From contig NZ_CP109796.1 of assembly GCF_038725785.1 (NCBI RefSeq), forward strand, positions 4,340,001-4,404,000: a stretch of DNA of 64,000 nucleotides. The letters are read 5' to 3'. Origin of the DNA: Termitidicoccus mucosus. GTDB taxonomy: Bacteria; Verrucomicrobiota; Verrucomicrobiia; Opitutales; Opitutaceae. Made by a program: the position numbers and the translations under genes. Shown here in pieces: positions 1-64,000 of the stretch. The notes beneath the pieces are model-generated. The model was not told the origin of the DNA and made no database searches. It was given only the letters and a program-made list of their open reading frames with translations. The stretch's first letter is position 1. Every line of letters begins with the position of its first letter.

Positions 1-1453
1 CGAGCGTGTCGTTGTGGTCGATTTTTAGGTAACCGATGCGGCTGTCGCGGAGCAGGGCGGTGACGCGGCCGGCGAGAAAATCATGCACCCAAGGGTCGCG
101 GAAATCCCAGAAGCGGCGGTTGCCGACCTGAAGCGGCGCGCCGTCGCGGTGGAGCTGGTGCGAGGTCTCGTCCCACGCGCGCGAGCCGGGATTGACGGCC
201 TCGAATTCAAACCAGAGGCCGGGAACGAGGCCGCGCGCGCGGATGGCGTCGGCGGTGGCGCGCAGGCCGGCGGGAAACGCGGCGCGGTTGACGAGCCAGT
301 CGCCATTTTGCTGGAAACCGCGCGAGGGGCGCTCGGCCCAGCCATCGTCGATGACGAGGTATTTGACTGCGCCCCCGGCGCGGGCGGCGAGCGTGCCGGC
401 AAGGGCGGTGAGGCTGTCGTGGGTGGGCGCGCCCCAGCTTGAGCACCATTCGTTGAAGATGACCGGCAGCTCCCGCTCGCCCGGCGGCTGGGCGGCGAGC
501 GGGTGGCGCTGGAGCGCGGTGAGGCGGGCGCACGCGTCGTCGAGCGTGCCGGCGACGGCGGTGACAAACGCGTCGGGCAGCGCGAGCGTTTCCCCGGGGC
601 GGAGGGTTTTGCCCCACTCTCCGGCATGGCGGTCGGCGAGGCCGCCGGCAAGGGCGAGCTGGTCGGCGCGCCGGAAGAGTTCGAGCTGCCAGGAACCGGC
701 GGCGGCGAGTTGCGCGGCCCAGAAGACTCCGGCGGCGGCGTCCTCGACGGCGGCGAAGGGATGCCAGCCGTTGACGGGCATGGAGCCGGCCTGCGAGATG
801 CGCTCGACCTGGATGCCGTGGCCGGACCAGGTGCGTTCGAGATGGAGTTCCTCGATGGAACGCCTCTCGTGGCGGGCCTCGGCGCTCCACGCGGAGCGAA
901 AACGGTGAAGGTGGAGGCGGCCGGGCGCGTCATCGGCGGCGAAAGGCGTGATGCCGCCGAGGCAGAACGAGGCGGCGAAATCGAGCGTGAGCGGGGCGGC
1001 GCCGTCGTTGCGGAGCGTGATGCGGATGACGAGCGCGCGGTCGCCGTCGTGGTGGACGATGTCGTGGATGCAGACGAGCCCGCCGGGCGACGCGAGGGCG
1101 GTGCGCAGCGTGGTGACGCCGTTTTCGCGAAGCGCGGCGTGGTCGCGAACGGCGAGGGTTTGCGCGGTCGGGGAGGCGAGCAGGGTGCGTCCGTTTGAAA
1201 AGGCGGGCGGAAGCGGATCGCCCCGGCGGTGCAGCGCGACGAGCGGCGCGACTTCCCACGCGCGGATGGGCAGAAACGCGCCGGGAAGCGCGAGCACCGG
1301 GGGCGTGCCGAGATTTTCGCGGGGCGCGACGGCCTGGTTTTCGATTGCGGCGGGGACGAGCGAAAGCCCCCACGCGCCGGGGGCGTCGTGCGGCGCGTGG
1401 TAGCGGACGACGATGTCGGCGAGCTGGTGGCGGGCCTGGAGACGAAGGGGCAT
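1..1453 (-). CDS. GH36-family alpha-galactosidase, C-terminus cut by window edge
   Basis: Glycoside hydrolase that should release alpha-linked galactose from oligosaccharides. Only the first 484 codons lie in the window. The frame opens at ATG 1453 (MPLRLQARHQ). Residues 1 to about 320 look like the N-terminal beta-sandwich of the family. The catalytic barrel follows: an EWCSSWG motif near residue 335, a YLVIDDGW strand near 367, then GLWFEFEAVNPGS, and finally GYLKIDHND at the edge. D479 sits where the GH36 nucleophile (KWD motif) is expected, with KID replacing the usual KWD. No signal peptide is visible, so it is probably cytoplasmic. It lies just downstream of a TonB receptor gene on the same strand but behind an intrinsic terminator, so it may have partly separate expression. 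The family call is firm; the exact substrate is inferred. Confidence 0.85.
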   Translation of the reverse strand, partial: MPLRLQARHQLADIVVRYHAPHDAPGAWGLSLVPAAIENQAVAPRENLGTPPVLALPGAFLPIRAWEVAPLVALHRRGDPLPPAFSNGRTLLASPTAQTLAVRDHAALRENGVTTLRTALASPGGLVCIHDIVHHDGDRALVIRITLRNDGAAPLTLDFAASFCLGGITPFAADDAPGRLHLHRFRSAWSAEARHERRSIEELHLERTWSGHGIQVERISQAGSMPVNGWHPFAAVEDAAAGVFWAAQLAAAGSWQLELFRRADQLALAGGLADRHAGEWGKTLRPGETLALPDAFVTAVAGTLDDACARLTALQRHPLAAQPPGERELPVIFNEWCSSWGAPTHDSLTALAGTLAARAGGAVKYLVIDDGWAERPSRGFQQNGDWLVNRAAFPAGLRATADAIRARGLVPGLWFEFEAVNPGSRAWDETSHQLHRDGAPLQVGNRRFWDFRDPWVHDFLAGRVTALLRDSRIGYLKIDHNDTL

Positions 1454-1468
1454 GGCTGAAGCGTATGG

Positions 1469-1499
1469 AAAAAGGGCGGCGTGCCAAAACACGCCGCCC
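1469..1499 (-). terminator. Intrinsic terminator after the TonB receptor gene
   Basis: A perfect 10-bp stem (1474-1483 with 1490-1499, GGGCGGCGTG/CACGCCGCCC) with a 6-base loop is followed in minus-strand sense by five T residues. It sits 31 bases past the receptor stop codon and just before the alpha-galactosidase start, so it should end or attenuate the receptor transcript. Confidence 0.85.
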
Positions 1500-1529
1500 G
1501 GAAGCAGACCGTTGGTTGGCCGCTGTCGC

Positions 1530-4205
1530 TCAGAGCGAGAGCGCCGCTTGGAACATGACCGTAAGCGGCGGCGAATAGGAGCGCCCGCCCGAGGAGTAGA
1601 GTTTGTCGGTGAGGTTATAAACGTTGAGCTGGAGGGAGACGGGCTTGTTGAAGGGCCTGATGGTGTAGCCGGCGGCGGCATCGAGGACGGTGTAGCCGGG
1701 CACCACGGTGCCCCACGAGGCGGTGGTGGAGTTGGGCATGAAGTTGCTTTGCGCCTTGATGCCGAGGCCGAACCAGAGCGATTTCATCGCGCCGTCGGTG
1801 AACTGGTATTTCTGCCAGATTTTCAGCGTGTCGTCGGGCGTGTTGGGCAGCGGGCGGCCGTTGCGGATGAACCATTCGCCATAGGCGGTGGTCTTCAAGT
1901 AAGCGTCGGTGGTCGTGTTGAAGATCGGCTTGGCGAGGGTGATTTCGTTTTTGATCAGGTGGCTGGCTTCGAGGGAGAGCGAGTAATTGCGGACGGGCTG
2001 CCAGGTGAGGCCGAGTTCGAAGCCCTCGGCTTTGTTGCCGTCGAGCGTGGTGTTCCATTGCACGTTGGGTGTGACGTTTTCCGAGCCGGGAGGACGCAGG
2101 GGGTCCACCCACGTGCCTTGATTGCGCGGGTCGTTTTCCGTCTTGGTGCCGTCGATGACGACCGTGTTTTTCTTGAACACGGAGAAGTAGCCGAGGCGGC
2201 CGATGAGCTTGCGGTTGAAAAATTCCATCTTGACGCCGACTTCCTCGCCGTGGCCCTCGATCTCGGGCGCGCGGTTGGCCTCGCGCTCTTCCTGGGTCAC
2301 GGGGTTGGTGCCGCCGGCGTAGTTGTTGATGAGGTATTGGCCGGCCGTGCCGTCGTTGCCGACGTTTTTGCTGGCGTAGATGTTCAGCCCGGGAAAGGGC
2401 TCGATGACGATGCCAAAGGTCCAGGATTGCGTGGAGGTCTTGGGATTGGTCGTGGAGAGCCTGACCACGTCGCGGTCGCGGTCGAGCTGCCAGGAGGTGC
2501 TTTTGCTGGTGTTGTTGCGGTAGCCGGTGAAGAGCGTGATGCGGTCTTTCCAGAAGCTGCCGCTGTAGCCGAAATAAACCGCGTCGGTGTAGCGCCGCGT
2601 GTAGTCCTGGCTGTAGGTGCCCGCGGGGGTGACGTCGGTCTTGTAGCGTTGGAGGAGGGTGAAGTCGGGATAGTCGTGCACGGCCGGGTCGAAATAGTTG
2701 AGGATGTTCGCGCCGGTGAGCGTGGCGGGGCTGTTGAACACGTTGGGCGAGCCGGCGACCGAGAGGCCGGCGAAACCGGTGGCGGCGCTGATCCAGCCGC
2801 CGGCGACGTTCCAGGCCTCGTTGCGGTTTTTCTCGCCGCCGAGGAGCAGGTGGTGGTTGATGCCGAGAAGTTCCTTGGTGAACACGGTTTCGATTTTTCC
2901 GTTGAGGGCTTCCTCCTCGCGGCGGTTGGAGTTGTTGAAGGCGGCGAGGGACACGCTGCCGTCCGGATTCTGGCGCAGCGGGCTGGCGAACATGAACGAG
3001 TCGGCCTTGGTGTTGGCCCAGCGTCCGACGAAGCGCACTTCGAGCCAGTCGGTGGCCATGAGATTGGCCTCCGTCTCGAAGATGTCGTAGTTTGCGGTGT
3101 AGGGGGAGTGGGGGCCGAAATGATTGGCCTTGGTGCCGCTTTTCCAACTGCCGGGCGTGAACCATTCTCCGTCGCCGAGGGAGACCCATTTGCCATACGC
3201 GTCGACGTTGTCAGTGCGCCACGCGGTCCAGTCGCGACCGATGCGGGCGCGGTATTCTTCAACCGTGTAGGCGCGGCCGAGCGGACGATTTATGCCCGTG
3301 TCGAGGAGTGCCTGGGAGGGGTTGTCGAAATCGTTCTGGTATTGCCGGGTGGCCATCTGGGCGTAGCCGACGGCGTTGCCTTTGCGTTCGCGGAAAACGT
3401 ATTCGCCGCGCACGCTCAGCTTGGAGAACGGACGCCAGAGGAGCTGGGGGTTGACGAACTTGAGGGTGCCGTCCGAGTAGTCGCGCCAAGTGTTGTCGTC
3501 GCTGTATTGGGCGATGAGGCGGTAGGCGAGTTTGCGGGGGACCAGCGGGCCGGTGGAGTCGATTTTGGCGGTGAAGCTGTCGTTGGAGTCAATGCTGGCG
3601 GTGACGGTGTGCTGCCACTTGAAGAGGGGCTTGTGGGTGACGAGGTTGAGCACGCCCCCGGTGGTGGAGCCGCCGATAAAGACGGACATGGGGCCGCGCG
3701 CGATCTCGACACGGTTGGCGTTTTCCGTGCTGAAGCCGGCGACGAGGGGCAGGCCGTTGCGCTGGTTGACATTGATTTCCTGGCCGCGCATGCGCATGAG
3801 CGGCGCCTCGGCGTTGACCGTGGTGTTGGCGATGGTGCGCGAGCCGTTGTCGAGCGTGCCGAGATCCGCGGAGACGCCCGCCTGGTATTCGATGATGCCG
3901 TTGAAGCCGACGCCGCCCGTGTCGAGCAGGAATTGCTCCGTGACGACGTTGATGGAAAGGGGAATTTTCGCGAGGTCGGCGGCGAATCCGGTCGTGGCGA
4001 CGGACTTGTCGGCGACGTAGGGCGAGTCCTTCGCGCTGGTGACCTCGAAGACGGAGAGGCGGACAATGTCGTCCGACGCCGCCGGGTCGTCGGGACCGGA
4101 GGCCGGGCTTGAGGGCGCTTGCTGGGCGCGGAGCGCGGCGCTGGCGGCGGGCATCGCGAGGGCGAGCGCGCAAAGCAGGGATTGGCGGAGGTGGTGTGTT
4201 TTCAT
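1530..4205 (-). CDS. TonB-dependent outer-membrane receptor
   Basis: Outer-membrane active-transport channel, probably for a sugar or siderophore. I prefer ATG 4205 because it starts a normal signal peptide (MKTHHLRQSLLCALALAMPA, cleavage near AALRA); a GTG at 4247 would add 14 unlikely residues. The 891-residue length suits the family. After a Pro/Ser/Asp-rich linker comes VRLSVFEVTSAKDSPYVADK, the style of N-terminus seen in Verrucomicrobia receptors. The plug domain follows, with VEIARGPMSVFIGGSTTGG and then NLVTHKP, and the long 22-strand barrel ends in a C-terminal aromatic-containing strand (VMFQAALSL). No carboxypeptidase-like domain is present. The following gene is an alpha-galactosidase, which hints at a galactoside ligand, but the terminator between them weakens the operon argument. 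Confidence 0.92.
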   Translation of the reverse strand: MKTHHLRQSLLCALALAMPAASAALRAQQAPSSPASGPDDPAASDDIVRLSVFEVTSAKDSPYVADKSVATTGFAADLAKIPLSINVVTEQFLLDTGGVGFNGIIEYQAGVSADLGTLDNGSRTIANTTVNAEAPLMRMRGQEINVNQRNGLPLVAGFSTENANRVEIARGPMSVFIGGSTTGGVLNLVTHKPLFKWQHTVTASIDSNDSFTAKIDSTGPLVPRKLAYRLIAQYSDDNTWRDYSDGTLKFVNPQLLWRPFSKLSVRGEYVFRERKGNAVGYAQMATRQYQNDFDNPSQALLDTGINRPLGRAYTVEEYRARIGRDWTAWRTDNVDAYGKWVSLGDGEWFTPGSWKSGTKANHFGPHSPYTANYDIFETEANLMATDWLEVRFVGRWANTKADSFMFASPLRQNPDGSVSLAAFNNSNRREEEALNGKIETVFTKELLGINHHLLLGGEKNRNEAWNVAGGWISAATGFAGLSVAGSPNVFNSPATLTGANILNYFDPAVHDYPDFTLLQRYKTDVTPAGTYSQDYTRRYTDAVYFGYSGSFWKDRITLFTGYRNNTSKSTSWQLDRDRDVVRLSTTNPKTSTQSWTFGIVIEPFPGLNIYASKNVGNDGTAGQYLINNYAGGTNPVTQEEREANRAPEIEGHGEEVGVKMEFFNRKLIGRLGYFSVFKKNTVVIDGTKTENDPRNQGTWVDPLRPPGSENVTPNVQWNTTLDGNKAEGFELGLTWQPVRNYSLSLEASHLIKNEITLAKPIFNTTTDAYLKTTAYGEWFIRNGRPLPNTPDDTLKIWQKYQFTDGAMKSLWFGLGIKAQSNFMPNSTTASWGTVVPGYTVLDAAAGYTIRPFNKPVSLQLNVYNLTDKLYSSGGRSYSPPLTVMFQAALSL

Positions 4206-4472
4206 CGGGGGCGTCAAGGGATGGGTGGGATGACTGCGAGTCGGCACCCCGGTGCGTGGTCTCGGGCATCAGGAAGATGAAGCGCGAATTGCAACCGGGG
4301 CAAATTTTGGCTGTCAGGGATAACAATCAAAACGCGCCATTGGTTTGAGACGCCGCAGGGACAATCGAAATCCCGCTGTTACTGAAATCGCTCAGTTGAG
4401 CGACCCGCGCGGGCCGGGGACGGAACGGCTTGCTGCGGCGCCTCCCGGCCGATGTCATCACGCCGACACCTC

Positions 4473-5300
4473 ATGTTTGCAAAAAACAAACCGTTCCACC
4501 GCCTCCGGCCGCATCCGTGCGCCCGCCTGCTTCTGCTCGCCGTCCTTCCCTGGCTCGCGCTCGCCCTCGGCGCCGCGCCGAAAAAGAAGAAGTCCGCGCA
4601 AAGCCAGCCCGCCGCCGCCAGTTCCTCGGCTGACGACTCCGCGCCGAAACTCATTTCCACGACCGGCGGCGACGACCGGCGCTGGCCCGGCCTCGACGCC
4701 CTCAAGAAAGCCGCCGATGCCGGCGACCCCGAGGCCTGCTTCGAGCTCGGCCAGATGTATCTCGTCGGCGCGGACCAGGTGGAAAAAAACATCACCCGCG
4801 GCCTCCTCCATCTCGAAACCGCCGCCGGTCGCGGCCACGCCGGCGCCGCCTTCCGCCTCGGCAAAATCTACGCCGACGGCGAGCTCACGCCGCAAAATCC
4901 CGAGGCCTCGCTCAAATACTACCGCCTCGCCGCCGCCGGCGTGAGCGAGGCGCAGCACAACCTCGGAGCCGCCTACGCCACCGGACGCGGCGTGAAGCGC
5001 GATTACGCCGAGGGCCTCGCCTGGCTCATCCTCGCGGCCAGAACAAATCCCGAGGCTGTCGCCAGCGAGCAGCGGCTCCGCGAGTTTCTGGCCAAAGGCA
5101 AGCGCCCCGACCTCATCGCCGCCGGGGAAAAGCGCGCCGCGGAACTCACGAAACAACTCGCCGAGGAGGCCGAAAAGAAAAGGCAGCCCGCCGCCGTCCC
5201 CGCGGCCAAACCCGCGACGACCGTCCCGGCTGTCATCACTCCGCCCAAGCTCGAAATCACTCCCGCCGCTCCGCCGCCGATCAGCATCCCGCCGCCGTAG
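4473..5300 (+). CDS. Secreted Sel1-repeat protein
   Basis: Exported protein of unknown role built on Sel1-like (TPR-like) repeats, usually protein-interaction scaffolds. The start is taken at ATG 4473 (MFAKNKPFHR); an upstream ATG at 4452 adds seven residues. A signal peptide follows (LLLLAVLPWLALALGAAP), then a Lys/Ala/Ser linker. Three to four Sel1 repeats cover roughly residues 75-190 (examples: ACFELGQMYLVGADQ, AAFRLGKIYADGELTP, AQHNLGAAYATGRGVKRDYA). The tail is a charged helix (KRAAELTKQLAEEAEKKRQ) followed by a Pro-rich C-terminus, which could span periplasm or peptidoglycan. No partner gene is evident. It is the last apparent host gene before the mobile element. Confidence 0.85.
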   Translation: MFAKNKPFHRLRPHPCARLLLLAVLPWLALALGAAPKKKKSAQSQPAAASSSADDSAPKLISTTGGDDRRWPGLDALKKAADAGDPEACFELGQMYLVGADQVEKNITRGLLHLETAAGRGHAGAAFRLGKIYADGELTPQNPEASLKYYRLAAAGVSEAQHNLGAAYATGRGVKRDYAEGLAWLILAARTNPEAVASEQRLREFLAKGKRPDLIAAGEKRAAELTKQLAEEAEKKRQPAAVPAAKPATTVPAVITPPKLEITPAAPPPISIPPP

Positions 5301-5380
5301 CAAGCAACACAACCGGAGCGGCTGCCGCCGCCCGCGTGAGCGACTGGGAGCGCCGGCATCTTGCCTGCACGCTGGGCATG

Positions 5381-5409
5381 AATAAGTCGCTAGTAATAGC
5401 GGACTTATT
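5381..5409. terminator. Stem-loop at the host/element junction
   Basis: AATAAGTC (5381-5388) pairs with GACTTATT (5402-5409) and GCTA (5389-5392) with TAGC (5397-5400), leaving one bulged G and a GTAA loop. It lies about 80 bases past the Sel1 gene and has A/T-rich flanks. It may act as a terminator. Because gene-free element-like DNA begins here, it could also be part of the left attachment region. Confidence 0.45.
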
Positions 5410-6286
5410 TGATGGTTAGTAAGTTAGAACGGGCAGAGTGTGGCAGGTTGAGGCAGGGATGGGAAGCAAAAAACAGCATTTTTGGCAACAAACTGGCAAC
5501 CCTGCGGAGGGACTTGGGCGCGGGGCGAGCCCCTTATTTGTATTCAAATTATGGATACAAATTCCCATTCGCCAATAATGCGGGAATCCGTCCGGTTGGT
5601 CGAGCCCCATTTTTGTTCCGGTATTTTTGGGGTTTCCATAAGTGTTGTTGCACGTCGAAGGCGCGGATTTTCCGGCGGTCGCCTTCCCGTCGGTCGGGGC
5701 TTCCCGGCGATGCGGAAAGGCGGATGTCGCCGTTTTGGCAGCCCGGTGCGGGTGGTTTGCGGCCTTGGTGCGCGTGCGCCGGGTGGCGGCATGATGGCGG
5801 CGACGGGTGTTTTTTCGATTCCGTCAGGCGAGTCGGTTTGCAGGGTGGCGCGGCGTCGCATCCTTTGCATGGAGCGTCCGCGCTGGTCGCGCCAGAGGTG
5901 TTTGATTCCGGGCAGGCGTGTCCGACTGTGGGTTTCATGGACGGGCGGACGGAAAAGGGCGGGAACGCTGGCTTGGAAAAAGAGGCGCGCAAGCCGGTGG
6001 GCTGGCAACGCCAGCCCTGCGCGGGTCGCGGTCACGAGGCGTCTGCTGTGTTCTCAATGTGCTGGCAGCGGCCAGCGAACCTCCGCGCCCCAATAGTTGC
6101 CAGATTGGGTGCCGCGGGCATGGTGGAGAGCGAAGCGGACCTTGCCCGCGACACTATGCTTGGCAACGGGGCGCGATGTGAGGAAATTCCCAATCCGCAA
6201 GGTCGGCCATCCCGCAAGGGAAACATCATCAAAGTGAGCCTGCGCCGGTGCCCTCTCACTCTTTTTTGGTGTCTCCCGAATCGGGC
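5410..6286. other. Gene-free left end of the mobile element, rich in palindromes
   Basis: No reading frame here has convincing protein-like composition. The stretch contains five copies of the heptamer TGGCAAC or its complement (5483, 5494, 6003, 6096 and 6161), a perfect 8-bp hairpin at 5999-6017 with loop AAC, and a nested palindrome at 6096-6167. One TGGCAAC also lies just upstream of the integrase start at the far end of the element (39994). I infer an attachment or recombinase-binding region. Confidence 0.4.
6096..6167. repeat. Nested inverted repeat in the left end
   Basis: The outer arms GTTGCCA (6096-6102) and TGGCAAC (6161-6167) enclose inner arms CGCGGGCA (6113-6120) and TGCCCGCG (6143-6150), with a further GTG/CAC pairing between them. 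The whole 72-base segment could fold as one hairpin. The function is unknown; it may be a recombination or structured site of the element. Confidence 0.5.
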
Positions 6287-7111
6287 TTATGCGAAGTCGA
6301 ACATCTGTTGTCCCAAGGCAGCCTTGATTTGCTCGGTTTTCTCCGGTGTGGGCGGTTGTCCCTGTTGTCCGGCGGCGGATGCGATGAGAGCGGTTGCAAG
6401 CGGCAGCACCGTTTCATTTCCGTTCCCGTTTTCGGTTTGCGGCGCGTCTGTCTGGTTTTGTCCGGCGGCGAGTCCGGCGAAGAGATGCAAACGTCCCCGG
6501 AAAACCCAGTGGATGTTCCGCCATGAGGCGAAGAACTTCATCGAGAGGGTGTTGCCGTGGACAACCTCCGTAGGGATGCCCCAGAGGGTGGTGTTGATGA
6601 AGCACATGTCACAGGCGGTCTTGCTGATGTCGATGGCGGTGACTCGCAAACGGCAGCGGTTCTCCGGTGAGAGCGCCTTGGCAAAGGCCAGAATCATCGC
6701 TCCCGCACCACAAGCCGGTTCGCAGAGCGTGACGGGGCCTTCTGGCGGCAGCGATGAGTCACCGGCAAGCATTTGGGCGATCATTTCGCAGATGTTCTGC
6801 GGGGTATGAAACTCTCCATTCCATTGTTGTCCCTTATGGGAGAGGGCCAAGTCCATGTAGTGGCCTCCGAGCAGGTCGGTGAAAGGTTGGGCTTCCATTT
6901 CCATGACCAGTGCGGCAAGGGCGTGGCTGAAAATTTCCAGTTCGTCCCTGTTCCAGCGTTTGACCTCTTCGAGGTATTCGGCCTCGCGGGTGCCGTGCGC
7001 GAGCGCGCAAGCGGCCAACGATGCGAATGATGTGAACACCGTGTGCGCGTCGTGGCGGCGGATGAGTTGTTCGAGCAACGGCCTGAAACAGGGGGTTTGA
7101 CTCGTTTTCAT
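6287..7111 (-). CDS. N6-adenine DNA methylase-like protein lacking the NPPY motif
   Basis: A 274-residue SAM-dependent methyltransferase-like protein related to HsdM-type adenine methylases. It shows a motif X-like GEFHTPQNICEMIAQM (residues 99-114), the SAM-binding motif I EPACGAGAMI (131-140) and an acidic motif II strand (VTAIDISKTACDM). The catalytic NPPY/F motif IV expected after HGNTLSMKFF is absent: the chain runs on into SWRNIHWVFRGR and a Gln/Pro-rich tail. Similar short forms are common on conjugative elements. It may be a catalytically dead or otherwise adapted protein that protects incoming DNA; that role is inference. Its ATG overlaps the stop codon of the upstream gene (ATGA at 7108-7111), indicating translational coupling. 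Confidence 0.75.
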   Translation of the reverse strand: MKTSQTPCFRPLLEQLIRRHDAHTVFTSFASLAACALAHGTREAEYLEEVKRWNRDELEIFSHALAALVMEMEAQPFTDLLGGHYMDLALSHKGQQWNGEFHTPQNICEMIAQMLAGDSSLPPEGPVTLCEPACGAGAMILAFAKALSPENRCRLRVTAIDISKTACDMCFINTTLWGIPTEVVHGNTLSMKFFASWRNIHWVFRGRLHLFAGLAAGQNQTDAPQTENGNGNETVLPLATALIASAAGQQGQPPTPEKTEQIKAALGQQMFDFA

Positions 7112-7596
7112 GCGACGCGGCTTTCGTTGCTAAAGTGCAGTTTGCGGTCGTCGCCGATGTAGAGATCGACTTCGCCGAAGGACTCGCTGGCGCGGGTGAG
7201 TTGCTGCATGGCGAACTCGGCAAGCTCGTCGTTCACAGACTCGTCGAAGTAGCCGCTGCCGTGACTGCAGCGCGTGAGCCAGAAATTGTGTCCGTTACGC
7301 TCGTCGTCGAGATGGCACAGGTCGGTTTTGCACTCGCGGCAGAATTGCGAGCATTCCGCCCATGCGCTCACCAGCGAGGCGGTGGCGATGTCCTCAATGG
7401 AGTGGGTGGCGTCGAAGTATTTTTCGTTGTCGTCGTGGGAGGTCCACAGCGCGGCATTTAGGTAGCCGTGCAGAAAGCGGAAGAGCATGGTTTCGCCAGC
7501 CTCGATGTGGTGGAGAAGCTCCCGGTGGACGGAAGCGCGCTTGCGGCCTTGGGGCAGGTGGAGTGTTTCCAACACGCAGGTCGTTTCGGTTGTCAT
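7108..7596 (-). CDS. Conserved mobile-element protein of unknown function
   Basis: A 162-residue soluble acidic protein. I start it at ATG 7596 (MTTETTCVLETLHLPQ), because upstream codons fall in the conserved repeat leader and their translation is only a by-product of that repeat. Visible features are CxxxCKTDLCHLDDE, a possible metal-binding Cys/His patch in the middle, then HGSGYFDESVNDELAE and LYIGDDRKLHFSNE near the C-terminus. I do not recognise a named family. Similar proteins accompany methylase-like genes on conjugative elements. It is coupled by a four-base overlap to the methylase-like gene, and its leader is copy 1 of the three-copy structured repeat. Confidence 0.7.
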   Translation of the reverse strand: MTTETTCVLETLHLPQGRKRASVHRELLHHIEAGETMLFRFLHGYLNAALWTSHDDNEKYFDATHSIEDIATASLVSAWAECSQFCRECKTDLCHLDDERNGHNFWLTRCSHGSGYFDESVNDELAEFAMQQLTRASESFGEVDLYIGDDRKLHFSNESRVA

Positions 7597-7607
7597 GTGA
7601 TTTGGCG

Positions 7608-7845
7608 CAATCAGGCGCAGTCCGCTTCCGGCGACATGCCGGGTTGTCTCGGCCTTGCCCGATTCACGTCGTTCCGAGGGCACACCCAGTCAAAGGACGC
7701 CGGAGCAGGTGCAGAGGCGTCCGGTGTGGAGCGCAGCCCGAGCTTGCGAGGGCGAGCAATACATTGACGGGTGTGACACAATTCGGAACACGCAGCAGGC
7801 AAGGGTTTTAAGCGGGGTGCCGATGGAGCGCGCGGATGCGCCGGG
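7608..7845 (-). repeat. Structured leader repeat, copy 1
   Basis: First of three related sequences of about 220-240 bases, each abutting the start codon of a minus-strand gene. The outer arms CACACCC-A-GTCAA (7681-7693) and TTGACGGGTGTG (7764-7775) enclose a 7-bp hairpin GGACGCC/GGCGTCC (7695-7701 with 7716-7722). A second inner hairpin is weaker here than in the other copies (GCCC/GGGC). Nearer the gene a CCGGC/GCCGG hairpin is shared by all copies. The core from the outer arm to the first hairpin is almost identical in all three. Confidence 0.85.
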
Positions 7846-7986
7846 GGCTGGCGGGAGTCGCATCATTGCCGCGCGGCGTTCGCCAGTGATTTCGCCATCG
7901 TGAGGTCGCAACCGCGATTGACGCCATCCCGAAGGATGAGTGCCGGGGCCGGAACGCCAGCAATGGAGGCTTCCTTGGAATGGCTT

Positions 7987-8439
7987 TTAGAGCAGTCCCT
8001 GTTGGTGGAAGGAAAAGTATCCGACCTTGAGGGGATCGGCATTGACATCACCGACGATCACGTGGTCCACGAGGTCGATATCGAGAATCCTTGCGGCTTC
8101 CTTCAGGTCAAGGGTGACGCGAATGTCCGCAGTCGAGGGGGCCGGGTCCCCGCTAGGGTGATTGTGACTGAGGCACACGCCGGTCGCCCCCGAGAGGATG
8201 GCTCCACGGAACACTTCCCGGGGCGAGGTCAGAGTGGAGGTTGCCGTTCCAAGCGAGATGAGGTGCCGTCCCAATGGATGGTTTTTTCGATCAAGATAAA
8301 CACAGTAGAACGCCTCTTGCAGCGGGCTCTGCTCAAAGGCGGAGTTGAGGTAGGCGACGACAAGTGCCGGCGTGTTGAGGGCGATTGCCTCGCCGGGGGA
8401 GACCAGCGAGTAGGTCAGTTTTGCCTCGAAGATACGCAT
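7987..8439 (-). CDS. RadC-like JAB-domain protein
   Basis: A 150-residue protein of the RadC/DUF2466 family, a JAMM-type metalloprotease or nuclease fold. Such genes are frequent on genomic islands and conjugative elements, and their real function is not settled. The metal-binding signature SHNHPSGDPAPSTADI is complete (H92, H94, S102 region and D105). It covers only the JAB domain; the N-terminal helix-hairpin-helix of full RadC is absent, as in many mobile versions. The start is ATG 8439 (MRIFEAKLTYS); longer starts would run into the repeat leader. It is preceded by copy 2 of the structured leader, so it forms its own transcription unit. Confidence 0.88.
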   Translation of the reverse strand: MRIFEAKLTYSLVSPGEAIALNTPALVVAYLNSAFEQSPLQEAFYCVYLDRKNHPLGRHLISLGTATSTLTSPREVFRGAILSGATGVCLSHNHPSGDPAPSTADIRVTLDLKEAARILDIDLVDHVIVGDVNADPLKVGYFSFHQQGLL

Positions 8440-8458
8440 GTTTTTTAGCGGAATCGCG

Positions 8459-8690
8459 CGGAAGTCCGTTCCCCGGCCTCGTGCCGGAGTTGTCTCGGCT
8501 CTGCCCGATTCACGCCGTTCCGAAGGCACACCCAGTCAAAGGACGCCGGAGCAGGTGCGCAGGCGTCCGGTGTGGAGCGCGGCGAGCCTGGTCGAGCCGC
8601 GACTACATTGATGGGTGTGGCACAATGGCGGAACACGCAGCGGCAGGCAGTTCCAGTGCGGGGTGCCGGTGGAGCGCGCGGGTGCGCGGT
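8459..8690 (-). repeat. Structured leader repeat, copy 2
   Basis: The outer arms are CACACCC-A-GTCAA (8527-8539) and TTGATGGGTGTG (8608-8619); a C-to-T change relative to the other copies keeps a G-T wobble pair. Inner hairpin one is GGACGCC/GGCGTCC (8541-8547 with 8562-8568). Inner hairpin two is CGCGGC/GCCGCG (8578-8583 with 8596-8601). The element ends about 20 bases before the RadC-like start codon. Confidence 0.85.
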
Positions 8691-8828
8691 GCGGTCTTTC
8701 GTGATTGTATTCAGATATAAAATACGGGCTCGCATCCGTCCGGCGTGATTGCCCGCGCGCGGTTGCCCGGATAAAAACGCGACGAAGGCGGACGCCGTCG
8801 CGCCGTGCGGGACACCGCCGGATGCCGG

Positions 8829-9176
8829 TCAAAGCCAGCAGTGGTCAAGGGCGTCGCTGTTGCCGAAAAGCCGCCATGCGAGGTCATGCACCAGCGAGTG
8901 GCCGCAATCGAAGCCACAACCCTCCACGCGGATGGCCTCGCGTCGCGAATCGTATCGGGTGGCCAGCGCCTTGGCCGCGCTCCAGGTGATGCGCAGCGGC
9001 TTGTTTTCGCGCACGGTGTAAAGGTCAATCCATCGGCACGTGCCGCTCCTGCTGGTGTGGCGGAGGAAGACGTAAACGGTGTCGCCAACCTTGAGGTAAC
9101 TTTTGCGGAGTCTTTCGATGGCCAGGGTGCTTTCGGTTCTGGCGAGGTCGCGTTTGATTCGAGCCTTTTGATTCAT
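8829..9176 (-). CDS. Conserved small phage/plasmid-type protein
   Basis: A 115-residue basic protein. The pattern VYVFLRHTSRSGTCRWIDLY, then an AAKAL helix, then a GCGFDCGHSLVHDLA segment matches a small protein family seen in phages and plasmids (general form: LRHVSRSG..R.IDLY ... G.GMDMG..LVY.L). I know no experimentally established function for it. The start is ATG 9176 (MNQKARIKRD). It is the first gene next to the oriT-like gap on this side and is preceded by copy 3 of the structured leader, so it would be the first of these genes to enter a recipient if transfer runs leftward. Confidence 0.72.
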   Translation of the reverse strand: MNQKARIKRDLARTESTLAIERLRKSYLKVGDTVYVFLRHTSRSGTCRWIDLYTVRENKPLRITWSAAKALATRYDSRREAIRVEGCGFDCGHSLVHDLAWRLFGNSDALDHCWL

Positions 9177-9192
9177 GTTCGGAAATGAAATC

Positions 9193-9415
9193 AGGCGCAG
9201 TCCGTTCCCGGCGTCGTTGCCGGGTCATCCCGGTCACTGCCTGATTCCGCCGCTCCCAAGGCACACCCAGTCAAAGGACGCCGGAGCAGGTGCGGAGGCG
9301 TCCGGTGTGGAGCACGGCGAGCCTGGTCGAGCCGTGACGACATTGACGGGTGTGGCACACTGAGCGGACAGCAGGCAGGGCAGATCTATTCAGTGCCCGG
9401 TGGCGTGCCGCGCGG
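9193..9415 (-). repeat. Structured leader repeat, copy 3
   Basis: The outer arms are CACACCC-A-GTCAA (9262-9274) and TTGACGGGTGTG (9343-9354). Inner hairpin one is GGACGCC/GGCGTCC (9276-9282 with 9297-9303). Inner hairpin two is CACGGC/GCCGTG (9313-9318 with 9331-9336), which differs from copy 2 by a compensatory G-C to A-T pair. A CCCGGC/GCCGGG hairpin lies between this core and the start codon at 9176. Confidence 0.85.
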
Positions 9416-9922
9416 CCATTGTCCGCATTTCCGGCGAAGCAAAATGCGGAGTGTTTTCCCGCGCCAGGGGAGCATGGACGGCGGCGGGCGGAGGCGCGCA
9501 AAAAAAGAGGGCACCGCTTCACCGGCGGCGCGCGAACACCAGCGTCCCGCCGCCGACCGCCGACGTTCTGGCTCCCCGTCCGTGCGCCGGTGCGTCCCCG
9601 CCCCTCACGAGGTCGCGCCGCGTCACAAGGCACGCAGGGGCGCGGCGCGATTTCGTGAAGGTCGGGCGGTGCGGACAGGCGTCATGCGGTCGCGCCCGTG
9701 CGCCGCGCGCACGTCGCCGAAAATCCGGGTATTTGGAATGTGGATACCGCCCCTATTTCTTTTCGTGCGCCTCCGGTAGGCTGCGGTCATGCAAGGCCCG
9801 AAAAAATCATTGCCGACTGAGGCAAGGGGAGAGGCGTGGTGCTCACAAAGAACGCAGGTGCGTTCCGGGTGGGCGCGGCCTGTCCGCATTTTTCGCGCGC
9901 GCGTCGCGAGGGAGGAGCTGCC
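9416..9922. other. Candidate origin of transfer (oriT) and relaxase-operon upstream region
   Basis: About 500 bases without a credible gene, between divergent leading-region and relaxase genes. It holds three strong hairpins. TCCGCATTT/AAATGCGGA (9422-9430 with 9442-9450) has an 11-base loop. CACGA-gg-TCGCGCCGCG (9606-9622) pairs with CGCGGCGCGA-tt-TCGTG (9641-9657). CGTGCGC/GCGCACG (9697-9703 with 9707-9713) is nearly a continuous palindrome. Position next to the relaxase and clustered hairpins are typical of oriT; the nic site itself cannot be named from sequence alone. Confidence 0.55.
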
Positions 9923-12745
9923 ATGCTGACGGCCAAGCCGCAATTAAATCTCGCCAATGTGGAGGGGTATTTTCGCGAGCACTTGGCGACGGGCGACTAC
10001 TACATGGACGGCCATGTGGTGCGCGGCGAGTGGCGCGGGGTCGCCGCGTCCATGCTCGGGCTCGACGGCATCGTGGACGAAAAAAGTTTTTTGGCGATGT
10101 GCGAGGGTCAGCATCCGGAAACCGGACAATGCCTGACCATGCGGCGCAACACGACGCGTCGGGAAGGCGAACACACGGTGTCGAACCGGCGCGTCTTTTA
10201 TGACTTCACCGTATCGCCACCGAAGTCGGTCTCGGTGGTCGCGCTCTGGCAGGATGCCCGGATTGTCGAACTGCACGACAAGGCTGTCCGTGTGATGGTC
10301 GATGAACTGGAAAAATTCGCCGAAACGCGGGTGCGCAAGGACGGCGAAAATGGCGAGCGCGTGACCGGCGGCATCGCCGCCGCGTTGTTCCGGCACGACA
10401 CCAGTCGCGAACTCGATCCGCATTTGCACACGCACTGCGTGGTGTTCAACGCGACCTACGACTGGACGGAGGAAAAGTGGAAGGCGCTGCACGCGACGGG
10501 CATGTATCGCGCCCAAAAGTTCGCCGAGAATCTTTACTACCATGAGTTGGCGAAGGGGCTCCGCAATCTTGGTTACGAGATCGTCAACACGCCGACCGGA
10601 TTTGAGATTCAGGGGGTGCCGGAGAGCGTGGTTGCCCGCTTTTCCAAACGCCATCACCAGATTGATGCGGAGACGAAAAAACGCATCGCGGAGGAGGGAT
10701 TGCTTGGCAACGAAAAGGCGCTGCGCGCGCAGGTCGCGCAGGACAAGCGGCGGCGCAAAATAAGAAGCCTGTGCGCGGAAAAACTGCATCCGCGCTGGGC
10801 CTCGGAAATGCCCGCCTCCGAACATGAGGCGCTGGCAAAACTGGAGCCGGCGCGCCTGCCGCCGCCGCCGCCGTCGGTGGTAGAAAAATGCGGGCTGCCC
10901 GGGTTTGTCGCGTGGGCGGATGCGCACCTGTTTGAGCGCCGCTCGGTGGTCGGCGACTACGAGCTGATGTCGGCGGCGCTGGCCCGCGGACGCGGCCAGA
11001 ATTTTTCCCTGGAGGACTTGGAAAACGAGATGGCGAAGCGCGATTACATCCTCGATGCGAAGTCGCGAAAATTGACCAACCGCGAGGCGCTGTCCTGCGA
11101 ACTGGCCATCGTGCTCGCCGCGCAGGACGGGGTGCGGAGTCGCGACGCGTTCAATCCGGCGCATCAACCGTCACCGTCGCTGTCGGCGGAGCAGCGCACG
11201 GCGGTGTCGCGCATTTTGCGCAGCCGCGATTTTATCACGGTGTTTCAGGGAGCGGCGGGCACGGGGAAATCTTTCGCGCTGAGGGATGTCGTGCGAGGAT
11301 TGGAAGCGGCGGGGCATCCGGTGGTCGTGCTCGCGCCGCAACACCAGCAGGCGGCGGACTTGCGTCGCGACGGCATGGCCTCGGCGGACACTTTGGCGAA
11401 GCTGCTGGCGGGAGAGGCGGGAGGGCGGCTGCCGCGAGGCGCGGTCGTGATTGTCGATGAGGCCGGGCAGATCGGCGGACGCGACATGCGCGCGCTGATC
11501 GAGCGGGTGCGGGCCTGCGGCGGGAGGCTGATCTTGTCGGGCGACACGCGGCAGCAGGGCGCGGTCGCGGCCTCGGACGCGCTGCGCTCCATCGAGGAGC
11601 ACACGCGTTTGCAGACGGTGCGTCTGGGCGCGATTCGCCGCCAAGACCCGGAGGCGGTGGCATCGCGGGAAGAAAAGGCGTTTGTGCGAAAATACCGCTC
11701 GGCGATGAAAGCGGCGGCGGAGGGCCGGCTGGCGGTTTCATTCGACAAGCTGGATGCGATGGGATGCATTCGTGAATTGGATGCCGGCGAGCGCATGACG
11801 GAACTGGCGCGCGAATATTGCGAGGCGCTGGGTCGCAAGGAAAAAGTGCTCGCCGTCGCGCAGACTTGGGACGATGTGCACGCGGCCAATGACGCCATCC
11901 GTACGCGTCTGCGCGAGACCGGCAGGCTGGACGCGGGCAGGCCGGTGGCGTCTTGGCAGGCGGCGGACTTGAGTGAGGCGCAAAAGCGTGATGCGCGCTT
12001 CTACACGCTGGATGCGGGTGTCTTCTTTGTTCGCGGCTACGGACGTTTCAAGCGGGGCGATTGGTGCGAGGTCGCCGGTGCCGGTGAGCACGGCGTGACG
12101 CTGCGCAAGGACGGGCGCGCCACGACCGTGAGCTACAAATGCGCGGACCGCTTTGTCGTCACCAGGACGAATGAATTGGAACTGGCGCGCGGCGACCGCT
12201 TGCAGATGAAGTTCAACGGAAAATCCGCCGAGGGGGCGGCGATTCGCAACGGCGAACTGGTCACGGTGCGGCGCGTGATGAAGGACGGGCGCATCCGGGT
12301 GCGTGATGATGCGGGCGTCACCAAAACGCTCGCTGCGTCGCAGCGGATGCTTGTGCGCGGCTACGCGGTCACCTCTTACGCCTCGCAAGGCAAGACGGTT
12401 GACACCGTGCTCGTCGCCCATGACGGCGAACAAGCGCCGATGAACCGCAACCAGTGGTATGTGGGCATCTCGCGGGCGCGGCAAAAGGTCGTCGTGTTCA
12501 CCAGCGACAAGGAAGCGCTGAAGCTGAACGTCGAGCGCGAGTCCGACCGCGAACTGGCGCTGTCCGTCAAACCCGACGAAGCGACGGTCGAGGCCGTCCG
12601 CGAAGAGTTGCTTTTGGAGGCGTTTCAGCACCAGTTGTCGTTGCAAGCGCATGAACGCCTGCGCGAGTCCGTCCGCCAGTGGGTGCCGCCTCCGCAACAA
12701 CAACCGCAACAGGACCAATCCATAAATAGAGGCATACGACTATGA
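9923..12745 (+). CDS. TrwC/TraI-type conjugative relaxase with RecD-like helicase
   Basis: Nicks oriT, stays covalently bound to the 5' end and unwinds the strand for transfer. The start is ATG 9923 (MLTAKPQLNL), because GGAGGAG sits six bases upstream; a start at 9836 is unsupported. N-terminal relaxase domain: tyrosines Y16 and Y26/Y27 (ATGDYYMDG) match the paired catalytic tyrosines of TrwC, and the HUH metal site is HLHTH at 167-171. The C-terminal half is a superfamily 1 helicase: Walker A GAAGTGKS (443-450), Walker B VIVDEAGQI, motif III LSGDTRQQGAV, motif V YASQGKTVDTVLV and motif VI YVGISRARQKVVV. The length of 940 residues is normal. The stop overlaps the next start (ATGA), so the two genes form an operon. 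It appears intact. Confidence 0.95.
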   Translation: MLTAKPQLNLANVEGYFREHLATGDYYMDGHVVRGEWRGVAASMLGLDGIVDEKSFLAMCEGQHPETGQCLTMRRNTTRREGEHTVSNRRVFYDFTVSPPKSVSVVALWQDARIVELHDKAVRVMVDELEKFAETRVRKDGENGERVTGGIAAALFRHDTSRELDPHLHTHCVVFNATYDWTEEKWKALHATGMYRAQKFAENLYYHELAKGLRNLGYEIVNTPTGFEIQGVPESVVARFSKRHHQIDAETKKRIAEEGLLGNEKALRAQVAQDKRRRKIRSLCAEKLHPRWASEMPASEHEALAKLEPARLPPPPPSVVEKCGLPGFVAWADAHLFERRSVVGDYELMSAALARGRGQNFSLEDLENEMAKRDYILDAKSRKLTNREALSCELAIVLAAQDGVRSRDAFNPAHQPSPSLSAEQRTAVSRILRSRDFITVFQGAAGTGKSFALRDVVRGLEAAGHPVVVLAPQHQQAADLRRDGMASADTLAKLLAGEAGGRLPRGAVVIVDEAGQIGGRDMRALIERVRACGGRLILSGDTRQQGAVAASDALRSIEEHTRLQTVRLGAIRRQDPEAVASREEKAFVRKYRSAMKAAAEGRLAVSFDKLDAMGCIRELDAGERMTELAREYCEALGRKEKVLAVAQTWDDVHAANDAIRTRLRETGRLDAGRPVASWQAADLSEAQKRDARFYTLDAGVFFVRGYGRFKRGDWCEVAGAGEHGVTLRKDGRATTVSYKCADRFVVTRTNELELARGDRLQMKFNGKSAEGAAIRNGELVTVRRVMKDGRIRVRDDAGVTKTLAASQRMLVRGYAVTSYASQGKTVDTVLVAHDGEQAPMNRNQWYVGISRARQKVVVFTSDKEALKLNVERESDRELALSVKPDEATVEAVREELLLEAFQHQLSLQAHERLRESVRQWVPPPQQQPQQDQSINRGIRL

Positions 12746-13176
12746 GCAGACTCCGGGAAGAAATCGAACGCCGCCGCGCGGCGAGAAACGCACAAGCCGA
12801 TGGCGGCGGCATCGCGGATGCCACCGCCCCGGCGCGGGCCGGTGAAACCGGCGCGGTCGCTGCGCCGTCCAACGCGCCCTCGTGCCTGCGAATCACCAAA
12901 ACGAACGGGCAATGCTGGCTGCTGCCATGGGCTTGTTTCCACGGCGCAAGCCATGACCCGGATGTCTCTTCCGCCGATGGCAACGCCGGGCGGTGCGAAC
13001 GCCTGCGTTTGGTTTTTTTGCGCCATGAAGTCATCCTGCACGGGCGCGGACTTGCCGGCCTTGTCGATGCCATCGAGGCGGCGCGGTTGCGCAAACTCGA
13101 TGAGGTCGCGGAAAAGTTCCGCGCCGCCACCGGGGACGGCCCTGTGATTGTGAAGATTGAAGTAAAGGTGGGGTGA
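12742..13176 (+). CDS. Small protein of the mobilisation operon, unknown function
   Basis: A 144-residue protein whose ATG overlaps the relaxase stop codon. A charged N-terminal helix (MSRLREEIERRRAARNAQ) precedes a low-complexity Ala/Pro linker. A compact C-terminal domain then shows WLLPWACFHGASH, LRLVFLRHEVILHGRGLAGLVDAIEAARL, a pattern suggesting beta strands then an amphipathic helix. I recognise no named family. Position between relaxase and coupling protein suggests an accessory role in DNA processing, but nothing in the sequence proves it. Confidence 0.68.
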   Translation: MSRLREEIERRRAARNAQADGGGIADATAPARAGETGAVAAPSNAPSCLRITKTNGQCWLLPWACFHGASHDPDVSSADGNAGRCERLRLVFLRHEVILHGRGLAGLVDAIEAARLRKLDEVAEKFRAATGDGPVIVKIEVKVG

Positions 13177-13239
13177 TTTTGGTCTTTTTGTCCTCAAAAA
13201 TGGTCGGAATGTCCAAGACAAGCGGAGGCGTTTTCAGGC

Positions 13240-14775
13240 ATGGTGGCGGGGCTGCGCGCAATGAATGCGCGCGGCGGTGTATTGATGACCATGTTGTTTC
13301 ATCTCTTTCTTGCCATCGTGAGTCTCGGTTGCGCGTTTTTCGCACGTCGGGTCGGCATGTCGCCGGGTGCGGTGCTGGCGATGTCGGCGGTGTTCGGCGT
13401 GTTTGCCGTCTGGCAGGTGGCGTGCGGCGTGATGGCGGCGCGTGGGCATTCGCGCGCGAAGCCGGTTCTGACACTGGGCGGGTTTTCGTGGTCGTTGAAT
13501 GACTTTTGCCGGGGCTGGCTGGTGACAGGCGAAACGGGTTCGGGAAAAACGCTCTCGGCCATCAATGCCATGCTCTGGCAGGTCTCGAAAAATTGCCCGC
13601 GCTGGGGCGGCATCTGCATCGACGACAAGGGGCTTTATTGGGAGACGCTTTCAGAGATGTTCAGGCACCTCGGGCGCGAACAGGATTTGATTTTGCTGCA
13701 AGTGCGCCCGGACGGCGCGCCTGCGGATTGGGAACCGCCGCACACGTTTAATTACCTTGAGGACCCGCGCCTGCCTTTTTCAGCGAAGGCGAAGGATGTC
13801 TGCGATGTCGCCGCCTCGCTCGGGCAGGACAGCGACCAGGCGTTTTTCAAGACGCAGGCGGAGATTCAGATGGACTTTGCGTTTCAGGCGCTGGCCTGCG
13901 CCGGGTTGCCCGTCACGCTCAACGACGCCTATGAAATGCTCTCATCGGACGCATGGACGAAGGAAGTCATCGGGATGCTGGATGAAAAAAACACGACGGA
14001 ATCGCGCGAATTGATGGAGCATTACGAGACGCAGATCGCCAGTCAGCCAAAGGAGCAACTGGGCGGCGTGCGCGGCACGCTCGCCAATCGGTTGAAGCAT
14101 TTTACGCATCCCGACATCGCGAAGGTGTTTTGTCCCGAGAAATCGTCGCTTTCGTTTGCGGAGATCGACCGGGGCAAGGTGATTTGCGTTTCCATCCCGC
14201 AACGCTTCAAGACGGAGCGGCGATATATTCACACGCTGCTCAAGCTCGTGTTCTATTCGCATGTGCTGCTGCGCTTCGACCGGACCTCGAAGGAGTGGGC
14301 GAATGACAATTTGCTGATATTGTGGGCCGACGAGGCGCAAAAGATCGTGACGGCGAACCATGACGGCACGAGTGATTACAACGTCGTGGACGTGATGCGC
14401 GAGGCCAGGGCGACGGTCGTCGCGGCGACGCAAAGTTACACGTCGCTCATCCCGCCGATTGGCGACGAGCAAAAGGCGAAGGTTTTTATCGCGAACATGG
14501 CGAACCGCATCATGTTCAAGGCCGCCGACGAGGAATCCGCGAAAATCGCGGCGGATACGCTGGGGAAGAAAAAGTATAGGAAACGCACCCATGGGTATTC
14601 CGCCGGCAAGCGGACGATGTCGTATTCCGAGGAGGAAAAGTATTATATAGAGCCGCATGAGTTCCGGCGGCTGCGGAAGTTTCAGGCGGTCGTGCAGCAT
14701 TGCGAGGCCGGGTTCAGGCGCATGGTGCTGCCGCCGCGCGACGCGGATGGGCGCGTGTGCGGGTGGTTCCGTTAA
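13240..14775 (+). CDS. Type IV coupling protein (VirD4/TraD family)
   Basis: Inner-membrane ATPase that links the relaxosome to the secretion channel. The start is ATG 13240 with AGCGGAGG about ten bases upstream. Two transmembrane segments occupy roughly residues 13-33 (LFHLFLAIVSLGCAFF) and 43-68 (AVLAMSAVFGVFAVWQV). Walker A is GETGSGKT (97-104), and Walker B is LLILWADEAQ with D364/E365. A later DVMREARATVVAATQSYTSL matches the conserved helicase-like motif of these ATPases. At 511 residues it is somewhat short, with a short C-terminal tail. It lies between relaxase and Clp-like genes on the same strand. It appears intact. Confidence 0.9.
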   Translation: MVAGLRAMNARGGVLMTMLFHLFLAIVSLGCAFFARRVGMSPGAVLAMSAVFGVFAVWQVACGVMAARGHSRAKPVLTLGGFSWSLNDFCRGWLVTGETGSGKTLSAINAMLWQVSKNCPRWGGICIDDKGLYWETLSEMFRHLGREQDLILLQVRPDGAPADWEPPHTFNYLEDPRLPFSAKAKDVCDVAASLGQDSDQAFFKTQAEIQMDFAFQALACAGLPVTLNDAYEMLSSDAWTKEVIGMLDEKNTTESRELMEHYETQIASQPKEQLGGVRGTLANRLKHFTHPDIAKVFCPEKSSLSFAEIDRGKVICVSIPQRFKTERRYIHTLLKLVFYSHVLLRFDRTSKEWANDNLLILWADEAQKIVTANHDGTSDYNVVDVMREARATVVAATQSYTSLIPPIGDEQKAKVFIANMANRIMFKAADEESAKIAADTLGKKKYRKRTHGYSAGKRTMSYSEEEKYYIEPHEFRRLRKFQAVVQHCEAGFRRMVLPPRDADGRVCGWFR

Positions 14776-14787
14776 TCTCATTTTTTC

Positions 14788-15687
14788 ATGACGGAATTTC
14801 GACCCAGTAAAAACATTGGCGACGACTCGTTTCGCCAGCGTCGCGAACAACTTCGCGACCTCGGCGCGCATCTGCGCGGGTACATCAAGGGGCAGGCGCA
14901 TGTCATCGGGTGCGTGGAATCGGTGCTGCGGCGCGGCGAACTCGGCCTCTCCCATCCGGGACGGCCAAAAGGCTCGTTTCTTTTTGTCGGCCCGACTGGG
15001 ACGGGCAAGACGGAGCTAACGAATGCGTTCACGGGGTATTTGTTCGGCGGTGCGAAGCCGTTGCGCTTTGACATGTCGGAATACCAAACCCAATCTTCGA
15101 TTGAAAAACTAATTGGCGAGAAGGTCGGCGATATTGGCTTGCTCGGGCGCGCGCTGGCAAAGGCGGATGCCGCGCAGGGCGGCGGTGGCGGGACGCTTTT
15201 GTTTGATGAAATCGAAAAGGCGCATCCGCTGGTATTGGATTTGTTTTTGCAGATATTGGATGACGCGAGCATCACGCTGGCGAGTGGCGAGCGGAAGAAC
15301 CTTTCCGGTTTTTATATCGTGTGCACGTCGAACATCGGCGCGGCGGAGGCCATGCGGATGCAGTCCGCGCCATTCGCGAGCATCGAGCGCACGGTATTGG
15401 CGCGGGTGAATCAAACACTGCGTCCCGAACTGGTGGGGCGCATGACGGAAAAGGTGGTGTTTGCACGGTTGCCTTATGCGGTGCAGCGGGAGATTTGCGA
15501 AGCCATGATCGCGGGCGAATTGGCGCGGCTGCAAAAGCTGTGGCATGAGATCACGGTTACTCCCGATGACGTGGAGACGATTTTGCGGGCTGGTTTTCAC
15601 AGGACGCTCGGCGCGCGCCCCATGCGCGGGGCCGTCGAGCGGTTCTTGCAGGACAAAATCACAGCGAAGCTGCTTGATGCCGGATAG
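14788..15687 (+). CDS. Single-domain Clp-type AAA+ ATPase
   Basis: A 299-residue AAA+ protein resembling the second ATPase domain (D2) plus C-terminal subdomain of ClpA/ClpB. Walker A is GPTGTGKT (68-75), Walker B LLFDEIEKAHP (D140/E141), sensor 1 YIVCTSNIG, and sensor 2 GARPMRGAVERFLQDKI, the hallmark of Clp D2. It has no N-domain and no first ATPase domain. The substrate-gripping pore loop of ClpA (GAPPGYVG) is replaced by GEKVGDIG, so the aromatic residue is missing. It follows the coupling protein by 12 bases and is probably in the same operon, suggesting a remodelling job in conjugation; this is inference. Intact. Confidence 0.85.
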   Translation: MTEFRPSKNIGDDSFRQRREQLRDLGAHLRGYIKGQAHVIGCVESVLRRGELGLSHPGRPKGSFLFVGPTGTGKTELTNAFTGYLFGGAKPLRFDMSEYQTQSSIEKLIGEKVGDIGLLGRALAKADAAQGGGGGTLLFDEIEKAHPLVLDLFLQILDDASITLASGERKNLSGFYIVCTSNIGAAEAMRMQSAPFASIERTVLARVNQTLRPELVGRMTEKVVFARLPYAVQREICEAMIAGELARLQKLWHEITVTPDDVETILRAGFHRTLGARPMRGAVERFLQDKITAKLLDAG

Positions 15688-15707
15688 GAAGAAAGGCAGG
15701 GGCCGTG

Positions 15708-16691
15708 TCACGGGCCAAAGGCTTGTTTGCGCAGGCCGCGCAGGGCGGTCAGTTCACCGCCCCAGTCGGTGAGCGCGGGCAGCGGGCGCGGCGCGCTGTG
15801 CGCGCGGCGGTGGAGTTTGCAGCGGTAGTGCGCGAGGTGTTGCGCGACGAAGGCTTTGCCGCCAAGCACCGCCCCGTCGGTGAAATAGCGTATCCGGCAT
15901 CTCAATACGGTTGCCAGCGACAGGCGGGTTTTGCTCTTGAGGGCCTGCTCGAATTGCTCCGGAGGGAATGGCGGCGGCGTGCTCATTGGGTGCGGAGCCT
16001 TTGCCAAAAAGCGACTCGCGATAGGCGGCTTGGACGGCGGGCCAGTGTTTGCCCTCGCCGATGATGTGCGTGAGTCCGGCGCGGGCGGGCTTGTTGTCGG
16101 CGACCGCCTCGGCGTAGCCGCAGAAACGGTAGTCTTTCGGGTCGGCGGCGAGGCCGGTGCGCACGCAATTCAGGTCGATGTAGGCGGCCATCGTTTCGAG
16201 CACGCGGCCTTTGGGTTCGAGCAGGACGGACTTGAAGCGTTCCGACCAGAGCGTGCCATAACGGCGGTGAACCAGACGGAGAAACGTTGTTTTACCAGCT
16301 TCATGAACTGCGAGATGTCGCCCATGAGCGCGTGCTGGCGTTTGCGCCACGTATCGGCCTCGGGGCCTCCGGTTTTGAGTTGGGCCTCGATCACGTCAAA
16401 CCTAGCCGCTTGATAGAGGATGGGTTTCGGATACATCACGCGATAGCGGCGGAGCAATTCGGCGTCGGAGATTTGCGAGTCGGGCGGTACGCGGACAAGC
16501 ACGTGGAAGTGGTTGGAGAGGATGGCGTAGGTGAGGATTTGCAGGCCGCAGTAGTCAGCGGCCTGCCAGAGTTGACGGCGGAGGATTTCCTGCACGGGGT
16601 CGTCCAGCAACCGCTCGCCGTTCACCGTCCGGGCCAAGCAATGGTAAACAGCCTCGCCTTCGACGGGTGAGACCTTTCCGCTTCCCGGCAC
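15708..16691 (-). pseudogene. REP-associated tyrosine transposase (Y1_Tnp), frameshifted
   Basis: HUH-type single-strand transposase of the TnpA-REP group. The N-terminal frame starts at GTG 16691 (VPGSGKVSPVEG, then YHCLARTVNGERLLDD) and holds the HUH site NHFHVLVRVP. Near 16270 the frame is lost after QRFSVWF and resumes one frame over as RRYGTLWSERFKSVLLEPKGR, consistent with one missing base. Near 15985 the frame changes again and returns to the original frame as PPEQFEQALKSKTRL ... LRCRIRYFTDGAVLGGKAFV ... LRGLRKQAFG, the usual C-terminus of this family. With two breaks it is probably inactive unless the breaks are sequencing errors. It separates the mobilisation operon from the cargo genes. 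Confidence 0.85.
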
Positions 16692-16833
16692 CAGATCATG
16701 CTCCTGTCATCTTATGAATGACCTTTGCGCTGGTTATCGCCACCGGCCTGAGCCGCCAGCAGTTCAATCGGCAAGTGTTGATATCAATAATTTTCGTAAT
16801 TTTTTTATTTTCGCTTGCATCGTCCATCCGTTT

Positions 16834-18348
16834 ATGCAAACTTCTTATTTAATGCGGCCCCAAATATCCCCTCGCCAAATTGTTGAGTGCCTTGGCCATA
16901 AGCGCATCTTGATGGGGTCCGCGTTAATTTTTTGCGCAGGTGTGTTGGCTTATTCTGTAAATTCCGGCTCGGGCGGTTCAATACCGCTGTGGACTGGCAA
17001 TCTGTTAAAATCCACAAGCACACCAATGGGGGCCTCGGCAAATGCAAAGCGAACCCCAGGGAAGCAGTCGGCAGAAGAAAAGGCGGAAGGGGAGCGCCTT
17101 TTGGGAAAGGCCCGTGCCTTGGAACTCGGGACCAATGGTGAGGCCGTTGATTACGCCCGGGCGTTTGAACTTTACAAAAAAGCAGCAGAGCTTGGCAGCG
17201 CGGAGGCTTGGTATCGTATGGGTTGCATGGCCCTGGCACAACGGGTGGAGGGAATTTTGCCCAAGAGCGCGGTGGGATATTTTCAGAAGGCCGCCGACTT
17301 GGGGTTTGTTGATGCGTATGTGGCCTTGGCGCGGACCTATATCGAAGGACGGTTGACAAGGACGGATACGGCCAAGGCGGATTTTTATTTAGATCTGGCA
17401 ATTGAGGCCGGTAATGCAGAAGCGATGTTTTTGAAAGGCTCCTTATTAGCAGGGACCGTGGGTTCGGAACAGGCTGGTTTGAATCTGCTGATGGAGGCGG
17501 CCAAAAATGGGAATGCTGATGCACAATACACGATAGGCCGCATGTATAGAGATGGGACGGTGGCGGTTGGGCAAGATATGGGCATGGCTGAGAAATGGCT
17601 ACGATTTGCCGTTGAGAACGGCTCGGTCCGAGCCAAGGCGGAACTGGGTTTGTTGATGATGAAGAACAAATCTATGAGTGCCACGCAAGGGCAGGAAGCC
17701 GCAGAGCTGCTTGCGGAAGCGGCAGACGCCGGGAACAGCAAGGCCGCCCATGCGCTGGCAAAAATGATTTTTGGCGGGAGTCCGTCGTCCTCAGCGTTGA
17801 GTGCAATTCGTGAATATGCGGAAAAGTCTTTTGATGGAGGGAAATCCGACGGGGCATTCTTGATGGCTTTGAGTTATGCGGTGGGGAAGAATCCCGATTT
17901 TGATCAGGCGCTACAATGGCTTGAGATGGGAAAAGTCGATCAAGATTGGCGCAGTCGATATGCGCTGCAATTGATTCAAAGGGGCACGGATACTGTTGAA
18001 GCGTTCAAAACAGCTATTGGTGCTGAATTTAAAGATTGGGTTGAGGCCTTCGATGGAGGGAAGTCCATGCCGCCAAATGTCACGCCACCAAAAATTATTG
18101 AGATGACCAACCCCAAGTTCCCGAGCAGTCTCGCGGCATTGAATGTGAAGGGCAATGTGGTGGTGGAATTTGTGGTCGCGCAAGATGGAACCCCACAGGG
18201 AATACAAGTGGTCAAGAGTTCACATCCAGAATTGAGTGCTTCCGTAATCAAAGCAGTGGAGTCGTGGAAGCTGACGCCCGCGATGAAAGATGGGCAGTAT
18301 GCGCCAATTAAGATAAAGGTTCCGGTTCGTTTTAGGAACGGACTGTGA
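16834..18348 (+). CDS. Membrane-anchored Sel1-repeat protein with C-terminal TonB domain
   Basis: Probably an envelope-spanning energy transducer or scaffold. The start is uncertain: ATGs exist at 16714, 16834, 16852 and 16912, none with a good ribosome site. I use 16834 because earlier residues look non-coding. A single membrane anchor (RILMGSALIFCAGVLAYSV) is followed by a Ser/Thr linker. Many Sel1 repeats come next (for example AWYRMGCMALAQRVEG, AMFLKGSLLAGTVGSE, AQYTIGRMYRDGTVAVGQD). The C-terminal domain (MTNPKFPSSLAALNVKG, VVVEFVVAQDGTPQGIQV, VIKAVESWKLTPA, then KIKVPVRF) is a typical TonB C-terminal fold. The N-anchor/TonB layout fits contact with an outer-membrane receptor. It is the first gene of a run of seven envelope genes. 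Confidence 0.85.
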   Translation: MQTSYLMRPQISPRQIVECLGHKRILMGSALIFCAGVLAYSVNSGSGGSIPLWTGNLLKSTSTPMGASANAKRTPGKQSAEEKAEGERLLGKARALELGTNGEAVDYARAFELYKKAAELGSAEAWYRMGCMALAQRVEGILPKSAVGYFQKAADLGFVDAYVALARTYIEGRLTRTDTAKADFYLDLAIEAGNAEAMFLKGSLLAGTVGSEQAGLNLLMEAAKNGNADAQYTIGRMYRDGTVAVGQDMGMAEKWLRFAVENGSVRAKAELGLLMMKNKSMSATQGQEAAELLAEAADAGNSKAAHALAKMIFGGSPSSSALSAIREYAEKSFDGGKSDGAFLMALSYAVGKNPDFDQALQWLEMGKVDQDWRSRYALQLIQRGTDTVEAFKTAIGAEFKDWVEAFDGGKSMPPNVTPPKIIEMTNPKFPSSLAALNVKGNVVVEFVVAQDGTPQGIQVVKSSHPELSASVIKAVESWKLTPAMKDGQYAPIKIKVPVRFRNGL

Positions 18349-18365
18349 GTTCAATTTTGTCACCC

Positions 18366-19271
18366 ATGAATACATATAACCCCATAATTAATGTATTTTT
18401 CAGATTTAAATATCTGATACTAGCATTGTTACTTACGATGCCTTGTCATCTCCATGCATGGGAATGGCTTGATGGTGATGATGGATATGGGGATGATGAC
18501 GGTGAAATAGAATTCCCAATCATTGATATCGATGATGATGACGACGACGGCGATGGCGAGGGTGACGGGGATGAATATGGTAACGGAGACGGTTATGGTG
18601 AGGAGGGGGGGGATAGCGGTTATGGGGATGGCGAGGGTGACGGCTACGGAGATGGCTATGGCAATGGGGATGGTTATGGGGACGGTGGCGACGACGGCGG
18701 TTGGTTTAATGATGGGTGGTGGAATTGGCTGACGGATCCTGATCCTGACGATCCTTACTATAACCCCTATTCTGATAATTCCTATTATTCATCTAGTGAA
18801 TATGGAGAGGTGCTCCAATATGCGGCAGATGATATATGGAGCACAATAGCAGATTTGAGCAGTGCTGCCTATGATTCAATTTCCGATATCTTCAGTGATA
18901 TTGGGAATACGCTATGGGATATTTTTGAAGATGCGTGTTTGGATTTTACAACAGATTTGCTTAATCCGCTTGGGCATGCTTATGCTGATGTCGGTTATGC
19001 AATGGCGTGGGCGCTCGATGGCATAGCGGAAGGCCTTGGCACATTAGATAACATGGGGGTTGATGAATTTTTTGGTGGCCTGAACACTATGTTTAGCAGT
19101 AATGGCAGTACTGGATGGGAGGCCTTAGATAAAATATTAGGTACCGCGCAATTTATTTCAGGAGCTGCAGAATTGGCGATTAGTAAGGGACCAGGTTTCC
19201 TGCATGATCTTGCTGATGACCTTGACCAAGCTATGGATGACATCGTTAATTGGCTTGACACTACCTTCTGA
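18366..19271 (+). CDS. Secreted Asp/Gly-rich repeat protein
   Basis: The start ATG 18366 gives a clean signal peptide (MNTYNPIINVFFRFKYLILA, then LLLTMPCHLHA); a GTG at 18345 overlapping the preceding stop is an alternative. Residues from about 40 to 115 are an extreme acidic low-complexity tract of GDGxGYGDG-like repeats with runs of Asp, likely disordered and able to bind divalent cations. A Trp/Pro/Tyr-rich spacer follows (WFNDGWWNWLTDPDPDDPYY). The last 150 residues look helical and amphipathic (ADDIWSTIADLSSAAYDSIS; LHDLADDLDQAMDDIVNWL). I recognise no family. The DNA is much more AT-rich than the surrounding element, suggesting recent transfer. The real function is unknown. Confidence 0.72.
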   Translation: MNTYNPIINVFFRFKYLILALLLTMPCHLHAWEWLDGDDGYGDDDGEIEFPIIDIDDDDDDGDGEGDGDEYGNGDGYGEEGGDSGYGDGEGDGYGDGYGNGDGYGDGGDDGGWFNDGWWNWLTDPDPDDPYYNPYSDNSYYSSSEYGEVLQYAADDIWSTIADLSSAAYDSISDIFSDIGNTLWDIFEDACLDFTTDLLNPLGHAYADVGYAMAWALDGIAEGLGTLDNMGVDEFFGGLNTMFSSNGSTGWEALDKILGTAQFISGAAELAISKGPGFLHDLADDLDQAMDDIVNWLDTTF

Positions 19272-19288
19272 GATACAAAAATATCTAT

Positions 19289-19825
19289 ATGTTTAAGAGA
19301 TCTGCAAAGATAAGTGAACGATTTATTGCTTTTATCCTAAATCTCATTACGGTGGGGATGTATGTCGCCATACTTAAGAGATCCCTACTAGTGTGGTTGG
19401 GAGATGATTTAAAAACGTATACATTTTTGGGATTTGGATGTTTTTATCTAATGCATTTACTTTTAGTTTTATTATTATGCATATGCATGTACAGATTTAA
19501 TGGGAGTTTTTGGGGACTTGTTTTCGGGTTGCGCTTTCAGAATCAAGGCAAGGAAGGTCTTTCTAAAATGAATTTTTGTATTAGGAGTGTTCCCACGATA
19601 TTATTTTTAGTTGGCGGAGTGGGGAGGATGCTTGATGTCATGACGCCGTTTAAGGAAAAATTATATCCAATCTTTGTATCTTTATCAATATTGATAGTTT
19701 TCATGAGCAGCCTTGTGGTTTTGATTACGCGTAAATATTCGTTGTTGGATATGGTTTCACGGACTGAAGTCATGAAGTTCATTGATGCTACTAATGCTAA
19801 AAATATAAATGAAAATAAACTGTAG
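19289..19825 (+). CDS. RDD-like multi-pass membrane protein
   Basis: A 178-residue hydrophobic protein with about four membrane segments (FIAFILNLITVGMYVAIL; FYLMHLLLVLLLCICMY; SVPTILFLVGGVGRM; SLSILIVFMSSLVVLI). An Arg-rich N-terminus (KISERF), FGLRFQNQGKEGLSK in the middle and SLLDMVSRTEVM near the end fit the layout of RDD-domain proteins, which are small membrane proteins of mostly unknown or transport-linked function. It lies 17 bases after the acidic secreted protein, so the two may be co-expressed. The family call is tentative. Confidence 0.65.
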   Translation: MFKRSAKISERFIAFILNLITVGMYVAILKRSLLVWLGDDLKTYTFLGFGCFYLMHLLLVLLLCICMYRFNGSFWGLVFGLRFQNQGKEGLSKMNFCIRSVPTILFLVGGVGRMLDVMTPFKEKLYPIFVSLSILIVFMSSLVVLITRKYSLLDMVSRTEVMKFIDATNAKNINENKL

Positions 19826-19856
19826 TGAATAATTTCGATGTTAATTAAACTTTCTG

Positions 19857-21269
19857 GTGTTATTCGATAGTTTATGGTTTTTGCAAGGACGCTGGCGGGC
19901 TTTTTTTGAATCCCCTATCGAATGTGGTGCGGTTTTAGTTGCAGTATTCATTTGGATTTTATTGCCTTTATTGCTGTGGCGAAATAGATATGTATATATT
20001 TGCACAGGAGTAATATCGGCCTTATCGATGTTAGGAATAGGCCTCACAGGCACACGAGGGGTGATGCTTGCGTGGTTCGTCATGATGGGCGTTTCGCTAA
20101 TATTGATTAGGCGATCGCGTCTTGGGTATTGGCGTCATATATTTTGGTTGTGCTTGGGCTGTCTAAGCTGTCTCGCCGTTGTTGTCTATATGACGTCGGC
20201 ATATAAACGTTTCGAGATCATGTTCTCGAATGATGCGTCGGTTATCAATCGCATTGAGATTTGGTCTGCTGCCAGTAAAATCATCTCTTGCAACCCTTTT
20301 GGCATTGGCCACGGCGAAAGCGGCAATTTTTACAGCCAGTGGTTCCAACCTTTTAACGGATCCTATTCTTATACAGGCGTGCTTAACAGTTATTTGGAAA
20401 TCGCAGTCGAATATGGAATTGCCACTTGGCTGTTGGGTTTGTTTTTTTTCAGCCTTGTGTTGTTCCCGGTTTTGGCCGGATATGGCGGAACGGAGACGCA
20501 AAAGGCATCAAAATTCATTTCGCCGATGGCGACTTGCGCCGCTGTGTCGTTATTGGGAATCGCCGTGTGTGGTTTGACAAGCTCGGTGCATGTGTATGCG
20601 GCGATCAGGATAATTAGCCTGATGGATCTATGCATGCTGATAATCTATTTTTTTACTTATTGGAGATCAATGCGTTTGAGGTCTGTGTTTTTGGGAGCGG
20701 GTATCTGCTCATTTGTGATGCTTCTCGGCATGGTAGTATGGTGGGGGTTCACTGCCGGAACAAATACCGTGGAGGCGCGCCTGGAACGGGACGGCATGGT
20801 CGCATTGCGATGGCTGCCGAAAGGAACAACTGGCGTTGAAAACAGGCAGTTGCTAGTCTTTCCCGACCGGGCTGAATTGGGAGTGCTCCACGGCCAAAAA
20901 TTAAGAGCCCTGCTGCTTTCGAATGATAGATACGCTGAGTTTCTTATTTTGGATCCGAGGAAACCTGTGCCCCGCAGCCTACCCGCTGCCAATTACGATG
21001 TCGCTGTGTTTGGCGACGCGGTTGAATGGCTTCCGCACCTTGCGATCCCCGGGGTGAAAAGATGGCTTATCGTGCATCCACGGGGGGTGTATTATGAGGC
21101 TCCGCAAAGGGCCGCAATGACGGTGTGGCTGCCCCGTTTTGATTCCACTGACCGGGACGCACCTTGGCGGATACGCAGGGATGGCATTGTGTATCATGAA
21201 ACAGCGTCATGCGGGGGCATAGTAAGCATGGATGACATCAAGATAATCGGGGGGCTTTTGAATTTATGA
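19857..21269 (+). CDS. O-antigen ligase/polymerase-like membrane protein with extra C-terminal domain
   Basis: Resembles the WaaL/Wzy superfamily that joins or polymerises surface polysaccharide at the periplasmic face. It shows a GTRGVMLAWFVMMG segment, then NRIEIWSAASKIISCNPFGIGHG, then NSYLEIAVEYGIATWLLGLFF, the region of the family's large periplasmic loop and following helices. Only about eight membrane segments are present; the usual N-terminal helices are missing, and the frame opens with a GTG right after an in-frame stop at 19842, so the gene may be 5'-truncated. After the last helix (SFVMLLGMVVWWGFTAG) a soluble domain of about 170 residues is added (QLLVFPDRAELGVLHG; YDVAVFGDAVEWLPHL), role unknown. 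The stop overlaps the next start (ATGA). Confidence 0.7.
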   Translation: MLFDSLWFLQGRWRAFFESPIECGAVLVAVFIWILLPLLLWRNRYVYICTGVISALSMLGIGLTGTRGVMLAWFVMMGVSLILIRRSRLGYWRHIFWLCLGCLSCLAVVVYMTSAYKRFEIMFSNDASVINRIEIWSAASKIISCNPFGIGHGESGNFYSQWFQPFNGSYSYTGVLNSYLEIAVEYGIATWLLGLFFFSLVLFPVLAGYGGTETQKASKFISPMATCAAVSLLGIAVCGLTSSVHVYAAIRIISLMDLCMLIIYFFTYWRSMRLRSVFLGAGICSFVMLLGMVVWWGFTAGTNTVEARLERDGMVALRWLPKGTTGVENRQLLVFPDRAELGVLHGQKLRALLLSNDRYAEFLILDPRKPVPRSLPAANYDVAVFGDAVEWLPHLAIPGVKRWLIVHPRGVYYEAPQRAAMTVWLPRFDSTDRDAPWRIRRDGIVYHETASCGGIVSMDDIKIIGGLLNL

Positions 21270-22180
21270 GGACCTTGTTCAAGGTAGTATTGGCAAGCTT
21301 TGCCTGTATAATCCCGGCATGGGGGAATCCTTTTCAGGCAAGGTCAAACCTGAGCCTTTCCGATATGGATCAGGACGGTGACTTGGTTTTCCGGTTTCGT
21401 CTGCTTGAGCTTGGCTTGGGCGAAGACATTTCGTTTGAGGTGGCGCTTGATCACAGGCTGGAGGTGTTGGACTACGGACGATGCAGGAGTCGGCTGCACT
21501 TGCGTCCGTTGGAGACAAGCGTGTGCCGGCGAGATGAAGGGGAGGTGGTATGGGAACATCCGGGCGGAGGAACGCTTGTTGCATCCGAAAACAGACTCGC
21601 GGAAGGTTATCAACTCAGAGGCAATATAGAAGACCAGATGGAAATTGCCAAGCAAGGCTGGATTCTGACGTATGCACAGGGCTGTTTGACCGCAATCACA
21701 CCCCCATCCTCGCAAGAGGTGGCGTGCCGCGCCAATGGCAATCATATTTGCGAATTTATCGGTATGAGGAAGTCGCTTTTGAGTGTGGAATGGAATCTGT
21801 CAGGCAATCCCGCTTCGTTGCGGACTGCGGAGCGCCACTACCGCTTTGTTGAGGATGAAGAAGGCCGTTTGATTGAGGTGGTGGACGAGAATATCGGAAT
21901 TGCCATCGGGGAATTTCGTTACGACGAAAATGGGCTTCTTATTTCAGCCAGATGCCGGGGGCGTCCAAGCATTGAGGTGCAATGGAGGAAGAACGATGGA
22001 TTTGGCCGGGGAAACTCTTTTTATAAGAAACCTTTCAGCATATCCCGTGTCAATAGGGTAAAATATGTGTATTCTCGGAACGGAAATCGTGTATCGATGA
22101 AAAAATGCGATTCTGGGAAATGGGATACATTACAATGGGAATCATTGAATGGGAAGATTATATCCATAGTGACCAAATAG
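21266..22180 (+). CDS. Secreted protein with YD-repeat-like C-terminus
   Basis: A 304-residue exported protein. The signal peptide is MRTLFKVVLASFACIIPAWG. The middle part is beta-rich with no recognised domain. Toward the end there are segments like RHYRFVEDEEGRLIEVVDE and GEFRYDENGLLISARCRG that resemble single YD/RHS repeats, but not enough for an RHS toxin shell. It is translationally coupled to the ligase-like gene by an ATGA overlap, with a GGGGGG stretch upstream as a possible ribosome site. I do not recognise a specific function. Its position between polysaccharide-type and esterase genes suggests a cell-surface role. Confidence 0.65.
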   Translation: MRTLFKVVLASFACIIPAWGNPFQARSNLSLSDMDQDGDLVFRFRLLELGLGEDISFEVALDHRLEVLDYGRCRSRLHLRPLETSVCRRDEGEVVWEHPGGGTLVASENRLAEGYQLRGNIEDQMEIAKQGWILTYAQGCLTAITPPSSQEVACRANGNHICEFIGMRKSLLSVEWNLSGNPASLRTAERHYRFVEDEEGRLIEVVDENIGIAIGEFRYDENGLLISARCRGRPSIEVQWRKNDGFGRGNSFYKKPFSISRVNRVKYVYSRNGNRVSMKKCDSGKWDTLQWESLNGKIISIVTK

Positions 22181-22183
22181 CTT

Positions 22184-24604
22184 ATGAACGGAAAATATGT
22201 ATTTTTTGTTTGGGTCTGCTCAATTTGTTTTTTCAATTCCGGGCATGGAAACACACTGAATCTCCCAGTCATGGTGCCAGCGGACGAAGGGGTTGATGTG
22301 AAGGAGTGCCTTGTAGTTGGCGCATTTAATCTAGGTGGGGATGGCGATTACAATGGGGTGGATTTCTTGAAAAGTATAGGATCGTCGGAAACCGTCCGCA
22401 CAGGCCAGGCATTTCTGCAAGACCTGCTAAAAATGCCGGAAGATCGAGCTAGGAAGATGGTTTATCAAGGGCACTCGGAATTTCTCGATTTTGATTATTT
22501 ATATAAATATACTTTTGAGTATGACAATGAGAGGAAACTCAGGAGGGTTGCCTATGCGGCATTCATAATCCGATGCGAAACGCCCCGCACGGCCTGGATG
22601 TTATTAGGCAGTGCCGGCGCATTGCGAGTGATTATAAATGGTGAGGATGTATTGCATATTGATACGGACAGGAAGATGAGCATCTACGGGGAGGCATTGC
22701 AGGTTGACCTGAACAAGGGTGATAATTTTGTTCTGGTAAAAGTGCCAAAAAAGGACACTGTCTGGGGGCTGCGCATCCACCTTTCATTAGGAGAGTCCGA
22801 GGCGTTGGCTACGGCATTGATGGATCAACTATCTTACCAGAAGTATTTGTTGAGAAAGAACCTTTTCTTTTCAAGCAAAGAACCCATTCAGATAGTCCCC
22901 CGCGGCGCTCCTCTGGTTGATATGGAAGGCCGGATACAGTCCCTTGGTGGCCTGGAAGTTGGAGCAATTGAGAAGCAAAGCGTGAAGTGGCTACAGGGTG
23001 GAGTGCAGGATGGTTTATATGAAGTAATACTTAATCTTTCAGGAGGTGCCTTTCATGAGCGATTTTTGATCGGAAATCCGCTTGCGATGCTAGATAATGT
23101 GGTGAAGGAGATAGACAAAGTGCTGAGCCATAAAAAATATTATGCACATCTGAATATCATCAAGAAACGATTGCAGATTTCGCGAGAGGATTACATCAAG
23201 AGATTTGGAGATTCAGACATCCCCAAAAAACTGACCGGAAGGGGGTGGCAGAGGCGTTTTATACAGGAATTATGGGACGGAGAGCAGGCTTTGCTGGATA
23301 TTGAGGCGGGCAAAGAGCCTTTCAAGCATCGTCCAGGATTGCACCTTCGGGGATTTGTATCGGGCATTGATGGCAATCTGGAGAGTTACCGAATCTATGT
23401 GCCATCAACTTATTCGGAAACTGGGAAGCAGTTGCCATTGCTTGTTTTATTTCCCACGGCCACGTCCGCCGCCCAGCCTTTCATAGATAGTCCTTATATT
23501 CGAGATTACGATTTCGCTGATCGAATGTCGGCGCTGGCGGAAAAAAACGGCGTGATCTTATTGTGGCCTGGATACCGCAAACAACCCGATGGCAACTTAT
23601 GCGAAACCGCCCATCTGGGCGAGGTGCTGGAATCCTTGAAAGGAGATTATAACTATGATGAACGGAGGGTGGTGTTGATGGGGGCTTGCAGTGGGGCCGC
23701 GATGGCGATGGACGCGGTTGCGGATTGGCCGGGGCGTTTTGCGGGGCTGGCATTCTTGAATCCGGAATTTGTATTGGATCAGACAATGCCCGAGAAGGTG
23801 ATGTCGCAATTTCTCAGGCGAAAAGAATTTCGAAATTGGTATATGCAAAAACGCGGTGTGTCTTCCTTTTTGCATTCAAAATCGCCTGATGTTTTTATAA
23901 TAAATGACGGTGGTGACTTGGGTCATGGAGACTTGCATGCATCTCGTTCGTTCGAAAGACGTGCAAAACAGGCCGACGCTCCAGTGGACTTGCAGTTACG
24001 ACCTAAGACCGAAGCCCAACATCTTGGCGCGTGGGATGAGCTGATGCAATGGGCCGTTGAACAGCGCCGTGGCGATCGCGGTGGGATACTACACCGTATG
24101 CGGCATAATAACATGCAGGATGCGCTTACCGAGCAATTCGTTGTTGTGCAAGGCACCGCCGGTTTCTCCGATGAGAACAGGCAGATCAACGAGATCGTAG
24201 ATAAGATAAAAGAAGAATGGTCCAAGGTATGTTTTGGTCCATGCAGAGTGGCAAAAGACCACGAATTACGGGACGAAGATTTGAGCAATATGAATTTGGT
24301 TTTAGTTGGGAATGCGTCAGCCAATGGAATATGGAAGAAACTTGAAAAACGGCTTGGTGTGGAGATCGCCGAGGATTGTATCAGATGGGGCACTCATACA
24401 TGGAACGGGCGCGGCCTTGCGATTCAGCTAGTTGTGCCGGCACCTGATAACAACAGCCGAAAGATCGTTTTGATTGGCGGACATAATTTATCGGTGTCCA
24501 GATTTGGCACGTTGAACTTATTGCGAGACGGCTGGTTTAAGTGCGCGGTTTGGGGAGAGGGCGATTTAGAATCTCCTGATTTGATAGAAGTCATTTCCGA
24601 ATAG
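22184..24604 (+). CDS. Secreted alpha/beta-hydrolase (esterase-like) with cysteine at the nucleophile position
   Basis: An 806-residue exported enzyme. The signal peptide is MNGKYVFFVWVCSICFFNSG. Residues up to about 380 form an accessory region without a recognised domain. The hydrolase core begins with LRGFVSGIDGNLESYRIYVP and PLLVLFPTATSAAQPF, resembles secreted poly-ester/carbohydrate esterases, and reaches the nucleophile elbow MGACSGAAMAMDA (C502). The position normally Ser in GxSxG is Cys, as in dienelactone hydrolases. A likely catalytic His lies in QHLGAWDELM. A further C-terminal domain (FVVVQGTAGFSDENRQINEI, VLVGNASANGIWKKLEKR, VLIGGHNLSV) is seen in some large esterase/peptidase-like proteins. 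It follows the previous gene by three bases. The substrate is unknown. Confidence 0.72.
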   Translation: MNGKYVFFVWVCSICFFNSGHGNTLNLPVMVPADEGVDVKECLVVGAFNLGGDGDYNGVDFLKSIGSSETVRTGQAFLQDLLKMPEDRARKMVYQGHSEFLDFDYLYKYTFEYDNERKLRRVAYAAFIIRCETPRTAWMLLGSAGALRVIINGEDVLHIDTDRKMSIYGEALQVDLNKGDNFVLVKVPKKDTVWGLRIHLSLGESEALATALMDQLSYQKYLLRKNLFFSSKEPIQIVPRGAPLVDMEGRIQSLGGLEVGAIEKQSVKWLQGGVQDGLYEVILNLSGGAFHERFLIGNPLAMLDNVVKEIDKVLSHKKYYAHLNIIKKRLQISREDYIKRFGDSDIPKKLTGRGWQRRFIQELWDGEQALLDIEAGKEPFKHRPGLHLRGFVSGIDGNLESYRIYVPSTYSETGKQLPLLVLFPTATSAAQPFIDSPYIRDYDFADRMSALAEKNGVILLWPGYRKQPDGNLCETAHLGEVLESLKGDYNYDERRVVLMGACSGAAMAMDAVADWPGRFAGLAFLNPEFVLDQTMPEKVMSQFLRRKEFRNWYMQKRGVSSFLHSKSPDVFIINDGGDLGHGDLHASRSFERRAKQADAPVDLQLRPKTEAQHLGAWDELMQWAVEQRRGDRGGILHRMRHNNMQDALTEQFVVVQGTAGFSDENRQINEIVDKIKEEWSKVCFGPCRVAKDHELRDEDLSNMNLVLVGNASANGIWKKLEKRLGVEIAEDCIRWGTHTWNGRGLAIQLVVPAPDNNSRKIVLIGGHNLSVSRFGTLNLLRDGWFKCAVWGEGDLESPDLIEVISE

Positions 24605-24642
24605 TGTTAGATCTCATAATCATCATATCTCATTCGTTTAAT

Positions 24643-25449
24643 ATGAAAATCAATAAGATAGCAGCCACATTAATAATTCACGGCATTTCGTTAATATGTT
24701 ATGCCCAGTCTCCTGATCCGCTCGTGGAATATACTTTTGATATTTCCGGAACAAAAATTCCAAATCAGGGCATGCTTCAGCAGAAATTTGATGCAACAAT
24801 GGGAGGGAACGCGCGGGTTACAAAAGAAGGGGAAGGGCCTTTCGGGATAGGATGTGCGCTCGATCTTACCAAGTCGGAGATGGGAACTATACCAAATGCG
24901 TTTGCCGTCACTTCAAAAAACGAAGGGCTCACCGGGCACTCCGCACTTACAGTTACAGGTTGGATTAAACCCATTGAGCCCCTTGATATCGGGGCGTTTA
25001 TTCTTAGATGTTCCACGGGTTCCAGTGGAAAAACAGACGGATGGCTTATTAAGGCGAATTCCAACAATCGCTTGTCACTTGTTATTGGCCCAGGAAACAC
25101 TCTTTCGACCTATAGTTGTTTCGCCCAAGCTTTTTCGAGAGTCAATACATGGCAATTCTTTGCGGTCACATGGCACGAAGCCAAGGGAGCCACCTGGTAT
25201 ATAGGAACGGAAAATATTCCACCCAAGCCAATCGGTGTCTCCAAGACTCCTCAACGAATGGGGACTGCCGAGCAGACACTTCAAATAGGGCGTTCCGGCA
25301 CTAAGTCGGGAGCATTCAAGGGCTATCTCGACAATATAAAAATATTTGATAATGTATTATCAAATGAACAAATAAAAGTCATATATCTTGAAGCCAAAGG
25401 CGTAAAAACACTGTCCAATGATCAATTGAGGACCATGTATGGTTTATAG
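24643..25449 (+). CDS. Secreted LamG/concanavalin-like domain protein
   Basis: A 268-residue exported protein, likely carbohydrate-binding. The start is ATG 24643 (MKINKIAATLIIHGISLICY), giving a normal signal peptide; an earlier frame opening at 24604 lacks one. The mature part is a single LamG-type jelly roll: LVEYTFDISGTKIPNQG at the start, ALTVTGWIKPIEPLDIGAF in the middle, then NTWQFFAVTWHEAKGATWY and LQIGRSGTKSGAFKGYLDNI, followed by KIFDNVLSNEQIKVIY, the standard end of this fold. It is the last gene of the plus-strand cargo run. Confidence 0.85.
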   Translation: MKINKIAATLIIHGISLICYAQSPDPLVEYTFDISGTKIPNQGMLQQKFDATMGGNARVTKEGEGPFGIGCALDLTKSEMGTIPNAFAVTSKNEGLTGHSALTVTGWIKPIEPLDIGAFILRCSTGSSGKTDGWLIKANSNNRLSLVIGPGNTLSTYSCFAQAFSRVNTWQFFAVTWHEAKGATWYIGTENIPPKPIGVSKTPQRMGTAEQTLQIGRSGTKSGAFKGYLDNIKIFDNVLSNEQIKVIYLEAKGVKTLSNDQLRTMYGL

Positions 25450-25679
25450 TTCTCCTCCGCGTTTTTCGTAACATCATCCGCCAGTCCGCCGACTTTCTTT
25501 AACCCCATCCCCACACGCCTCTTTCCCCTCTCCGCTGTGCGTGTCGCGGCCTGCGGGCCGCTGCGCGTTATCTGTTCGCTCCACCGAGCAAACCCAGACG
25601 AATCTTTTTCAATGCGTTTTGGCATATGCGCGTATCCTAGCAGGTTCAAGGCCGACTATGGCCCGGTCCGCGCCGCGTT
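25450..25679. other. Convergent intergenic region at the end of the cargo
   Basis: This 230-base gap separates convergent genes. It has a short GC-rich hairpin (GCGGCC/GGCCGC, 25546-25551 with 25556-25561) without a T-run. A small minus-strand frame here (25422-25649) overlaps the LamG gene and lacks protein-like features. Nothing else is supported. Confidence 0.4.
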
Positions 25680-26480
25680 TTACCAAGCGGCGATGTGTTT
25701 CATTGATGCCGGCCTGCCGGGGCGCGTATCGCGGGCGATGCGGTGTTTTTTGCAGAAACGGCGCAGGTCTTTCGCATCGACGGTGATTTTTTGCGCATCC
25801 AGATGTTTTATAAAATCCCGTGTGTGGTAGCGCGGCCTGGGATGGTTGAGCATGTAATGCAGCACAGAAAGTTTCCACCAACTGGCATGGCCGTAGTGCG
25901 CGCGGGTGATGGAGCCGCGCGGGTGCCCGTGGAAAAACTCCATGGCCTTGGTGAGATGGCGAATGAGCGGCACCGATGGGGCATCGCCGGCAAAGACCGC
26001 CTGCAAAAATAAGCTGCTCATCACCAAAAGCGAGGCGTTCGGCGGCGCGTCTGCGGGAGCCTGCCGCCATGCGCGGGCCAGCAGGAACGAGGCGAGCGCA
26101 ACATCGCCCTCGCCGCCCGATTGGCAGCGTCGGATGAGTCCGGCGACCTGCCCGCGCGTGAGCCCGCCGTAGGGCGCGGCGGAAGCCGGTGCGCGTGAGC
26201 GCGCAAGTCTGGCGATGTCGGTTTCGAACGCATGGCCGGAATACGCGAGCCATGCGAGCAGATGTCGCCCGTGCGTCGCATGACGCGGCGGACGGGCTTT
26301 TTGGGAAAGATATTGCGCGAGGCGCGACCGCGTGCGCGGCTCAAGGAATGCCGTGGCGAGCCAGCGGCGCAAGCCGGGCGACTCGCGCAACAATTGCATA
26401 AAAAGCGCGACGCAAGTCGAATCGTTGGAATCCGCCGACAGCGACAGGATGGCGTCGGCAAACGCGGAGCCGGAGGGCAT
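25680..26480 (-). CDS. Hypothetical protein at the end of the T4SS block
   Basis: A 266-residue, Arg/Ala-rich, helical, soluble protein starting at ATG 26480 (MPSGSAFADAILSL). No recognised domain. Its composition and codon pattern fit the neighbouring conjugation genes. Segments such as LTRGQVAGLIRRCQSGGEGD and KLSVLHYMLNHPRPRYHTRDF look structured. It is the last gene of the minus-strand conjugation block and is separated from the next gene by an AT-rich hairpin repeat, so it may have its own promoter. Function unknown. Confidence 0.6.
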   Translation of the reverse strand: MPSGSAFADAILSLSADSNDSTCVALFMQLLRESPGLRRWLATAFLEPRTRSRLAQYLSQKARPPRHATHGRHLLAWLAYSGHAFETDIARLARSRAPASAAPYGGLTRGQVAGLIRRCQSGGEGDVALASFLLARAWRQAPADAPPNASLLVMSSLFLQAVFAGDAPSVPLIRHLTKAMEFFHGHPRGSITRAHYGHASWWKLSVLHYMLNHPRPRYHTRDFIKHLDAQKITVDAKDLRRFCKKHRIARDTRPGRPASMKHIAAW

Positions 26481-26493
26481 GGCGGGGGATGGA

Positions 26494-26594
26494 TAATTAC
26501 GAATTACAAATTACGAATGACGAATTTCTCCCAAGCCGCGCCTTCGCGCGCCACGGGTTTCAATTCGTAATTTGACATTCGTAATTTGTAATTG
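26494..26594. repeat. AT-rich inverted repeat (MITE- or REP-like)
   Basis: The left arm (26494-26525) and right arm (26562-26594) are built from AATTACGAATTAC-type words. Eighteen bases of one arm are the exact complement of the end of the other, with a 7-base bulge. A GC-rich 36-base spacer forms the loop. It contrasts strongly with the GC-rich surroundings. A broken REP-type transposase lies in the same element, but no direct link is shown. Confidence 0.7.
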
Positions 26595-26597
26595 CTT

Positions 26598-26990
26598 TCA
26601 TACTCCGATGCCTTGGGCGGGGGGCGGCTGTCCTTGTCCCTGCCGCATGGTCTGGCGCATGGCCTCGTCCTTGGCGACGCGCACGAAGGCGCGCTGGCGG
26701 TTTTCGGCAGGGACGTTTTTGATGCGTTCCTCGACCTTGGCCTTGACCTCGGGGTTTTCATTGACCCATTGGATGATTTCCTGGTCGCGCTGCTGGGTGT
26801 ATTCGTTGCGCTGCATTTTGCCGAGCATGAGCTTTCGGATAAGCTGCTCCTTGGTCATTTCGTTGTAATAATCGTAGAGTTTTGGATTGTCTGCGATGAA
26901 CTTGGTGACCTTGGCGTCAACCTCCGGGTTGGTGCGGACGGTCTCTTCCTGCTTCGCTTTTCGCGCTGCGATGGCTTGTTTGAGTGACAT
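26598..26990 (-). CDS. Small helical protein of the T4SS operon
   Basis: A 130-residue charged, highly helical protein starting at ATG 26990 (MSLKQAIAARKAKQEE); longer starts up to 27242 read through unlikely Arg/Pro-rich sequence. Repeated motifs NPEVDAKVTKFIADNPKLYD and NENPEVKAKVEERIKNVP suggest two related helical hairpins, followed by a Gln/Pro tail. No signal peptide. Unknown function, probably an accessory to the secretion system by position. Confidence 0.62.
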   Translation of the reverse strand: MSLKQAIAARKAKQEETVRTNPEVDAKVTKFIADNPKLYDYYNEMTKEQLIRKLMLGKMQRNEYTQQRDQEIIQWVNENPEVKAKVEERIKNVPAENRQRAFVRVAKDEAMRQTMRQGQGQPPPAQGIGV

Positions 26991-27115
26991 GATGGTTTTA
27001 TGTTTTTCCCCCAGCCATTGGTGAAGCAAGGCGGCTGGTCGCCAGAGGCGGTTGACCTTGTGCGGGCGGGATTCGCCCAAGATGGAATATTTTTCGGGAC
27101 GATGGTGCCCGGGTT

Positions 27116-27448
27116 TTATAAATCGAGAAGCGTCTGGCTGTAATGGCCGTTGTCGTCGGGAACGAGGTCGCTGCCGGAAATATTCAGGACGGACTCCTCG
27201 AAGGCGCGGGTGATTTCCCAGGGGGGCGCGCCGGCCAGCCAAAGGCGCATGAGGTCAGCGGCGGGCGGCGACTTGCCATAAGTCTTGCGCAGGTGGGTCT
27301 CGGCCTGCTCGAAGTTTTTTCGATGGTGCGGGCCGATGGCGAGCGGCGCGGCGGGCTGGTCGCCGGGCGGGGCGGGAGGTGGGGCGGACGGAGTCGCGGC
27401 ATCGGGATTTGCCGGCGGGAGATCGGGCGGTGGTTCTGTTGTATTCAT
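27116..27448 (-). CDS. Small Pro-rich protein of the T4SS operon
   Basis: A 110-residue protein starting at ATG 27448. The first 35 residues are Pro/Ala-rich and probably disordered (MNTTEPPPDLPPANPDAATP). The remainder is a compact helical domain (HHRKNFEQAETHLRKTYGKS, DLMRLWLAGAPPWEITRAFE). No recognised family. Its start lies immediately beside the stop of the lipoprotein gene (27449), so the genes are likely co-translated. Confidence 0.62.
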   Translation of the reverse strand: MNTTEPPPDLPPANPDAATPSAPPPAPPGDQPAAPLAIGPHHRKNFEQAETHLRKTYGKSPPAADLMRLWLAGAPPWEITRAFEESVLNISGSDLVPDDNGHYSQTLLDL

Positions 27449-28000
27449 TTATGGTGCTGTTGCGGGTGGGTTGGATTTCGTGGCGTTGCCGAGTGCCTCG
27501 CGGGTGCGGGCAAGCTCGCGATGGAGGCGGGCGACCTCGGCGACAAGGGTTTCGTTCTGCTCGGTGAGCGCGGCCATGAGGCGGGTTTGCGCGTTCATGC
27601 GCTGCTCGATGTCAGCGTTGGAAGGGGACGGCTTTTCGGCGGGGTCGGACACGGCGATGGCAGGGCCGAGCGGGACGGTGGTCGGCGCGTGGGGCGAGAG
27701 ATTCCACGAGGCGGCGGTTTCCTTGCGATAAACAAGGTGCGCCTCGTGAAGCATGTTCGGGTCGCGCGGATCGACGTAGCGGTTTACCGGATACGCCTTG
27801 AGCGTGTCGCCAAAGCGGACTTTTTCGATGTTCGCGAGGTCAAGTTCGGTGCCGGAGACCGGCACGGCGACGGTGACTTGAGGTTGCACAGGCGGGGCGG
27901 GAGGTTTTTTGCGAAACATCGAGCAACCGCTGAGAAGCGCGGCGGCGATGGCGAGGGCCGGCAGGAGTTTTGGGAGTTGTCGTTTTTTCATGGTGGTCAT
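27449..28000 (-). CDS. T4SS-associated lipoprotein
   Basis: A 183-residue outer-membrane lipoprotein. The start at ATG 28000 (MTTMKKRQLPKLLPALAIAA) or 27991 gives a lipoprotein signal with lipobox LLSGC. The mature part has a Pro-rich linker, then VRFGDTLKAYPVNRYVDPRD and MLHEAHLVYRKETAASWNL, and ends in a coiled-coil-like helix (RLMAALTEQNETLVAEVARL). Its place next to the VirB10-like gene suggests a VirB7/TraV-like job, stabilising the outer-membrane core. The family assignment is by context rather than a firm motif. Confidence 0.7.
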   Translation of the reverse strand: MTTMKKRQLPKLLPALAIAAALLSGCSMFRKKPPAPPVQPQVTVAVPVSGTELDLANIEKVRFGDTLKAYPVNRYVDPRDPNMLHEAHLVYRKETAASWNLSPHAPTTVPLGPAIAVSDPAEKPSPSNADIEQRMNAQTRLMAALTEQNETLVAEVARLHRELARTREALGNATKSNPPATAP

Positions 28001-28013
28001 GGTGGAAAAATAA

Positions 28014-29111
28014 TCAGCGCCGCTCCTGCGCCGGTGCGTCCGTGGGATTTTCGGCGTCATTTTTTTGCCAGAGTCTCGCGGAGCCGTTGCCGCGCGCGGC
28101 CTTCGCCTTGTCGAGGGTTTGGGTGACATAAATATAAAACTGCTTGCCCGCCGGGACGCGGACATAAAAGCCGTCTTCCTCAATGCGTTTTGCGATTTGG
28201 GCGGCGTAGGCGTTGAGCACGCCGGAGGTGCCGGCAAGGGCGGCGTTTTTCGCGGTGGCCTGCGGGATGGCGATGCCCACCCCTCCCGCCCCTGCAAGCG
28301 AGCCGTTGTCCTGCAAACCGCTCGCCATGCCCGCGAGGAAGGTCGAGGCGAAGAGTTTTATTTCCTGAAAATCGTCGGTTTTGATGATCTGCCCGGCAAG
28401 CCCGGCGGAGCCGTCGCGAAGGCCAAACTCGCCAGTTGTGTCGTCGCGCTCGCGGTCAAGGGCGATGCCGTTGAGGGCGAGTTCCATGCCGTTGTCGGTG
28501 GTGCGGTCGCGCCAGACGACAATCCACTGGCCGGAGGCGGCGATGCGCTCGCGGGCGCGGTCGGTCGCGGCGCGTCCGTGAACTTCCGCGCCTGCGGGAA
28601 TGATGAGGCGTCCATCATGCCAGACATCCTCGGTGACGAGTCCGATGACAGGCGTGTCGAGCCGGGAGGATTCCAAGGTGATGACGGTTTCACAGGGAAT
28701 CAGACGTCCATAGGGGGCATAGCTTCGCGAGGGCGCGGAGGTATCCGCGCCGGCGGTGGCATTTGTATTTTTGTCGAGAAGACTGATGGGCAAAATGGCC
28801 GGAACCTTGGTGCTGGCGGGCACGGTGTCGCTGTTCTGGCGGGCGGCGCGCGGACGCGAAATCGCCTCTTCTCCCGACTCGGTGCGCTCGGGGGCCGGTG
28901 CTGCCGGTCGAGACGGTGCGGGGATTTTGAGTTCCTGGCCGTCGCGGGTGATGGTGTGGCGCTCCATCGGGGCGGGCAAGGCGGTGGCGGTGGTTATCGG
29001 GCGTTCGTTGTTACCGCCGCCGTGGATGAGCAGTGCGCCAATGGCAACACACGCCAGCAATGCGGTCATGCTGCCAAACGGGGTTTTTATGAATTTTATA
29101 ATGCGTTTCAC
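28014..29111 (-). CDS. virB10: VirB10/TrbI-like T4SS core protein
   Basis: Spans inner and outer membranes in the type IV secretion core. I start it at GTG 29111 (VKRIIKFIKTPFGSMTALLA), after the VirB9 stop; an ATG at 29189 would overlap VirB9 by 53 bases. One membrane helix (SMTALLACVAIGALLIHGG) is followed by a Pro-rich periplasmic stretch. The VirB10 C-terminal beta-barrel fold begins at YAPYGRLIPCETVITLESS, then PVIGLVTEDVWHDGRLIIPAG and GQWIVVWRDRTTDNGMEL. Near the end FYVRVPAGKQFYIYVTQTLD matches the family terminus. Appears intact. Confidence 0.85.
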   Translation of the reverse strand: MKRIIKFIKTPFGSMTALLACVAIGALLIHGGGNNERPITTATALPAPMERHTITRDGQELKIPAPSRPAAPAPERTESGEEAISRPRAARQNSDTVPASTKVPAILPISLLDKNTNATAGADTSAPSRSYAPYGRLIPCETVITLESSRLDTPVIGLVTEDVWHDGRLIIPAGAEVHGRAATDRARERIAASGQWIVVWRDRTTDNGMELALNGIALDRERDDTTGEFGLRDGSAGLAGQIIKTDDFQEIKLFASTFLAGMASGLQDNGSLAGAGGVGIAIPQATAKNAALAGTSGVLNAYAAQIAKRIEEDGFYVRVPAGKQFYIYVTQTLDKAKAARGNGSARLWQKNDAENPTDAPAQERR

Positions 29112-29136
29112 GGCGGAAGACGTGGCGACGGCGGAT

Positions 29137-30021
29137 TTATCTTGGCGCGATGAGATGCGCGTCGCGGGTGACGCGAGGCACGATGACATTGAAGGAGTTT
29201 TTCACGCTGAGGTTGGCGCGTCCGCCATCGGGCGTGCCGGTGATGGCGAAGTAGGCGGTTGTCTCGGCGTGCGGTGGAATCAGGCCGGAGGCGTCGGCGA
29301 TGGACGCGGGATAGAGGCGGTTGCCGATGCGCACGGCAAGCCCCTGGGGTTGATAGACGACCTCGGTGCCGCCGGTGTTTTCGAGTTTTAGCTTGAAGAC
29401 AAGCGTATCCTCGGGATCGAAGCGAAAAACCTCCTCCACGGTCGCGGTAAAATCGCGGTATTGGGTTTTGTCATTCGGCGCGCGGTGCTCGACCTGCCAG
29501 GCGGCCTCGGGGTATTGCTCGCGGATGAGGCGGTGGGATTTGGCACGGTCAAGCAATGCGAGAAGCGTTTCAGGCGTGGCACGCTTGGCGAGAGCCGCGC
29601 TGCGTCCGGCGATGCGGTCTTCATAGAAAGTGACGGAGCCGTAGGGTTGCGGAGCGACGGCGAGGCGGATTATATACGTTTTGTTTTGCAGGATGACGTT
29701 GAGCGTGGCGCGGGCGTCGGGTGTGAGGGCGCGCACGCTCAAATAATACCGGCCCGGCAGGTGCGAGAGCAGCACGGGCGCGGGGGCGTCGGGGTTGTTG
29801 GTGATATTCGCGCCCTCCAGTGCGGACGGCGCGGAGGGAAACATGAGCGTCGTCGGCGCGTCGGTGGAGATCGGAATCTCATAGACGATGCGCTCATCGA
29901 GCGGCAGTTGCTTGACGACGGGAGTGCGAGGATTGGCGTCGCCGGCAAATCCCGGCGTAACCAGCAATGCGAGGAGCGTGACGCACATGGCGGTCAGGTT
30001 TGCAAAAATTCGTAATTCCAT
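29137..30021 (-). CDS. VirB9/TrbG-like T4SS outer-membrane core protein
   Basis: Periplasmic/outer-membrane partner of VirB10. ATG 30021 opens MELRIFANLTAMCVTLLALL with a signal peptide ending near GFAGD; the gene overlaps the end of the VirB8-like gene by 28 bases. The N-terminal part has EIPISTDAPTTLMFPS, reminiscent of the VirB9 N-domain, then LNVILQNKTYIIRLAV. The C-terminal part includes FRFDPEDTLVFKLKLENTGG and PQGLAVRIGNRLYPASI, a beta-rich domain. The length of 294 suits the family. The call rests mainly on fold pattern and the 8-9-10 gene order. Confidence 0.72.
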   Translation of the reverse strand: MELRIFANLTAMCVTLLALLVTPGFAGDANPRTPVVKQLPLDERIVYEIPISTDAPTTLMFPSAPSALEGANITNNPDAPAPVLLSHLPGRYYLSVRALTPDARATLNVILQNKTYIIRLAVAPQPYGSVTFYEDRIAGRSAALAKRATPETLLALLDRAKSHRLIREQYPEAAWQVEHRAPNDKTQYRDFTATVEEVFRFDPEDTLVFKLKLENTGGTEVVYQPQGLAVRIGNRLYPASIADASGLIPPHAETTAYFAITGTPDGGRANLSVKNSFNVIVPRVTRDAHLIAPR

Positions 30022-30695
30022 ACGGCGAGCGGGTAGCGTTTGTTGGCGAGCATGTCCGGGTTGCGGACAAGCGTGAGCGTGAGCGAAAAGCGCGGGGACT
30101 CGGCAAAAGCCTGGCGTTCAAAGACGCCGGTGCGCACAAGCTGGCCTTCGATTTTTATAATGATCTGGTCCTCGCGGGTGCGCAGGATATCCAGCTTAAA
30201 AATTTCCGGCTTTTGGTGAATCTGCTTCACCTCGAATTCCTCCCTTGCGGCGAGCAATTCGTTCTGCGCCTTGGTCGCCGCCTCGGTGAGATAAAGCCGG
30301 TGCAGCAAATCGGGAAAATCAAAGTTCTTCGGGTTGCGCTGCAAAAGCGCGAGCGCGGCCCATAGTGATATGGTTTCATGAAGCGTCTTCGCCTCCTCGA
30401 AACCCAACAGTGGCGAAACCGAAAACGTCCCCGCGCCGTCGAGAATCACGACGCGCTCGCGCGTGCGATACGCGCCGATGATGAGGTAGGGTTGCAGCAC
30501 GGCGAGCGCGAGCGCTCCGCACGCGACCAGCGCCCACATGCGCGCGGCAAAGGCGTGGTCGGCGAACAAACGCGCCGGTGAAAATGCCCGCGCCGGTGCC
30601 GGTTTCCGTGGCGGTGCCGCGCGCGCATTATCAACCGCCGTCCCGCGCGGGTCGCCGGTCTCCGCGTTTTCATTTTGTATATTTGACGGGCTCAT
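29994..30695 (-). CDS. VirB8/TrbF-like inner-membrane T4SS protein
   Basis: A 233-residue bitopic protein: cytoplasmic Pro/Arg/Ala-rich N-terminus, one membrane helix (MWALVACGALALAVLQPYLI), then a periplasmic NTF2-like domain (FEEAKTLHETISLWAALALL, ILRTREDQIIIKIEGQLVRT, SPRFSLTLTLVRNPDML). Length and layout fit VirB8-type assembly factors. Start ATG 30695. It sits directly upstream of the VirB9-like gene with overlap. Confidence 0.75.
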   Translation of the reverse strand: MSPSNIQNENAETGDPRGTAVDNARAAPPRKPAPARAFSPARLFADHAFAARMWALVACGALALAVLQPYLIIGAYRTRERVVILDGAGTFSVSPLLGFEEAKTLHETISLWAALALLQRNPKNFDFPDLLHRLYLTEAATKAQNELLAAREEFEVKQIHQKPEIFKLDILRTREDQIIIKIEGQLVRTGVFERQAFAESPRFSLTLTLVRNPDMLANKRYPLAVWNYEFLQT

Positions 30696-30710
30696 TTTGT
30701 TTTCAGTTTT

Positions 30711-31640
30711 TTATAATCCGGGTGTCGCCGGTGCGGATAATGGGGGCGGCATGGCGCTGCCGCGCCCGCCCGCCCCGGTGGAGCCTTCGGCCAGCATTTT
30801 GCGAAGCGAGTCAGCGCGCTGAAGCTCGCCGGTTGCCTTCTGGCCGAGCGCGCCGGGGTTTCCGGTTTCGCCGGTGAGCGCGTAACCCTGCGCGAAGATT
30901 TTCTGGCAGATGACCGGCGTGGAAATTGTCCCGATCAACAGCGTGAGCGCCGCGAGGATGCCGCCGATGTTGGTCAGGAACGGGGAATAGAGGGCCATCT
31001 CGGCGGACGCGGGATTCGCCCCCACCGCCGCGCGAAAATCCTGCCAGATGGCGATGGTGACAAGGTTTGTTATTGCGAAGCCGACCGGCCATGCGAGCAC
31101 GGCGAGGGTTTGTTGAAAGAAGCGGACGCCAATCTGTGTGCCACCGGGAATCATGAAGCACGCAAGCGCAAACGGCATGAGCATGTAGAGAATCCAGCGC
31201 AGTATATATTGCAAAATTATCATGGGTGCGGAAATCAGTGCGCCGATCTGGATAAACACCCATGAGACGGCGTCGGTCATCGCGTGGTAAATGGATTCGT
31301 TGAGCTTGCGCCATGACCATTCCTTCTTTTCCGGATTCTGCGCGGTGCCGGCGCGCAATTCCTCGGATGCGCGGACGGGGTTGTCGTTGAATTGAGGATC
31401 AATGTAGGAGGCCGCCGCGAGCATGGTGTTTTCCATGAGCGGGAACCACCAGTTCATCGAGGAGACGAGGGCGACGATGGTGATGGCGCGCGCGAGCGGG
31501 CGCACCAGTTCGCTGTTGTTGTAGTGGTGCCGGCTCATGCGCGCGATGAGTCCCACGACAAGCATCGCGAAGACGACGAAACGGAACGCCGTCACCATCG
31601 CGGTGATTTTGTCTTCCAGAATGGGCAGCACCAGATTCAT
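30711..31640 (-). CDS. VirB6/TrbL-like polytopic T4SS membrane protein
   Basis: A 309-residue inner-membrane protein with about six hydrophobic segments, including FRFVVFAMLVVGLIARM, ITIVALVSSMNWWFPLM, APMIILQYILRWILYMLMPF and ILAALTLLIGTISTPVI. The pattern and length fit VirB6-type channel components. A soluble Gly/Ser/Pro tail closes it. Start ATG 31640 (MNLVLPILEDK); the VirB5-like gene ends seven bases before it. Appears intact. Confidence 0.75.
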   Translation of the reverse strand: MNLVLPILEDKITAMVTAFRFVVFAMLVVGLIARMSRHHYNNSELVRPLARAITIVALVSSMNWWFPLMENTMLAAASYIDPQFNDNPVRASEELRAGTAQNPEKKEWSWRKLNESIYHAMTDAVSWVFIQIGALISAPMIILQYILRWILYMLMPFALACFMIPGGTQIGVRFFQQTLAVLAWPVGFAITNLVTIAIWQDFRAAVGANPASAEMALYSPFLTNIGGILAALTLLIGTISTPVICQKIFAQGYALTGETGNPGALGQKATGELQRADSLRKMLAEGSTGAGGRGSAMPPPLSAPATPGL

Positions 31641-31647
31641 GAAGAAA

Positions 31648-32445
31648 TCAACGGGCGTTTCTGCGCGGATTGATGGAACGCATGAAGGCGGTCACGCGCT
31701 GGTTCGCCAAAAAATCGTCCTTGGCGGCAAGCTCGGCGGCGGCGTGTTGTTCCATTTCGTGCCGGTTGTCGTTGGCGATTTTTTGCAGAATCACCTCGTC
31801 CATCTGACGGCGGCGCGTGGTCTCGATCTGGGAAAGCTGGCCGTTGAGGACGATCAACTTTGCCGTGAGTTTTTGCACCTGCGCGTCGGTCGCGCCGGTG
31901 CGCAATTCGGAAAGCGTGAGGGCGATTTCCTCCAAAAGTTCGCGTTCGCGCGCGCGGGTCTGGTCGGCGACAGTGCGCGTGTTGTCGGCGTGGGCGTCGA
32001 GCAGGGCGTGGCGGCGGTAGGTGAGCGGGTCGTATTGGACCGTGCCGCCGTCGAGGTCGGGAACATAGACGGAGCGGTAGGTGCTGCCGTCCGTGCGCGA
32101 GAGCGTATCCAGACTCTGCACGACGCGGGCAATGTCGTCGCGGGACAGACCGTAGTCGCGCAAAAGGTCATCCTCGGCGAGAATGCCCAGGGACAATATT
32201 TTCGCGGCGTCGGCGGGATTGCCGGTCCAGTCGCGGATTTTTCCCTGAATGCCGGCCTGCTCTTTGAGCTGGGTAATCTGCGCCTTGAGCTGCGCGATGC
32301 TATCGACCCATTTGGCAATGGTGGCGATGTGCGAAATCTGGTTGTTGGCGAGGTTCGCAACATCGACGACGGGAATGCCGGAGGCGAAAACAACACCGCC
32401 GATGCAGGCGGCGAGGACGGGGAGCATGAGAGTATTCTTTTTCAT
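31648..32445 (-). CDS. VirB5/TrbJ-like secreted T4SS protein
   Basis: A 265-residue exported, mostly alpha-helical protein. The signal peptide is MKKNTLMLPVLAACIGGVVF, cleaved near ASG. The mature part has the long coiled helices of VirB5/TrbJ (WVDSIAQLKAQITQLKEQAG; QVQKLTAKLIVLNGQLSQIE), which form the minor pilus/tip component. ATG 32445. Intact, directly upstream of the VirB6-like gene. Confidence 0.78.
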   Translation of the reverse strand: MKKNTLMLPVLAACIGGVVFASGIPVVDVANLANNQISHIATIAKWVDSIAQLKAQITQLKEQAGIQGKIRDWTGNPADAAKILSLGILAEDDLLRDYGLSRDDIARVVQSLDTLSRTDGSTYRSVYVPDLDGGTVQYDPLTYRRHALLDAHADNTRTVADQTRARERELLEEIALTLSELRTGATDAQVQKLTAKLIVLNGQLSQIETTRRRQMDEVILQKIANDNRHEMEQHAAAELAAKDDFLANQRVTAFMRSINPRRNAR

Positions 32446-32451
32446 GATAAT

Positions 32452-32867
32452 TTATTCGGTGCGGAGGGTGATGGTTGCGGGTTTTAATATGACGCCGTCC
32501 GGTGTGACGGTTTCGGGAAGGCGGACATTCACGTAACGCGGTTCGGATTGCGTGTCCGTGGCTTCGCCGCGCTGCTGGTTTTGGATAATCCAGTATTGCT
32601 GCTTCACGGCCTGGTTCATGGCGCGGTCGTAGCCGTGCCTCTCGGCGTCGGCGATGGCGGCGGTGATTTCATTGCCGGCGATTTTCGAGACAAGATAACC
32701 GGCCCCGCGCCGATGGCCGCGCCCTTGATGCTCTTGCCGGAAGCGTGATAACCGATGGCCCCGCCCGCGCCGGTGAGAACAATGTCGGTGGCCGGCTGGC
32801 GGAGGCTGGCGCAGCCGGAAAGGAGCGCTGCGAAAGCGGATAATAACAAGGCGATGGTTGTTTTCAT
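32452..32867 (-). pseudogene. Glycine-zipper lipoprotein, one frameshift
   Basis: Starts at ATG 32867, overlapping the VirB4 stop (ATGA). A lipoprotein signal MKTTIALLLSAFAALLSGC is followed by a glycine-zipper segment (LTGAGGAIGYHASGKSIKGA). Near 32702-32706 the frame breaks; reading continues one frame over as GYLVSKIAGNEITAAIADAE and ends at 32452 with ATITLRTE. Adding one G to a run of C/G restores the expected IGAGAGYL, so a single-base loss in a homopolymer explains it. It may be a true mutation or a sequencing error. Confidence 0.75.
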
Positions 32868-35461
32868 GACTGTTTCTTGGGTGCTTGAATGTTTTCACCG
32901 TGCCGCAGAGCGGCGGGTCGGTGACGGTGTGAAGAAGCATATGCTGGAAAATTTCTTCCCTCGGGCCGCTGCTCCGGCATAGGGTAATTCTGAATGGCGG
33001 CGCAGACGGACTCGGGAAGATTGATGTCATGCGCGATATCCTCGATGTCCGTGCGGTCAAACTGGCGCATGAGGAAAAACTGCTTGCTGTTGCCGATCAC
33101 GACGGGGCGGATGCGCGAGGACTTGAAGCGGCTGTATTGCTGCACGATGGAGGCCGTCCAGCATGAGAACTTTCTCAACTGCGCGTAGGCTTCCGCCACC
33201 ACCTTCTCGCCGCCGGGCACGTCGAGGAAGCGCGCCAGTTCCTCGTAGAGGATGCGTTTCCGCAGATGACGCGGCAGCGATATTATATGCTGGCGTGAAA
33301 ACCCGCTGATAAGAAGTCCGGCTGCGGTTTTGAGTTCAACCGCCTGCTCGGGGATGTAGCCGAGTTCAAAATGGGCGATTTGCCCGGTGAGGGAAATATT
33401 CGTCACCCCGTCGAAGAGTTTTCCGTATTGGCCGTGCGCGCACCACGACGCGAGGAGCGTGGCGAGGTGGTCAACGGTTTCCTTCTTGTGCTCCGGGAAG
33501 CGCGAGAATTGCATCAATTCGACGAGGCTCGCGTGCTGCGGGTAGTCGGTAGGCTCGTAATACGCGTGCGCCGTCGCCATGACCGCGCGCTCGGTCTGCG
33601 CGTCCTGCAAAAACGCGGTGATGTCGGCCTCCGGATTTGGGCGATGAACTCAATGGCCTCCCGCCCCTCGTCGTCGTTGGCCGCGATGCGGTCGCGCAGT
33701 TCGGCGTAGGCTTCCATGTCGGTCGTGCCGTGCGGCATTTTAGTCCGCTTCCATCGGTGCGCGGCGCACGCCATGCGCTGGATTTCCGGCAGGAGGCTGC
33801 GGTGCTTTTTCGACCAATCCTCGAACGCATCGGAATAGAGCTGGTTGATATACTGCCCGAGCATCGCCTGCCGGATTTGCTGCGTCTCTCGTCGGCGGCT
33901 TCGCCTATCATTCGGGAAACAAGCGCGACGGCGGTGGCGATTTGAAGCTGGTTGAGCGGAAGTTTCCGCGTGTCGAGGTAGTTTATCGTGAGGTCGCCGT
34001 CGGGGTGGAGTATGATTGGGCGCTCACCCATTGCCTCGGTAAACTTTCCGTAGGACAGGCCCTCTTCGATGATGACCGTGTAATGATAGTAGGCGGCGGT
34101 CTGCTCAACAGGTCGCACATGTGGACGGACTTGCCGCTGAATGCGCCGAGCAGCACGGCGTGCTGCGGCGTCGGCGGATTGCCAATAAACGTGCGAAGTC
34201 CGACAAGGTTGCCCTGCTGCGCGCCATCGTAGATGGCCTCGGCTCCGTCAAGCAGTCCGGTGAACGTCGCGGAAAACGGCAGCAGGTCGGCCAAATACGT
34301 ATCCTCGGCGTAGAGGCTGCGGTGGCGGTAAGGTGAATTTGTCCAGCCGGGCCACGAGGCAAAGAAAAGCTTTTTGGCGGTGCTGGGCAGGGCGCATTCG
34401 TTGTATTGCGCGCCGTTGAGGTTGGTGACGGCGTTGCGGATGGCGGCGCACTTGGCGGACAGGCCGGGCTCGGTTTCATCCCAGACGCGAAGGATGTAGG
34501 TGACGTTGAACGGATGTATAAAACCGGATGAAAGCGATTCGACCTTGCGCTCTTTTTTGCCGATGGCGACGAGCAGCGAATGACGCTCGGAGTCTTTGTA
34601 TTCGCCGCGAAGCCGCTCTATGGCCTTCTCTTCCTTGTCCACCTCGGTTTTAGTCGGAAGCGGGTCGAGATTGACGGTGATTTGGTAGTCGAGAAACGGC
34701 AGCGTTGTGAGCCGCAATATGATGCCCGGATAGGTGCGCGAGGGCCAGCGTTTGAAGGTGAAGAGGGCGTGGTGGCGTCCGTCCATGTAAAACCCGGTGC
34801 CGATGTTCACGCCGTCGCTGCACCAGCAATTTTCCTGTATGGTTTGTTGGGGGGCAAAGCGTTCGGAAAAGTTTATATCAAAACCGTCCGCCAGCGCCGG
34901 GCTGAGAAACTTTGAAAAGTAAGTAAAGTGCGCGAGGTCGTCCATCGGCGAGACGGTCGTGTCGCCGCCGAAGAGCGCACGCAGCGAGTTTGTAATCTCG
35001 TCGAAGCGCGTGCGCAGTTGCGCGAGAAGTTTTGCGTAGTCGTCGGCAAGGCTGCCGCGCGTCGCGGCGAGGGGCGCGTAGCCGGCGAGCGGCGCGGAGA
35101 TGAACAATATCAACTGCTCGCGGCGAAGTTCTCGGCGGTGCATCTTTTCCCAGTAGCGCTCGAAGCGTTCGGTGCACGCGGCGGATGTGCGGGTGCGCGG
35201 CAAGGGTCTCGGTGGCGCGGTGGTATGGGTCAGTTCCTGCCGGTAGTCGCAGTTGCACGTCCACTGGAATTGCGCCCGCAAGCCGTCGCCGAATAATGAG
35301 AGAAGGGCGCGGATTTTGTCCGTAGGCGTTAAGTTGCGCGATGCCGCCGCGAAGGTCGGGCGGTTGCAAAATAAAACCCTTGCTGGCGACGCCTTTTCGA
35401 GCGTGCCGTAGAGGATCAGGTCGCCGGCAAAGTATCCGTTGGGCGCGGAGCTATTGAGCAT
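32864..35461 (-). pseudogene. virB4: VirB4-like T4SS ATPase, three frameshifts
   Basis: The motor ATPase of the secretion system, about 865 codons from ATG 35461 (MLNSSAPNGYFAGDLILYG). The N-terminal part matches VirB4/TraC (FDEITNSLRALFGGDTT; FTFKRWPSRTYPGIILRLTT). The Walker A is unusual: LLGAFSGKSVHMCDLL, with only three residues between G and GKS. The frame then breaks near 34110, 33890 and 33632, each shift in the same direction, so after three shifts the original frame returns and ends with RKRILYEELARFLDV (degenerate Walker B region) and FLMRQFDRTDIEDIAHDINL. As read it cannot make a full protein. Single-base deletions, real or artefactual, account for all three. Confidence 0.82.
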
Positions 35462-35804
35462 GGCCGGGTTCCGTTTGGCGGGCGCCGCGCGGGTTCTGGT
35501 TGTCGGGCGAAAAACCAAAACCCTCGCGGTTGAAGAGATGGTCGAAAAAATCCTCGGCATAGCCGTCTGGTTTTCCCCGGCGAAACAGCATGACCCATGC
35601 GGTTGGAATCACGAAAACCGGGATCGCGATGCCGCCCGCCGTCGCGAGGCCCGCGTGGAACATGCCGTAGAGAAGGAGAAAAATGCCGATGGCCGCGACG
35701 ATGCCGATGACAACATACAAAAAATCGTTGCCCTCAAAGCCGAGCGCGCGGCCTTTGCTGTCGTTTGCGCTGTTCGTGTCGGTGATGCGCAGCCCGTTAT
35801 TCAT
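35451..35804 (-). CDS. VirB3/TrbD-like T4SS protein
   Basis: A 117-residue inner-membrane protein starting at ATG 35804 (MNNGLRITDTNSANDSKG). Two adjacent hydrophobic segments (FLYVVIGIVAAIGIFLLLYG and GLATAGGIAIPVFVIPTAWV) are followed by a basic/aromatic cytoplasmic tail. Size, layout and position between VirB2 and VirB4 fit VirB3. Its end overlaps the VirB4 start by 11 bases. Confidence 0.72.
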   Translation of the reverse strand: MNNGLRITDTNSANDSKGRALGFEGNDFLYVVIGIVAAIGIFLLLYGMFHAGLATAGGIAIPVFVIPTAWVMLFRRGKPDGYAEDFFDHLFNREGFGFSPDNQNPRGARQTEPGHAQ

Positions 35805-35827
35805 GGCGGGATGTTTTCCGGGGTCTT

Positions 35828-35849
35828 AAATCGTAATTAAATCGTAATT
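35828..35849. repeat. 11-bp tandem duplication
   Basis: AAATCGTAATT occurs twice in direct tandem (35828-35838, 35839-35849) in the gap between the VirB2- and VirB3-like genes. The words resemble those of the AT-rich hairpin at 26494-26594. Confidence 0.6.
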
Positions 35850-35876
35850 TTCAGAACTGTGTGAGCGCGCCGTCGC

Positions 35877-36218
35877 TCATGCCGAATATATAAACATCGC
35901 GGTCATGATCGCCGCCGCGCCCGCAATGATGATGCCCGAGACGATGCCCATCTTGCCGTCGGCGTCGCCCTTCTTGAGGCGGTCGGCCCGCCCATATATT
36001 GATGACGCCCCAAATGAAGCCGATCGCGAAGAGCAGGCCGAGTCCGTATTGGAAACCGGTCTTAACCTGCGAGGGGACTTGAGCCAGAATGAGCGGACGC
36101 CCAATGAAGAGCCGTCCGTGATTGCGGCGGAGGCTGTCGTCGCCGCCCATTCCGGCAAAATAAAAAGCAAGGTAAGAAACGCGACCAAAGCGCCTCGCGA
36201 GGAAGGGATTTTTTTCAT
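35877..36218 (-). pseudogene. VirB2-like pilin, two compensating frameshifts
   Basis: Pilus subunit. Starts at ATG 36218: MKKIPSSRGALVAFLTLLFI is a long signal peptide, cleaved near TASAAITDG. The frame breaks near 36085 and the pilin helix FQYGLGLLFAIGFIWGVINI reads one frame over. Near 35995 it returns to the first frame as RLKKGDADGKMGIVSGIIIA and ends AGAAAIMTAMFIYSA. This two-helix arrangement is typical VirB2. Unbroken, the start frame would give a scrambled middle, so as sequenced the pilin is probably non-functional. Confidence 0.75.
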
Positions 36219-36260
36219 GGCGGGAGTTTGTTTTTCCGGCCCGCGTCATGCGGAATCCGG

Positions 36261-37190
36261 TCAAAATGTGCCGCCATTATGCCCGGTTTTTCCGGGCTTG
36301 GCTTGGACATCCGGACCATTTTTGCGGACAATCCGACCTTTCGGCAAAAAATCGCGCGGCGAGCACCGGCAGAAACGCCGAAAACAACGGTCCATATAGC
36401 CTTGGTCGCAAAAGCCGCAGCACGCGGCCACATCCGCGACGGTCATGTCCCCCTGCCGGAGCAGCGCCTGCGCTTTGTGTATCCGTTCTCTGGATATGTA
36501 GTCGCCCGCCGTCATGCCCGTGGTGGCCTTGAACAGCCGTTTGAAATGCGTGACAGGCGCGCGACGCCCGCCAGCGTCCCGGCCTCAATCTTGTCATCGA
36601 GATTTTGTCGATGTGATCCAGATGCGCGCAACTGCTCCGCGTCCAGCGCGTGGGCGCGGCCTTGCTTTCCTTTCATGCGCCAGCGCGTCAATCAAGAGGA
36701 AGGTCAGGGATGCGCCGGTATGCTCAAAATAATCGACCGGGAAGACGGGCTTTGCGGTCGCCCGCCATGAACTGGCGGATCAAACCCATGATGGCGCAGT
36801 CATGCCTCGCCAGTTCCCAAAGCGGGCTGTGTCCGGCCTTGCCAAGATGTTTTCCGCTGTGTCCCGCCATCGCAGCATGTCGTCGTTCACATGAAACCAG
36901 AGCAATGTCGCCTCCTGTTTCCAAACGAGCGAAAAGTCGGCCTGCCGGTGCAGGAAAATCACGCGCTGCCCGCAGGCGGTGATGACACCGCCGCCGCCGT
37001 CCTTATTGTTATGCCATTCGATTTGCGCCTCGGACTTTTCCTCGGCATCACAATGAGCCGGTGGCGCTCTCCTGCTATCTCGCACAAACACTGCGCGGGC
37101 AGCAGTCCGTGAAAACAACAAATCCGTCTGGGATAATGTCGTGGTGCATAGGGCGGGTCCGGGAGGTTTTGAAGGCAGGCATGGATGCAC
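36261..37190 (-). pseudogene. AraC-family regulator, multiply frameshifted
   Basis: A DNA-binding regulator just upstream of the VirB2-like gene, so it may have controlled the transfer operon. ATG 37190 opens MHPCLPSKPPGPALCTTTLS, with an effector-like part (VIFLHRQADFSLVWKQEATL). Pieces then continue in changing frames: HDCAIMGLIRQFMAGDRKAR; EHTGASLTFLLIDALAHERK; IEAGTLAGVARLS; FKRLFKATTGMTAGDYISRE. The end is the classic second helix-turn-helix RIHKAQALLRQGDMTVADVA then GFCDQGYMDRCFRRF. At least four single-base shifts are needed, including one in CACGCATTTC near 36545. Such density suggests decay or a low-quality stretch. Confidence 0.75.
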
Positions 37191-37223
37191 CGGGCAACCG
37201 GCTTGATGTGCCTGCCTGTGCCT

Positions 37224-38172
37224 TTATAGCATCTTGCCGTCGTCTGTCTTGGACTTGCAGGCCATTTTACGGACAATGGCCAAAATATCAAACGGCGGTG
37301 TCCGTTCTCGTGTTTTTAACAAAATGGCCAGTTGGCGGAGCGCCCGGAGGTCATCGGGAAACGGGATGTCCATAAAGAGCTGCCGGCGCAGCAGGCGCGT
37401 CAGTCTGGCGGCAAGCGTGACGATGGGCGGGAGTTTCGGGCGGACGCGCCGGTCTTCGCCGGAAGTTTTTGATGAAATGGGAATGCCCAGCCGCAGATAC
37501 GCCTGCCGCAGGCCGAGTCCGCGCAACGCGCCCGGGGTGTCCGCGCGGCGGGCAAGCTGCATGTAGCGTTGCGCGGTGCGCACTCCGCCGTGAAAACGTG
37601 TTTCCAGCCATCCGAGCCATGCGCCCTGCCCGGCGCGGCGGCGGATGCGCGCCTTTTCCGCGATGAGGAGTTGCCCCGCGCGCCATGCGGCGGACAGCGC
37701 GGCGTCGAGGGAGCGGCGGGAGTCGCCGGCAAGCCGCCGCGCCTCGGCGTGCAGGCGGTTGATTTCCGAAAAGGCGGATGCCTCGGCGCCGCGCGGTCCT
37801 CCGGGCGCGCGGCGTTGCATTGGGCGGGGGCTGCATAATCGTATCCGTGTTCGCGATACGAGTCCCATGCTTTGGCGGAAATCGTCCGCGAGTTTGTGGA
37901 CGGTCTGCGGTGCAGCCGGCCTGTTCGCCAAGCGCCTCCAGCGTCATGCCGCCGATGAGGTCGGGCGGACTCGGCGCAGCACGATGGACGCGCGCAATCC
38001 GCGCTGCTCCAGCGTGGTGCCTCGGAAACCCACAGCAGCACGTGCGCGATGGCTTCCGCCGCCATCGCGCGGGCCTCGATTTTGGGGTCAACAGGGTTTT
38101 GGAAAAACGCGTCGGCGCTGGCGGACGCGCGGGCGGATGTGCTTTGCGGGCTGTTTTATTTTTATTATTCAT
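37224..38172 (-). pseudogene. DUF3102-like protein with N-terminal HTH, frameshifted
   Basis: The C-terminal 150 codons are in one frame: SEINRLHAEARRLAGDSRRS, then LIAEKARIRRRAGQGAWLGW and GVRTAQRYMQLARRADTP, a pattern like DUF3102 (a plasmid/phage protein family of unknown role, ParB-linked in some cases). Upstream pieces in other frames read MAAEAIAHVLLWVSE, then PDLIGGMTLEALGEQAGCTA, then QTVHKLADDFRQSMGL, which together look like a helix-turn-helix region. The likely original start is ATG 38172 (MNNKNKTARKAHPP). At least three frame changes are required. A replication/partition or regulatory role is possible but unproven. Confidence 0.6.
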
Positions 38173-38663
38173 AGATGTGGTTGTCGCCCCGCATCCTGCC
38201 AGCGTTTATAAAATCAAAATAGCGGCGCGCTTCATCGCGGATTTACCCGGATTTTCCGCATGGCTTTTCGATGAGAAAAACGCCACACGTGTGGCGCGTG
38301 TGCTGGAATTTCCTGCCGTATTATGGGCGGTTTTATCGCGCGGGCACGAACAGCCGGGTGATGCGCGGAGACCTCGGCGAGGTCGTAATATACAAAATGC
38401 CCGACGCGGTGATGCGGATGCGGCGGCGCGCGTCCATTCGCGCAGCGTGCACGGACGGCTGCGCCCCTGCGGAAAAATTCCGCTGAGGCGCAGGCCGTTG
38501 ATGTCCGTGAGCGCGGGATGCGCGCGTTTGCGCGGGGGCTGGTGCTGGCGTGGGAGCAGGAGGAGTTCATACGCCCATGTGCGCGCATCACGTGCGCGCG
38601 GGGCTTTATTTCGTGGCCGTGCTCGTTCTGCAGGTGCGGCGCGGAAACGAAAGAAGGCAGGCG
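38173..38663. other. Undetermined stretch between integrase and DUF3102-like gene
   Basis: About 490 bases without a convincing intact gene. On the minus strand short pieces in different frames look mildly protein-like (YELLLLPRQHQPPRKRAHPA; LTDINGLRLSGIFPQGRS; RRRIRITASGILYITTSPRS), so a further decayed gene is possible. An imperfect palindrome CGCCACACGTGTGGCGCG lies at 38281-38298. Confidence 0.35.
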
Positions 38664-38713
38664 GGGGAGTGAGGGCGGATGCGGCGGGGAAACCGCATCC
38701 GCCCTCACTCCCC
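38664..38713 (-). terminator. Perfect 21-bp hairpin after the integrase gene
   Basis: Arms 38664-38684 and 38693-38713 are exact complements over 21 bases, with an 8-base loop (CGGGGAAA). It begins 15 bases after the integrase stop codon. There is no clear T-run, so it may be a strong bidirectional terminator or a structural site rather than a classic intrinsic terminator. Confidence 0.7.
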
Positions 38714-38727
38714 GCCCGGTTGCGGAT

Positions 38728-39973
38728 TTATGCGGCGAGCCGGTTTTGCGGGTCGGACGCGGGCTCGGGCGCACTCGCTGCCTGCGGCGCTGGCTCCGCC
38801 TGCGGCACGGCGCGAAGCATCGGCATGATGGCAAAGAATGCCCCGGCCTCCTGCGGGGTGGTCACGTTCAGGTAATGGCGGCGGATGATGCTTTCCGAGT
38901 TGCCCGCCTGCAACGCCGTGTCGCCCATCGAGCGGAATTTTCCAACATGCATCGAAATAAACGTGTGCCTCAGCACGTCGTGCCCGATGCCAAACTGCCG
39001 GCGGATGCGCGTGAGCTTTTGGCGATGTTTTCATTTTATCCTTGGGCGGAATGACGGGGTATTCGTCCAGCGGATAGGCTTTGAGCCATGCGGCAAGATT
39101 TGGCTGGATGGTGATGAGACGGCGCATGTTCACCTTGGACACCCACGGCTCGATGGTGATGGCGCTGTTTTCCAAGCGCACGTCGGCGGCGGGCAGCTTG
39201 GAAATCTCCCCCTCGGGCCGGATACCGGCAAACAGGCACAACGCGAAAAACGGCACGAATGCTCCGTCGTGGACAGTCTCCACATGCGCCATGAGTTGCG
39301 CGGCGCGCTCCGCCGTCAGCGCCTCCGCGCTGCCGCGATTGTGCTCGATGCGGTTGCGCGGGATTTTGGCCACCGGGTTGCCGCCCACCCATTCCTTGCG
39401 CACCGCATGGTTGAAAAACGCGCACAGCACGCCGCGCCGGTTGTTCTGCGTCTTCAGCGCCCCGTCGTCGCGCCGGATGTAGGCGTGCAATGCCTCCGTG
39501 CCCGCCTCCGCAAGCGTCTGCGTCGGAAAATGCCGCTGGAACTCCGTCAGCTCCAGCCGGATGTTCCGCAACTGCCGTTTGCCTATCAACGCCTGTTGCA
39601 CGTCCTCCTTGCGCGCCTTCATGTAAGTCGTGACGGCATCGGCGATTTTCAATGCGGCCTCGGGCTCGCGGTAATTGGCCAGCGCGTAGTCGAGGTAGAA
39701 CGTGAGCGGACGCCGTGCCTTCTCCAGCCTAAGAAACGCGGCCTCCGCCTCGCGCAACTGCGCCTCGGTCAGAAACGTGCTCGCGCCTCGAAGGTTGGAT
39801 TGCGACTGGAGCTGGCGCAGTTCGAGCGCGGCGCGCTCTGCAATGGCGTCCTCGCGGGTCTTGAAGTTCTTGCGGATGCGCTCGCCGAGCAACCAGCCGG
39901 CCACGCGGAACGAAATCACGCTGTTGCGATTCTTGAACGGCTTGATGGTGAAGGCAGATTTTTTTTGTTTCAT
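38728..39973 (-). pseudogene. Tyrosine site-specific integrase, one frameshift
   Basis: Recombinase expected to insert and excise the element. ATG 39973 opens MKQKKSAFTIKPFKNRNSVI (AP2-like arm-binding part). Next come a SAM-like core-binding region and the catalytic domain: LFAGIRPEGEISKL carries the first Arg. Near 39025 the frame breaks after PPKDKMK and resumes as RQKLTRIRRQFGIGHDVLRH, TFISMHVGKF, then NSESIIRRHYLNVTTPQEAG, which supplies the second Arg and the nucleophile Tyr (HYLN). At the usual box II His, three residues before the Arg, there is Asp (DVLR), with His one place earlier. One missing base explains the break. An 8-bp inverted repeat (AGGTTGCC/GGCAACCT, 39977-39984 with 39995-40002) lies just upstream. 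Confidence 0.85.
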
Positions 39974-40024
39974 CGAAGGTTGCCGCCTTCACGTGGCAAC
40001 CTATTCATGGACTTTCCGGCTCCC

Positions 40025-40306
40025 CTATGGAAATCGGGCCGTTCGCGCCGGCAAGATGCAGGACGATGATGTCAAACAGGCAATGCGATGTCCGGTTCTG
40101 ACAGGGAAATCGCCGCTGATACCCAAACGAACCTCCCTGCCGTCGGTCAAGCGCACCCACATTTCGGTGATACGCTGGTGATGGGTGAAAATCGAAATTG
40201 GCGCGTCATAATACCCGCCGCCACTGCCGACCACGATGCTATGGTCATTGACTGTGACTTGGATGACATCGGCTATGAACATCTGGGTGGCATCGGTTTG
40301 ACTCAT
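40025..40306 (-). CDS. Small hypothetical protein
   Basis: A 93-residue beta-rich protein starting at ATG 40306 (MSQTDATQMFIADVIQVTVN). It contains ISIFTHHQRITEMWVRLTDG then GREVRLGISGDFPVRTGHRI, a pattern suggesting a small SH3-like barrel. No signal peptide, no recognised family. It lies between the integrase and the autotransporter-linked gene, so it is unclear whether it belongs to the element or to the host. Confidence 0.6.
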   Translation of the reverse strand: MSQTDATQMFIADVIQVTVNDHSIVVGSGGGYYDAPISIFTHHQRITEMWVRLTDGREVRLGISGDFPVRTGHRIACLTSSSCILPARTARFP

Positions 40307-40449
40307 GGGCGGATATGTCAAAGTAATGAATAAGAACGGTGATTCGATTTTAAAGAGAACATGTGGCAAAGGGGGATGCGGGAAAATAAAGAAAACAATC
40401 AGGCATGTAGCGTTGAAGAGGCACGCATCTACAACTTGCGCAGCCGCCC

Positions 40450-40788
40450 TCACGGGCGCGCCTTGGAACGGCCGAGGATGGAGAGGTCTTGCGGCGGGGC
40501 GCATCTGCCGCCCGAGCACATCTTCAACCCAACACCATTCTCGTCGAGTTCGAGCGTGGAGATTTCCTTCAAGATGGAATCGAGCACCCGGGCCTGCGCT
40601 TGGTAATACACGCCTTTTCTGGCATAAACGGTGCCTCTGATGACGATTTCCGTGCCGTTGGCCAGATACCCGCGCGCGACAAAGGAATACCGCGCCATGG
40701 GCAGCGAGTCGATCAGCGCCGGCTCCCGCGTGTCTTTTGGTGACACAGGCTGGGTACCCGTGCCGCCCGCTGTTGGTCCGATTTTCAT
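40450..40788 (-). CDS. Small hypothetical protein downstream of the giant autotransporter
   Basis: A 112-residue soluble protein starting at ATG 40788 (MKIGPTAGGTGTQPVSPKDT), only 12 bases after the autotransporter stop, so it is probably co-transcribed with it. The core RYSFVARGYLANGTEIVIRG, then TVYARKGVYYQAQARVLDSI looks like beta strands followed by a helix. No signal peptide or named domain. The last part is Cys/Gly/Lys-rich. Confidence 0.58.
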   Translation of the reverse strand: MKIGPTAGGTGTQPVSPKDTREPALIDSLPMARYSFVARGYLANGTEIVIRGTVYARKGVYYQAQARVLDSILKEISTLELDENGVGLKMCSGGRCAPPQDLSILGRSKARP

Positions 40789-40800
40789 GACGACTTTCGT

Positions 40801-43800
40801 TCACCAGAGCCGGCGGTAGCCGAGGTTGATGGACCAAGGGCGCTCGTAATAGCGGGCGCGGGCGTATTCATAATCCAGATACATCTGGCTGAAGTCGTTG
40901 ATCCGGTAGCTCGCGCCCAGGCCGAACTCCACCCGCTTGCCGTCGTAGGTCGGGGAGAGGTGCTTGTCGTGGGCGTGCAGCGCGCCGCCGTCCGAGTCGA
41001 CCGCGGCCGCGCCAAGCTTGCCGTAGGGGTGCCAGCGGCTGTCGCCGAGTTGTCGTCCGAAGCGCACCAGGGCGCGGTATTGCGCGGAGCGGAGGCTGTC
41101 CTGCTTGACGTGGAGGCGGAGGTTGTCCGGCGAGGTGTCGAAGCTCTCGCCGGAGAGCCAGAGGATGGAGGCTTGCAACGCGGGCTCCACCCACCAGCCG
41201 TCGGCACGCTGCAAGCGGCGGCCCGCCTCGACGCTGCCGCCGAGGGCCCGGCTGGTGTAGCGGCCCTGCACCGTGCGCAGCTCCGGCGTGCGCGCGTCGA
41301 TGCGGTTGATGTAACGGCCGGCGCGCACGACGGCGTCGGCAAACCAGCCGTTGTCGTGCAGGCGCGTGAGGTAGGCGCCGAGCATCACGCTGCTGCTCGT
41401 GTTGCCGCCGCGCAGGTCGAAGTCGCGGTGAATCGAGCCGGCGTCGATGAAGGCGCCGAGGAGGTTCGCGGCGTTCTCGGTGCGGAAGCGTTTGTCCATG
41501 CCGGCGGTGAGGCCCCAGCCGTATTGGTCAAAACCGCGGCCGGTGATGCTGTTGGTCGCGTTCAGGCGGTAGGCGCGGCTGCGCACCCAGAGGTTGCCGG
41601 AACTGGCGGCTCCGCCGCCGGAGTTTAATGAAGTGCCGGGCAGGTTTTCGGCGCGGACCTCGCCCATGCGCAGGTGGAGGGCGTCGAGGGCGATGTTCCA
41701 GTCGAGCGGAATCGTCGAGGCGGTGTCGAGGATGACGTCGGCGGCGTTCGACAGGCCGGTGTCGGCCAGATACCAGTTGTTTGCGCCGGGCATGAGCGCG
41801 GTGTCGTCGCCGCGGTTGAGTTCGTAGGCGGTCAGGCCGAAGTCGATTTTGCCGTTGTTGGTGTCGAGGACAAACTCCGCCAGGCCGGAGCCGGTGGTGA
41901 TGAGCTCGAAGGAGGCGCTTTGCCCGCCGGGCGCGCCGACATGATTAATGTGGACCTGGTGCGTGCCGGCGGCGTCGTTTGTTATGGCGAGGCTGTTGGC
42001 TTTCATGCCGGTGGCCGGGGTCATGAGGCCGGCGGCGCCGGTGAAGTCCACGTTGAGCTCGAACCGGCCGGCGCTCGCGCCGAGGGTTCCGATGCGGGCG
42101 CGGTGGTAGGCGGCGGCGGGGGCGGCGCCGGCGGCGAAGTTGGCGGGGGCGACAAAGGCGAGCGCGCCGCCGTTCAGGTGCAGCGTGCCGAGTTGCGCGG
42201 CGGGGGTGTCGATGCGGATGGCGGAGGCGGCGTTGTTGAGCGTGACCACGGTCGCGGCGGTGCCGAGGGCGTGGCTGGAGCTCATCGTAACGACGGCGTT
42301 GTCGAGGCTGGCGAACGCCATGGTGTTGTCGCGGGCGAGCGTGAGCGTGCTGCTGATGACGGAGAGCGCGCCGGAGCCGCTGAAGGTGTTTTGCGAGGCG
42401 CCGGAGGCGATGCCGCGATACTCGAAGGCGGCGCCAGCTGAGATGGCGACGCTGGCGGTGCCGAGCGCGGCGATGTCGGCGGCGGCGAGGGTGCCGGTGC
42501 GGATTTGCGCGTCGCCGCCAAAGGCGTTGGCGCGGGCGATGGTGACGGTGGATGCGCCGTCCTTGATGAACGTGCCCTGACTGCCGGTGAACGCGGTGGC
42601 GAAGGTGCCGCTTTGCGCGGGGTCGAGGATGAGCGTGGCGGCGGCGGAGTTGAGCGCGACGGCGCCGGTGGCGCCGAGGCTTTGCACGTGGGCGAGGCGC
42701 ACGGTGCCGGTGGTGTTGACCAGCGCGGCGAAGCCGGTGTTGGAGGCAAGCACGTCGAAGAGGCCGCCGGCGAGGGTCAGCGTGCCGGTGCCTTGCAAGC
42801 CGTCCGTGCCGGCAACGTGTCCGCCGTTGCCGATGGTCTGCGCGGTGTGGTTGAGGTTGAGGGCGGCGCCGGCGGCGATGTCGAGGTAGCCGGTGTTGCC
42901 GAGCGCGCCGGAGGCGCCGGCGACGAGCGTTCCGGAGGTCACGAGGGTGGTGCCGGAGTAGGCGTTGGCGGCGTTGTTGAGCCAGATGGCGCCGGTGGCG
43001 GTGATTTGCAGGTTGCCGGAGCCGGTGACTTTGGCGTGCAGCTCGTGGCCGCCGGGAGTCGTGCCGCCGGTGATGGCGCCGAGGAAGGCGGTTTCATGGT
43101 CGAGGACGGTGGTGCGGCCCGCGAGCAGGTCGAGATCGGTGAGCGTGTAGGCGAGGTGGAGGCCGGTGTTGCCGGCGACGCCGGCAAAGTTGTAGGTGCC
43201 GCTGGCGGTGAGCGTGCCGGATTGCACGATGTTGTTTTGCGTGGCCTGGCTGATTTCCGCGCCGGTCTGGTCAACGAGGTGGCTGCCGGTGACGAGGGTC
43301 TTGCTGCCGGCGGCGAGGGTGTCGCTGGCGATGAGCTGGAGGCTCAGGCCCTCGTCCTGCTGGAGGATCGGGCTGGAGTTGTTGCCGCTGAAGCTGCCGG
43401 TGTCGATGCGGATGACGGTGTCGCCGATGTCGAGGACGCCGGTGCTGACGATGCCGTCGGCCTGCGTGCCGCTCGCGCCGAGCGCGAAGGTGATCGTGCC
43501 GCTGCCGAGCACGAGGTTGCCGATTTGCTGCGTGCCGGTGCCGACGGCGGTGTGGCTGGCGGCGTCGAGCCGCAGCGTGGCGTCAGCGAGCGCAGCGGTG
43601 TTGTCGCCGGAAAGGTCGAAGGCGCTGTGGCCCAGCGCGAGGGTGCCGTGGAACGCGGTGCCGGTGGAGCCGGCGAAGGCAAAGGCGCTGCCGGAGGTGT
43701 CGACGGAGAGCACGCCGGTGCCGCTGAGGGCGTTGCCATAGTTCCAGCCGCCGGTGGCGGTGATGACCAGCCGGCCGTCGATGCGCGTGGCGGCGTCACC

Positions 43801-46800
43801 GAGGTTTTGCTGCTGCGTGACGGTGGCGGTGCCGGTGGAGGTGACATCCCACGCGGCGAGGGTGTTGCTGCCGGTGAGGATCACGTCGGGATCGATGATG
43901 GTGGTGCCGGTGCCGAGGAGGTTGTTGGCAAAGATGCCGTCGCCGGCGAGGTCGAGGGTGGCGTGGTTGGTGATGTCGCCGGCGCCGACACCGTGGAGGT
44001 CGGTCAGGGTGAGGGTGCCACCGGCGACGGTCGTGACGCCGGTGAAGGCGTTGGATTGGGAGATCGTCAGGTTGCCCGCGCCGTCCTTGACGAACGTGCC
44101 GGAGCCGCCGAGGACGTTGGCGAGGGTTTCGGCGGCGGTGTTCGAGAGGGTGAGAAGGCCGTCGTCCGCGATGGCGGCGGCACCGAGGTTCGCAGTCGAG
44201 CCGGCACCGAGCGCGGTGTCCTGCGCGATGGCGAAGGTGCCGCCAAAGGCGGTGTTCGAGCCGGTGAGGGCCACGGTGCTGCCGGCGGCGAGGGCGAACT
44301 GGCCGGAGCCGGAGATGATCTTGGAGAAGGTGCCGGTCGAGCCGATCAGTTGGACCGAGCCGGCGTGCGTGATCGCGAGCGTGCCGCTGTCGCCGAGTGC
44401 GTGTGTGTTGTGAAGCGTGGTCGTGCCGGTCACGCCGACGCTGGCGGCGAAACCGGCATTGGTGCTCGTGATGTCCACGCTGCCGCCGAGGCCGAGGCTG
44501 CCGGTGCTCAGGCCCTGAAGACCGCCGGCGATGATGCCGCCGCCGATGGTCTGGGTGTTGGCCGCGAGGTCGTAGGCGGCGGTGGACGTGACGGACAGCC
44601 AGGAGGTATGGCCGAGGGCGTCGTTCGCGCCGGCGATGATCGTGCCGCCAGCGATTGTCGTCGTGCCGGTGTAGCTGTTGGCGGCGTTGAGCGTGATGCT
44701 TTGCGTGGCGTCGAGCTCAAGGTTGCCGGAGCCGCTGATGACAGCGTGGAACTCGTCGCCGTCGTAGGGCGCGGTGGTGTCGCTGGCGAGCAGGAGGGTT
44801 CGGCCCGCGAGGATATCCACGGCCACGAGGCCATAGCTGGCGTAGAGGCCGTGGTTGCCGGCGCTGTCACTGGCGGAGAGGCCGTAGCCGTAGGTGCCGG
44901 TGGCCACTTGCGTGCCGGCCTGGACGATGGCGGCGGCTTGCGTGGCGGTGACGAGCGCGCCGGTGTTCAGGTCAACGAGCGCGATGTTGTTGGGCGCGCC
45001 GATGGTGGTCGCGGAGCTGGCGAGCCGGGTGAGAGCGCCTTCGTCCTGCTGGAGCAGCGGGGATTGCGGGACGGTGTGGGTCGTCGTGCCGGTGGGGATG
45101 CGCACGCCAACCGTGCCGCTGACGAGGCGGATCGTGCCGGTCGCGGCGATGAAGTCAGGCGAAACGATGTCGGCGGGGACGTTGGTGTCGAAGTCCACGC
45201 GCCCGCCGTCAATCGCGAGGCCCGCGAGGGTGTGCGTGCCGGTGGCGACATCGACTTGAGCGCCGGTGGAGGTGACAAGCGTGGCGGCGGCGAGGTCGCC
45301 GTTTGCGAGCGTGTAGGCGAGGTTGGAGAGCCTCGCGGTGCCGGTAAAGAGGCCGGACTGGAAGACTGACGGGCCGAAGGCGAAAGTGTTGCTGGTCGCG
45401 GTCAGGTCAACAGACAGCAGGCCGGAGCCGTTGAGGGTGTTGGAGAAGGTGTAATCCGCCACGCTGTTGAAGGTCGCGCTGAGAACCGCGCCGCCGGCGA
45501 TGTCCACGAGGCCGGCGCCGAGGGCGGCGGTGTGGGTGACACGCAACTCGCCGACCTGCACGCTGGTGCTGCCGGAGTAGCTGTTGCTCGCGCTGAGGAC
45601 GAGCGTGCCCTGCCCCGCCTTGATGAGCGAATTGCCGTTCCAACCGCTGGTGTTGCCGGAGGACTCGTCGGCGAGAGTAACGTCAACCTCGAAGGTGCCA
45701 CTGGTCACGGTGAAGGTGCCGTGGGCCTGGTCGGTGCCGCTCTGCCACGTGAGGCCGCTGCCGATGACGTAGTTTGTACCGCCGGAGACATAGGCGCTGT
45801 GCGTCAGGTAATCCACCGCGCTCGTGCCGCCGGTGATGGCCTTCGTATCGAAGTCGCCCGTGATGGTGCTGGTGGTGTGGATGAGCACCTGGGCGTTGTT
45901 GCCAAGCTCGCTGGCCTTGGTGCCGCTGGCGGTGCCGGTGTAGTTGGCCACGATAAGCCCGCCGTCGAGCGCGGCGGCGGCGGCGGTGATGAAGGCGTCG
46001 TTCAAGCCGCGCGTCGAAAGGTCGAGGGAGAGCGTGGAGGAGGCGCTTTGCGAATACGTGCCGCCCACGCTGACGCTGCCGCTGCCGGCGATGGAGAGCG
46101 AGCCGGTGCCGGAGTTGCCGTTGAGGAAGTTGCCGCCGGCCGTCACCAGGCCGGTGCCGCTGATGTCGAGCGAGCCGAGGCCGTTGTAGCCGATGGCGAA
46201 ATGGGTGCCGGTGGTGACGCTGCCACTGTCGGTGACCGTGAGCGCGCCGCGCCCTTCGTTGCCGAGCACGAGGTCGGCGCCCGCCGAGAGCCAGCCGCTG
46301 CCGCTCACCGTGCCGGTGCCGATGCCGCTGTCCCCGAAGGAAACGAAGTCGTGCGCCTCGGCGGCGCCGGTGCCCGTGACCATCAGCGCGCCCGTGCCGG
46401 CGTCGCCGACGATGAGCGCGCCGGTGTTTGTCCACCTGCCGCGCACGATGACATCGCCCTGCGCATCGGGAGCAGAGCCGATGACGCCTCTGCCGTTGAT
46501 CACGGTGCCGGTGGCCTCGATGTCGAGCGAGCCGGTGCCGCTGTTGCCGACGTGGAGATCGCCGCCCGCCGTAAGCAGGCCGCCCACGGTGCCGGTGCCG
46601 AGCGCGCCGGTGTCGTGACCGAAAAAGATATTATTCTTCGAGAGCGCGGTGCCGGTGGAGGCGATGTTGAGCCCGCCCGCGCCGCTGCCGCCGACGGTGA
46701 GGTTGCCTCCGTTCGCCGTGCCGAGATAGCCACCGCCGCTGACATCGACGCGGGCAGGAATACCCGCGCTCCCGTCAACCACGACCGCCGCCGTGCTGCC

Positions 46801-49800
46801 CGTCCAGCCGGTGATGGCGAGCGTGCCGCCGTTGACGGTGGTGGTGCCGGTGTAGGTGTTGCTCGCGCTGAGGGTGAGCAGTCCTTCGTTGACGGCGGTG
46901 AGGGTGAGCGACGCGCCGTCCCACGCGGGGGCGAAGGAGCCGGAGGCGTGCGCGGTGGTGGTGGAGAGGGAAACGTCCACCTCGAAATTCTCCCCCGCCG
47001 CGAGGGTGAAGTTGCCGTGGCTGGTCCGGGTGCCGGTGAGCCATGTGAGGTTGTAGCCGATTTCGTAGTCCGCGCCGTTGTTCACCTTTTCCCCGCTGAT
47101 CGTCAGGTAGTCGAGGGTGCTGGCGGCGCCGCCGAGGTTGACCGTGGCGAAGTCGCCCGCGATGGTGCCCGTGGTGTGGATGACGAGCTGGTTCGCGCCG
47201 TCGAGCTCGCTGGCTTTCAGTCCGCCGACGGTGCCGGTGTAGCCGAGGACGTTGAGGGTGGTGTTGTCGAGCACGGCGGCGGCGGCGGTGACGAACGCCC
47301 CGCGCGTGCCGCCGATGGAGATGTTCAACCCGGAGACGCCGTTCTGGAAATACGTGCCGCCGGCGGTGACGAGGCCGCTGTCGCTGATGGTGAGCGCGCC
47401 GGTGCCGCTTTCGTTGCCAACACTGAGATTGCCCGCCGCGGTCATCAAACCGCTGCCGCTGATCGCGACCTCACCGTAGCCGCTGCCGTAGCCGACCGCG
47501 CCGCCGATGGAAATGACGCCTAGGGATTGCGCCGTGCCACCGCTGACGGTGAGCCAGCCGGTGCCGCTGTTGCTGCCGATATACATCCCCCAGTCGGTGT
47601 TTTCGGTCGCCAGCAGCAAACCGCCGCTCATGCCAACCGTGCCCGTCGCGCCGTAACCGATATACACCTCGTGGCCGCGCGCCGTGCCGCTGCTCATGCT
47701 CAGCGAGCCGGTGCCGCCGCCCCAGCCGACCGCAAAGGAGTTATCGCTGCCGTCCAGCAAACCGTTGCCACCGAGGGTGACCCCGCCGCTGCCGCCGTCG
47801 CCAATGTAAACACCGCCGCTGCCATACGGGTTGCTGCCGCTGACCGTGCCGCCGTTGATCACCAAAACGCCGGTGCCGCTGCTGCCGCCACCGAAATAAA
47901 TGCCGACGCCGGCGAGATAACCACCGGCCACGCTGCCGCTGCCAAACACGCCGTCGCTGTGACCAAAGCTGACGGCGCCTTGGGCGAGAACGGTGCCGCC
48001 GTTTACCAGCAGCATACCCGCACCCTCGCGACCCACATAAATAGAACCCTCCGCGCCGAGATAACCGCTGCCGTTGACATTGACCGTGCCGCTGTCGGTG
48101 GTGGTGTCACCGATGATGACTTCCGCCGTGCTGCCCGTCCAGCCGGTGATGTTCAGCACGCCGCCGTTCACTGTGGTCGTGCCGGTGTAATTATTCGAGC
48201 CGCTGAGGATGAGGGTGCCGCTGTTGCTGCTCGTGACCGTCAGTGAACGCCCATCCCAGTTGCTGACGTAGGTGCTGCTGCCGGCGAGGCCCATCGTGTC
48301 GCTGAGGGTGACGTTGACGTCAAACGACGTGCCGCTCGCCACACTGAAGTTGCCGTGGCCGTTGGCGGCGTCGCCGAACCACGCGAGGTTCACGCCGGCG
48401 ACGTATTGCTTGGCGTCGGTGGTTTTGTAGATGCCGCCGTAGAGATAATCGGGCAGGCCGCCAGCGAAGCCGACCAGCGTCGAGGAAACGAAGACGCCGC
48501 TGATGGTGCCGCTTGCGCCCGCGCCGGTCGCGCTGATGAGGACTTGCCTGCTGCCGCTGAGAACGGCGCTGGCGGTGGTAAAGTTGCCGCCGGTGCCGAA
48601 GCCGCTGACGCTGATGGTGCCGCCGACCGTCGCGCTGCTGGCGTAGATGAAGGCGTCGTTCAAGCCGCGCACCGAGGCGTCGAGGGTGAGCGAGGAAACC
48701 GCGTTTTGCGAATACACGCCGCTCGCCGTCACCAAGCCGCTGCCGCTGACGGTCAGCGCGCCGGTGCCGGTGCTGCCGTTATTAAAATTGCCCGCGCCCG
48801 CCAGCAGGCCGCTGCCGCTGACCTCGATGCTGCCGGTGCCGAAATTGCCCATGTCCACGTTGCCGGCGACGCTGACCGAGCCGCTTTCGCGGATGGCCAG
48901 CACGGGGCTGGTCAGGCTGGAAACCCGGAGCGCGCTGCCGCTCGTCATGAAACCGGAGCCGCTGACAATGGCGCTGCCGTGCTCGACACTGAAGTAATTG
49001 CCGGTGGAAACGGTGCCGCCCGTCACGGCCAGCGTCCCCGTCCCGTCGTAAGAGCCAATCGTGAGATAATTATCCGCCCGCAGCAAACCGCCGCTGACCG
49101 TGGCCGCGCCGCGACCGCTGTAGTAGCCGATGGCGACGGAACTGTGGCCGTGGACGATGCCGCCCGTCACGGTCAGCGCGCCCTCGCTGGCGGCATTCTG
49201 CTGGCCGATGTTAATTTCGCCGAGCACATCCAGCAACGCCGAGTCGCCGACGGTGACCGCGCCCGTGCCGGCGTTGGACGTGTAATATTCCCCACCGACG
49301 AGCAGCGAGGAACCAACCGTGACGCTGCCGCTGCCGGTGAGATTCAACACACCCGCGCCGCGAGCGCCGACATTCAGGACGCTGGCAGTGCCCAGCCAGC
49401 CGCTGCCGCTGACATTCACCGTGCCGGTCGCGTCCGCCCGGTAGCCCACGTAAGCAGTGCTGCCGGCGCTCACGCTGCCGCTGTTGGAGATGTTCAACAC
49501 GCCCGCGCCGCTGCCGCCGACGATGATGCCATTCGCCGCGCCGAGGTAGCCGCTGACGCTGACGGTGCCGCTGTCCGCCGCGCCCGCGCCGATGGTGACT
49601 TGCGCCGTGCTGCCCGTCCAGCCGGTGATGGCGAGCGCGCCGCCGAGGACGCTGGTCGTGCCGCTGTAGCTGTTGCTCGCGCTGAGGATGAGCGTGCCGC
49701 TGTTGCTCGACGTGACGGTCAGCGAGCGGCCGTCCCACGTCGCGCCGCTGGCGTTGGCGGTGCCGAGGTCGGCGGTGGTGTTGCTGAGGGTGACGTCAAC

Positions 49801-52800
49801 ATTGAAGCTCTCGCCGCTGTTCAGGGTGAAATTGCCGTGGCTCGCCGTCGTGGCGGAGAACCACGCGAGTTGCGAGCCGAGCACGTAATCCGTGCCGCCG
49901 GTGATGAACGCGCCGAAATTCAAAAAGTCCTTCGCGCCCGTGCCGCCGTTGACGGTCACGCTGGCGAAGTCGCCGCTGATGGCGCTGGTGTGGATGAGGA
50001 TTTGCGCCCCGTTCGCCAAGGCCGACGCGCTGCCGCCGTTGACGAACGCCGCCGTGCCGCTGGCGTTCACCGTCAGCGTGCCGCTGAGTTGCGCGGCGGT
50101 CGCGGAGACAAAGGCGTCGCGGTAGCCGAGGGTGTCGCTGAGGGTCAGCGTCAGCGACGAGGAGCCGCTTTGCACATAGGAGCCGCTGAGGATGACATGG
50201 GCGGTGTCGCTGACGGTCAGCGAGCCGGCGCCGGATTCTCCGTTGAACAAATTGCCGCTGCCGGTGAGCAAGCCGCCGCCGCTGAGGCTGACGCTGCCGC
50301 TGGAGTTGGCGTAAACGCCGAGGGCGATGGCACCGCCCGCGCTGACGGTGCCGCCGCTGACGCTCAGCAAGCCGGTGCCGTTGTAGCCGACGATGAAATC
50401 CGTCCCGATGCTCCACAAGCCGCCGCTGACAGTCGCCGCGCCGTGGCTGCCGGCATCGGAGCCGATGCTGGCGCCGGTGCTGCCGTTGAGGGTGCCGCCG
50501 CTGAGCGTCAGCCAGCCGGTGCCGCTGTTGCCGACGCTGATGTCGCTCATGTTCCACAGCGCCGAGCCGCCGACGCTCACCGTGCCGCTGCCGGTCGCCG
50601 TGTCGCCGACGCGCACCAAGCCGCTGTTGATGACGGCGTTGTTCGTGGCGGTGAAGACGCCCGCGCCGACGTAGCCGACGCGGATGCCGTTGGCGGCGGT
50701 CAGTTGCCCGCTGCCGCCGAGACTGACGGTGCCGCTGCCGGTGGTGCCGTTGCCGAGCACCACGGTGGTGGCGGCGGCTTGCGCGGCGTCGCTGATGGTC
50801 AGCAAGCCGGTGCCGCTGTCGCCGACGATGAGGGCGCCGTTTTCGCCGATGTTGAGGGTGGCGACGCCCAGCGCGGCAGTGCCGCCGAGGCTGACCGTGC
50901 CGCTGGCGCTCGTCGCGCTGCCGATGATGAAATTGCCCCGCGTGCCGATGCTGCCGCTGTCGGTGAGCGTCAGCGCGCCGGTGGTGGCGGAGCCGACGGT
51001 GAAGCTGTTGCCGCCGCCGGTCGCATTCCACACCGCGCTGCCGCTGACGGTGGCCGCGCCGCCGTCAATGAGAGCCGCCGCGCTGTTATAAATGCCCGCC
51101 GCGCTGCCGCTGGTGGTGACCAGCAAGTTGCCGCCGAGGACGCTGGTGGAGCCGGTGTAAGAATTGCTCGCGCTGAGGATGAGCGTGCCGGTGTTGGTGC
51201 TCGTGACGGTGAGCGAACGGCCGTCCCAGTTGTTCGCGTAGGTGCTGCTGCCGGCGAGGCCCATGGTGTCGCTGAGGGCGATGTTCACGTTGAAGGTGCC
51301 GCCGCTGACGGTGAAGTTGCCGGTGCCGTTGTTGGTGTCGCCGAGCCATGAGAGGTTGACGCCGGCGACGTAGGCGCTGCCGCTGGTGGTCTTGTAAACG
51401 CCGCCGTAGAGATAATCCGGCAAGTTCGAGCCGCCGTTGACGATGGTCGCGCTGGTGAAGACGCCGCTGATGGTGCCGCTGGTCGTGCTGATTAACAACT
51501 GATGGCTGCTGCTCTGCACGGCGAGGGCGTCGGCAAAGGCGGTGCCGGTGGCGAAGTCTTCGACGATGATGGTGCCGCTGACGGTGGCCGAACTGGCGTA
51601 GATAAAGGCGTCGCCCAAGCCGCGCGAACTGGCGCTGACGGTCAGCGTCGAGCGCGCGTTTTGCGCATAGGTGCCGCCCGCCGTCACCAGGCCGCTGCCG
51701 GTGATGGTCAGCGTCCCCTTGCCGTCCGCGCCGCTGACGGTCATGTCACCGCCGCCGAGGTAAAAACCGGCGTCGGCCGCCAGCACGCCGCTGCCGCTGA
51801 CCGTCACCGTGCCGGTGGTGTAGCCGTACATGCTGTGCGAGCCGCCGACGGTGACATTGCCGGCGGCATGAACCGTGCCGCTGTCGGTGATGTTCAATTT
51901 CGCGTTTTGGGTGCCGGCATAGCCAATCACGAGCCGCCCGCCGACATCCAGCAGCGCGTTGCCGCCGACGCTGACCGCGCCGCTGCCGCTGCTGACGTAG
52001 CTAATCCAGAAGTCGGAGCCGGCGCGGATGCTGCCGCTGCCGGTGAGGTTGACCGCGCCCGCGCCGTAGTAACCGGCGATCATTTGCGTGGCGCTGAACA
52101 GATAGCCGCTGTCACTGACATTGATGGCGCCGCGGCCGTTCGAGTAACCCGCGACCACCGACCAACTGCCGCCGCCGTTGATGCTGCCGCTGACGGTGCC
52201 GGTGACGTTTAACACGCCCGTGCCGTTGCTGCCGACGATGATGCCGGTGGAATTGTTGCCACCCGTCGCGTTGAGATACCCGCTGACGCTGACCGTACCG
52301 CTGGTGCCCGCGCTGCCGCCGATAACAACTTGCGCCGTGCTGCCCGTCCAGCCGCTGACGCTCAGCGCGCCGCCGTTGACGAAGGTCGTGCCGGTGTAGG
52401 TGTTCGTCGCGCTGAGGATGAGGGTGCCGTCGCCCGTCTTGGTCAGCGATTGGCCGTCCCAGCCGTTGATGGGCGAGGCCGGGCGGTTTTGCAGGCCGAT
52501 GCCGTTGACGGTGATTTCCGGCTCGACGCCGTATAAGTTGTCCACCGTGAAGGTTTCGCCGCCGGCGAGGTTGAACGAGCCGGTCGCGTGCGTGTCGTCG
52601 CCGTACCATGCGAGCTTGTAACCGGCCACGTAATCGGTGCCGCTGTTGGTCTTGTAGGCGTCGGCGACGAGGTAGTTGCGCGCGCTGGCGGCGAGGTCAA
52701 GGTTCTTGCCGGTGAAGTCGCCGCGAATGGTGCCGCCGGTCATGTGCATGAGCAGCGTGTGGTCGGCGTAAATCGCGCCGGCGGTGGCCGCCGTGCCGCT

Positions 52801-55800
52801 GGCGTCCGCGCCGGTGACGGCCAGCGAGCCGCCGAGGGTGGCCGTTTGCGCGACGATGTAGGCGCCCGTCCGCGTGGTGTCGGTGATGGCGATGGTCAGC
52901 ATCGAAACGGAATTTTGCGAATAGGCGCCGCCCGCGGCCACCGTGCCGCTGTCGCTGACGGTCAGCGCGCCGGTGCCGCCGCTGCCGAGGATGAAATTAC
53001 TGGCGGTGGTGACGAGGGCGGTGTCGCTGACGATGACCGTGCTGGCGCCGCTGCCGACGGTGATATTGCCGCCCGCGCGGACCGTGCCGCTGTCGGTGAC
53101 TTTCAGCCAGCCCTTGCCGCCGTAGCCGACGGTGAAGTCGCCGCTGTTCGTCCACACCCCCGCGACATTCGCGCTGCCGCTGCTGCCGTTGACCCGTCCG
53201 AGATAACCGGTGGCGGCGCTGACCGTGCCGCCGGCGAGGATGTCCAGCCGGCCCGTGCCGTTGTTGCCGACATTGAGGTCGTTGCGGTTCACCCACACGC
53301 CGGCGACGGTCGCGCTGCCGCTGCCGCCGCCGCCGTTGCCAACATCGCCGGTGCTGTTGGTGACCGTGCCGCCCGCGAGGATGTTCAGCCAGCCCGCGCT
53401 CCAGCGGCCGACGACGAGGTTGCCGCTGTTCGCCCACACGCCCGCGACCGTCGCGCTGCCGCTGCCGTTGGTGTTGTAGCCGACATAGCCGGCGCTGTTG
53501 GTGACCGTGCCGCCTGCGAGGATGTCCAGCCAGCCCGCGCCGCGGTCGCCGACGGTGAGGCTGCCGCGGTTCGCCCACACGCCGGCGACGGTCGCGCTGC
53601 CGCTGCCGCCGTTTGAGTAGCCGAGATAACCGTTGTTGTCGCCGACCATGCCGCCGGCGAGGATGGTCAGCGCGCCGGTGCCGGAGTCGCCGACGGTGAG
53701 GTTGTTCGTGCTGTTCGTGCCGGTGTTCCACGTGCCGCTGATGGTGACGGCGCCGTTGGTGTTCGCCGCGCCGCCGATGACGCCCGCCGTGCCGCCGACG
53801 TAGCCGCTGATGGCCAGCACGCCGCCGTTGACGGTGGTCGTGCCGCTGTAGTTGTTCGACGCGCTGAGGATGAGGTTGCCGGTGTTGGTGCTCGTCACCG
53901 TCAGCGAGCGGCCGTCCCACGCGATGACGTTCGCGCCGGCGGCGTGCGGCGTGGTGTCGCTGAGGGTGACGTCAACGTCGAAGCTCTCGCCCGCGCCGAG
54001 GGTGAAATTGCCGTGGCTGGCGGTGGTGGCGCTGAACCACGCGAGTTGGGAGCCGAGCACGTAGTCGGTGCCGCCGGTGATGAACGCGCCGAAGGTCAGG
54101 AAGTCGCGCTGGCTCGTGCCGCCGGTGACGCTGACGGTGGCGAAGTCGCCGCTGATGGTGTTGGTGTGAATGAGCACTTGCGCGTTGTTCGCGAGCGCCG
54201 ACGCGCTGCCGCCGCTGACGAACGTCGCCGTGCCGGTGGCGTTGACGGTCAGCGTGCCACCCAATGTGCCGCTGTTGGCGGTGACAAACGCGCTGCGCGA
54301 GCCGGGTGTGCCGTCGAGGGTCAGCGTCAGCGAGGAAACGGCGTTCTGCGCATAAACGCCGCCCGCCGTGACCAAGCCGCTGCCGCTGATGGCGAGGTTG
54401 CCGGTGCCGCTGGTGCTGCCGAGGATGAAATTGCTCGCGGTGGCAACCAAGCCGCTGCCGCTGACGCTGACCGTGCCGAGGCCGCCGTCGCCGCTGCCGT
54501 AGCCAAATTCATTGAGCGCGGCGCCGATGATAATGTCACTGTCAGCGGTGAGGCTGCCGCTCTGGCCGACGGTCAGCCCGCCCGCGCCGCTGGCGCCAAA
54601 CACCACGCGGTCGCCCGCGTCATACCAGCCGCCGCCGCTGATGGCGACCGTGCCGCTGTTGCCGCCGCCCAAGCCAACGCCCAGCGCCAGGCCGAGCACG
54701 TCATAACCCGCCGCGCTGATCCGCCCGTTGCCGGTCACGGTCACCACACCCAGCCCGCTGCCGTCCGCGCCATTCGCGGCGAAGCCGGCCAGCAGCGCGC
54801 GGCTCTCCCACACGCCGCTGCCGCTGACGGTGGCAAAGCCGCTGCCGGCGGTCGCCCCCATGCCGGCGCCGATGGAATCAAAGCCGGTGTCACGGGTGTC
54901 CAGCGTGCCGCCGCTGATGAACAGATAACCGGCGCTGTCGTCGCCAAAACCGAGCGCGATTCCCTCGGCATTGGTGATGTCGCCGGTCCGGCCCTGGAGA
55001 TTGACGAGTGCCAGCACCGCCCGGCCGCTGATGGTGACCGTGCCGCTGCCGCCGGCGGTGCCGACCAGGAACGGACTCTCGCTGCCGCTGATGGTGACCC
55101 GGGCGTCGTCGCCGAGGCCCAGGACGCCGCTGGCGCCGGCGCCGTGGCCGAGCGCGGAAATGTAATTGGCGCCGGTGCCGCCAACCGTGAGCACGCCGTT
55201 GCCGCTGACGTTGATGGCGCCGCTGCCGGTGGCCGTGTTGCCGGCCATGAATTGGCTGGCGACGGCCACGCTGCCGGTGATGGCCAGCGCGCCGGCGGTG
55301 GCGTCGCCGACGGTGAGATGGTTCACGCCCCAGTAGCCGTTGCCGCTGACATTCACGGTGCCGCCGTTGACGAGGCCGGCGGCGTTGGTGCCCGTCCAGC
55401 CGGTGATGGCGAGGACGCCGCCGTTGACGGTGGTGGTGCCGGTGTAGTTGTTGCTCGCGCTGAGGATGAGGGTGCCGCTGTTGCTGCTCGTGACGGTCAG
55501 CGACTTGCCATCCCAGCCGCCGGCGTAGGTGCCGCTGCTGACGAAGTTGTTCGTGTCGCTGAGGCTGACGTTCACGTCAAAGCTGGTGCCGCTGGCGACG
55601 CTGAAATTGCCGTGGCCGTTGGCGGCGTCGCCGAACCACGCGAGGTTCACGCCGGCGACGTATTGTTTCGCGTCGGCGGTTTTGTAGATGCCGCCGTACA
55701 AATAATCCGGCAGGCTCGCGCCGTTGAAACCGGCGAGCGTCGCCGTCGCAAAGGTGCCGCTGATGGTGCCGGTGGTGGCGCTGATGAGGACTTGGTGGCT

Positions 55801-58800
55801 GCTGGAGACCACGGCGCTGGCGTTGTCGAAATTACCGCCCGGGCCGACGCCGCCGACGGTGATGGCGCCGCCGACGGTCGCGCTCGCCGCGTAGATGAAG
55901 GCGTCGTTCTCGCCGCGCCCGGAGGCGTCGAGGGTCAGCGTCGAGCGCGCGCTTTGCGAATACAGACCGCCGACGGTGACCAGGCCGCTGCCGCTGACGA
56001 TCAGCGCGCCGGTGCCGGTGAACATGTAGTAACCGTTGTAAAAATCCTCGCCCGCGCTCAACCTCGCCGTGCCGCCCACGACGGCCGTGCCGGCGGAGCC
56101 GTTGTAGTTGCCGAGGATGATTCGATGGCCGCTGAGGCTGCCGCTTTCGGCGAGGGTCAGCGCGCCGATGCCATATTCGCCGACGGAGATGTAGTCATCC
56201 ACCCGCCAGTACGCCGAACCGCCGACGGTGGCAGCGCCGGTGCCAGTGCCGGCGCCGATGACGGCGGCCCCGCTGTCAATCCTGCCGTTCCCGGTGAGTG
56301 TCAGCGTGCCGGTGCCGTAGTTTGCGACGTAAAGGCCTTCCACCGCCGTCAAACGGGCGGAGCCGCTGACGGTGACCACGCCGACAGAGTTGTCGGAGTT
56401 GCCGAGGTAAACCAACCTGCCGGCGTTGAGGCTGCCGCTCTCGGTGAGCGTCAGCGCGCCCGCGCCGATGCCGCCGACAATGAAATCCCTGGCACTGTTC
56501 CAAAACGCCGAGCCGCTGACGGTGACTTCGCCCCGGCCGCCCTGATGGTTGCCGAGAATCACATCGCTGCCGCTGTTGATGACGCCGCCGGCGGTCAGCG
56601 CCAGCAAACCGGTGCCGCGGTTGCCGACGTAGAAATCCCCGCCGGCCGCCAGCAGGCCGCCGTTAACGTTGACCGTGCCGCTGTCGGTGGCATTTGGGCC
56701 GATGACGACTTGCGAAGTGCTGCCCGTCCAGCCGGTGACTTCCAACACGCCGCCGTTGACGGTGGTGCTGCCGGTGTAAGTGTTCGAGGCGCTGAGAATG
56801 AGCGTGCCGCTGTTGCTGCTGGTCACCGTCAGCGAGCGGCCATCCCAGCCGCTGACGTAGGTCGAGGAACCGGCGAGGCCCATGGTGTCGCTGAGGGTGA
56901 CGTTGACGTTGAAGCTGGTGTTGGGGTCAAGGGTGAAGCCGCCGTAGCCGTTGTTGGTGTCGCCGAACCACGCGAGTTGGGCGCCGAGGACGTAGTCGGT
57001 GCCGCCAACGGTGAACAGGCCGGCGGTGAGGTAGTCGCGCGCCGCGCCGACGCCGGCGATGCCGCTGACCGTGCCGCTGGCGGTGACGGTGACGCCGCCG
57101 GTGGTGTGGATGAGGACTTGGGCGGCGTCGGCGAGATGGGAGGCAAGGGTCGCGCTGGTGTCGAGCGCGGCGCCGGCGGCGCTGACGCTGACCGTACCGC
57201 CGACGGTCGCCGTTTGCGCGGTGACGAACGCGCCGCGCGAGCCGAGGGTGCCGTCGAGGGTGAGCGCCAGCGCGGAGCTGGCGGTTTGGACATACGAGCC
57301 GGTGACGGCGACGCTGCCGCTGTTGGCGATGGCGAGCGAGCCAACGCCGAGGGTGCCGCTGTTGTCGTAGCCGAGATACAAGTTGCCGCTGCCGCTCAAC
57401 AGCGCGCTGCCCCTGACGCTGACCGCGCCGGTACCGGTGGTGGCGACGCCGATGGCGATGTCCCCGCCAACGCTGACGCTGCCGCTGTCGGTGACGGCCA
57501 GCGCGCCCGTGCCGTAGTAGCCGTTGTAGAAATCGCCCGCCACCGTCCACAAACCGCTGCCGCTGACGGTGGCCGTGCCGATGGCATTGGCGCCGAGGAC
57601 GGCGTCCCCGCCGGCGCTGATGGTGCCGCCGCTGAGCGTCAGCGCGCCCGTGCTGCTGACACCGACCAAGAAGTCGCCGCCGGACGACCACAAGCCGCCG
57701 CTGACCGCCGCCGTGCCGCTGCTGCCGGCGCTATTGCCGAGGTAGCTGGCCCCGCCGACGCTGAGGGTGCCGCCGCTGAGGGTCAGCTCGCCCGCGCCTC
57801 TGAAGCCGACCAAGAAGACGCTGGCGAATTCCAACAGGCCGCCGCGCATGTCCACGATGCCGGTGCCGTCCGCGAGTTCGCCGAGACTGGAGTAGTAGTT
57901 GCCGGTGCCGCTGACGGTGCCGCCGCTGATGGTCAGAAGGCCCGTGCCACTGTTGCCAATGAAGAACTGGTTGGTCGTCAACAGGCCGCCGCTGACGGAG
58001 GCGGTGCCGGTCGAGCCCGCGAGGTCGCCGAGGGTGACGTGGTTTTCCACCGTGACGCTGCCGCTGTCGGTGAGGTTCAGCGCGCCGAAGCCGTTGTAGC
58101 CGACGACCAGATAGCCGCCCGCCAAGCCGCCGTAATCAATGGCGTTGAGCCAGCCGCTGCCGCTGACCGTGAGGGTGCCGCCGCTGTCAATCAGGGTCTC
58201 CGAGCTGGCGGCGATCATGCCGTTGCTGCCGCCGGTGGTGGTGGTGACGATCAGCGCGCCGCCGAGCACGAACGTGGTGCCGGTGTAGTTGTTCGAGGCG
58301 GTGAGATACAGCGTGCCTTGATTGGACGAGGTGACGGTCAGCGACTTGCCGTCCCACGCGGGGACGTTCGCGCCGGCGGCGTGGGCGGTGGTGTTGCTGA
58401 GCGACACGTCAACGTTGAAGCTCTCGCCGCTGTTCAAGGTGAAGTTGCCGTGGCTGGCGGTGGTGGCGGAGAACCATGCGAGTTCGCTGCCGAGCACATA
58501 ATCCGTCCCGCCGGTGATGAACGCGCCGAAGGTCAGGAAGTCGCGCTGGCTGGTGCCGCCGGTGACGATCTTGCTGGCGAAGTCTCTGTTGTTGAAACCG
58601 TTTTCGGTGTGAATGAGGACTTGCGCGCCGTTCGCCAAGGCCGCCGCGCTGCCGCCGCTGACGAAATTCGCCGTGCCGGTGGCGTTGACCGTCAGCGTGC
58701 CGGAGAGCGAGGCCTCGTCCGCCGTGATGAACGCGCCGCGATAGCCGAGGGTGTCGGTCAAGGTCAGCGTCAGCGAGGAGTTTGCGTTTTGCGTATATTG

Positions 58801-61800
58801 CTGGGTGAGGGCGATGCTGCCGCTGTCGCTGATGGCGAGATTGCCGGTGGCGGTGGCGAGGTTGCCAACAGAAAAGTCGCCGGCAACATTCCAGAATGCC
58901 GTGCCGCTGACGGTGGCGCTGCCGACGGCGCCGGCGTAGTGGCCGATATTAACCTCGCCGCTGGTGATGCTGCCGCTGTCGGTGAGCGTCAATGCGCCAG
59001 TGCCATAATTACCGACGATGAAATCACCGCCGTTGTTAGCCCAGAACGCACTGCCGCTGACAGTGCCGCTGCCGATGGCAGTGGCACTGTCACCGAAATA
59101 AACATCATGGCTGCTGATGCGTCCGTTTCCGGTGAGCAACAACGCGCCGGTGCCGCCCTCGCCGACGGTGAAATCGCCAGTGACGCCCACGAAGCCGCTG
59201 CCGCTGACGGTGACCGCGCCGTGGCCGGTGCCGGTCAGCCCGGGCATGATGCCGGGGCCGGTCAGGCCGACCAAAATTTCGCCGCTGACGGTCAGACTGC
59301 CGCTCTCGCTGACGGTCAGCGCGCCGTCGCCGCCGCCGCCGATGATCACCTGGCTGCCCGCGTCGAGCCAGCCGGAGCCGCTGACCGTGACCGTGCCGCT
59401 CGCGCCGCCGTCCACGCCGACCGCCAGCGCCGCGCCGGCGGCGGAAGCGCCGGTGAGGCTGACCCGCCCGCCGCCAGTGATGCCCAGCACGCCCAGGCTG
59501 TTGATGCCAATGCCTTGGGCGCCGCCCCACAAGCCGACCATGATCGTGTTGGCCTGCCAGACGCCGCTGCCGCTGACGGTGGCGTAGCCGCTGCCGCCCA
59601 TGTCGCCGATGATGTCGTGCCCGCCGCCGGCGACGCTGCTCACGGTGCCGCCGCTGACATTGAGGTAACCGGTCGCGCCGGGGTCGTAGCCGAGGCTGAT
59701 GGCGGTGTTGCCGACGCTGGTCACGCTGAGCAGGGCGTTGTCGCTGACGCTGACGGTGCCGCTGCCGCCGCTGCTGTTGCCGACGACGAGGGTCAGGCCG
59801 CCGCCGTTCAAGCCGCCGCTGGTGCTGCTGAAGAAGGCGCTGGCGTCGCCGCCGAGGTTGAGGACGCCGACGCCGCTGTCGCCGATGACGGAGGTGTAAA
59901 AAGCGCCGGTGTTGCCGGCGACGAGGACGCCGCTGCCGTTGACGGCGACGGTGCCGCTGGAGCCGGCTTGCGCGCCGACGGTCAGCGTTTCGAGGACGCT
60001 GACGGTGCCGCCCTCGACCAGCAGTGCGCCGGCGGCGGTGTCGCCGATGATGGCGTTGGTGGCGGTCAAATACGCGCCGTCCGTGTTGATGGCGGTGGCG
60101 CCGTTGTCCACGTATAAATCGTCGCTGGTCCAGCCGCGGTTCACGAGCCAGCCGCCGAGGACGCGCAGGCCGGCGAGGTAGTTGGTGGCGCTGAGGATGA
60201 GGGTGCCGCTGTTGCTGGCGGTGAGCGTCAGCGTGTCGCCATCCCAAGCGGAGGTGTTGTTCGGGTTGACGGCGACGAGGCCGAGGCCGCCGGTGCCGTT
60301 CACCGTCAGCGCGTCAAGGGTGAAACTTTCTCCGCTGTTTAGCGTAAAATCTCCGTGCGCGGTGGCGGTGCCGCTGTACCACGTCAGTTGCGAACCCGCC
60401 ACGTAGTCGGTGCCGCCGGTGATGAACGCGCCGAAGGTCAGGAAGTCGCGCTGGCTGGTGCCGCCGGTGACGGTTTTGGTCGCAAAGTCGCCGCTGATGG
60501 TGCTGGTGTGGATGAGGATTTGCGCGTTGTTCGCCAGGGCCGAGGCGCTGCCGCCGTTGACGAATTGCGCGGTGCCGCTGGCGTTGACCGTCAGCGTGCC
60601 GGCGCTGGTCAAGTCCGCCGCGCTGGCGGTGATGAACGCGCCGCGCGAGCCGAGCGTGCCGTCGAGGGTCAGCGTCAGCGTGCTGAGCGCGTTTTGCGAA
60701 TAGGTGCCGCCGGCGGTGACACTGCCGCTGTCGCTGACGGCCAGCGCGCCGACGCCGTCGCCGAGCGACGCGGCGAACAGGTTGAACGTGCTGCCGACGA
60801 TGACGCCGCCGGTCGCGTTCAACACCGCGCCGCCGCTGACGCTCATCCCGCCGGTGCCGCCCGCGCTCAGGCCCAGCATGACGTCGCCGGCGTTGACAAC
60901 CGCGCCGCCGCTGAGGCTCACGGTGCCGGTGCCGGGCGCCGCCGCGCCGCCGCTGCCGCTCATGCCGACGCCGAGCAGCGCCGTGTTAATCGTGCCGCCG
61001 GTCATGGTCACCACGCCGGTGCCGGGGCCGTATTGGAAGAACGACAGGCCGAGGCCGACGTCCATGAAGCCCGCCGCCTCAATCAGGCCGCCGGTCATGG
61101 TCAGCGCGCCGCGGCCGAAGTTGCCGATGTTGAGCAGGCCCGTGGCGAGGGTGCCGCCGGTCATGGTCAGCGACGCGGAGCCGTCGTTGACGAGGCCGAT
61201 TTCAAACTGGCTCCCGTTGGTGTTCCACAGGCCGCCGCTGATGGTGCCGGTGGCGACGCCGCCGAGGTTGGCGCCCATGCGCACCTCGCCGCCGCTGATG
61301 GTGCCGCCGCTCAGGACAAACGAGGCCGTGCCGCCGTTGCCCAGCCACGCTTCATTATAATTCACGACGCCGCCGCTGACGTTGAGCGCGCCGACGCCGC
61401 CAGTGCCGCCGATGTAAAGTTCGGTGTCGGCGCCGCCCAGCCACGCGCTGCCGCTGACGGTCAGCGTGCCGCTCAGGCCGGCGGTGGAGCCGACGACGAC
61501 TGCCGTCGTGCTGCCCGTCCAGCCGGTGACGCTGAGCACGCCGCCGTCAACGGTGGTCGTGCCGCTGTAGCTGTTGCTGGCGCTGAGGATGAGGGTGCCG
61601 CTGTTGCTGGCGGTCAGCGTCAGCGACTGGCCGTCCCACGCGAGGATGTTGGACGGGCTTTGGTTGACGAGCGCGACATCCACGTCGAAGTAGCCGAGGG
61701 TGTTGGTGATGGTGAAATTGCCATGGGACGTTTCTGTTCCCGTGTACCACGTGAGCATCGCGCCCGCCACCACGTCGGTGCCACCGACCAGGGTGACGCC

Positions 61801-62256
61801 GTAGTTCAGGTAGTCAAAGTCGCTGGTGCCGCCGCTGAGGGTGACGTGGTCGAACCAGGTGCCGCCGACGCCGTTCTGCGTGTGGATGAGGAGTTGCTGG
61901 TTGCGGCCGACGTCGCTGGCCTTGGTGTCGGTGAGATAGATGATGCCGTCGGGGCCGGTGGTGCCGGTGTAGCCCGCGCTGCCGCTCAGGCCGGTGACCG
62001 CCAGCGTGCCGCCGAGCGTCGCCGCGCCGGCGGTGACGAAGGCGCTGCCCGGCGCGCGCCCGCTGGTGAGGTCGAGCGCCAGCAGGCCGCCGCCCTGGAC
62101 ATACTGGCCGTCAGCGTTGACGAGGCCGCGGTTGGTGATGTTCAGCGCGCCGGCGCCGAGGGTGAAGGTGGTCGCGCTCCAGTAGCCGCCGCCGCTGACC
62201 ACGCCGGTGCCGCCGTTAATCAGCGCGGCGGCGTTGTGGTTGATGCGGCCCGCCAT
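40801..62256 (-). CDS. Giant autotransporter (type Va), C-terminal 7,151 codons
   Basis: Surface-displayed or secreted adhesin-like protein. The last 280 or so residues form the autotransporter beta-barrel (NLWVRSRAYRLNATNSITGR; GWGLTAGMDKRFRTENAANL; MLGAYLTRLHDNGWFADAVV; final NLGYRRLW with C-terminal aromatic). The passenger is one uninterrupted frame of beta-helix repeats: passenger-associated transport repeats (GTLILSASNSYTGTTTVNGG type), many short VSGSGxL..VG..GTG.L.L..SG units of about 25-30 residues, and a long conserved linker ending near HGNFTLNSGESFNVDVTL. The repeats make supermodules of roughly 420-630 residues. It is Ser/Thr/Gly-rich and Cys-poor. ATG 62256 is just the first Met of the intact frame, not the true start; coding continues upstream with frameshifts and off the window edge. 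Confidence 0.93.
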   Translation of the reverse strand: MAGRINHNAAALINGGTGVVSGGGYWSATTFTLGAGALNITNRGLVNADGQYVQGGGLLALDLTSGRAPGSAFVTAGAATLGGTLAVTGLSGSAGYTGTTGPDGIIYLTDTKASDVGRNQQLLIHTQNGVGGTWFDHVTLSGGTSDFDYLNYGVTLVGGTDVVAGAMLTWYTGTETSHGNFTITNTLGYFDVDVALVNQSPSNILAWDGQSLTLTASNSGTLILSASNSYSGTTTVDGGVLSVTGWTGSTTAVVVGSTAGLSGTLTVSGSAWLGGADTELYIGGTGGVGALNVSGGVVNYNEAWLGNGGTASFVLSGGTISGGEVRMGANLGGVATGTISGGLWNTNGSQFEIGLVNDGSASLTMTGGTLATGLLNIGNFGRGALTMTGGLIEAAGFMDVGLGLSFFQYGPGTGVVTMTGGTINTALLGVGMSGSGGAAAPGTGTVSLSGGAVVNAGDVMLGLSAGGTGGMSVSGGAVLNATGGVIVGSTFNLFAASLGDGVGALAVSDSGSVTAGGTYSQNALSTLTLTLDGTLGSRGAFITASAADLTSAGTLTVNASGTAQFVNGGSASALANNAQILIHTSTISGDFATKTVTGGTSQRDFLTFGAFITGGTDYVAGSQLTWYSGTATAHGDFTLNSGESFTLDALTVNGTGGLGLVAVNPNNTSAWDGDTLTLTASNSGTLILSATNYLAGLRVLGGWLVNRGWTSDDLYVDNGATAINTDGAYLTATNAIIGDTAAGALLVEGGTVSVLETLTVGAQAGSSGTVAVNGSGVLVAGNTGAFYTSVIGDSGVGVLNLGGDASAFFSSTSGGLNGGGLTLVVGNSSGGSGTVSVSDNALLSVTSVGNTAISLGYDPGATGYLNVSGGTVSSVAGGGHDIIGDMGGSGYATVSGSGVWQANTIMVGLWGGAQGIGINSLGVLGITGGGRVSLTGASAAGAALAVGVDGGASGTVTVSGSGWLDAGSQVIIGGGGDGALTVSESGSLTVSGEILVGLTGPGIMPGLTGTGHGAVTVSGSGFVGVTGDFTVGEGGTGALLLTGNGRISSHDVYFGDSATAIGSGTVSGSAFWANNGGDFIVGNYGTGALTLTDSGSITSGEVNIGHYAGAVGSATVSGTAFWNVAGDFSVGNLATATGNLAISDSGSIALTQQYTQNANSSLTLTLTDTLGYRGAFITADEASLSGTLTVNATGTANFVSGGSAAALANGAQVLIHTENGFNNRDFASKIVTGGTSQRDFLTFGAFITGGTDYVLGSELAWFSATTASHGNFTLNSGESFNVDVSLSNTTAHAAGANVPAWDGKSLTVTSSNQGTLYLTASNNYTGTTFVLGGALIVTTTTGGSNGMIAASSETLIDSGGTLTVSGSGWLNAIDYGGLAGGYLVVGYNGFGALNLTDSGSVTVENHVTLGDLAGSTGTASVSGGLLTTNQFFIGNSGTGLLTISGGTVSGTGNYYSSLGELADGTGIVDMRGGLLEFASVFLVGFRGAGELTLSGGTLSVGGASYLGNSAGSSGTAAVSGGLWSSGGDFLVGVSSTGALTLSGGTISAGGDAVLGANAIGTATVSGSGLWTVAGDFYNGYYGTGALAVTDSGSVSVGGDIAIGVATTGTGAVSVRGSALLSGSGNLYLGYDNSGTLGVGSLAIANSGSVAVTGSYVQTASSALALTLDGTLGSRGAFVTAQTATVGGTVSVSAAGAALDTSATLASHLADAAQVLIHTTGGVTVTASGTVSGIAGVGAARDYLTAGLFTVGGTDYVLGAQLAWFGDTNNGYGGFTLDPNTSFNVNVTLSDTMGLAGSSTYVSGWDGRSLTVTSSNSGTLILSASNTYTGSTTVNGGVLEVTGWTGSTSQVVIGPNATDSGTVNVNGGLLAAGGDFYVGNRGTGLLALTAGGVINSGSDVILGNHQGGRGEVTVSGSAFWNSARDFIVGGIGAGALTLTESGSLNAGRLVYLGNSDNSVGVVTVSGSARLTAVEGLYVANYGTGTLTLTGNGRIDSGAAVIGAGTGTGAATVGGSAYWRVDDYISVGEYGIGALTLAESGSLSGHRIILGNYNGSAGTAVVGGTARLSAGEDFYNGYYMFTGTGALIVSGSGLVTVGGLYSQSARSTLTLDASGRGENDAFIYAASATVGGAITVGGVGPGGNFDNASAVVSSSHQVLISATTGTISGTFATATLAGFNGASLPDYLYGGIYKTADAKQYVAGVNLAWFGDAANGHGNFSVASGTSFDVNVSLSDTNNFVSSGTYAGGWDGKSLTVTSSNSGTLILSASNNYTGTTTVNGGVLAITGWTGTNAAGLVNGGTVNVSGNGYWGVNHLTVGDATAGALAITGSVAVASQFMAGNTATGSGAINVSGNGVLTVGGTGANYISALGHGAGASGVLGLGDDARVTISGSESPFLVGTAGGSGTVTISGRAVLALVNLQGRTGDITNAEGIALGFGDDSAGYLFISGGTLDTRDTGFDSIGAGMGATAGSGFATVSGSGVWESRALLAGFAANGADGSGLGVVTVTGNGRISAAGYDVLGLALGVGLGGGNSGTVAISGGGWYDAGDRVVFGASGAGGLTVGQSGSLTADSDIIIGAALNEFGYGSGDGGLGTVSVSGSGLVATASNFILGSTSGTGNLAISGSGLVTAGGVYAQNAVSSLTLTLDGTPGSRSAFVTANSGTLGGTLTVNATGTATFVSGGSASALANNAQVLIHTNTISGDFATVSVTGGTSQRDFLTFGAFITGGTDYVLGSQLAWFSATTASHGNFTLGAGESFDVDVTLSDTTPHAAGANVIAWDGRSLTVTSTNTGNLILSASNNYSGTTTVNGGVLAISGYVGGTAGVIGGAANTNGAVTISGTWNTGTNSTNNLTVGDSGTGALTILAGGMVGDNNGYLGYSNGGSGSATVAGVWANRGSLTVGDRGAGWLDILAGGTVTNSAGYVGYNTNGSGSATVAGVWANSGNLVVGRWSAGWLNILAGGTVTNSTGDVGNGGGGSGSATVAGVWVNRNDLNVGNNGTGRLDILAGGTVSAATGYLGRVNGSSGSANVAGVWTNSGDFTVGYGGKGWLKVTDSGTVRAGGNITVGSGASTVIVSDTALVTTASNFILGSGGTGALTVSDSGTVAAGGAYSQNSVSMLTIAITDTTRTGAYIVAQTATLGGSLAVTGADASGTAATAGAIYADHTLLMHMTGGTIRGDFTGKNLDLAASARNYLVADAYKTNSGTDYVAGYKLAWYGDDTHATGSFNLAGGETFTVDNLYGVEPEITVNGIGLQNRPASPINGWDGQSLTKTGDGTLILSATNTYTGTTFVNGGALSVSGWTGSTAQVVIGGSAGTSGTVSVSGYLNATGGNNSTGIIVGSNGTGVLNVTGTVSGSINGGGSWSVVAGYSNGRGAINVSDSGYLFSATQMIAGYYGAGAVNLTGSGSIRAGSDFWISYVSSGSGAVSVGGNALLDVGGRLVIGYAGTQNAKLNITDSGTVHAAGNVTVGGSHSMYGYTTGTVTVSGSGVLAADAGFYLGGGDMTVSGADGKGTLTITGSGLVTAGGTYAQNARSTLTVSASSRGLGDAFIYASSATVSGTIIVEDFATGTAFADALAVQSSSHQLLISTTSGTISGVFTSATIVNGGSNLPDYLYGGVYKTTSGSAYVAGVNLSWLGDTNNGTGNFTVSGGTFNVNIALSDTMGLAGSSTYANNWDGRSLTVTSTNTGTLILSASNSYTGSTSVLGGNLLVTTSGSAAGIYNSAAALIDGGAATVSGSAVWNATGGGNSFTVGSATTGALTLTDSGSIGTRGNFIIGSATSASGTVSLGGTAALGVATLNIGENGALIVGDSGTGLLTISDAAQAAATTVVLGNGTTGSGTVSLGGSGQLTAANGIRVGYVGAGVFTATNNAVINSGLVRVGDTATGSGTVSVGGSALWNMSDISVGNSGTGWLTLSGGTLNGSTGASIGSDAGSHGAATVSGGLWSIGTDFIVGYNGTGLLSVSGGTVSAGGAIALGVYANSSGSVSLSGGGLLTGSGNLFNGESGAGSLTVSDTAHVILSGSYVQSGSSSLTLTLSDTLGYRDAFVSATAAQLSGTLTVNASGTAAFVNGGSASALANGAQILIHTSAISGDFASVTVNGGTGAKDFLNFGAFITGGTDYVLGSQLAWFSATTASHGNFTLNSGESFNVDVTLSNTTADLGTANASGATWDGRSLTVTSSNSGTLILSASNSYSGTTSVLGGALAITGWTGSTAQVTIGAGAADSGTVSVSGYLGAANGIIVGGSGAGVLNISNSGSVSAGSTAYVGYRADATGTVNVSGSGWLGTASVLNVGARGAGVLNLTGSGSVTVGSSLLVGGEYYTSNAGTGAVTVGDSALLDVLGEINIGQQNAASEGALTVTGGIVHGHSSVAIGYYSGRGAATVSGGLLRADNYLTIGSYDGTGTLAVTGGTVSTGNYFSVEHGSAIVSGSGFMTSGSALRVSSLTSPVLAIRESGSVSVAGNVDMGNFGTGSIEVSGSGLLAGAGNFNNGSTGTGALTVSGSGLVTASGVYSQNAVSSLTLDASVRGLNDAFIYASSATVGGTISVSGFGTGGNFTTASAVLSGSRQVLISATGAGASGTISGVFVSSTLVGFAGGLPDYLYGGIYKTTDAKQYVAGVNLAWFGDAANGHGNFSVASGTSFDVNVTLSDTMGLAGSSTYVSNWDGRSLTVTSSNSGTLILSGSNNYTGTTTVNGGVLNITGWTGSTAEVIIGDTTTDSGTVNVNGSGYLGAEGSIYVGREGAGMLLVNGGTVLAQGAVSFGHSDGVFGSGSVAGGYLAGVGIYFGGGSSGTGVLVINGGTVSGSNPYGSGGVYIGDGGSGGVTLGGNGLLDGSDNSFAVGWGGGTGSLSMSSGTARGHEVYIGYGATGTVGMSGGLLLATENTDWGMYIGSNSGTGWLTVSGGTAQSLGVISIGGAVGYGSGYGEVAISGSGLMTAAGNLSVGNESGTGALTISDSGLVTAGGTYFQNGVSGLNISIGGTRGAFVTAAAAVLDNTTLNVLGYTGTVGGLKASELDGANQLVIHTTGTIAGDFATVNLGGAASTLDYLTISGEKVNNGADYEIGYNLTWLTGTRTSHGNFTLAAGENFEVDVSLSTTTAHASGSFAPAWDGASLTLTAVNEGLLTLSASNTYTGTTTVNGGTLAITGWTGSTAAVVVDGSAGIPARVDVSGGGYLGTANGGNLTVGGSGAGGLNIASTGTALSKNNIFFGHDTGALGTGTVGGLLTAGGDLHVGNSGTGSLDIEATGTVINGRGVIGSAPDAQGDVIVRGRWTNTGALIVGDAGTGALMVTGTGAAEAHDFVSFGDSGIGTGTVSGSGWLSAGADLVLGNEGRGALTVTDSGSVTTGTHFAIGYNGLGSLDISGTGLVTAGGNFLNGNSGTGSLSIAGSGSVSVGGTYSQSASSTLSLDLSTRGLNDAFITAAAAALDGGLIVANYTGTASGTKASELGNNAQVLIHTTSTITGDFDTKAITGGTSAVDYLTHSAYVSGGTNYVIGSGLTWQSGTDQAHGTFTVTSGTFEVDVTLADESSGNTSGWNGNSLIKAGQGTLVLSASNSYSGSTSVQVGELRVTHTAALGAGLVDIAGGAVLSATFNSVADYTFSNTLNGSGLLSVDLTATSNTFAFGPSVFQSGLFTGTARLSNLAYTLANGDLAAATLVTSTGAQVDVATGTHTLAGLAIDGGRVDFDTNVPADIVSPDFIAATGTIRLVSGTVGVRIPTGTTTHTVPQSPLLQQDEGALTRLASSATTIGAPNNIALVDLNTGALVTATQAAAIVQAGTQVATGTYGYGLSASDSAGNHGLYASYGLVAVDILAGRTLLLASDTTAPYDGDEFHAVISGSGNLELDATQSITLNAANSYTGTTTIAGGTIIAGANDALGHTSWLSVTSTAAYDLAANTQTIGGGIIAGGLQGLSTGSLGLGGSVDITSTNAGFAASVGVTGTTTLHNTHALGDSGTLAITHAGSVQLIGSTGTFSKIISGSGQFALAAGSTVALTGSNTAFGGTFAIAQDTALGAGSTANLGAAAIADDGLLTLSNTAAETLANVLGGSGTFVKDGAGNLTISQSNAFTGVTTVAGGTLTLTDLHGVGAGDITNHATLDLAGDGIFANNLLGTGTTIIDPDVILTGSNTLAAWDVTSTGTATVTQQQNLGDAATRIDGRLVITATGGWNYGNALSGTGVLSVDTSGSAFAFAGSTGTAFHGTLALGHSAFDLSGDNTAALADATLRLDAASHTAVGTGTQQIGNLVLGSGTITFALGASGTQADGIVSTGVLDIGDTVIRIDTGSFSGNNSSPILQQDEGLSLQLIASDTLAAGSKTLVTGSHLVDQTGAEISQATQNNIVQSGTLTASGTYNFAGVAGNTGLHLAYTLTDLDLLAGRTTVLDHETAFLGAITGGTTPGGHELHAKVTGSGNLQITATGAIWLNNAANAYSGTTLVTSGTLVAGASGALGNTGYLDIAAGAALNLNHTAQTIGNGGHVAGTDGLQGTGTLTLAGGLFDVLASNTGFAALVNTTGTVRLAHVQSLGATGAVALNSAAATLILDPAQSGTFATAFTGSQGTFIKDGASTVTIARANAFGGDAQIRTGTLAAADIAALGTASVAISAGAAFEYRGIASGASQNTFSGSGALSVISSTLTLARDNTMAFASLDNAVVTMSSSHALGTAATVVTLNNAASAIRIDTPAAQLGTLHLNGGALAFVAPANFAAGAAPAAAYHRARIGTLGASAGRFELNVDFTGAAGLMTPATGMKANSLAITNDAAGTHQVHINHVGAPGGQSASFELITTGSGLAEFVLDTNNGKIDFGLTAYELNRGDDTALMPGANNWYLADTGLSNAADVILDTASTIPLDWNIALDALHLRMGEVRAENLPGTSLNSGGGAASSGNLWVRSRAYRLNATNSITGRGFDQYGWGLTAGMDKRFRTENAANLLGAFIDAGSIHRDFDLRGGNTSSSVMLGAYLTRLHDNGWFADAVVRAGRYINRIDARTPELRTVQGRYTSRALGGSVEAGRRLQRADGWWVEPALQASILWLSGESFDTSPDNLRLHVKQDSLRSAQYRALVRFGRQLGDSRWHPYGKLGAAAVDSDGGALHAHDKHLSPTYDGKRVEFGLGASYRINDFSQMYLDYEYARARYYERPWSINLGYRRLW
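40804..41680 (-). other. Autotransporter beta-barrel domain
   Basis: Translocator part of the giant protein, about 290 residues. It carries alternating amphipathic strands and ends with an aromatic residue (YRRLW), as needed for outer-membrane insertion by the BAM machinery. The linker helix region (LDALHLRMGEVRAENLP) precedes the barrel. Confidence 0.88.
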
Positions 62257-62330
62257 GCTGCCGCTGGTGGTGGTGACGACCAGCGCGCCGCCGAGGACGG
62301 TGGTGCCGGTAGCTGTTGCCGGCGCTGAGG
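45583..62330 (-). repeat. Thirteen supermodules in the autotransporter passenger
   Basis: The anchor motif (L-L-S-A-S-N-x-Y-x-G-x-T) recurs near 45590, 46855, 48190, 49670, 51165, 52405, 53855, 55450, 56785, 58285, 60185, 61570 and 62320, giving units of about 0.75-1.9 kb. Within each unit the linker WDGRSLTVTSSNSGTLILSA and the long GGTDYVLGSQLAWFSATTAS region are strongly conserved, while the number of short beta-helix units differs. Closer to the barrel (41.9-45.5 kb) the repeats are more diverged. Confidence 0.85.
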
Positions 62331-64000
62331 ATGAGGGTGCCGCTGTTGCTGGCGGTGACGGTCAGCGACGCGTCCGTGCGTAGCCGCCGCTGCTCTCGTG
62401 CCCGGTGGTTGTAGAGGTCGACGTCAATGTCGAAGCTCTCGCCCGCGTTCAGCGTGAAGTTGCCGTGGCTGGTGTCCGTGCCGGTGAACCATGACAGGAC
62501 GTTGCCGATAATCAGGTCGGTGTCGTCGTTAATCTTCATGATGCCGAATTGCAAAAAGTCGCGGGTGCCGCTGAAGGCGGCGTTGAACGCGCCGCCGGTG
62601 CCGTCCACGACGCTGGTGTAGTTGTTGTAATCGCCGAAAATCGTGCCGTCGGCGTGCATGAGGAATTGCACCAGCGAGGTCGCCGTGTAACCGCTGGCGG
62701 TGCTGCCACTGGCGATGAGGTTGGTGTAGTTGCTGAGTTGCAGCGTGCCGGAATTATCAAGGAAAATGGATCCGCTGACGCTGATGAAGGTGCTGCGCGA
62801 GGCGTTGGCTAGGTCGAGCGAAAGGACGGTGTTCGCGGCCTGCGTGAAATCGCCCTCCGCGAGCAGTGAGCCGGGCGCGCCGATGGCGAGGGTGCCGCCG
62901 CTGAGGGTGGCGGTGCCGCCGACGGTGTTGGTCGCCCACAGCGTGAGCAAGCCGTCGCCGGTTTTGATTAAATTGACGCCGCTGTTGGTGGCGATGGAGT
63001 CGGCTTGCATGGCGGCGGAGAATTGGGAGCCGATTTCAGCGTCAGCGCCGGCGGCGATGTCAAACCACGCGCTGCCGCTCGCCACATACAGGAAGCCGCC
63101 CGCCGCGTCGCCGCCGCCCGTCGTGTTGCCGCTGACGTTCATCAGGTCGCCGGACGCGAGGTGGAGGATGAAGCTGGAGCCGGAATAAATCGCGCCGCCT
63201 TGCGAGCCGCTGACGTTGCCGGTGACGGTGACCAGCCCGAACGTGCCGGAAAGGGTGATGGCGCTGCCGAGGGTAAATCGCGCCGCTGCCGGCGCAGCTT
63301 GTTAACGCTGATGATGGGTTGCCGGTCAGGCCGCCGATGGTGAGGACGCCGGTGCCCTGACCGAGCCGGGGTCAATCTGCGGGTAGTCGGCGAGGACGGT
63401 GGACAGATAGTCGGTGATGGCCAGCGCGCTGCTGCCGACGTCGGCGAGTTGCGGTGATGGAAAACGCGCCGGCGGCGGTGGCGCTGAGGTGAGGTTGTTC
63501 GCCGCGTGGACGGCGCGCCGTAACCGGCGTGTTGCCTCGATGACGAAGGCGCGTAGCTGCTGCCGACGATGACGTCGCCGGCGATGGAGCCGATGGCGCC
63601 GGCGACGCCGTAGTTGCCGGACGCGCCGGTGGCGACGTTGTTGGTGACGGTCAGCGCGCCGGCGGACTGGGCGTCAATGACCACGCTGCCGAGCACCGCG
63701 CCGAGGGCGCCGACCGAGCGGCCGGCGGTGTTGGAATCAATAAAAATCGAGCCGTAGGTGCCGCTGACCGTCAGCGACTGGTTCGCGCCCAAGCCGCCGA
63801 AATCGCTGAACGCGGCGTTGTTGGTGACGATCAGCGCGCCGCCAGCGAGGGCGCTGATGAGGGTGCTGCCGTCGGCGGTGCCGAACGCGCCGTAGTCGCC
63901 GCCGGTGCTGGTGTTGTGGTCGAAGACGATGTCGCCCGCGCTGACGGCGTCGAGGGTGAGGTCGCGCTGGGCGTAAATCGCGCCGCCCCAGCTGCCGGCG
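62257..64000 (-). pseudogene. Upstream part of the giant autotransporter, several frameshifts, cut by window edge
   Basis: The same protein continues toward its N-terminus. Clear passenger sequence reads in pieces: SWGGAIYAQRDLTLDAVSAG and GGLGANQSLTVSGTYGSIFI near the edge, then GNYGVAGAIGSIAGDVIVGS, ALAITDYLSTVLADYPQIDP, GSQGGAIYSGSSFILHLASG and FGDYNNYTSVVDGTGGAFNA. Frames change near 62310 (one base lost; expected NSYTGTTVLGG), around 62380-62410, and repeatedly between 63280 and 63560. The signal peptide is outside the window. Either the gene is broken here or the repeats were mis-sequenced or mis-assembled. Confidence 0.75.

Follow-up and report, generated by a model that had tools for sequence, protein, structure and literature searches.

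A covarying 5' leader precedes accessory genes of a repeated mobile element in Termitidicoccus mucosus

Accessory genes of a repeated mobile element in Termitidicoccus mucosus (Opitutaceae) are preceded by copies of one leader of about 210 nt (191-231 nt, measured from 45 nt before helix P2 to the ATG). Comparison of these copies showed that the leader folds as a nested rod, P1 and P2, that bears the hairpins P3 and P4, with a second domain containing P5 and P6. Judged from its sequence, this single structured 5' leader probably, if by a small measure, acts in cis on translation as an RNA, and it would most likely be a switch that times the expression of the accessory genes.

Leader copies and their host element

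The window, meaning the whole stretch of DNA that was analysed, covers 64,000 nt of contig NZ_CP109796.1 (positions 4,340,001-4,404,000). The structured repeat reported there in the original prediction is real: it spans 115 nt and has three copies, two of which are 93% and 70% identical to the middle one. The outer arms, the GGACGCC/GGCGTCC and CCGGC/GCCGG hairpins and the swap from CGCGGC/GCCGCG to CACGGC/GCCGTG were all found as described. Three points needed correction. Because the genes are encoded on the minus strand, the leader's sense strand is obtained by reverse-complementing the sequence first read; a shift of the bulge makes the outer arm of copy 2 fully Watson-Crick, which removes the need for a wobble at its C-to-T change; and the helix inventory had overlooked P1 (GTTCCG/CGGAAC, or CCGCTC/GAGCGG in copy 3), P6 (AATCAGGC/GCCTGATT and equivalents, adjoining the ATG) and a possible outermost helix, P0 (CTGCCTG/CRGGCAG). 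The arm TTGAYNGGGTGTG is mismatch-free in the window solely at the three copies, on the minus strand; the other three of its six matches carry two mismatches, a stringency at which about ten chance matches are expected, so only the exact ones are informative. The features are as follows, where bit scores from the narrow model R1 are self-referential because all three copies are in its own alignment.

approx. 5352-15654, no strand: repeated mobile element, about 10.3 kb (blastn against paralogous stretches)
6089-6180, minus: trailer hairpin with the leader core (CAAGGT-P3-CTCCACC), downstream of the methylase (profile matches and covariation)
6287-7111, minus: N6-DNA methylase, 274 aa, overlapping the end of orfA (PF02384, E 2.9e-10)
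7108-7596, minus: orfA, 162 aa, PHROG 1915, function not assigned (ATG 7594-7596)
7597-7804, minus: leader copy 1, from the P0 5' arm to the base before the orfA ATG
7609-7616, minus: copy 1 P6 3' arm GCCTGATT, 12 nt before the ATG (5' arm AATCGGGC, 7657-7664)
7628-7642, minus: copy 1 P5 hairpin CCGGC-ATGTC-GCCGG (from the sequence)
7681-7775, minus: copy 1 domain 1 core, P2 enclosing P3 and P4 (P4 7695-7722; R1 97.1 bits, self-referential)
7784-7789, minus: copy 1 P1 5' arm GTTCCG, pairing with the 3' arm CGGAAC (7671-7676)
7796-7804, minus: copy 1 P0 5' arm CCTTGCCTG, partner CGGGCAAGG (7653-7661); tentative helix
7987-8439, minus: RadC-like JAB domain protein, 150 aa (PF04002, E 5.1e-36)
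8440-8650, minus: leader copy 2, upstream of the RadC-JAB gene
8451-8456, minus: copy 2 P6 3' arm CGATTC, 11 nt before the ATG (5' arm GAATCG, 8506-8511)
8527-8619, minus: copy 2 domain 1 core, with P2, P3 (8578-8601) and P4 (8541-8568; R1 108.9 bits, self-referential)
8829-9176, minus: orfC, 115 aa, PHROG 12365, function not assigned
9177-9378, minus: leader copy 3, upstream of orfC
9189-9196, minus: copy 3 P6 3' arm GCCTGATT, 12 nt before the ATG (5' arm AATCAGGC, 9239-9246, fully Watson-Crick)
9262-9354, minus: copy 3 domain 1 core, with P2, P3 (9313-9336) and P4 (9276-9303; R1 111.9 bits, self-referential)
9926-12745, plus: MobF/TrwC-type relaxase-helicase, divergent from the cassette (PF08751, E 1.6e-78; NF041492 above cut-off)
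13240-14775, plus: TraD/TrwB-type coupling protein

At least 27 leader copies are present in the 7.9-Mb genome, mostly within 11 such elements, a lower bound given that 150 of 12,818 candidates were scored. The claim that the copies each adjoin the start of a different gene holds more widely: 25 of the genome's 26 uninterrupted copies lie in front of orfC (11), radC (5) or orfA (9), two of the five radC genes being interrupted further on, and every leader assignable to a gene is oriented into it on the gene's own strand. At locus L045 (genome G004) the methylase is also preceded by its own leader. From their kind and place we infer that orfC, radC and orfA are establishment genes, and orfA and orfC, accessory genes without an assigned function, probably belong to one regulon. 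A search bearing on nic and the direction of transfer gave candidate hairpins.

A model search of the phylum, of the kind that the original prediction had proposed, found relatives in Opitutaceae only (Ereboglobus and, weakly, one further genus) among the 11 candidates scored per genome, a depth at which absence is weak evidence. One match in genome G225 (E 0.006, model positions 19-79) was regarded as chance. Distant relatives of orfA occur on nine plasmid records, including Paraburkholderia and Methylobacterium, and orfC had no plasmid match at E 0.001. Four of these nine records (Paraburkholderia, Methylobacterium, Caballeronia and Mesorhizobium) contained no Rfam match, and their sole match to R1 was in L098 (E 0.35). 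Positions 7600-9420 of the window gave two weak matches to plasmids, one in a radC gene and one in an unannotated record, and an exact pattern had no match in viral contigs. The trailer stretch itself (6076-6192) folds with a z-score of -6.09.

The original prediction had allowed that the copies might be remnants of a transposable element with no link to start codons. A dispersed repeat such as REP/RAYT would fit the GTAG or GTCG that stands before the P3 hairpin in many copies, and the ORFs at about 15754-16691 resemble a REP-type transposase. However, the one P3 type searched occurs twice in the 7.9-Mb genome, both times in leaders, and the trailer core pattern occurs four times, twice inside cassettes, so this explanation is largely refuted and we give it almost no weight.

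The repeats could also be sites of cassette exchange, of an integron or recombination type, with their position before genes a by-product. In three elements (L035, L036 and L041) radC is missing and the junction falls inside a leader, and the genes in L045 are arranged differently from those in the window. Homologous recombination between near-identical leaders accounts for both observations, however, and no integrase was found among the eight element genes searched. Leader types mostly track their gene, the exception being a radC leader with an orfA-type core (L039:10683), and exchange would leave the fixed distance to the ATG unexplained. We therefore consider exchange sites very improbable.

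Covariation of the leader fold

The case for the fold is carried by covariation, fold stability being weak evidence alone (z-scores of -3.92, -0.85 and -1.05 for copies 1, 2 and 3). In the proposed covariation test, on 16 distinct cores, 12 of the 25 core pairs were altered on both sides, a count reached by none of 500 shuffles, and 90.9% of cells were paired, versus 80.2% in shuffles and 30-43% in controls that had been slid. For the count of further pair types, 53 of the 500 shuffles did as well. The structure under test was drawn from these same copies. Permutation of the arms across 31 copies never matched the native pairing of P1, P2, P3 or P4 (0/5000 each) and rarely that of P6 (6/5000) or P0 (91/5000). 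P5 is conserved and has no permutation support for covarying (1753/5000); by this measure P0 is weakly supported and P5 unsupported. These tests left out a copy cut by the locus edge (L038:56) and one that lacks both the second domain and a gene (L079:17505), and at no stage did they include an interrupted remnant (L038:12428) or a weak copy in genome G304 (L081:12170). RNAalifold, given a plain alignment of 18 copies, recovered P2, P4 and P5 but missed P1, P3, P0 and P6; both sides were altered in 8 of its 27 pairs. Most copies are closely related, which leaves few independent events and means that shared descent may account for part of the constancy of the distance to the ATG.

A coding explanation was rejected as unlikely, since a stop codon interrupts the frame of the gene in 28 of the 31 leaders (in 10 of the 31 between P2 and the start codon) and the spacing from P2 to the ATG falls into all three classes modulo 3 (22, 6 and 3 copies). 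The covariation in the 16 cores and the permutation tests support the earlier suggestion of selection on folding rather than coding. The leader combines what is generally expected of a cis-regulatory element: a conserved structure with compensatory changes, upstream of genes and in one orientation.

The arms might instead serve as operators in double-stranded DNA, where one shared regulator would bind the inverted repeats and the fold itself would have no function. The outer arms do amount to an extended inverted repeat, a palindromic protein site would be expected to retain pairing that is mostly Watson-Crick, and in clade II plasmids of the pLS20 family a repressor acts on repeated upstream sequences, according to parts of one report (PMC8708921). 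However, the arms of P1, P3 and P4 change and yet stay complementary, which a sequence-specific operator would forbid, and the P2 arms lie about 70 nt apart. An operator is accordingly improbable in our judgement.

Predicted alternation of P0 and P6 and the strand that folds

In 27 of the 29 copies measured, the 3' arm of P6 ends 8-12 nt before the ATG, and P2 lies 81-91 nt from it in all 31 copies, whether before orfC, radC, orfA or the methylase, where the ATG was defined as the first to occur 76 nt or more beyond P2. P0 and P6 overlap in bases in 30 of 31 copies, and the minimum-energy folds of the 31 contain P0 in 14, P6 in 14 and both in none, two of the 14 P0 folds (L082 and L083) being a 4-bp helix in another register. 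With the rival helix blocked, P0 still fails in five copies and P6 in five, including copy 1, where P6 is absent from both predicted states. Predictions also shift with the end points chosen: copy 3 folds with P6 in the 31-copy run, and all three window copies fold with P0 under other end points. No Shine-Dalgarno match, even one of 3 nt, precedes any of the 31 leader genes; among other ATG-start ORFs in the window, only 3 of 19 have one of at least 4 nt. Mean AT content in 21 representative copies is high just 5' of P0, with equally high peaks elsewhere, also within the leader.

From this arrangement, a mechanism can be proposed in which the leader is transcribed as part of the mRNA and controls its translation. 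P6, when formed, would occlude the start region; P0 would withdraw the 5' arm of P6 and leave the start region open. The AT-rich stretch 5' of P0 could be the -10 region of a promoter, in which case P0 would form first on the nascent RNA. An RNA-binding protein of the element or host, or a state peculiar to a new recipient, are candidates for what might move the balance, and since the genes share the leader, one signal could set them all.

Folding energy and the counts of G.U and A.C pairs leave the strand undistinguished, so a function in single-stranded DNA during conjugation is possible. In 17 copies tested from the 31-copy set, the two strands fold to a similar degree relative to their respective shuffles. 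The antisense strand is more stable by a mean of 7.7 kcal/mol, with the sense strand lower in 1 of 31 copies, and because shuffled sequences of the 17 copies show a like difference (7.9 versus 7.2), this excess is an effect of composition. G.U pairs fill only 10 of 397 core cells in the 16 distinct cores, which is unusually few for RNA, and none was found in P1-P4 in a 31-row helix search, which favours Watson-Crick pairing. In those rows, which include two copies later dropped and many cells related by descent, G.U and A.C cells numbered 3 and 2 in P0, 0 and 1 in P1, 0 and 0 in both P2 and P3, 0 and 6 in P4, and 23 and 15 in P6. These counts are not decisive for the strand.

The fold could work in conjugative single-stranded DNA, as a Frpo-like promoter or as a single-strand initiation site from which the complementary strand is synthesised, and so allow early expression in the recipient. 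In the sections of the two reports that bear on this, Frpo and ssi are repeated hairpin-forming sequences before early establishment genes (PMC9849209, PMC11541004), Frpo1 and Frpo2 are likewise near-identical repeats before several genes (PMC9849209), and leading regions resemble the gene set seen here beside the relaxase, with RadC-JAB, a methylase and small unknowns (PMC11541004). The 3' arm of P2 also carries an invariant TTGAC (31/31 copies). Whereas Frpo and ssi, in those sections, rebuild -35 and -10 boxes in their stem (PMC9849209, PMC11541004), no -10 element lies 15-19 nt from TTGAC in the leader: identity of at least 4/6 occurs in 1 of 31 copies, and the mean best identity is 2.3 of 6 versus 2.0 in shuffled sequences. 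The genes, moreover, are directed away from the relaxase; should oriT lie between the two and the cassette enter first, the transferred strand would be the coding strand and could not be a template. We regard a single-stranded DNA function as unlikely, if less so than the operator reading, and favour a leader that acts as RNA.

Known systems and significance

The expectation that no described family has this core holds for Rfam 15, which gave no match. The whole window returned nothing relevant at the gathering threshold, and positions 7500-9500 at a permissive threshold returned only SNORD126 (E 6.8). The radC RNA motif is a putative cis-regulatory structure that stands before radC-type genes and other mobile-element genes whose products act on DNA, and the leader likewise precedes a PF04002 gene and an N6 methylase. 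This motif (RF01754) is listed for Proteobacteria in the relevant part of PMC2864571. A genome search with RF01754 gave five matches, the best scoring 17.8 bits versus a gathering score of 40 and none at a leader, and positions 7500-9500 contained no match up to E 10. STAXI, as described in part of PMC2864571, similarly lies near genes for ssDNA binding, integrase and antirestriction, and its authors weigh ssDNA and RNA; unlike the leader, which has no Rfam match, it consists chiefly of a pseudoknot that recurs two or three times. Among the titles and abstracts searched, none described the leader, which could nevertheless be among the 224 candidate RNAs of a 2017 survey.

A very similar arrangement has been published as EGeRS1 of the pLS20 family of Bacillus conjugative plasmids (PMC8708921), which is the nearest analogue of the leader. 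The portions of that report concerned with EGeRS1 describe a highly structured sequence present in several copies, each of which immediately precedes an establishment gene or operon, with mosaic gene content behind a similar leader and no promoter found within it. EGeRS1 has no constitutive promoter and, in its native orientation, blocks expression from an upstream promoter; its consensus structure comes from RNAalifold, and these portions contain no covariation test (PMC8708921). By the same account it differs in its length of 400-750 bp (420-750 on pLS20), two to three times that of the leader, in lying upstream of a likely RBS, whereas the leader has no Shine-Dalgarno match, and in occurring in Bacillota (PMC8708921). 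R1 found no match in bases 1-50000 of the 65774 of pLS20.

A fuller reading, which we put forward tentatively and consider possible rather than probable, is that the leaders form a new class of bistable RNA governing an establishment regulon in Verrucomicrobiota, in which mutually exclusive P0 and P6 would gate starts that lack a Shine-Dalgarno sequence, the trailer would share the core, and one trans signal linked to arrival would act on all. If true, this would make the bistable leader a Gram-negative counterpart of EGeRS1 with a defined structure. The switching of establishment genes only on arrival has been explained for a few plasmids, by ssDNA promoters or a repressor absent in the recipient. 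The leader adds a structured family absent from Rfam 15 and, as a short structure that covaries and has natural compensatory variants in front of four different genes, makes EGeRS1-type switching testable: P6, P0 and P4 can each be separately broken and mended with changes that evolution has already made.

Structure and covariation of the leaders

The original prediction that three segments of the window form one repeat, each adjoining the start of a different gene, was borne out: the repeat has three copies on the minus strand, preceding orfC, a RadC-JAB gene and orfA (orfA and orfC have no assigned function). These belong to an element that extends over approximately 5352-15654, as determined by comparison with paralogous stretches.

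Features of the element in the window
6089-6180, hairpin ("trailer") downstream of the methylase gene; z -6.09 for 6076-6192
6287-7111, minus, N6-methylase gene, overlapping the orfA end
7108-7596, minus, orfA, copy 1 directly upstream
7987-8439, minus, RadC-JAB gene, copy 2 directly upstream
8829-9176, minus, orfC, copy 3 directly upstream
9926-12745, divergent from the leader-bearing genes, MobF relaxase
13240-14775, divergent from the leader-bearing genes, coupling protein
14788-15687, divergent, ClpB-like AAA ATPase, last gene of the element

The proposed fold comprises a nested rod (P1, P2), two inner hairpins (P3, P4), a second domain (P5, P6) and a tentative outermost helix (P0). When 16 distinct cores were aligned by sequence only, 90.9% of the 397 cells of a structure that we drew ourselves were paired, compared with 30-43% in slid controls. 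Both sides had changed in 12 of 25 pairs (shuffle mean 7.4, 0/500 as high), while the 21 further pair types were reached by 53/500 shuffles. Examples include ACACCC/GGGTGT to ACATCG/CGATGT in P2, GGACGCC/GGCGTCC to GCCTGCC/GGCAGGC, GCCCG/CGGGC and GGCGCGC/GCGCGCC in P4, and GTTCCG/CGGAAC to CCGCTC/GAGCGG, CCGCCC/GGGCGG and GGTTCCC/GGGAACC in P1, and P6 occurs as AATCAGGC/GCCTGATT, CGGAATCG/CGATTCCG, GAAATCG/CGATTTC and CGAGATCGGGC/GCTCGACCTCG. Given 18 longer copies in a plain alignment, RNAalifold recovered P2, P4 and P5, and both partners had changed in 8 of its 27 pairs; P1, P3, P0 and P6 were not recovered from this alignment, in which P1 and P6 are misaligned. When arms were re-paired between copies and subjected to the same best-helix search (5000 permutations), the native arms of P1, P2, P3 and P4 were better than every permutation, and the native values of P6, P0 and P5 were reached by 6, 91 and 1753 permutations, respectively.

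The trailer core, CAAGGT-hairpin-CTCCACC, is that of the leaders, and a trailer profile also matches leaders (L082:10655, E 3.9e-9). Among 11 trailers, both partners vary in 8 of 15 pairs, and three of the outer pairs cannot form in three or four of the trailers. Among the copies listed, five (L040, L042, L082, L107, L111) have a terminator-like T run 3' of the hairpin, which is missing after the window-type trailer hairpin. Trailer-type hairpins were also found without the cassette alongside, in L105, L106 and L108 (904-934); the last, from another genus (G018), follows a radC-type gene.

Distribution of the leaders and their element

A covariance model built from the leaders gave 26 matches at E <= 1 in the 7.92-Mb host genome (150 of 12818 candidates scored), and cmsearch on the fetched stretches added a copy without P4 (L040:9130, E 0.035), for a total of at least 27. 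One is an interrupted remnant (C1:2148427, the same copy as L038:12428, E 0.22); the interruption lies at L038 ~12440-12490, and the adjoining sequence looks like an IS66-type transposase end. By tblastn, 25 of the other 26 precede orfC (11), radC (5) or orfA (9), L079:17505 being the only one without an assignable gene. TraI homologues are present in 11 host stretches fetched around leaders, including the window, and in L045 the methylase gene is preceded by its own leader.

The phylum-wide search with this model that had been proposed was performed with 11 candidates scored per genome, and gave a match at E <= 0.01 in 4 of 387 sampled genomes, including the host; one of these (G225) is doubtful. 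G004, assigned to the same family as the host, has 5 copies, and G304, also of this family, has one weaker copy (E 1.3e-7). orfA was found in 2 of the 387 genomes, including the host. An exact-pattern scan of an 84,980-genome collection matched four contigs, three from Ereboglobus sp. PH5-10 (equal in length to G004 contigs C13, C25 and C26) and one from an Ereboglobus MAG with 2 copies (L099); Ereboglobus belongs to the Opitutaceae.

The element looks mobilizable rather than self-transmissible, because no mating-pair-formation gene was found among the eight element genes searched; an integrase was likewise not found among them. The ClpB-like ATPase (14788-15687) is an odd companion for a relaxase and a coupling protein. 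The left end (5352-5420) carries a palindrome, AAGTCGCTAGTAATAGCGGACTT, which is identical in 6 of 8 aligned rows, has one change in L035 and was not seen in the L044 row; we take it to resemble a conserved 16S rRNA stretch. ORFs just beyond the right end (15754-16691) look as if they encode a REP-associated (Y1) transposase. In L037, two element copies lie tail to tail with 183 nt between them (17545 and 17728), which suggests a preferred target.

Start codons and a possible switch

Taking the first ATG at least 76 nt past P2 as the start, the distance from the P2 end is 81-91 nt in 31/31 copies, and P6 ends 8-12 nt upstream of the ATG in 27 of the 29 copies with a second domain. In L040:10167 and L040:10907 the helix search took another helix, 15 and 17 nt from the ATG, and a second search gives GAATCG/CGATTC. 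At the usual distance from the start codon, none of the 31 leader genes matches even three bases of AAGGAGGT, compared with a match of at least four bases in 3 of 19 other ATG-start ORFs (>= 250 aa) of the window; that leader genes are poorer in such matches is only suggestive. Across 21 representative copies, mean AT content peaks approximately 40 to 30 nt ahead of P2, just 5' of P0, where a -10 region is possible, and peaks elsewhere too, including within the leader.

The P0 3' arm overlaps the P6 5' arm in 30/31 copies. Minimum-energy folds of the 31 copies contained P0 (>= 4 pairs) in 14, P6 (>= 5 pairs) in 14 and both in none; two of the P0 folds (L082, L083) are a 4-bp helix in another register. 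When the end points are shifted slightly, P0 is present in the folds of all three window copies. The energies of the two constrained states differ by no more than 7 kcal/mol in 27/31 copies (largest gap 13.7), and each helix fails to form in 5 copies even when the other is blocked, window copy 1 being among those failing to form P6. With reserve, we read these predicted folds as a bistable leader, P0 versus P6, of which P0 is the weakest helix proposed.

Mode of action and relation to known systems

Neither folding energy, once composition was controlled, nor wobble counts told the strands apart. Few core pairs are G.U (10/397 cells), which speaks against reading the fold simply as RNA. Frpo, a sigma70-like ssDNA promoter, has a -10 box, whereas a box of this kind is missing in the leader.

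Between the cassette and the relaxase gene, a large inverted repeat (9597-9666; loop CAAGGCACGCAGGGGCGCGG or close) is alike in 12 of 13 aligned stretches, with L079 deviating, and is a candidate oriT or regulatory hairpin. A second conserved hairpin (~9800-9860), which precedes the relaxase start by approximately 100 nt, covaries between stretches (TTGCC..GGCAA, TTGCGC..GCGCAA, TTCGC..GCGAA) and is followed by GGGGAGANGCGT and ACGCAGGTGCGTT; this region may hold nic. Both hairpins could be part of oriT.

In L035, L036 and L041 radC is missing, and the leader that contains the junction has bases to which either window leader can be aligned. This points to loss of radC by leader-leader recombination. 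Since these junctions lie inside leaders, the leaders also function, actively or passively, as recombination points, a role likewise raised as a possibility for Frpo1 and Frpo2 (PMC9849209). In L037 and L038, approximately 3.4 kb interrupts radC.

The radC RNA motif has a gene context like that of the leaders; unlike this context, its model does not match them. The closest known system is EGeRS1 of pLS20 plasmids. On pLS20, five structured copies, 420-750 bp long, precede establishment operons; a constitutive promoter was not detected in them, they block expression from an upstream promoter in their native orientation, the transferred strand is not the template and the mechanism is unknown (PMC8708921). 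We therefore regard the leaders as a new structured family whose mode of use has one clear precedent.
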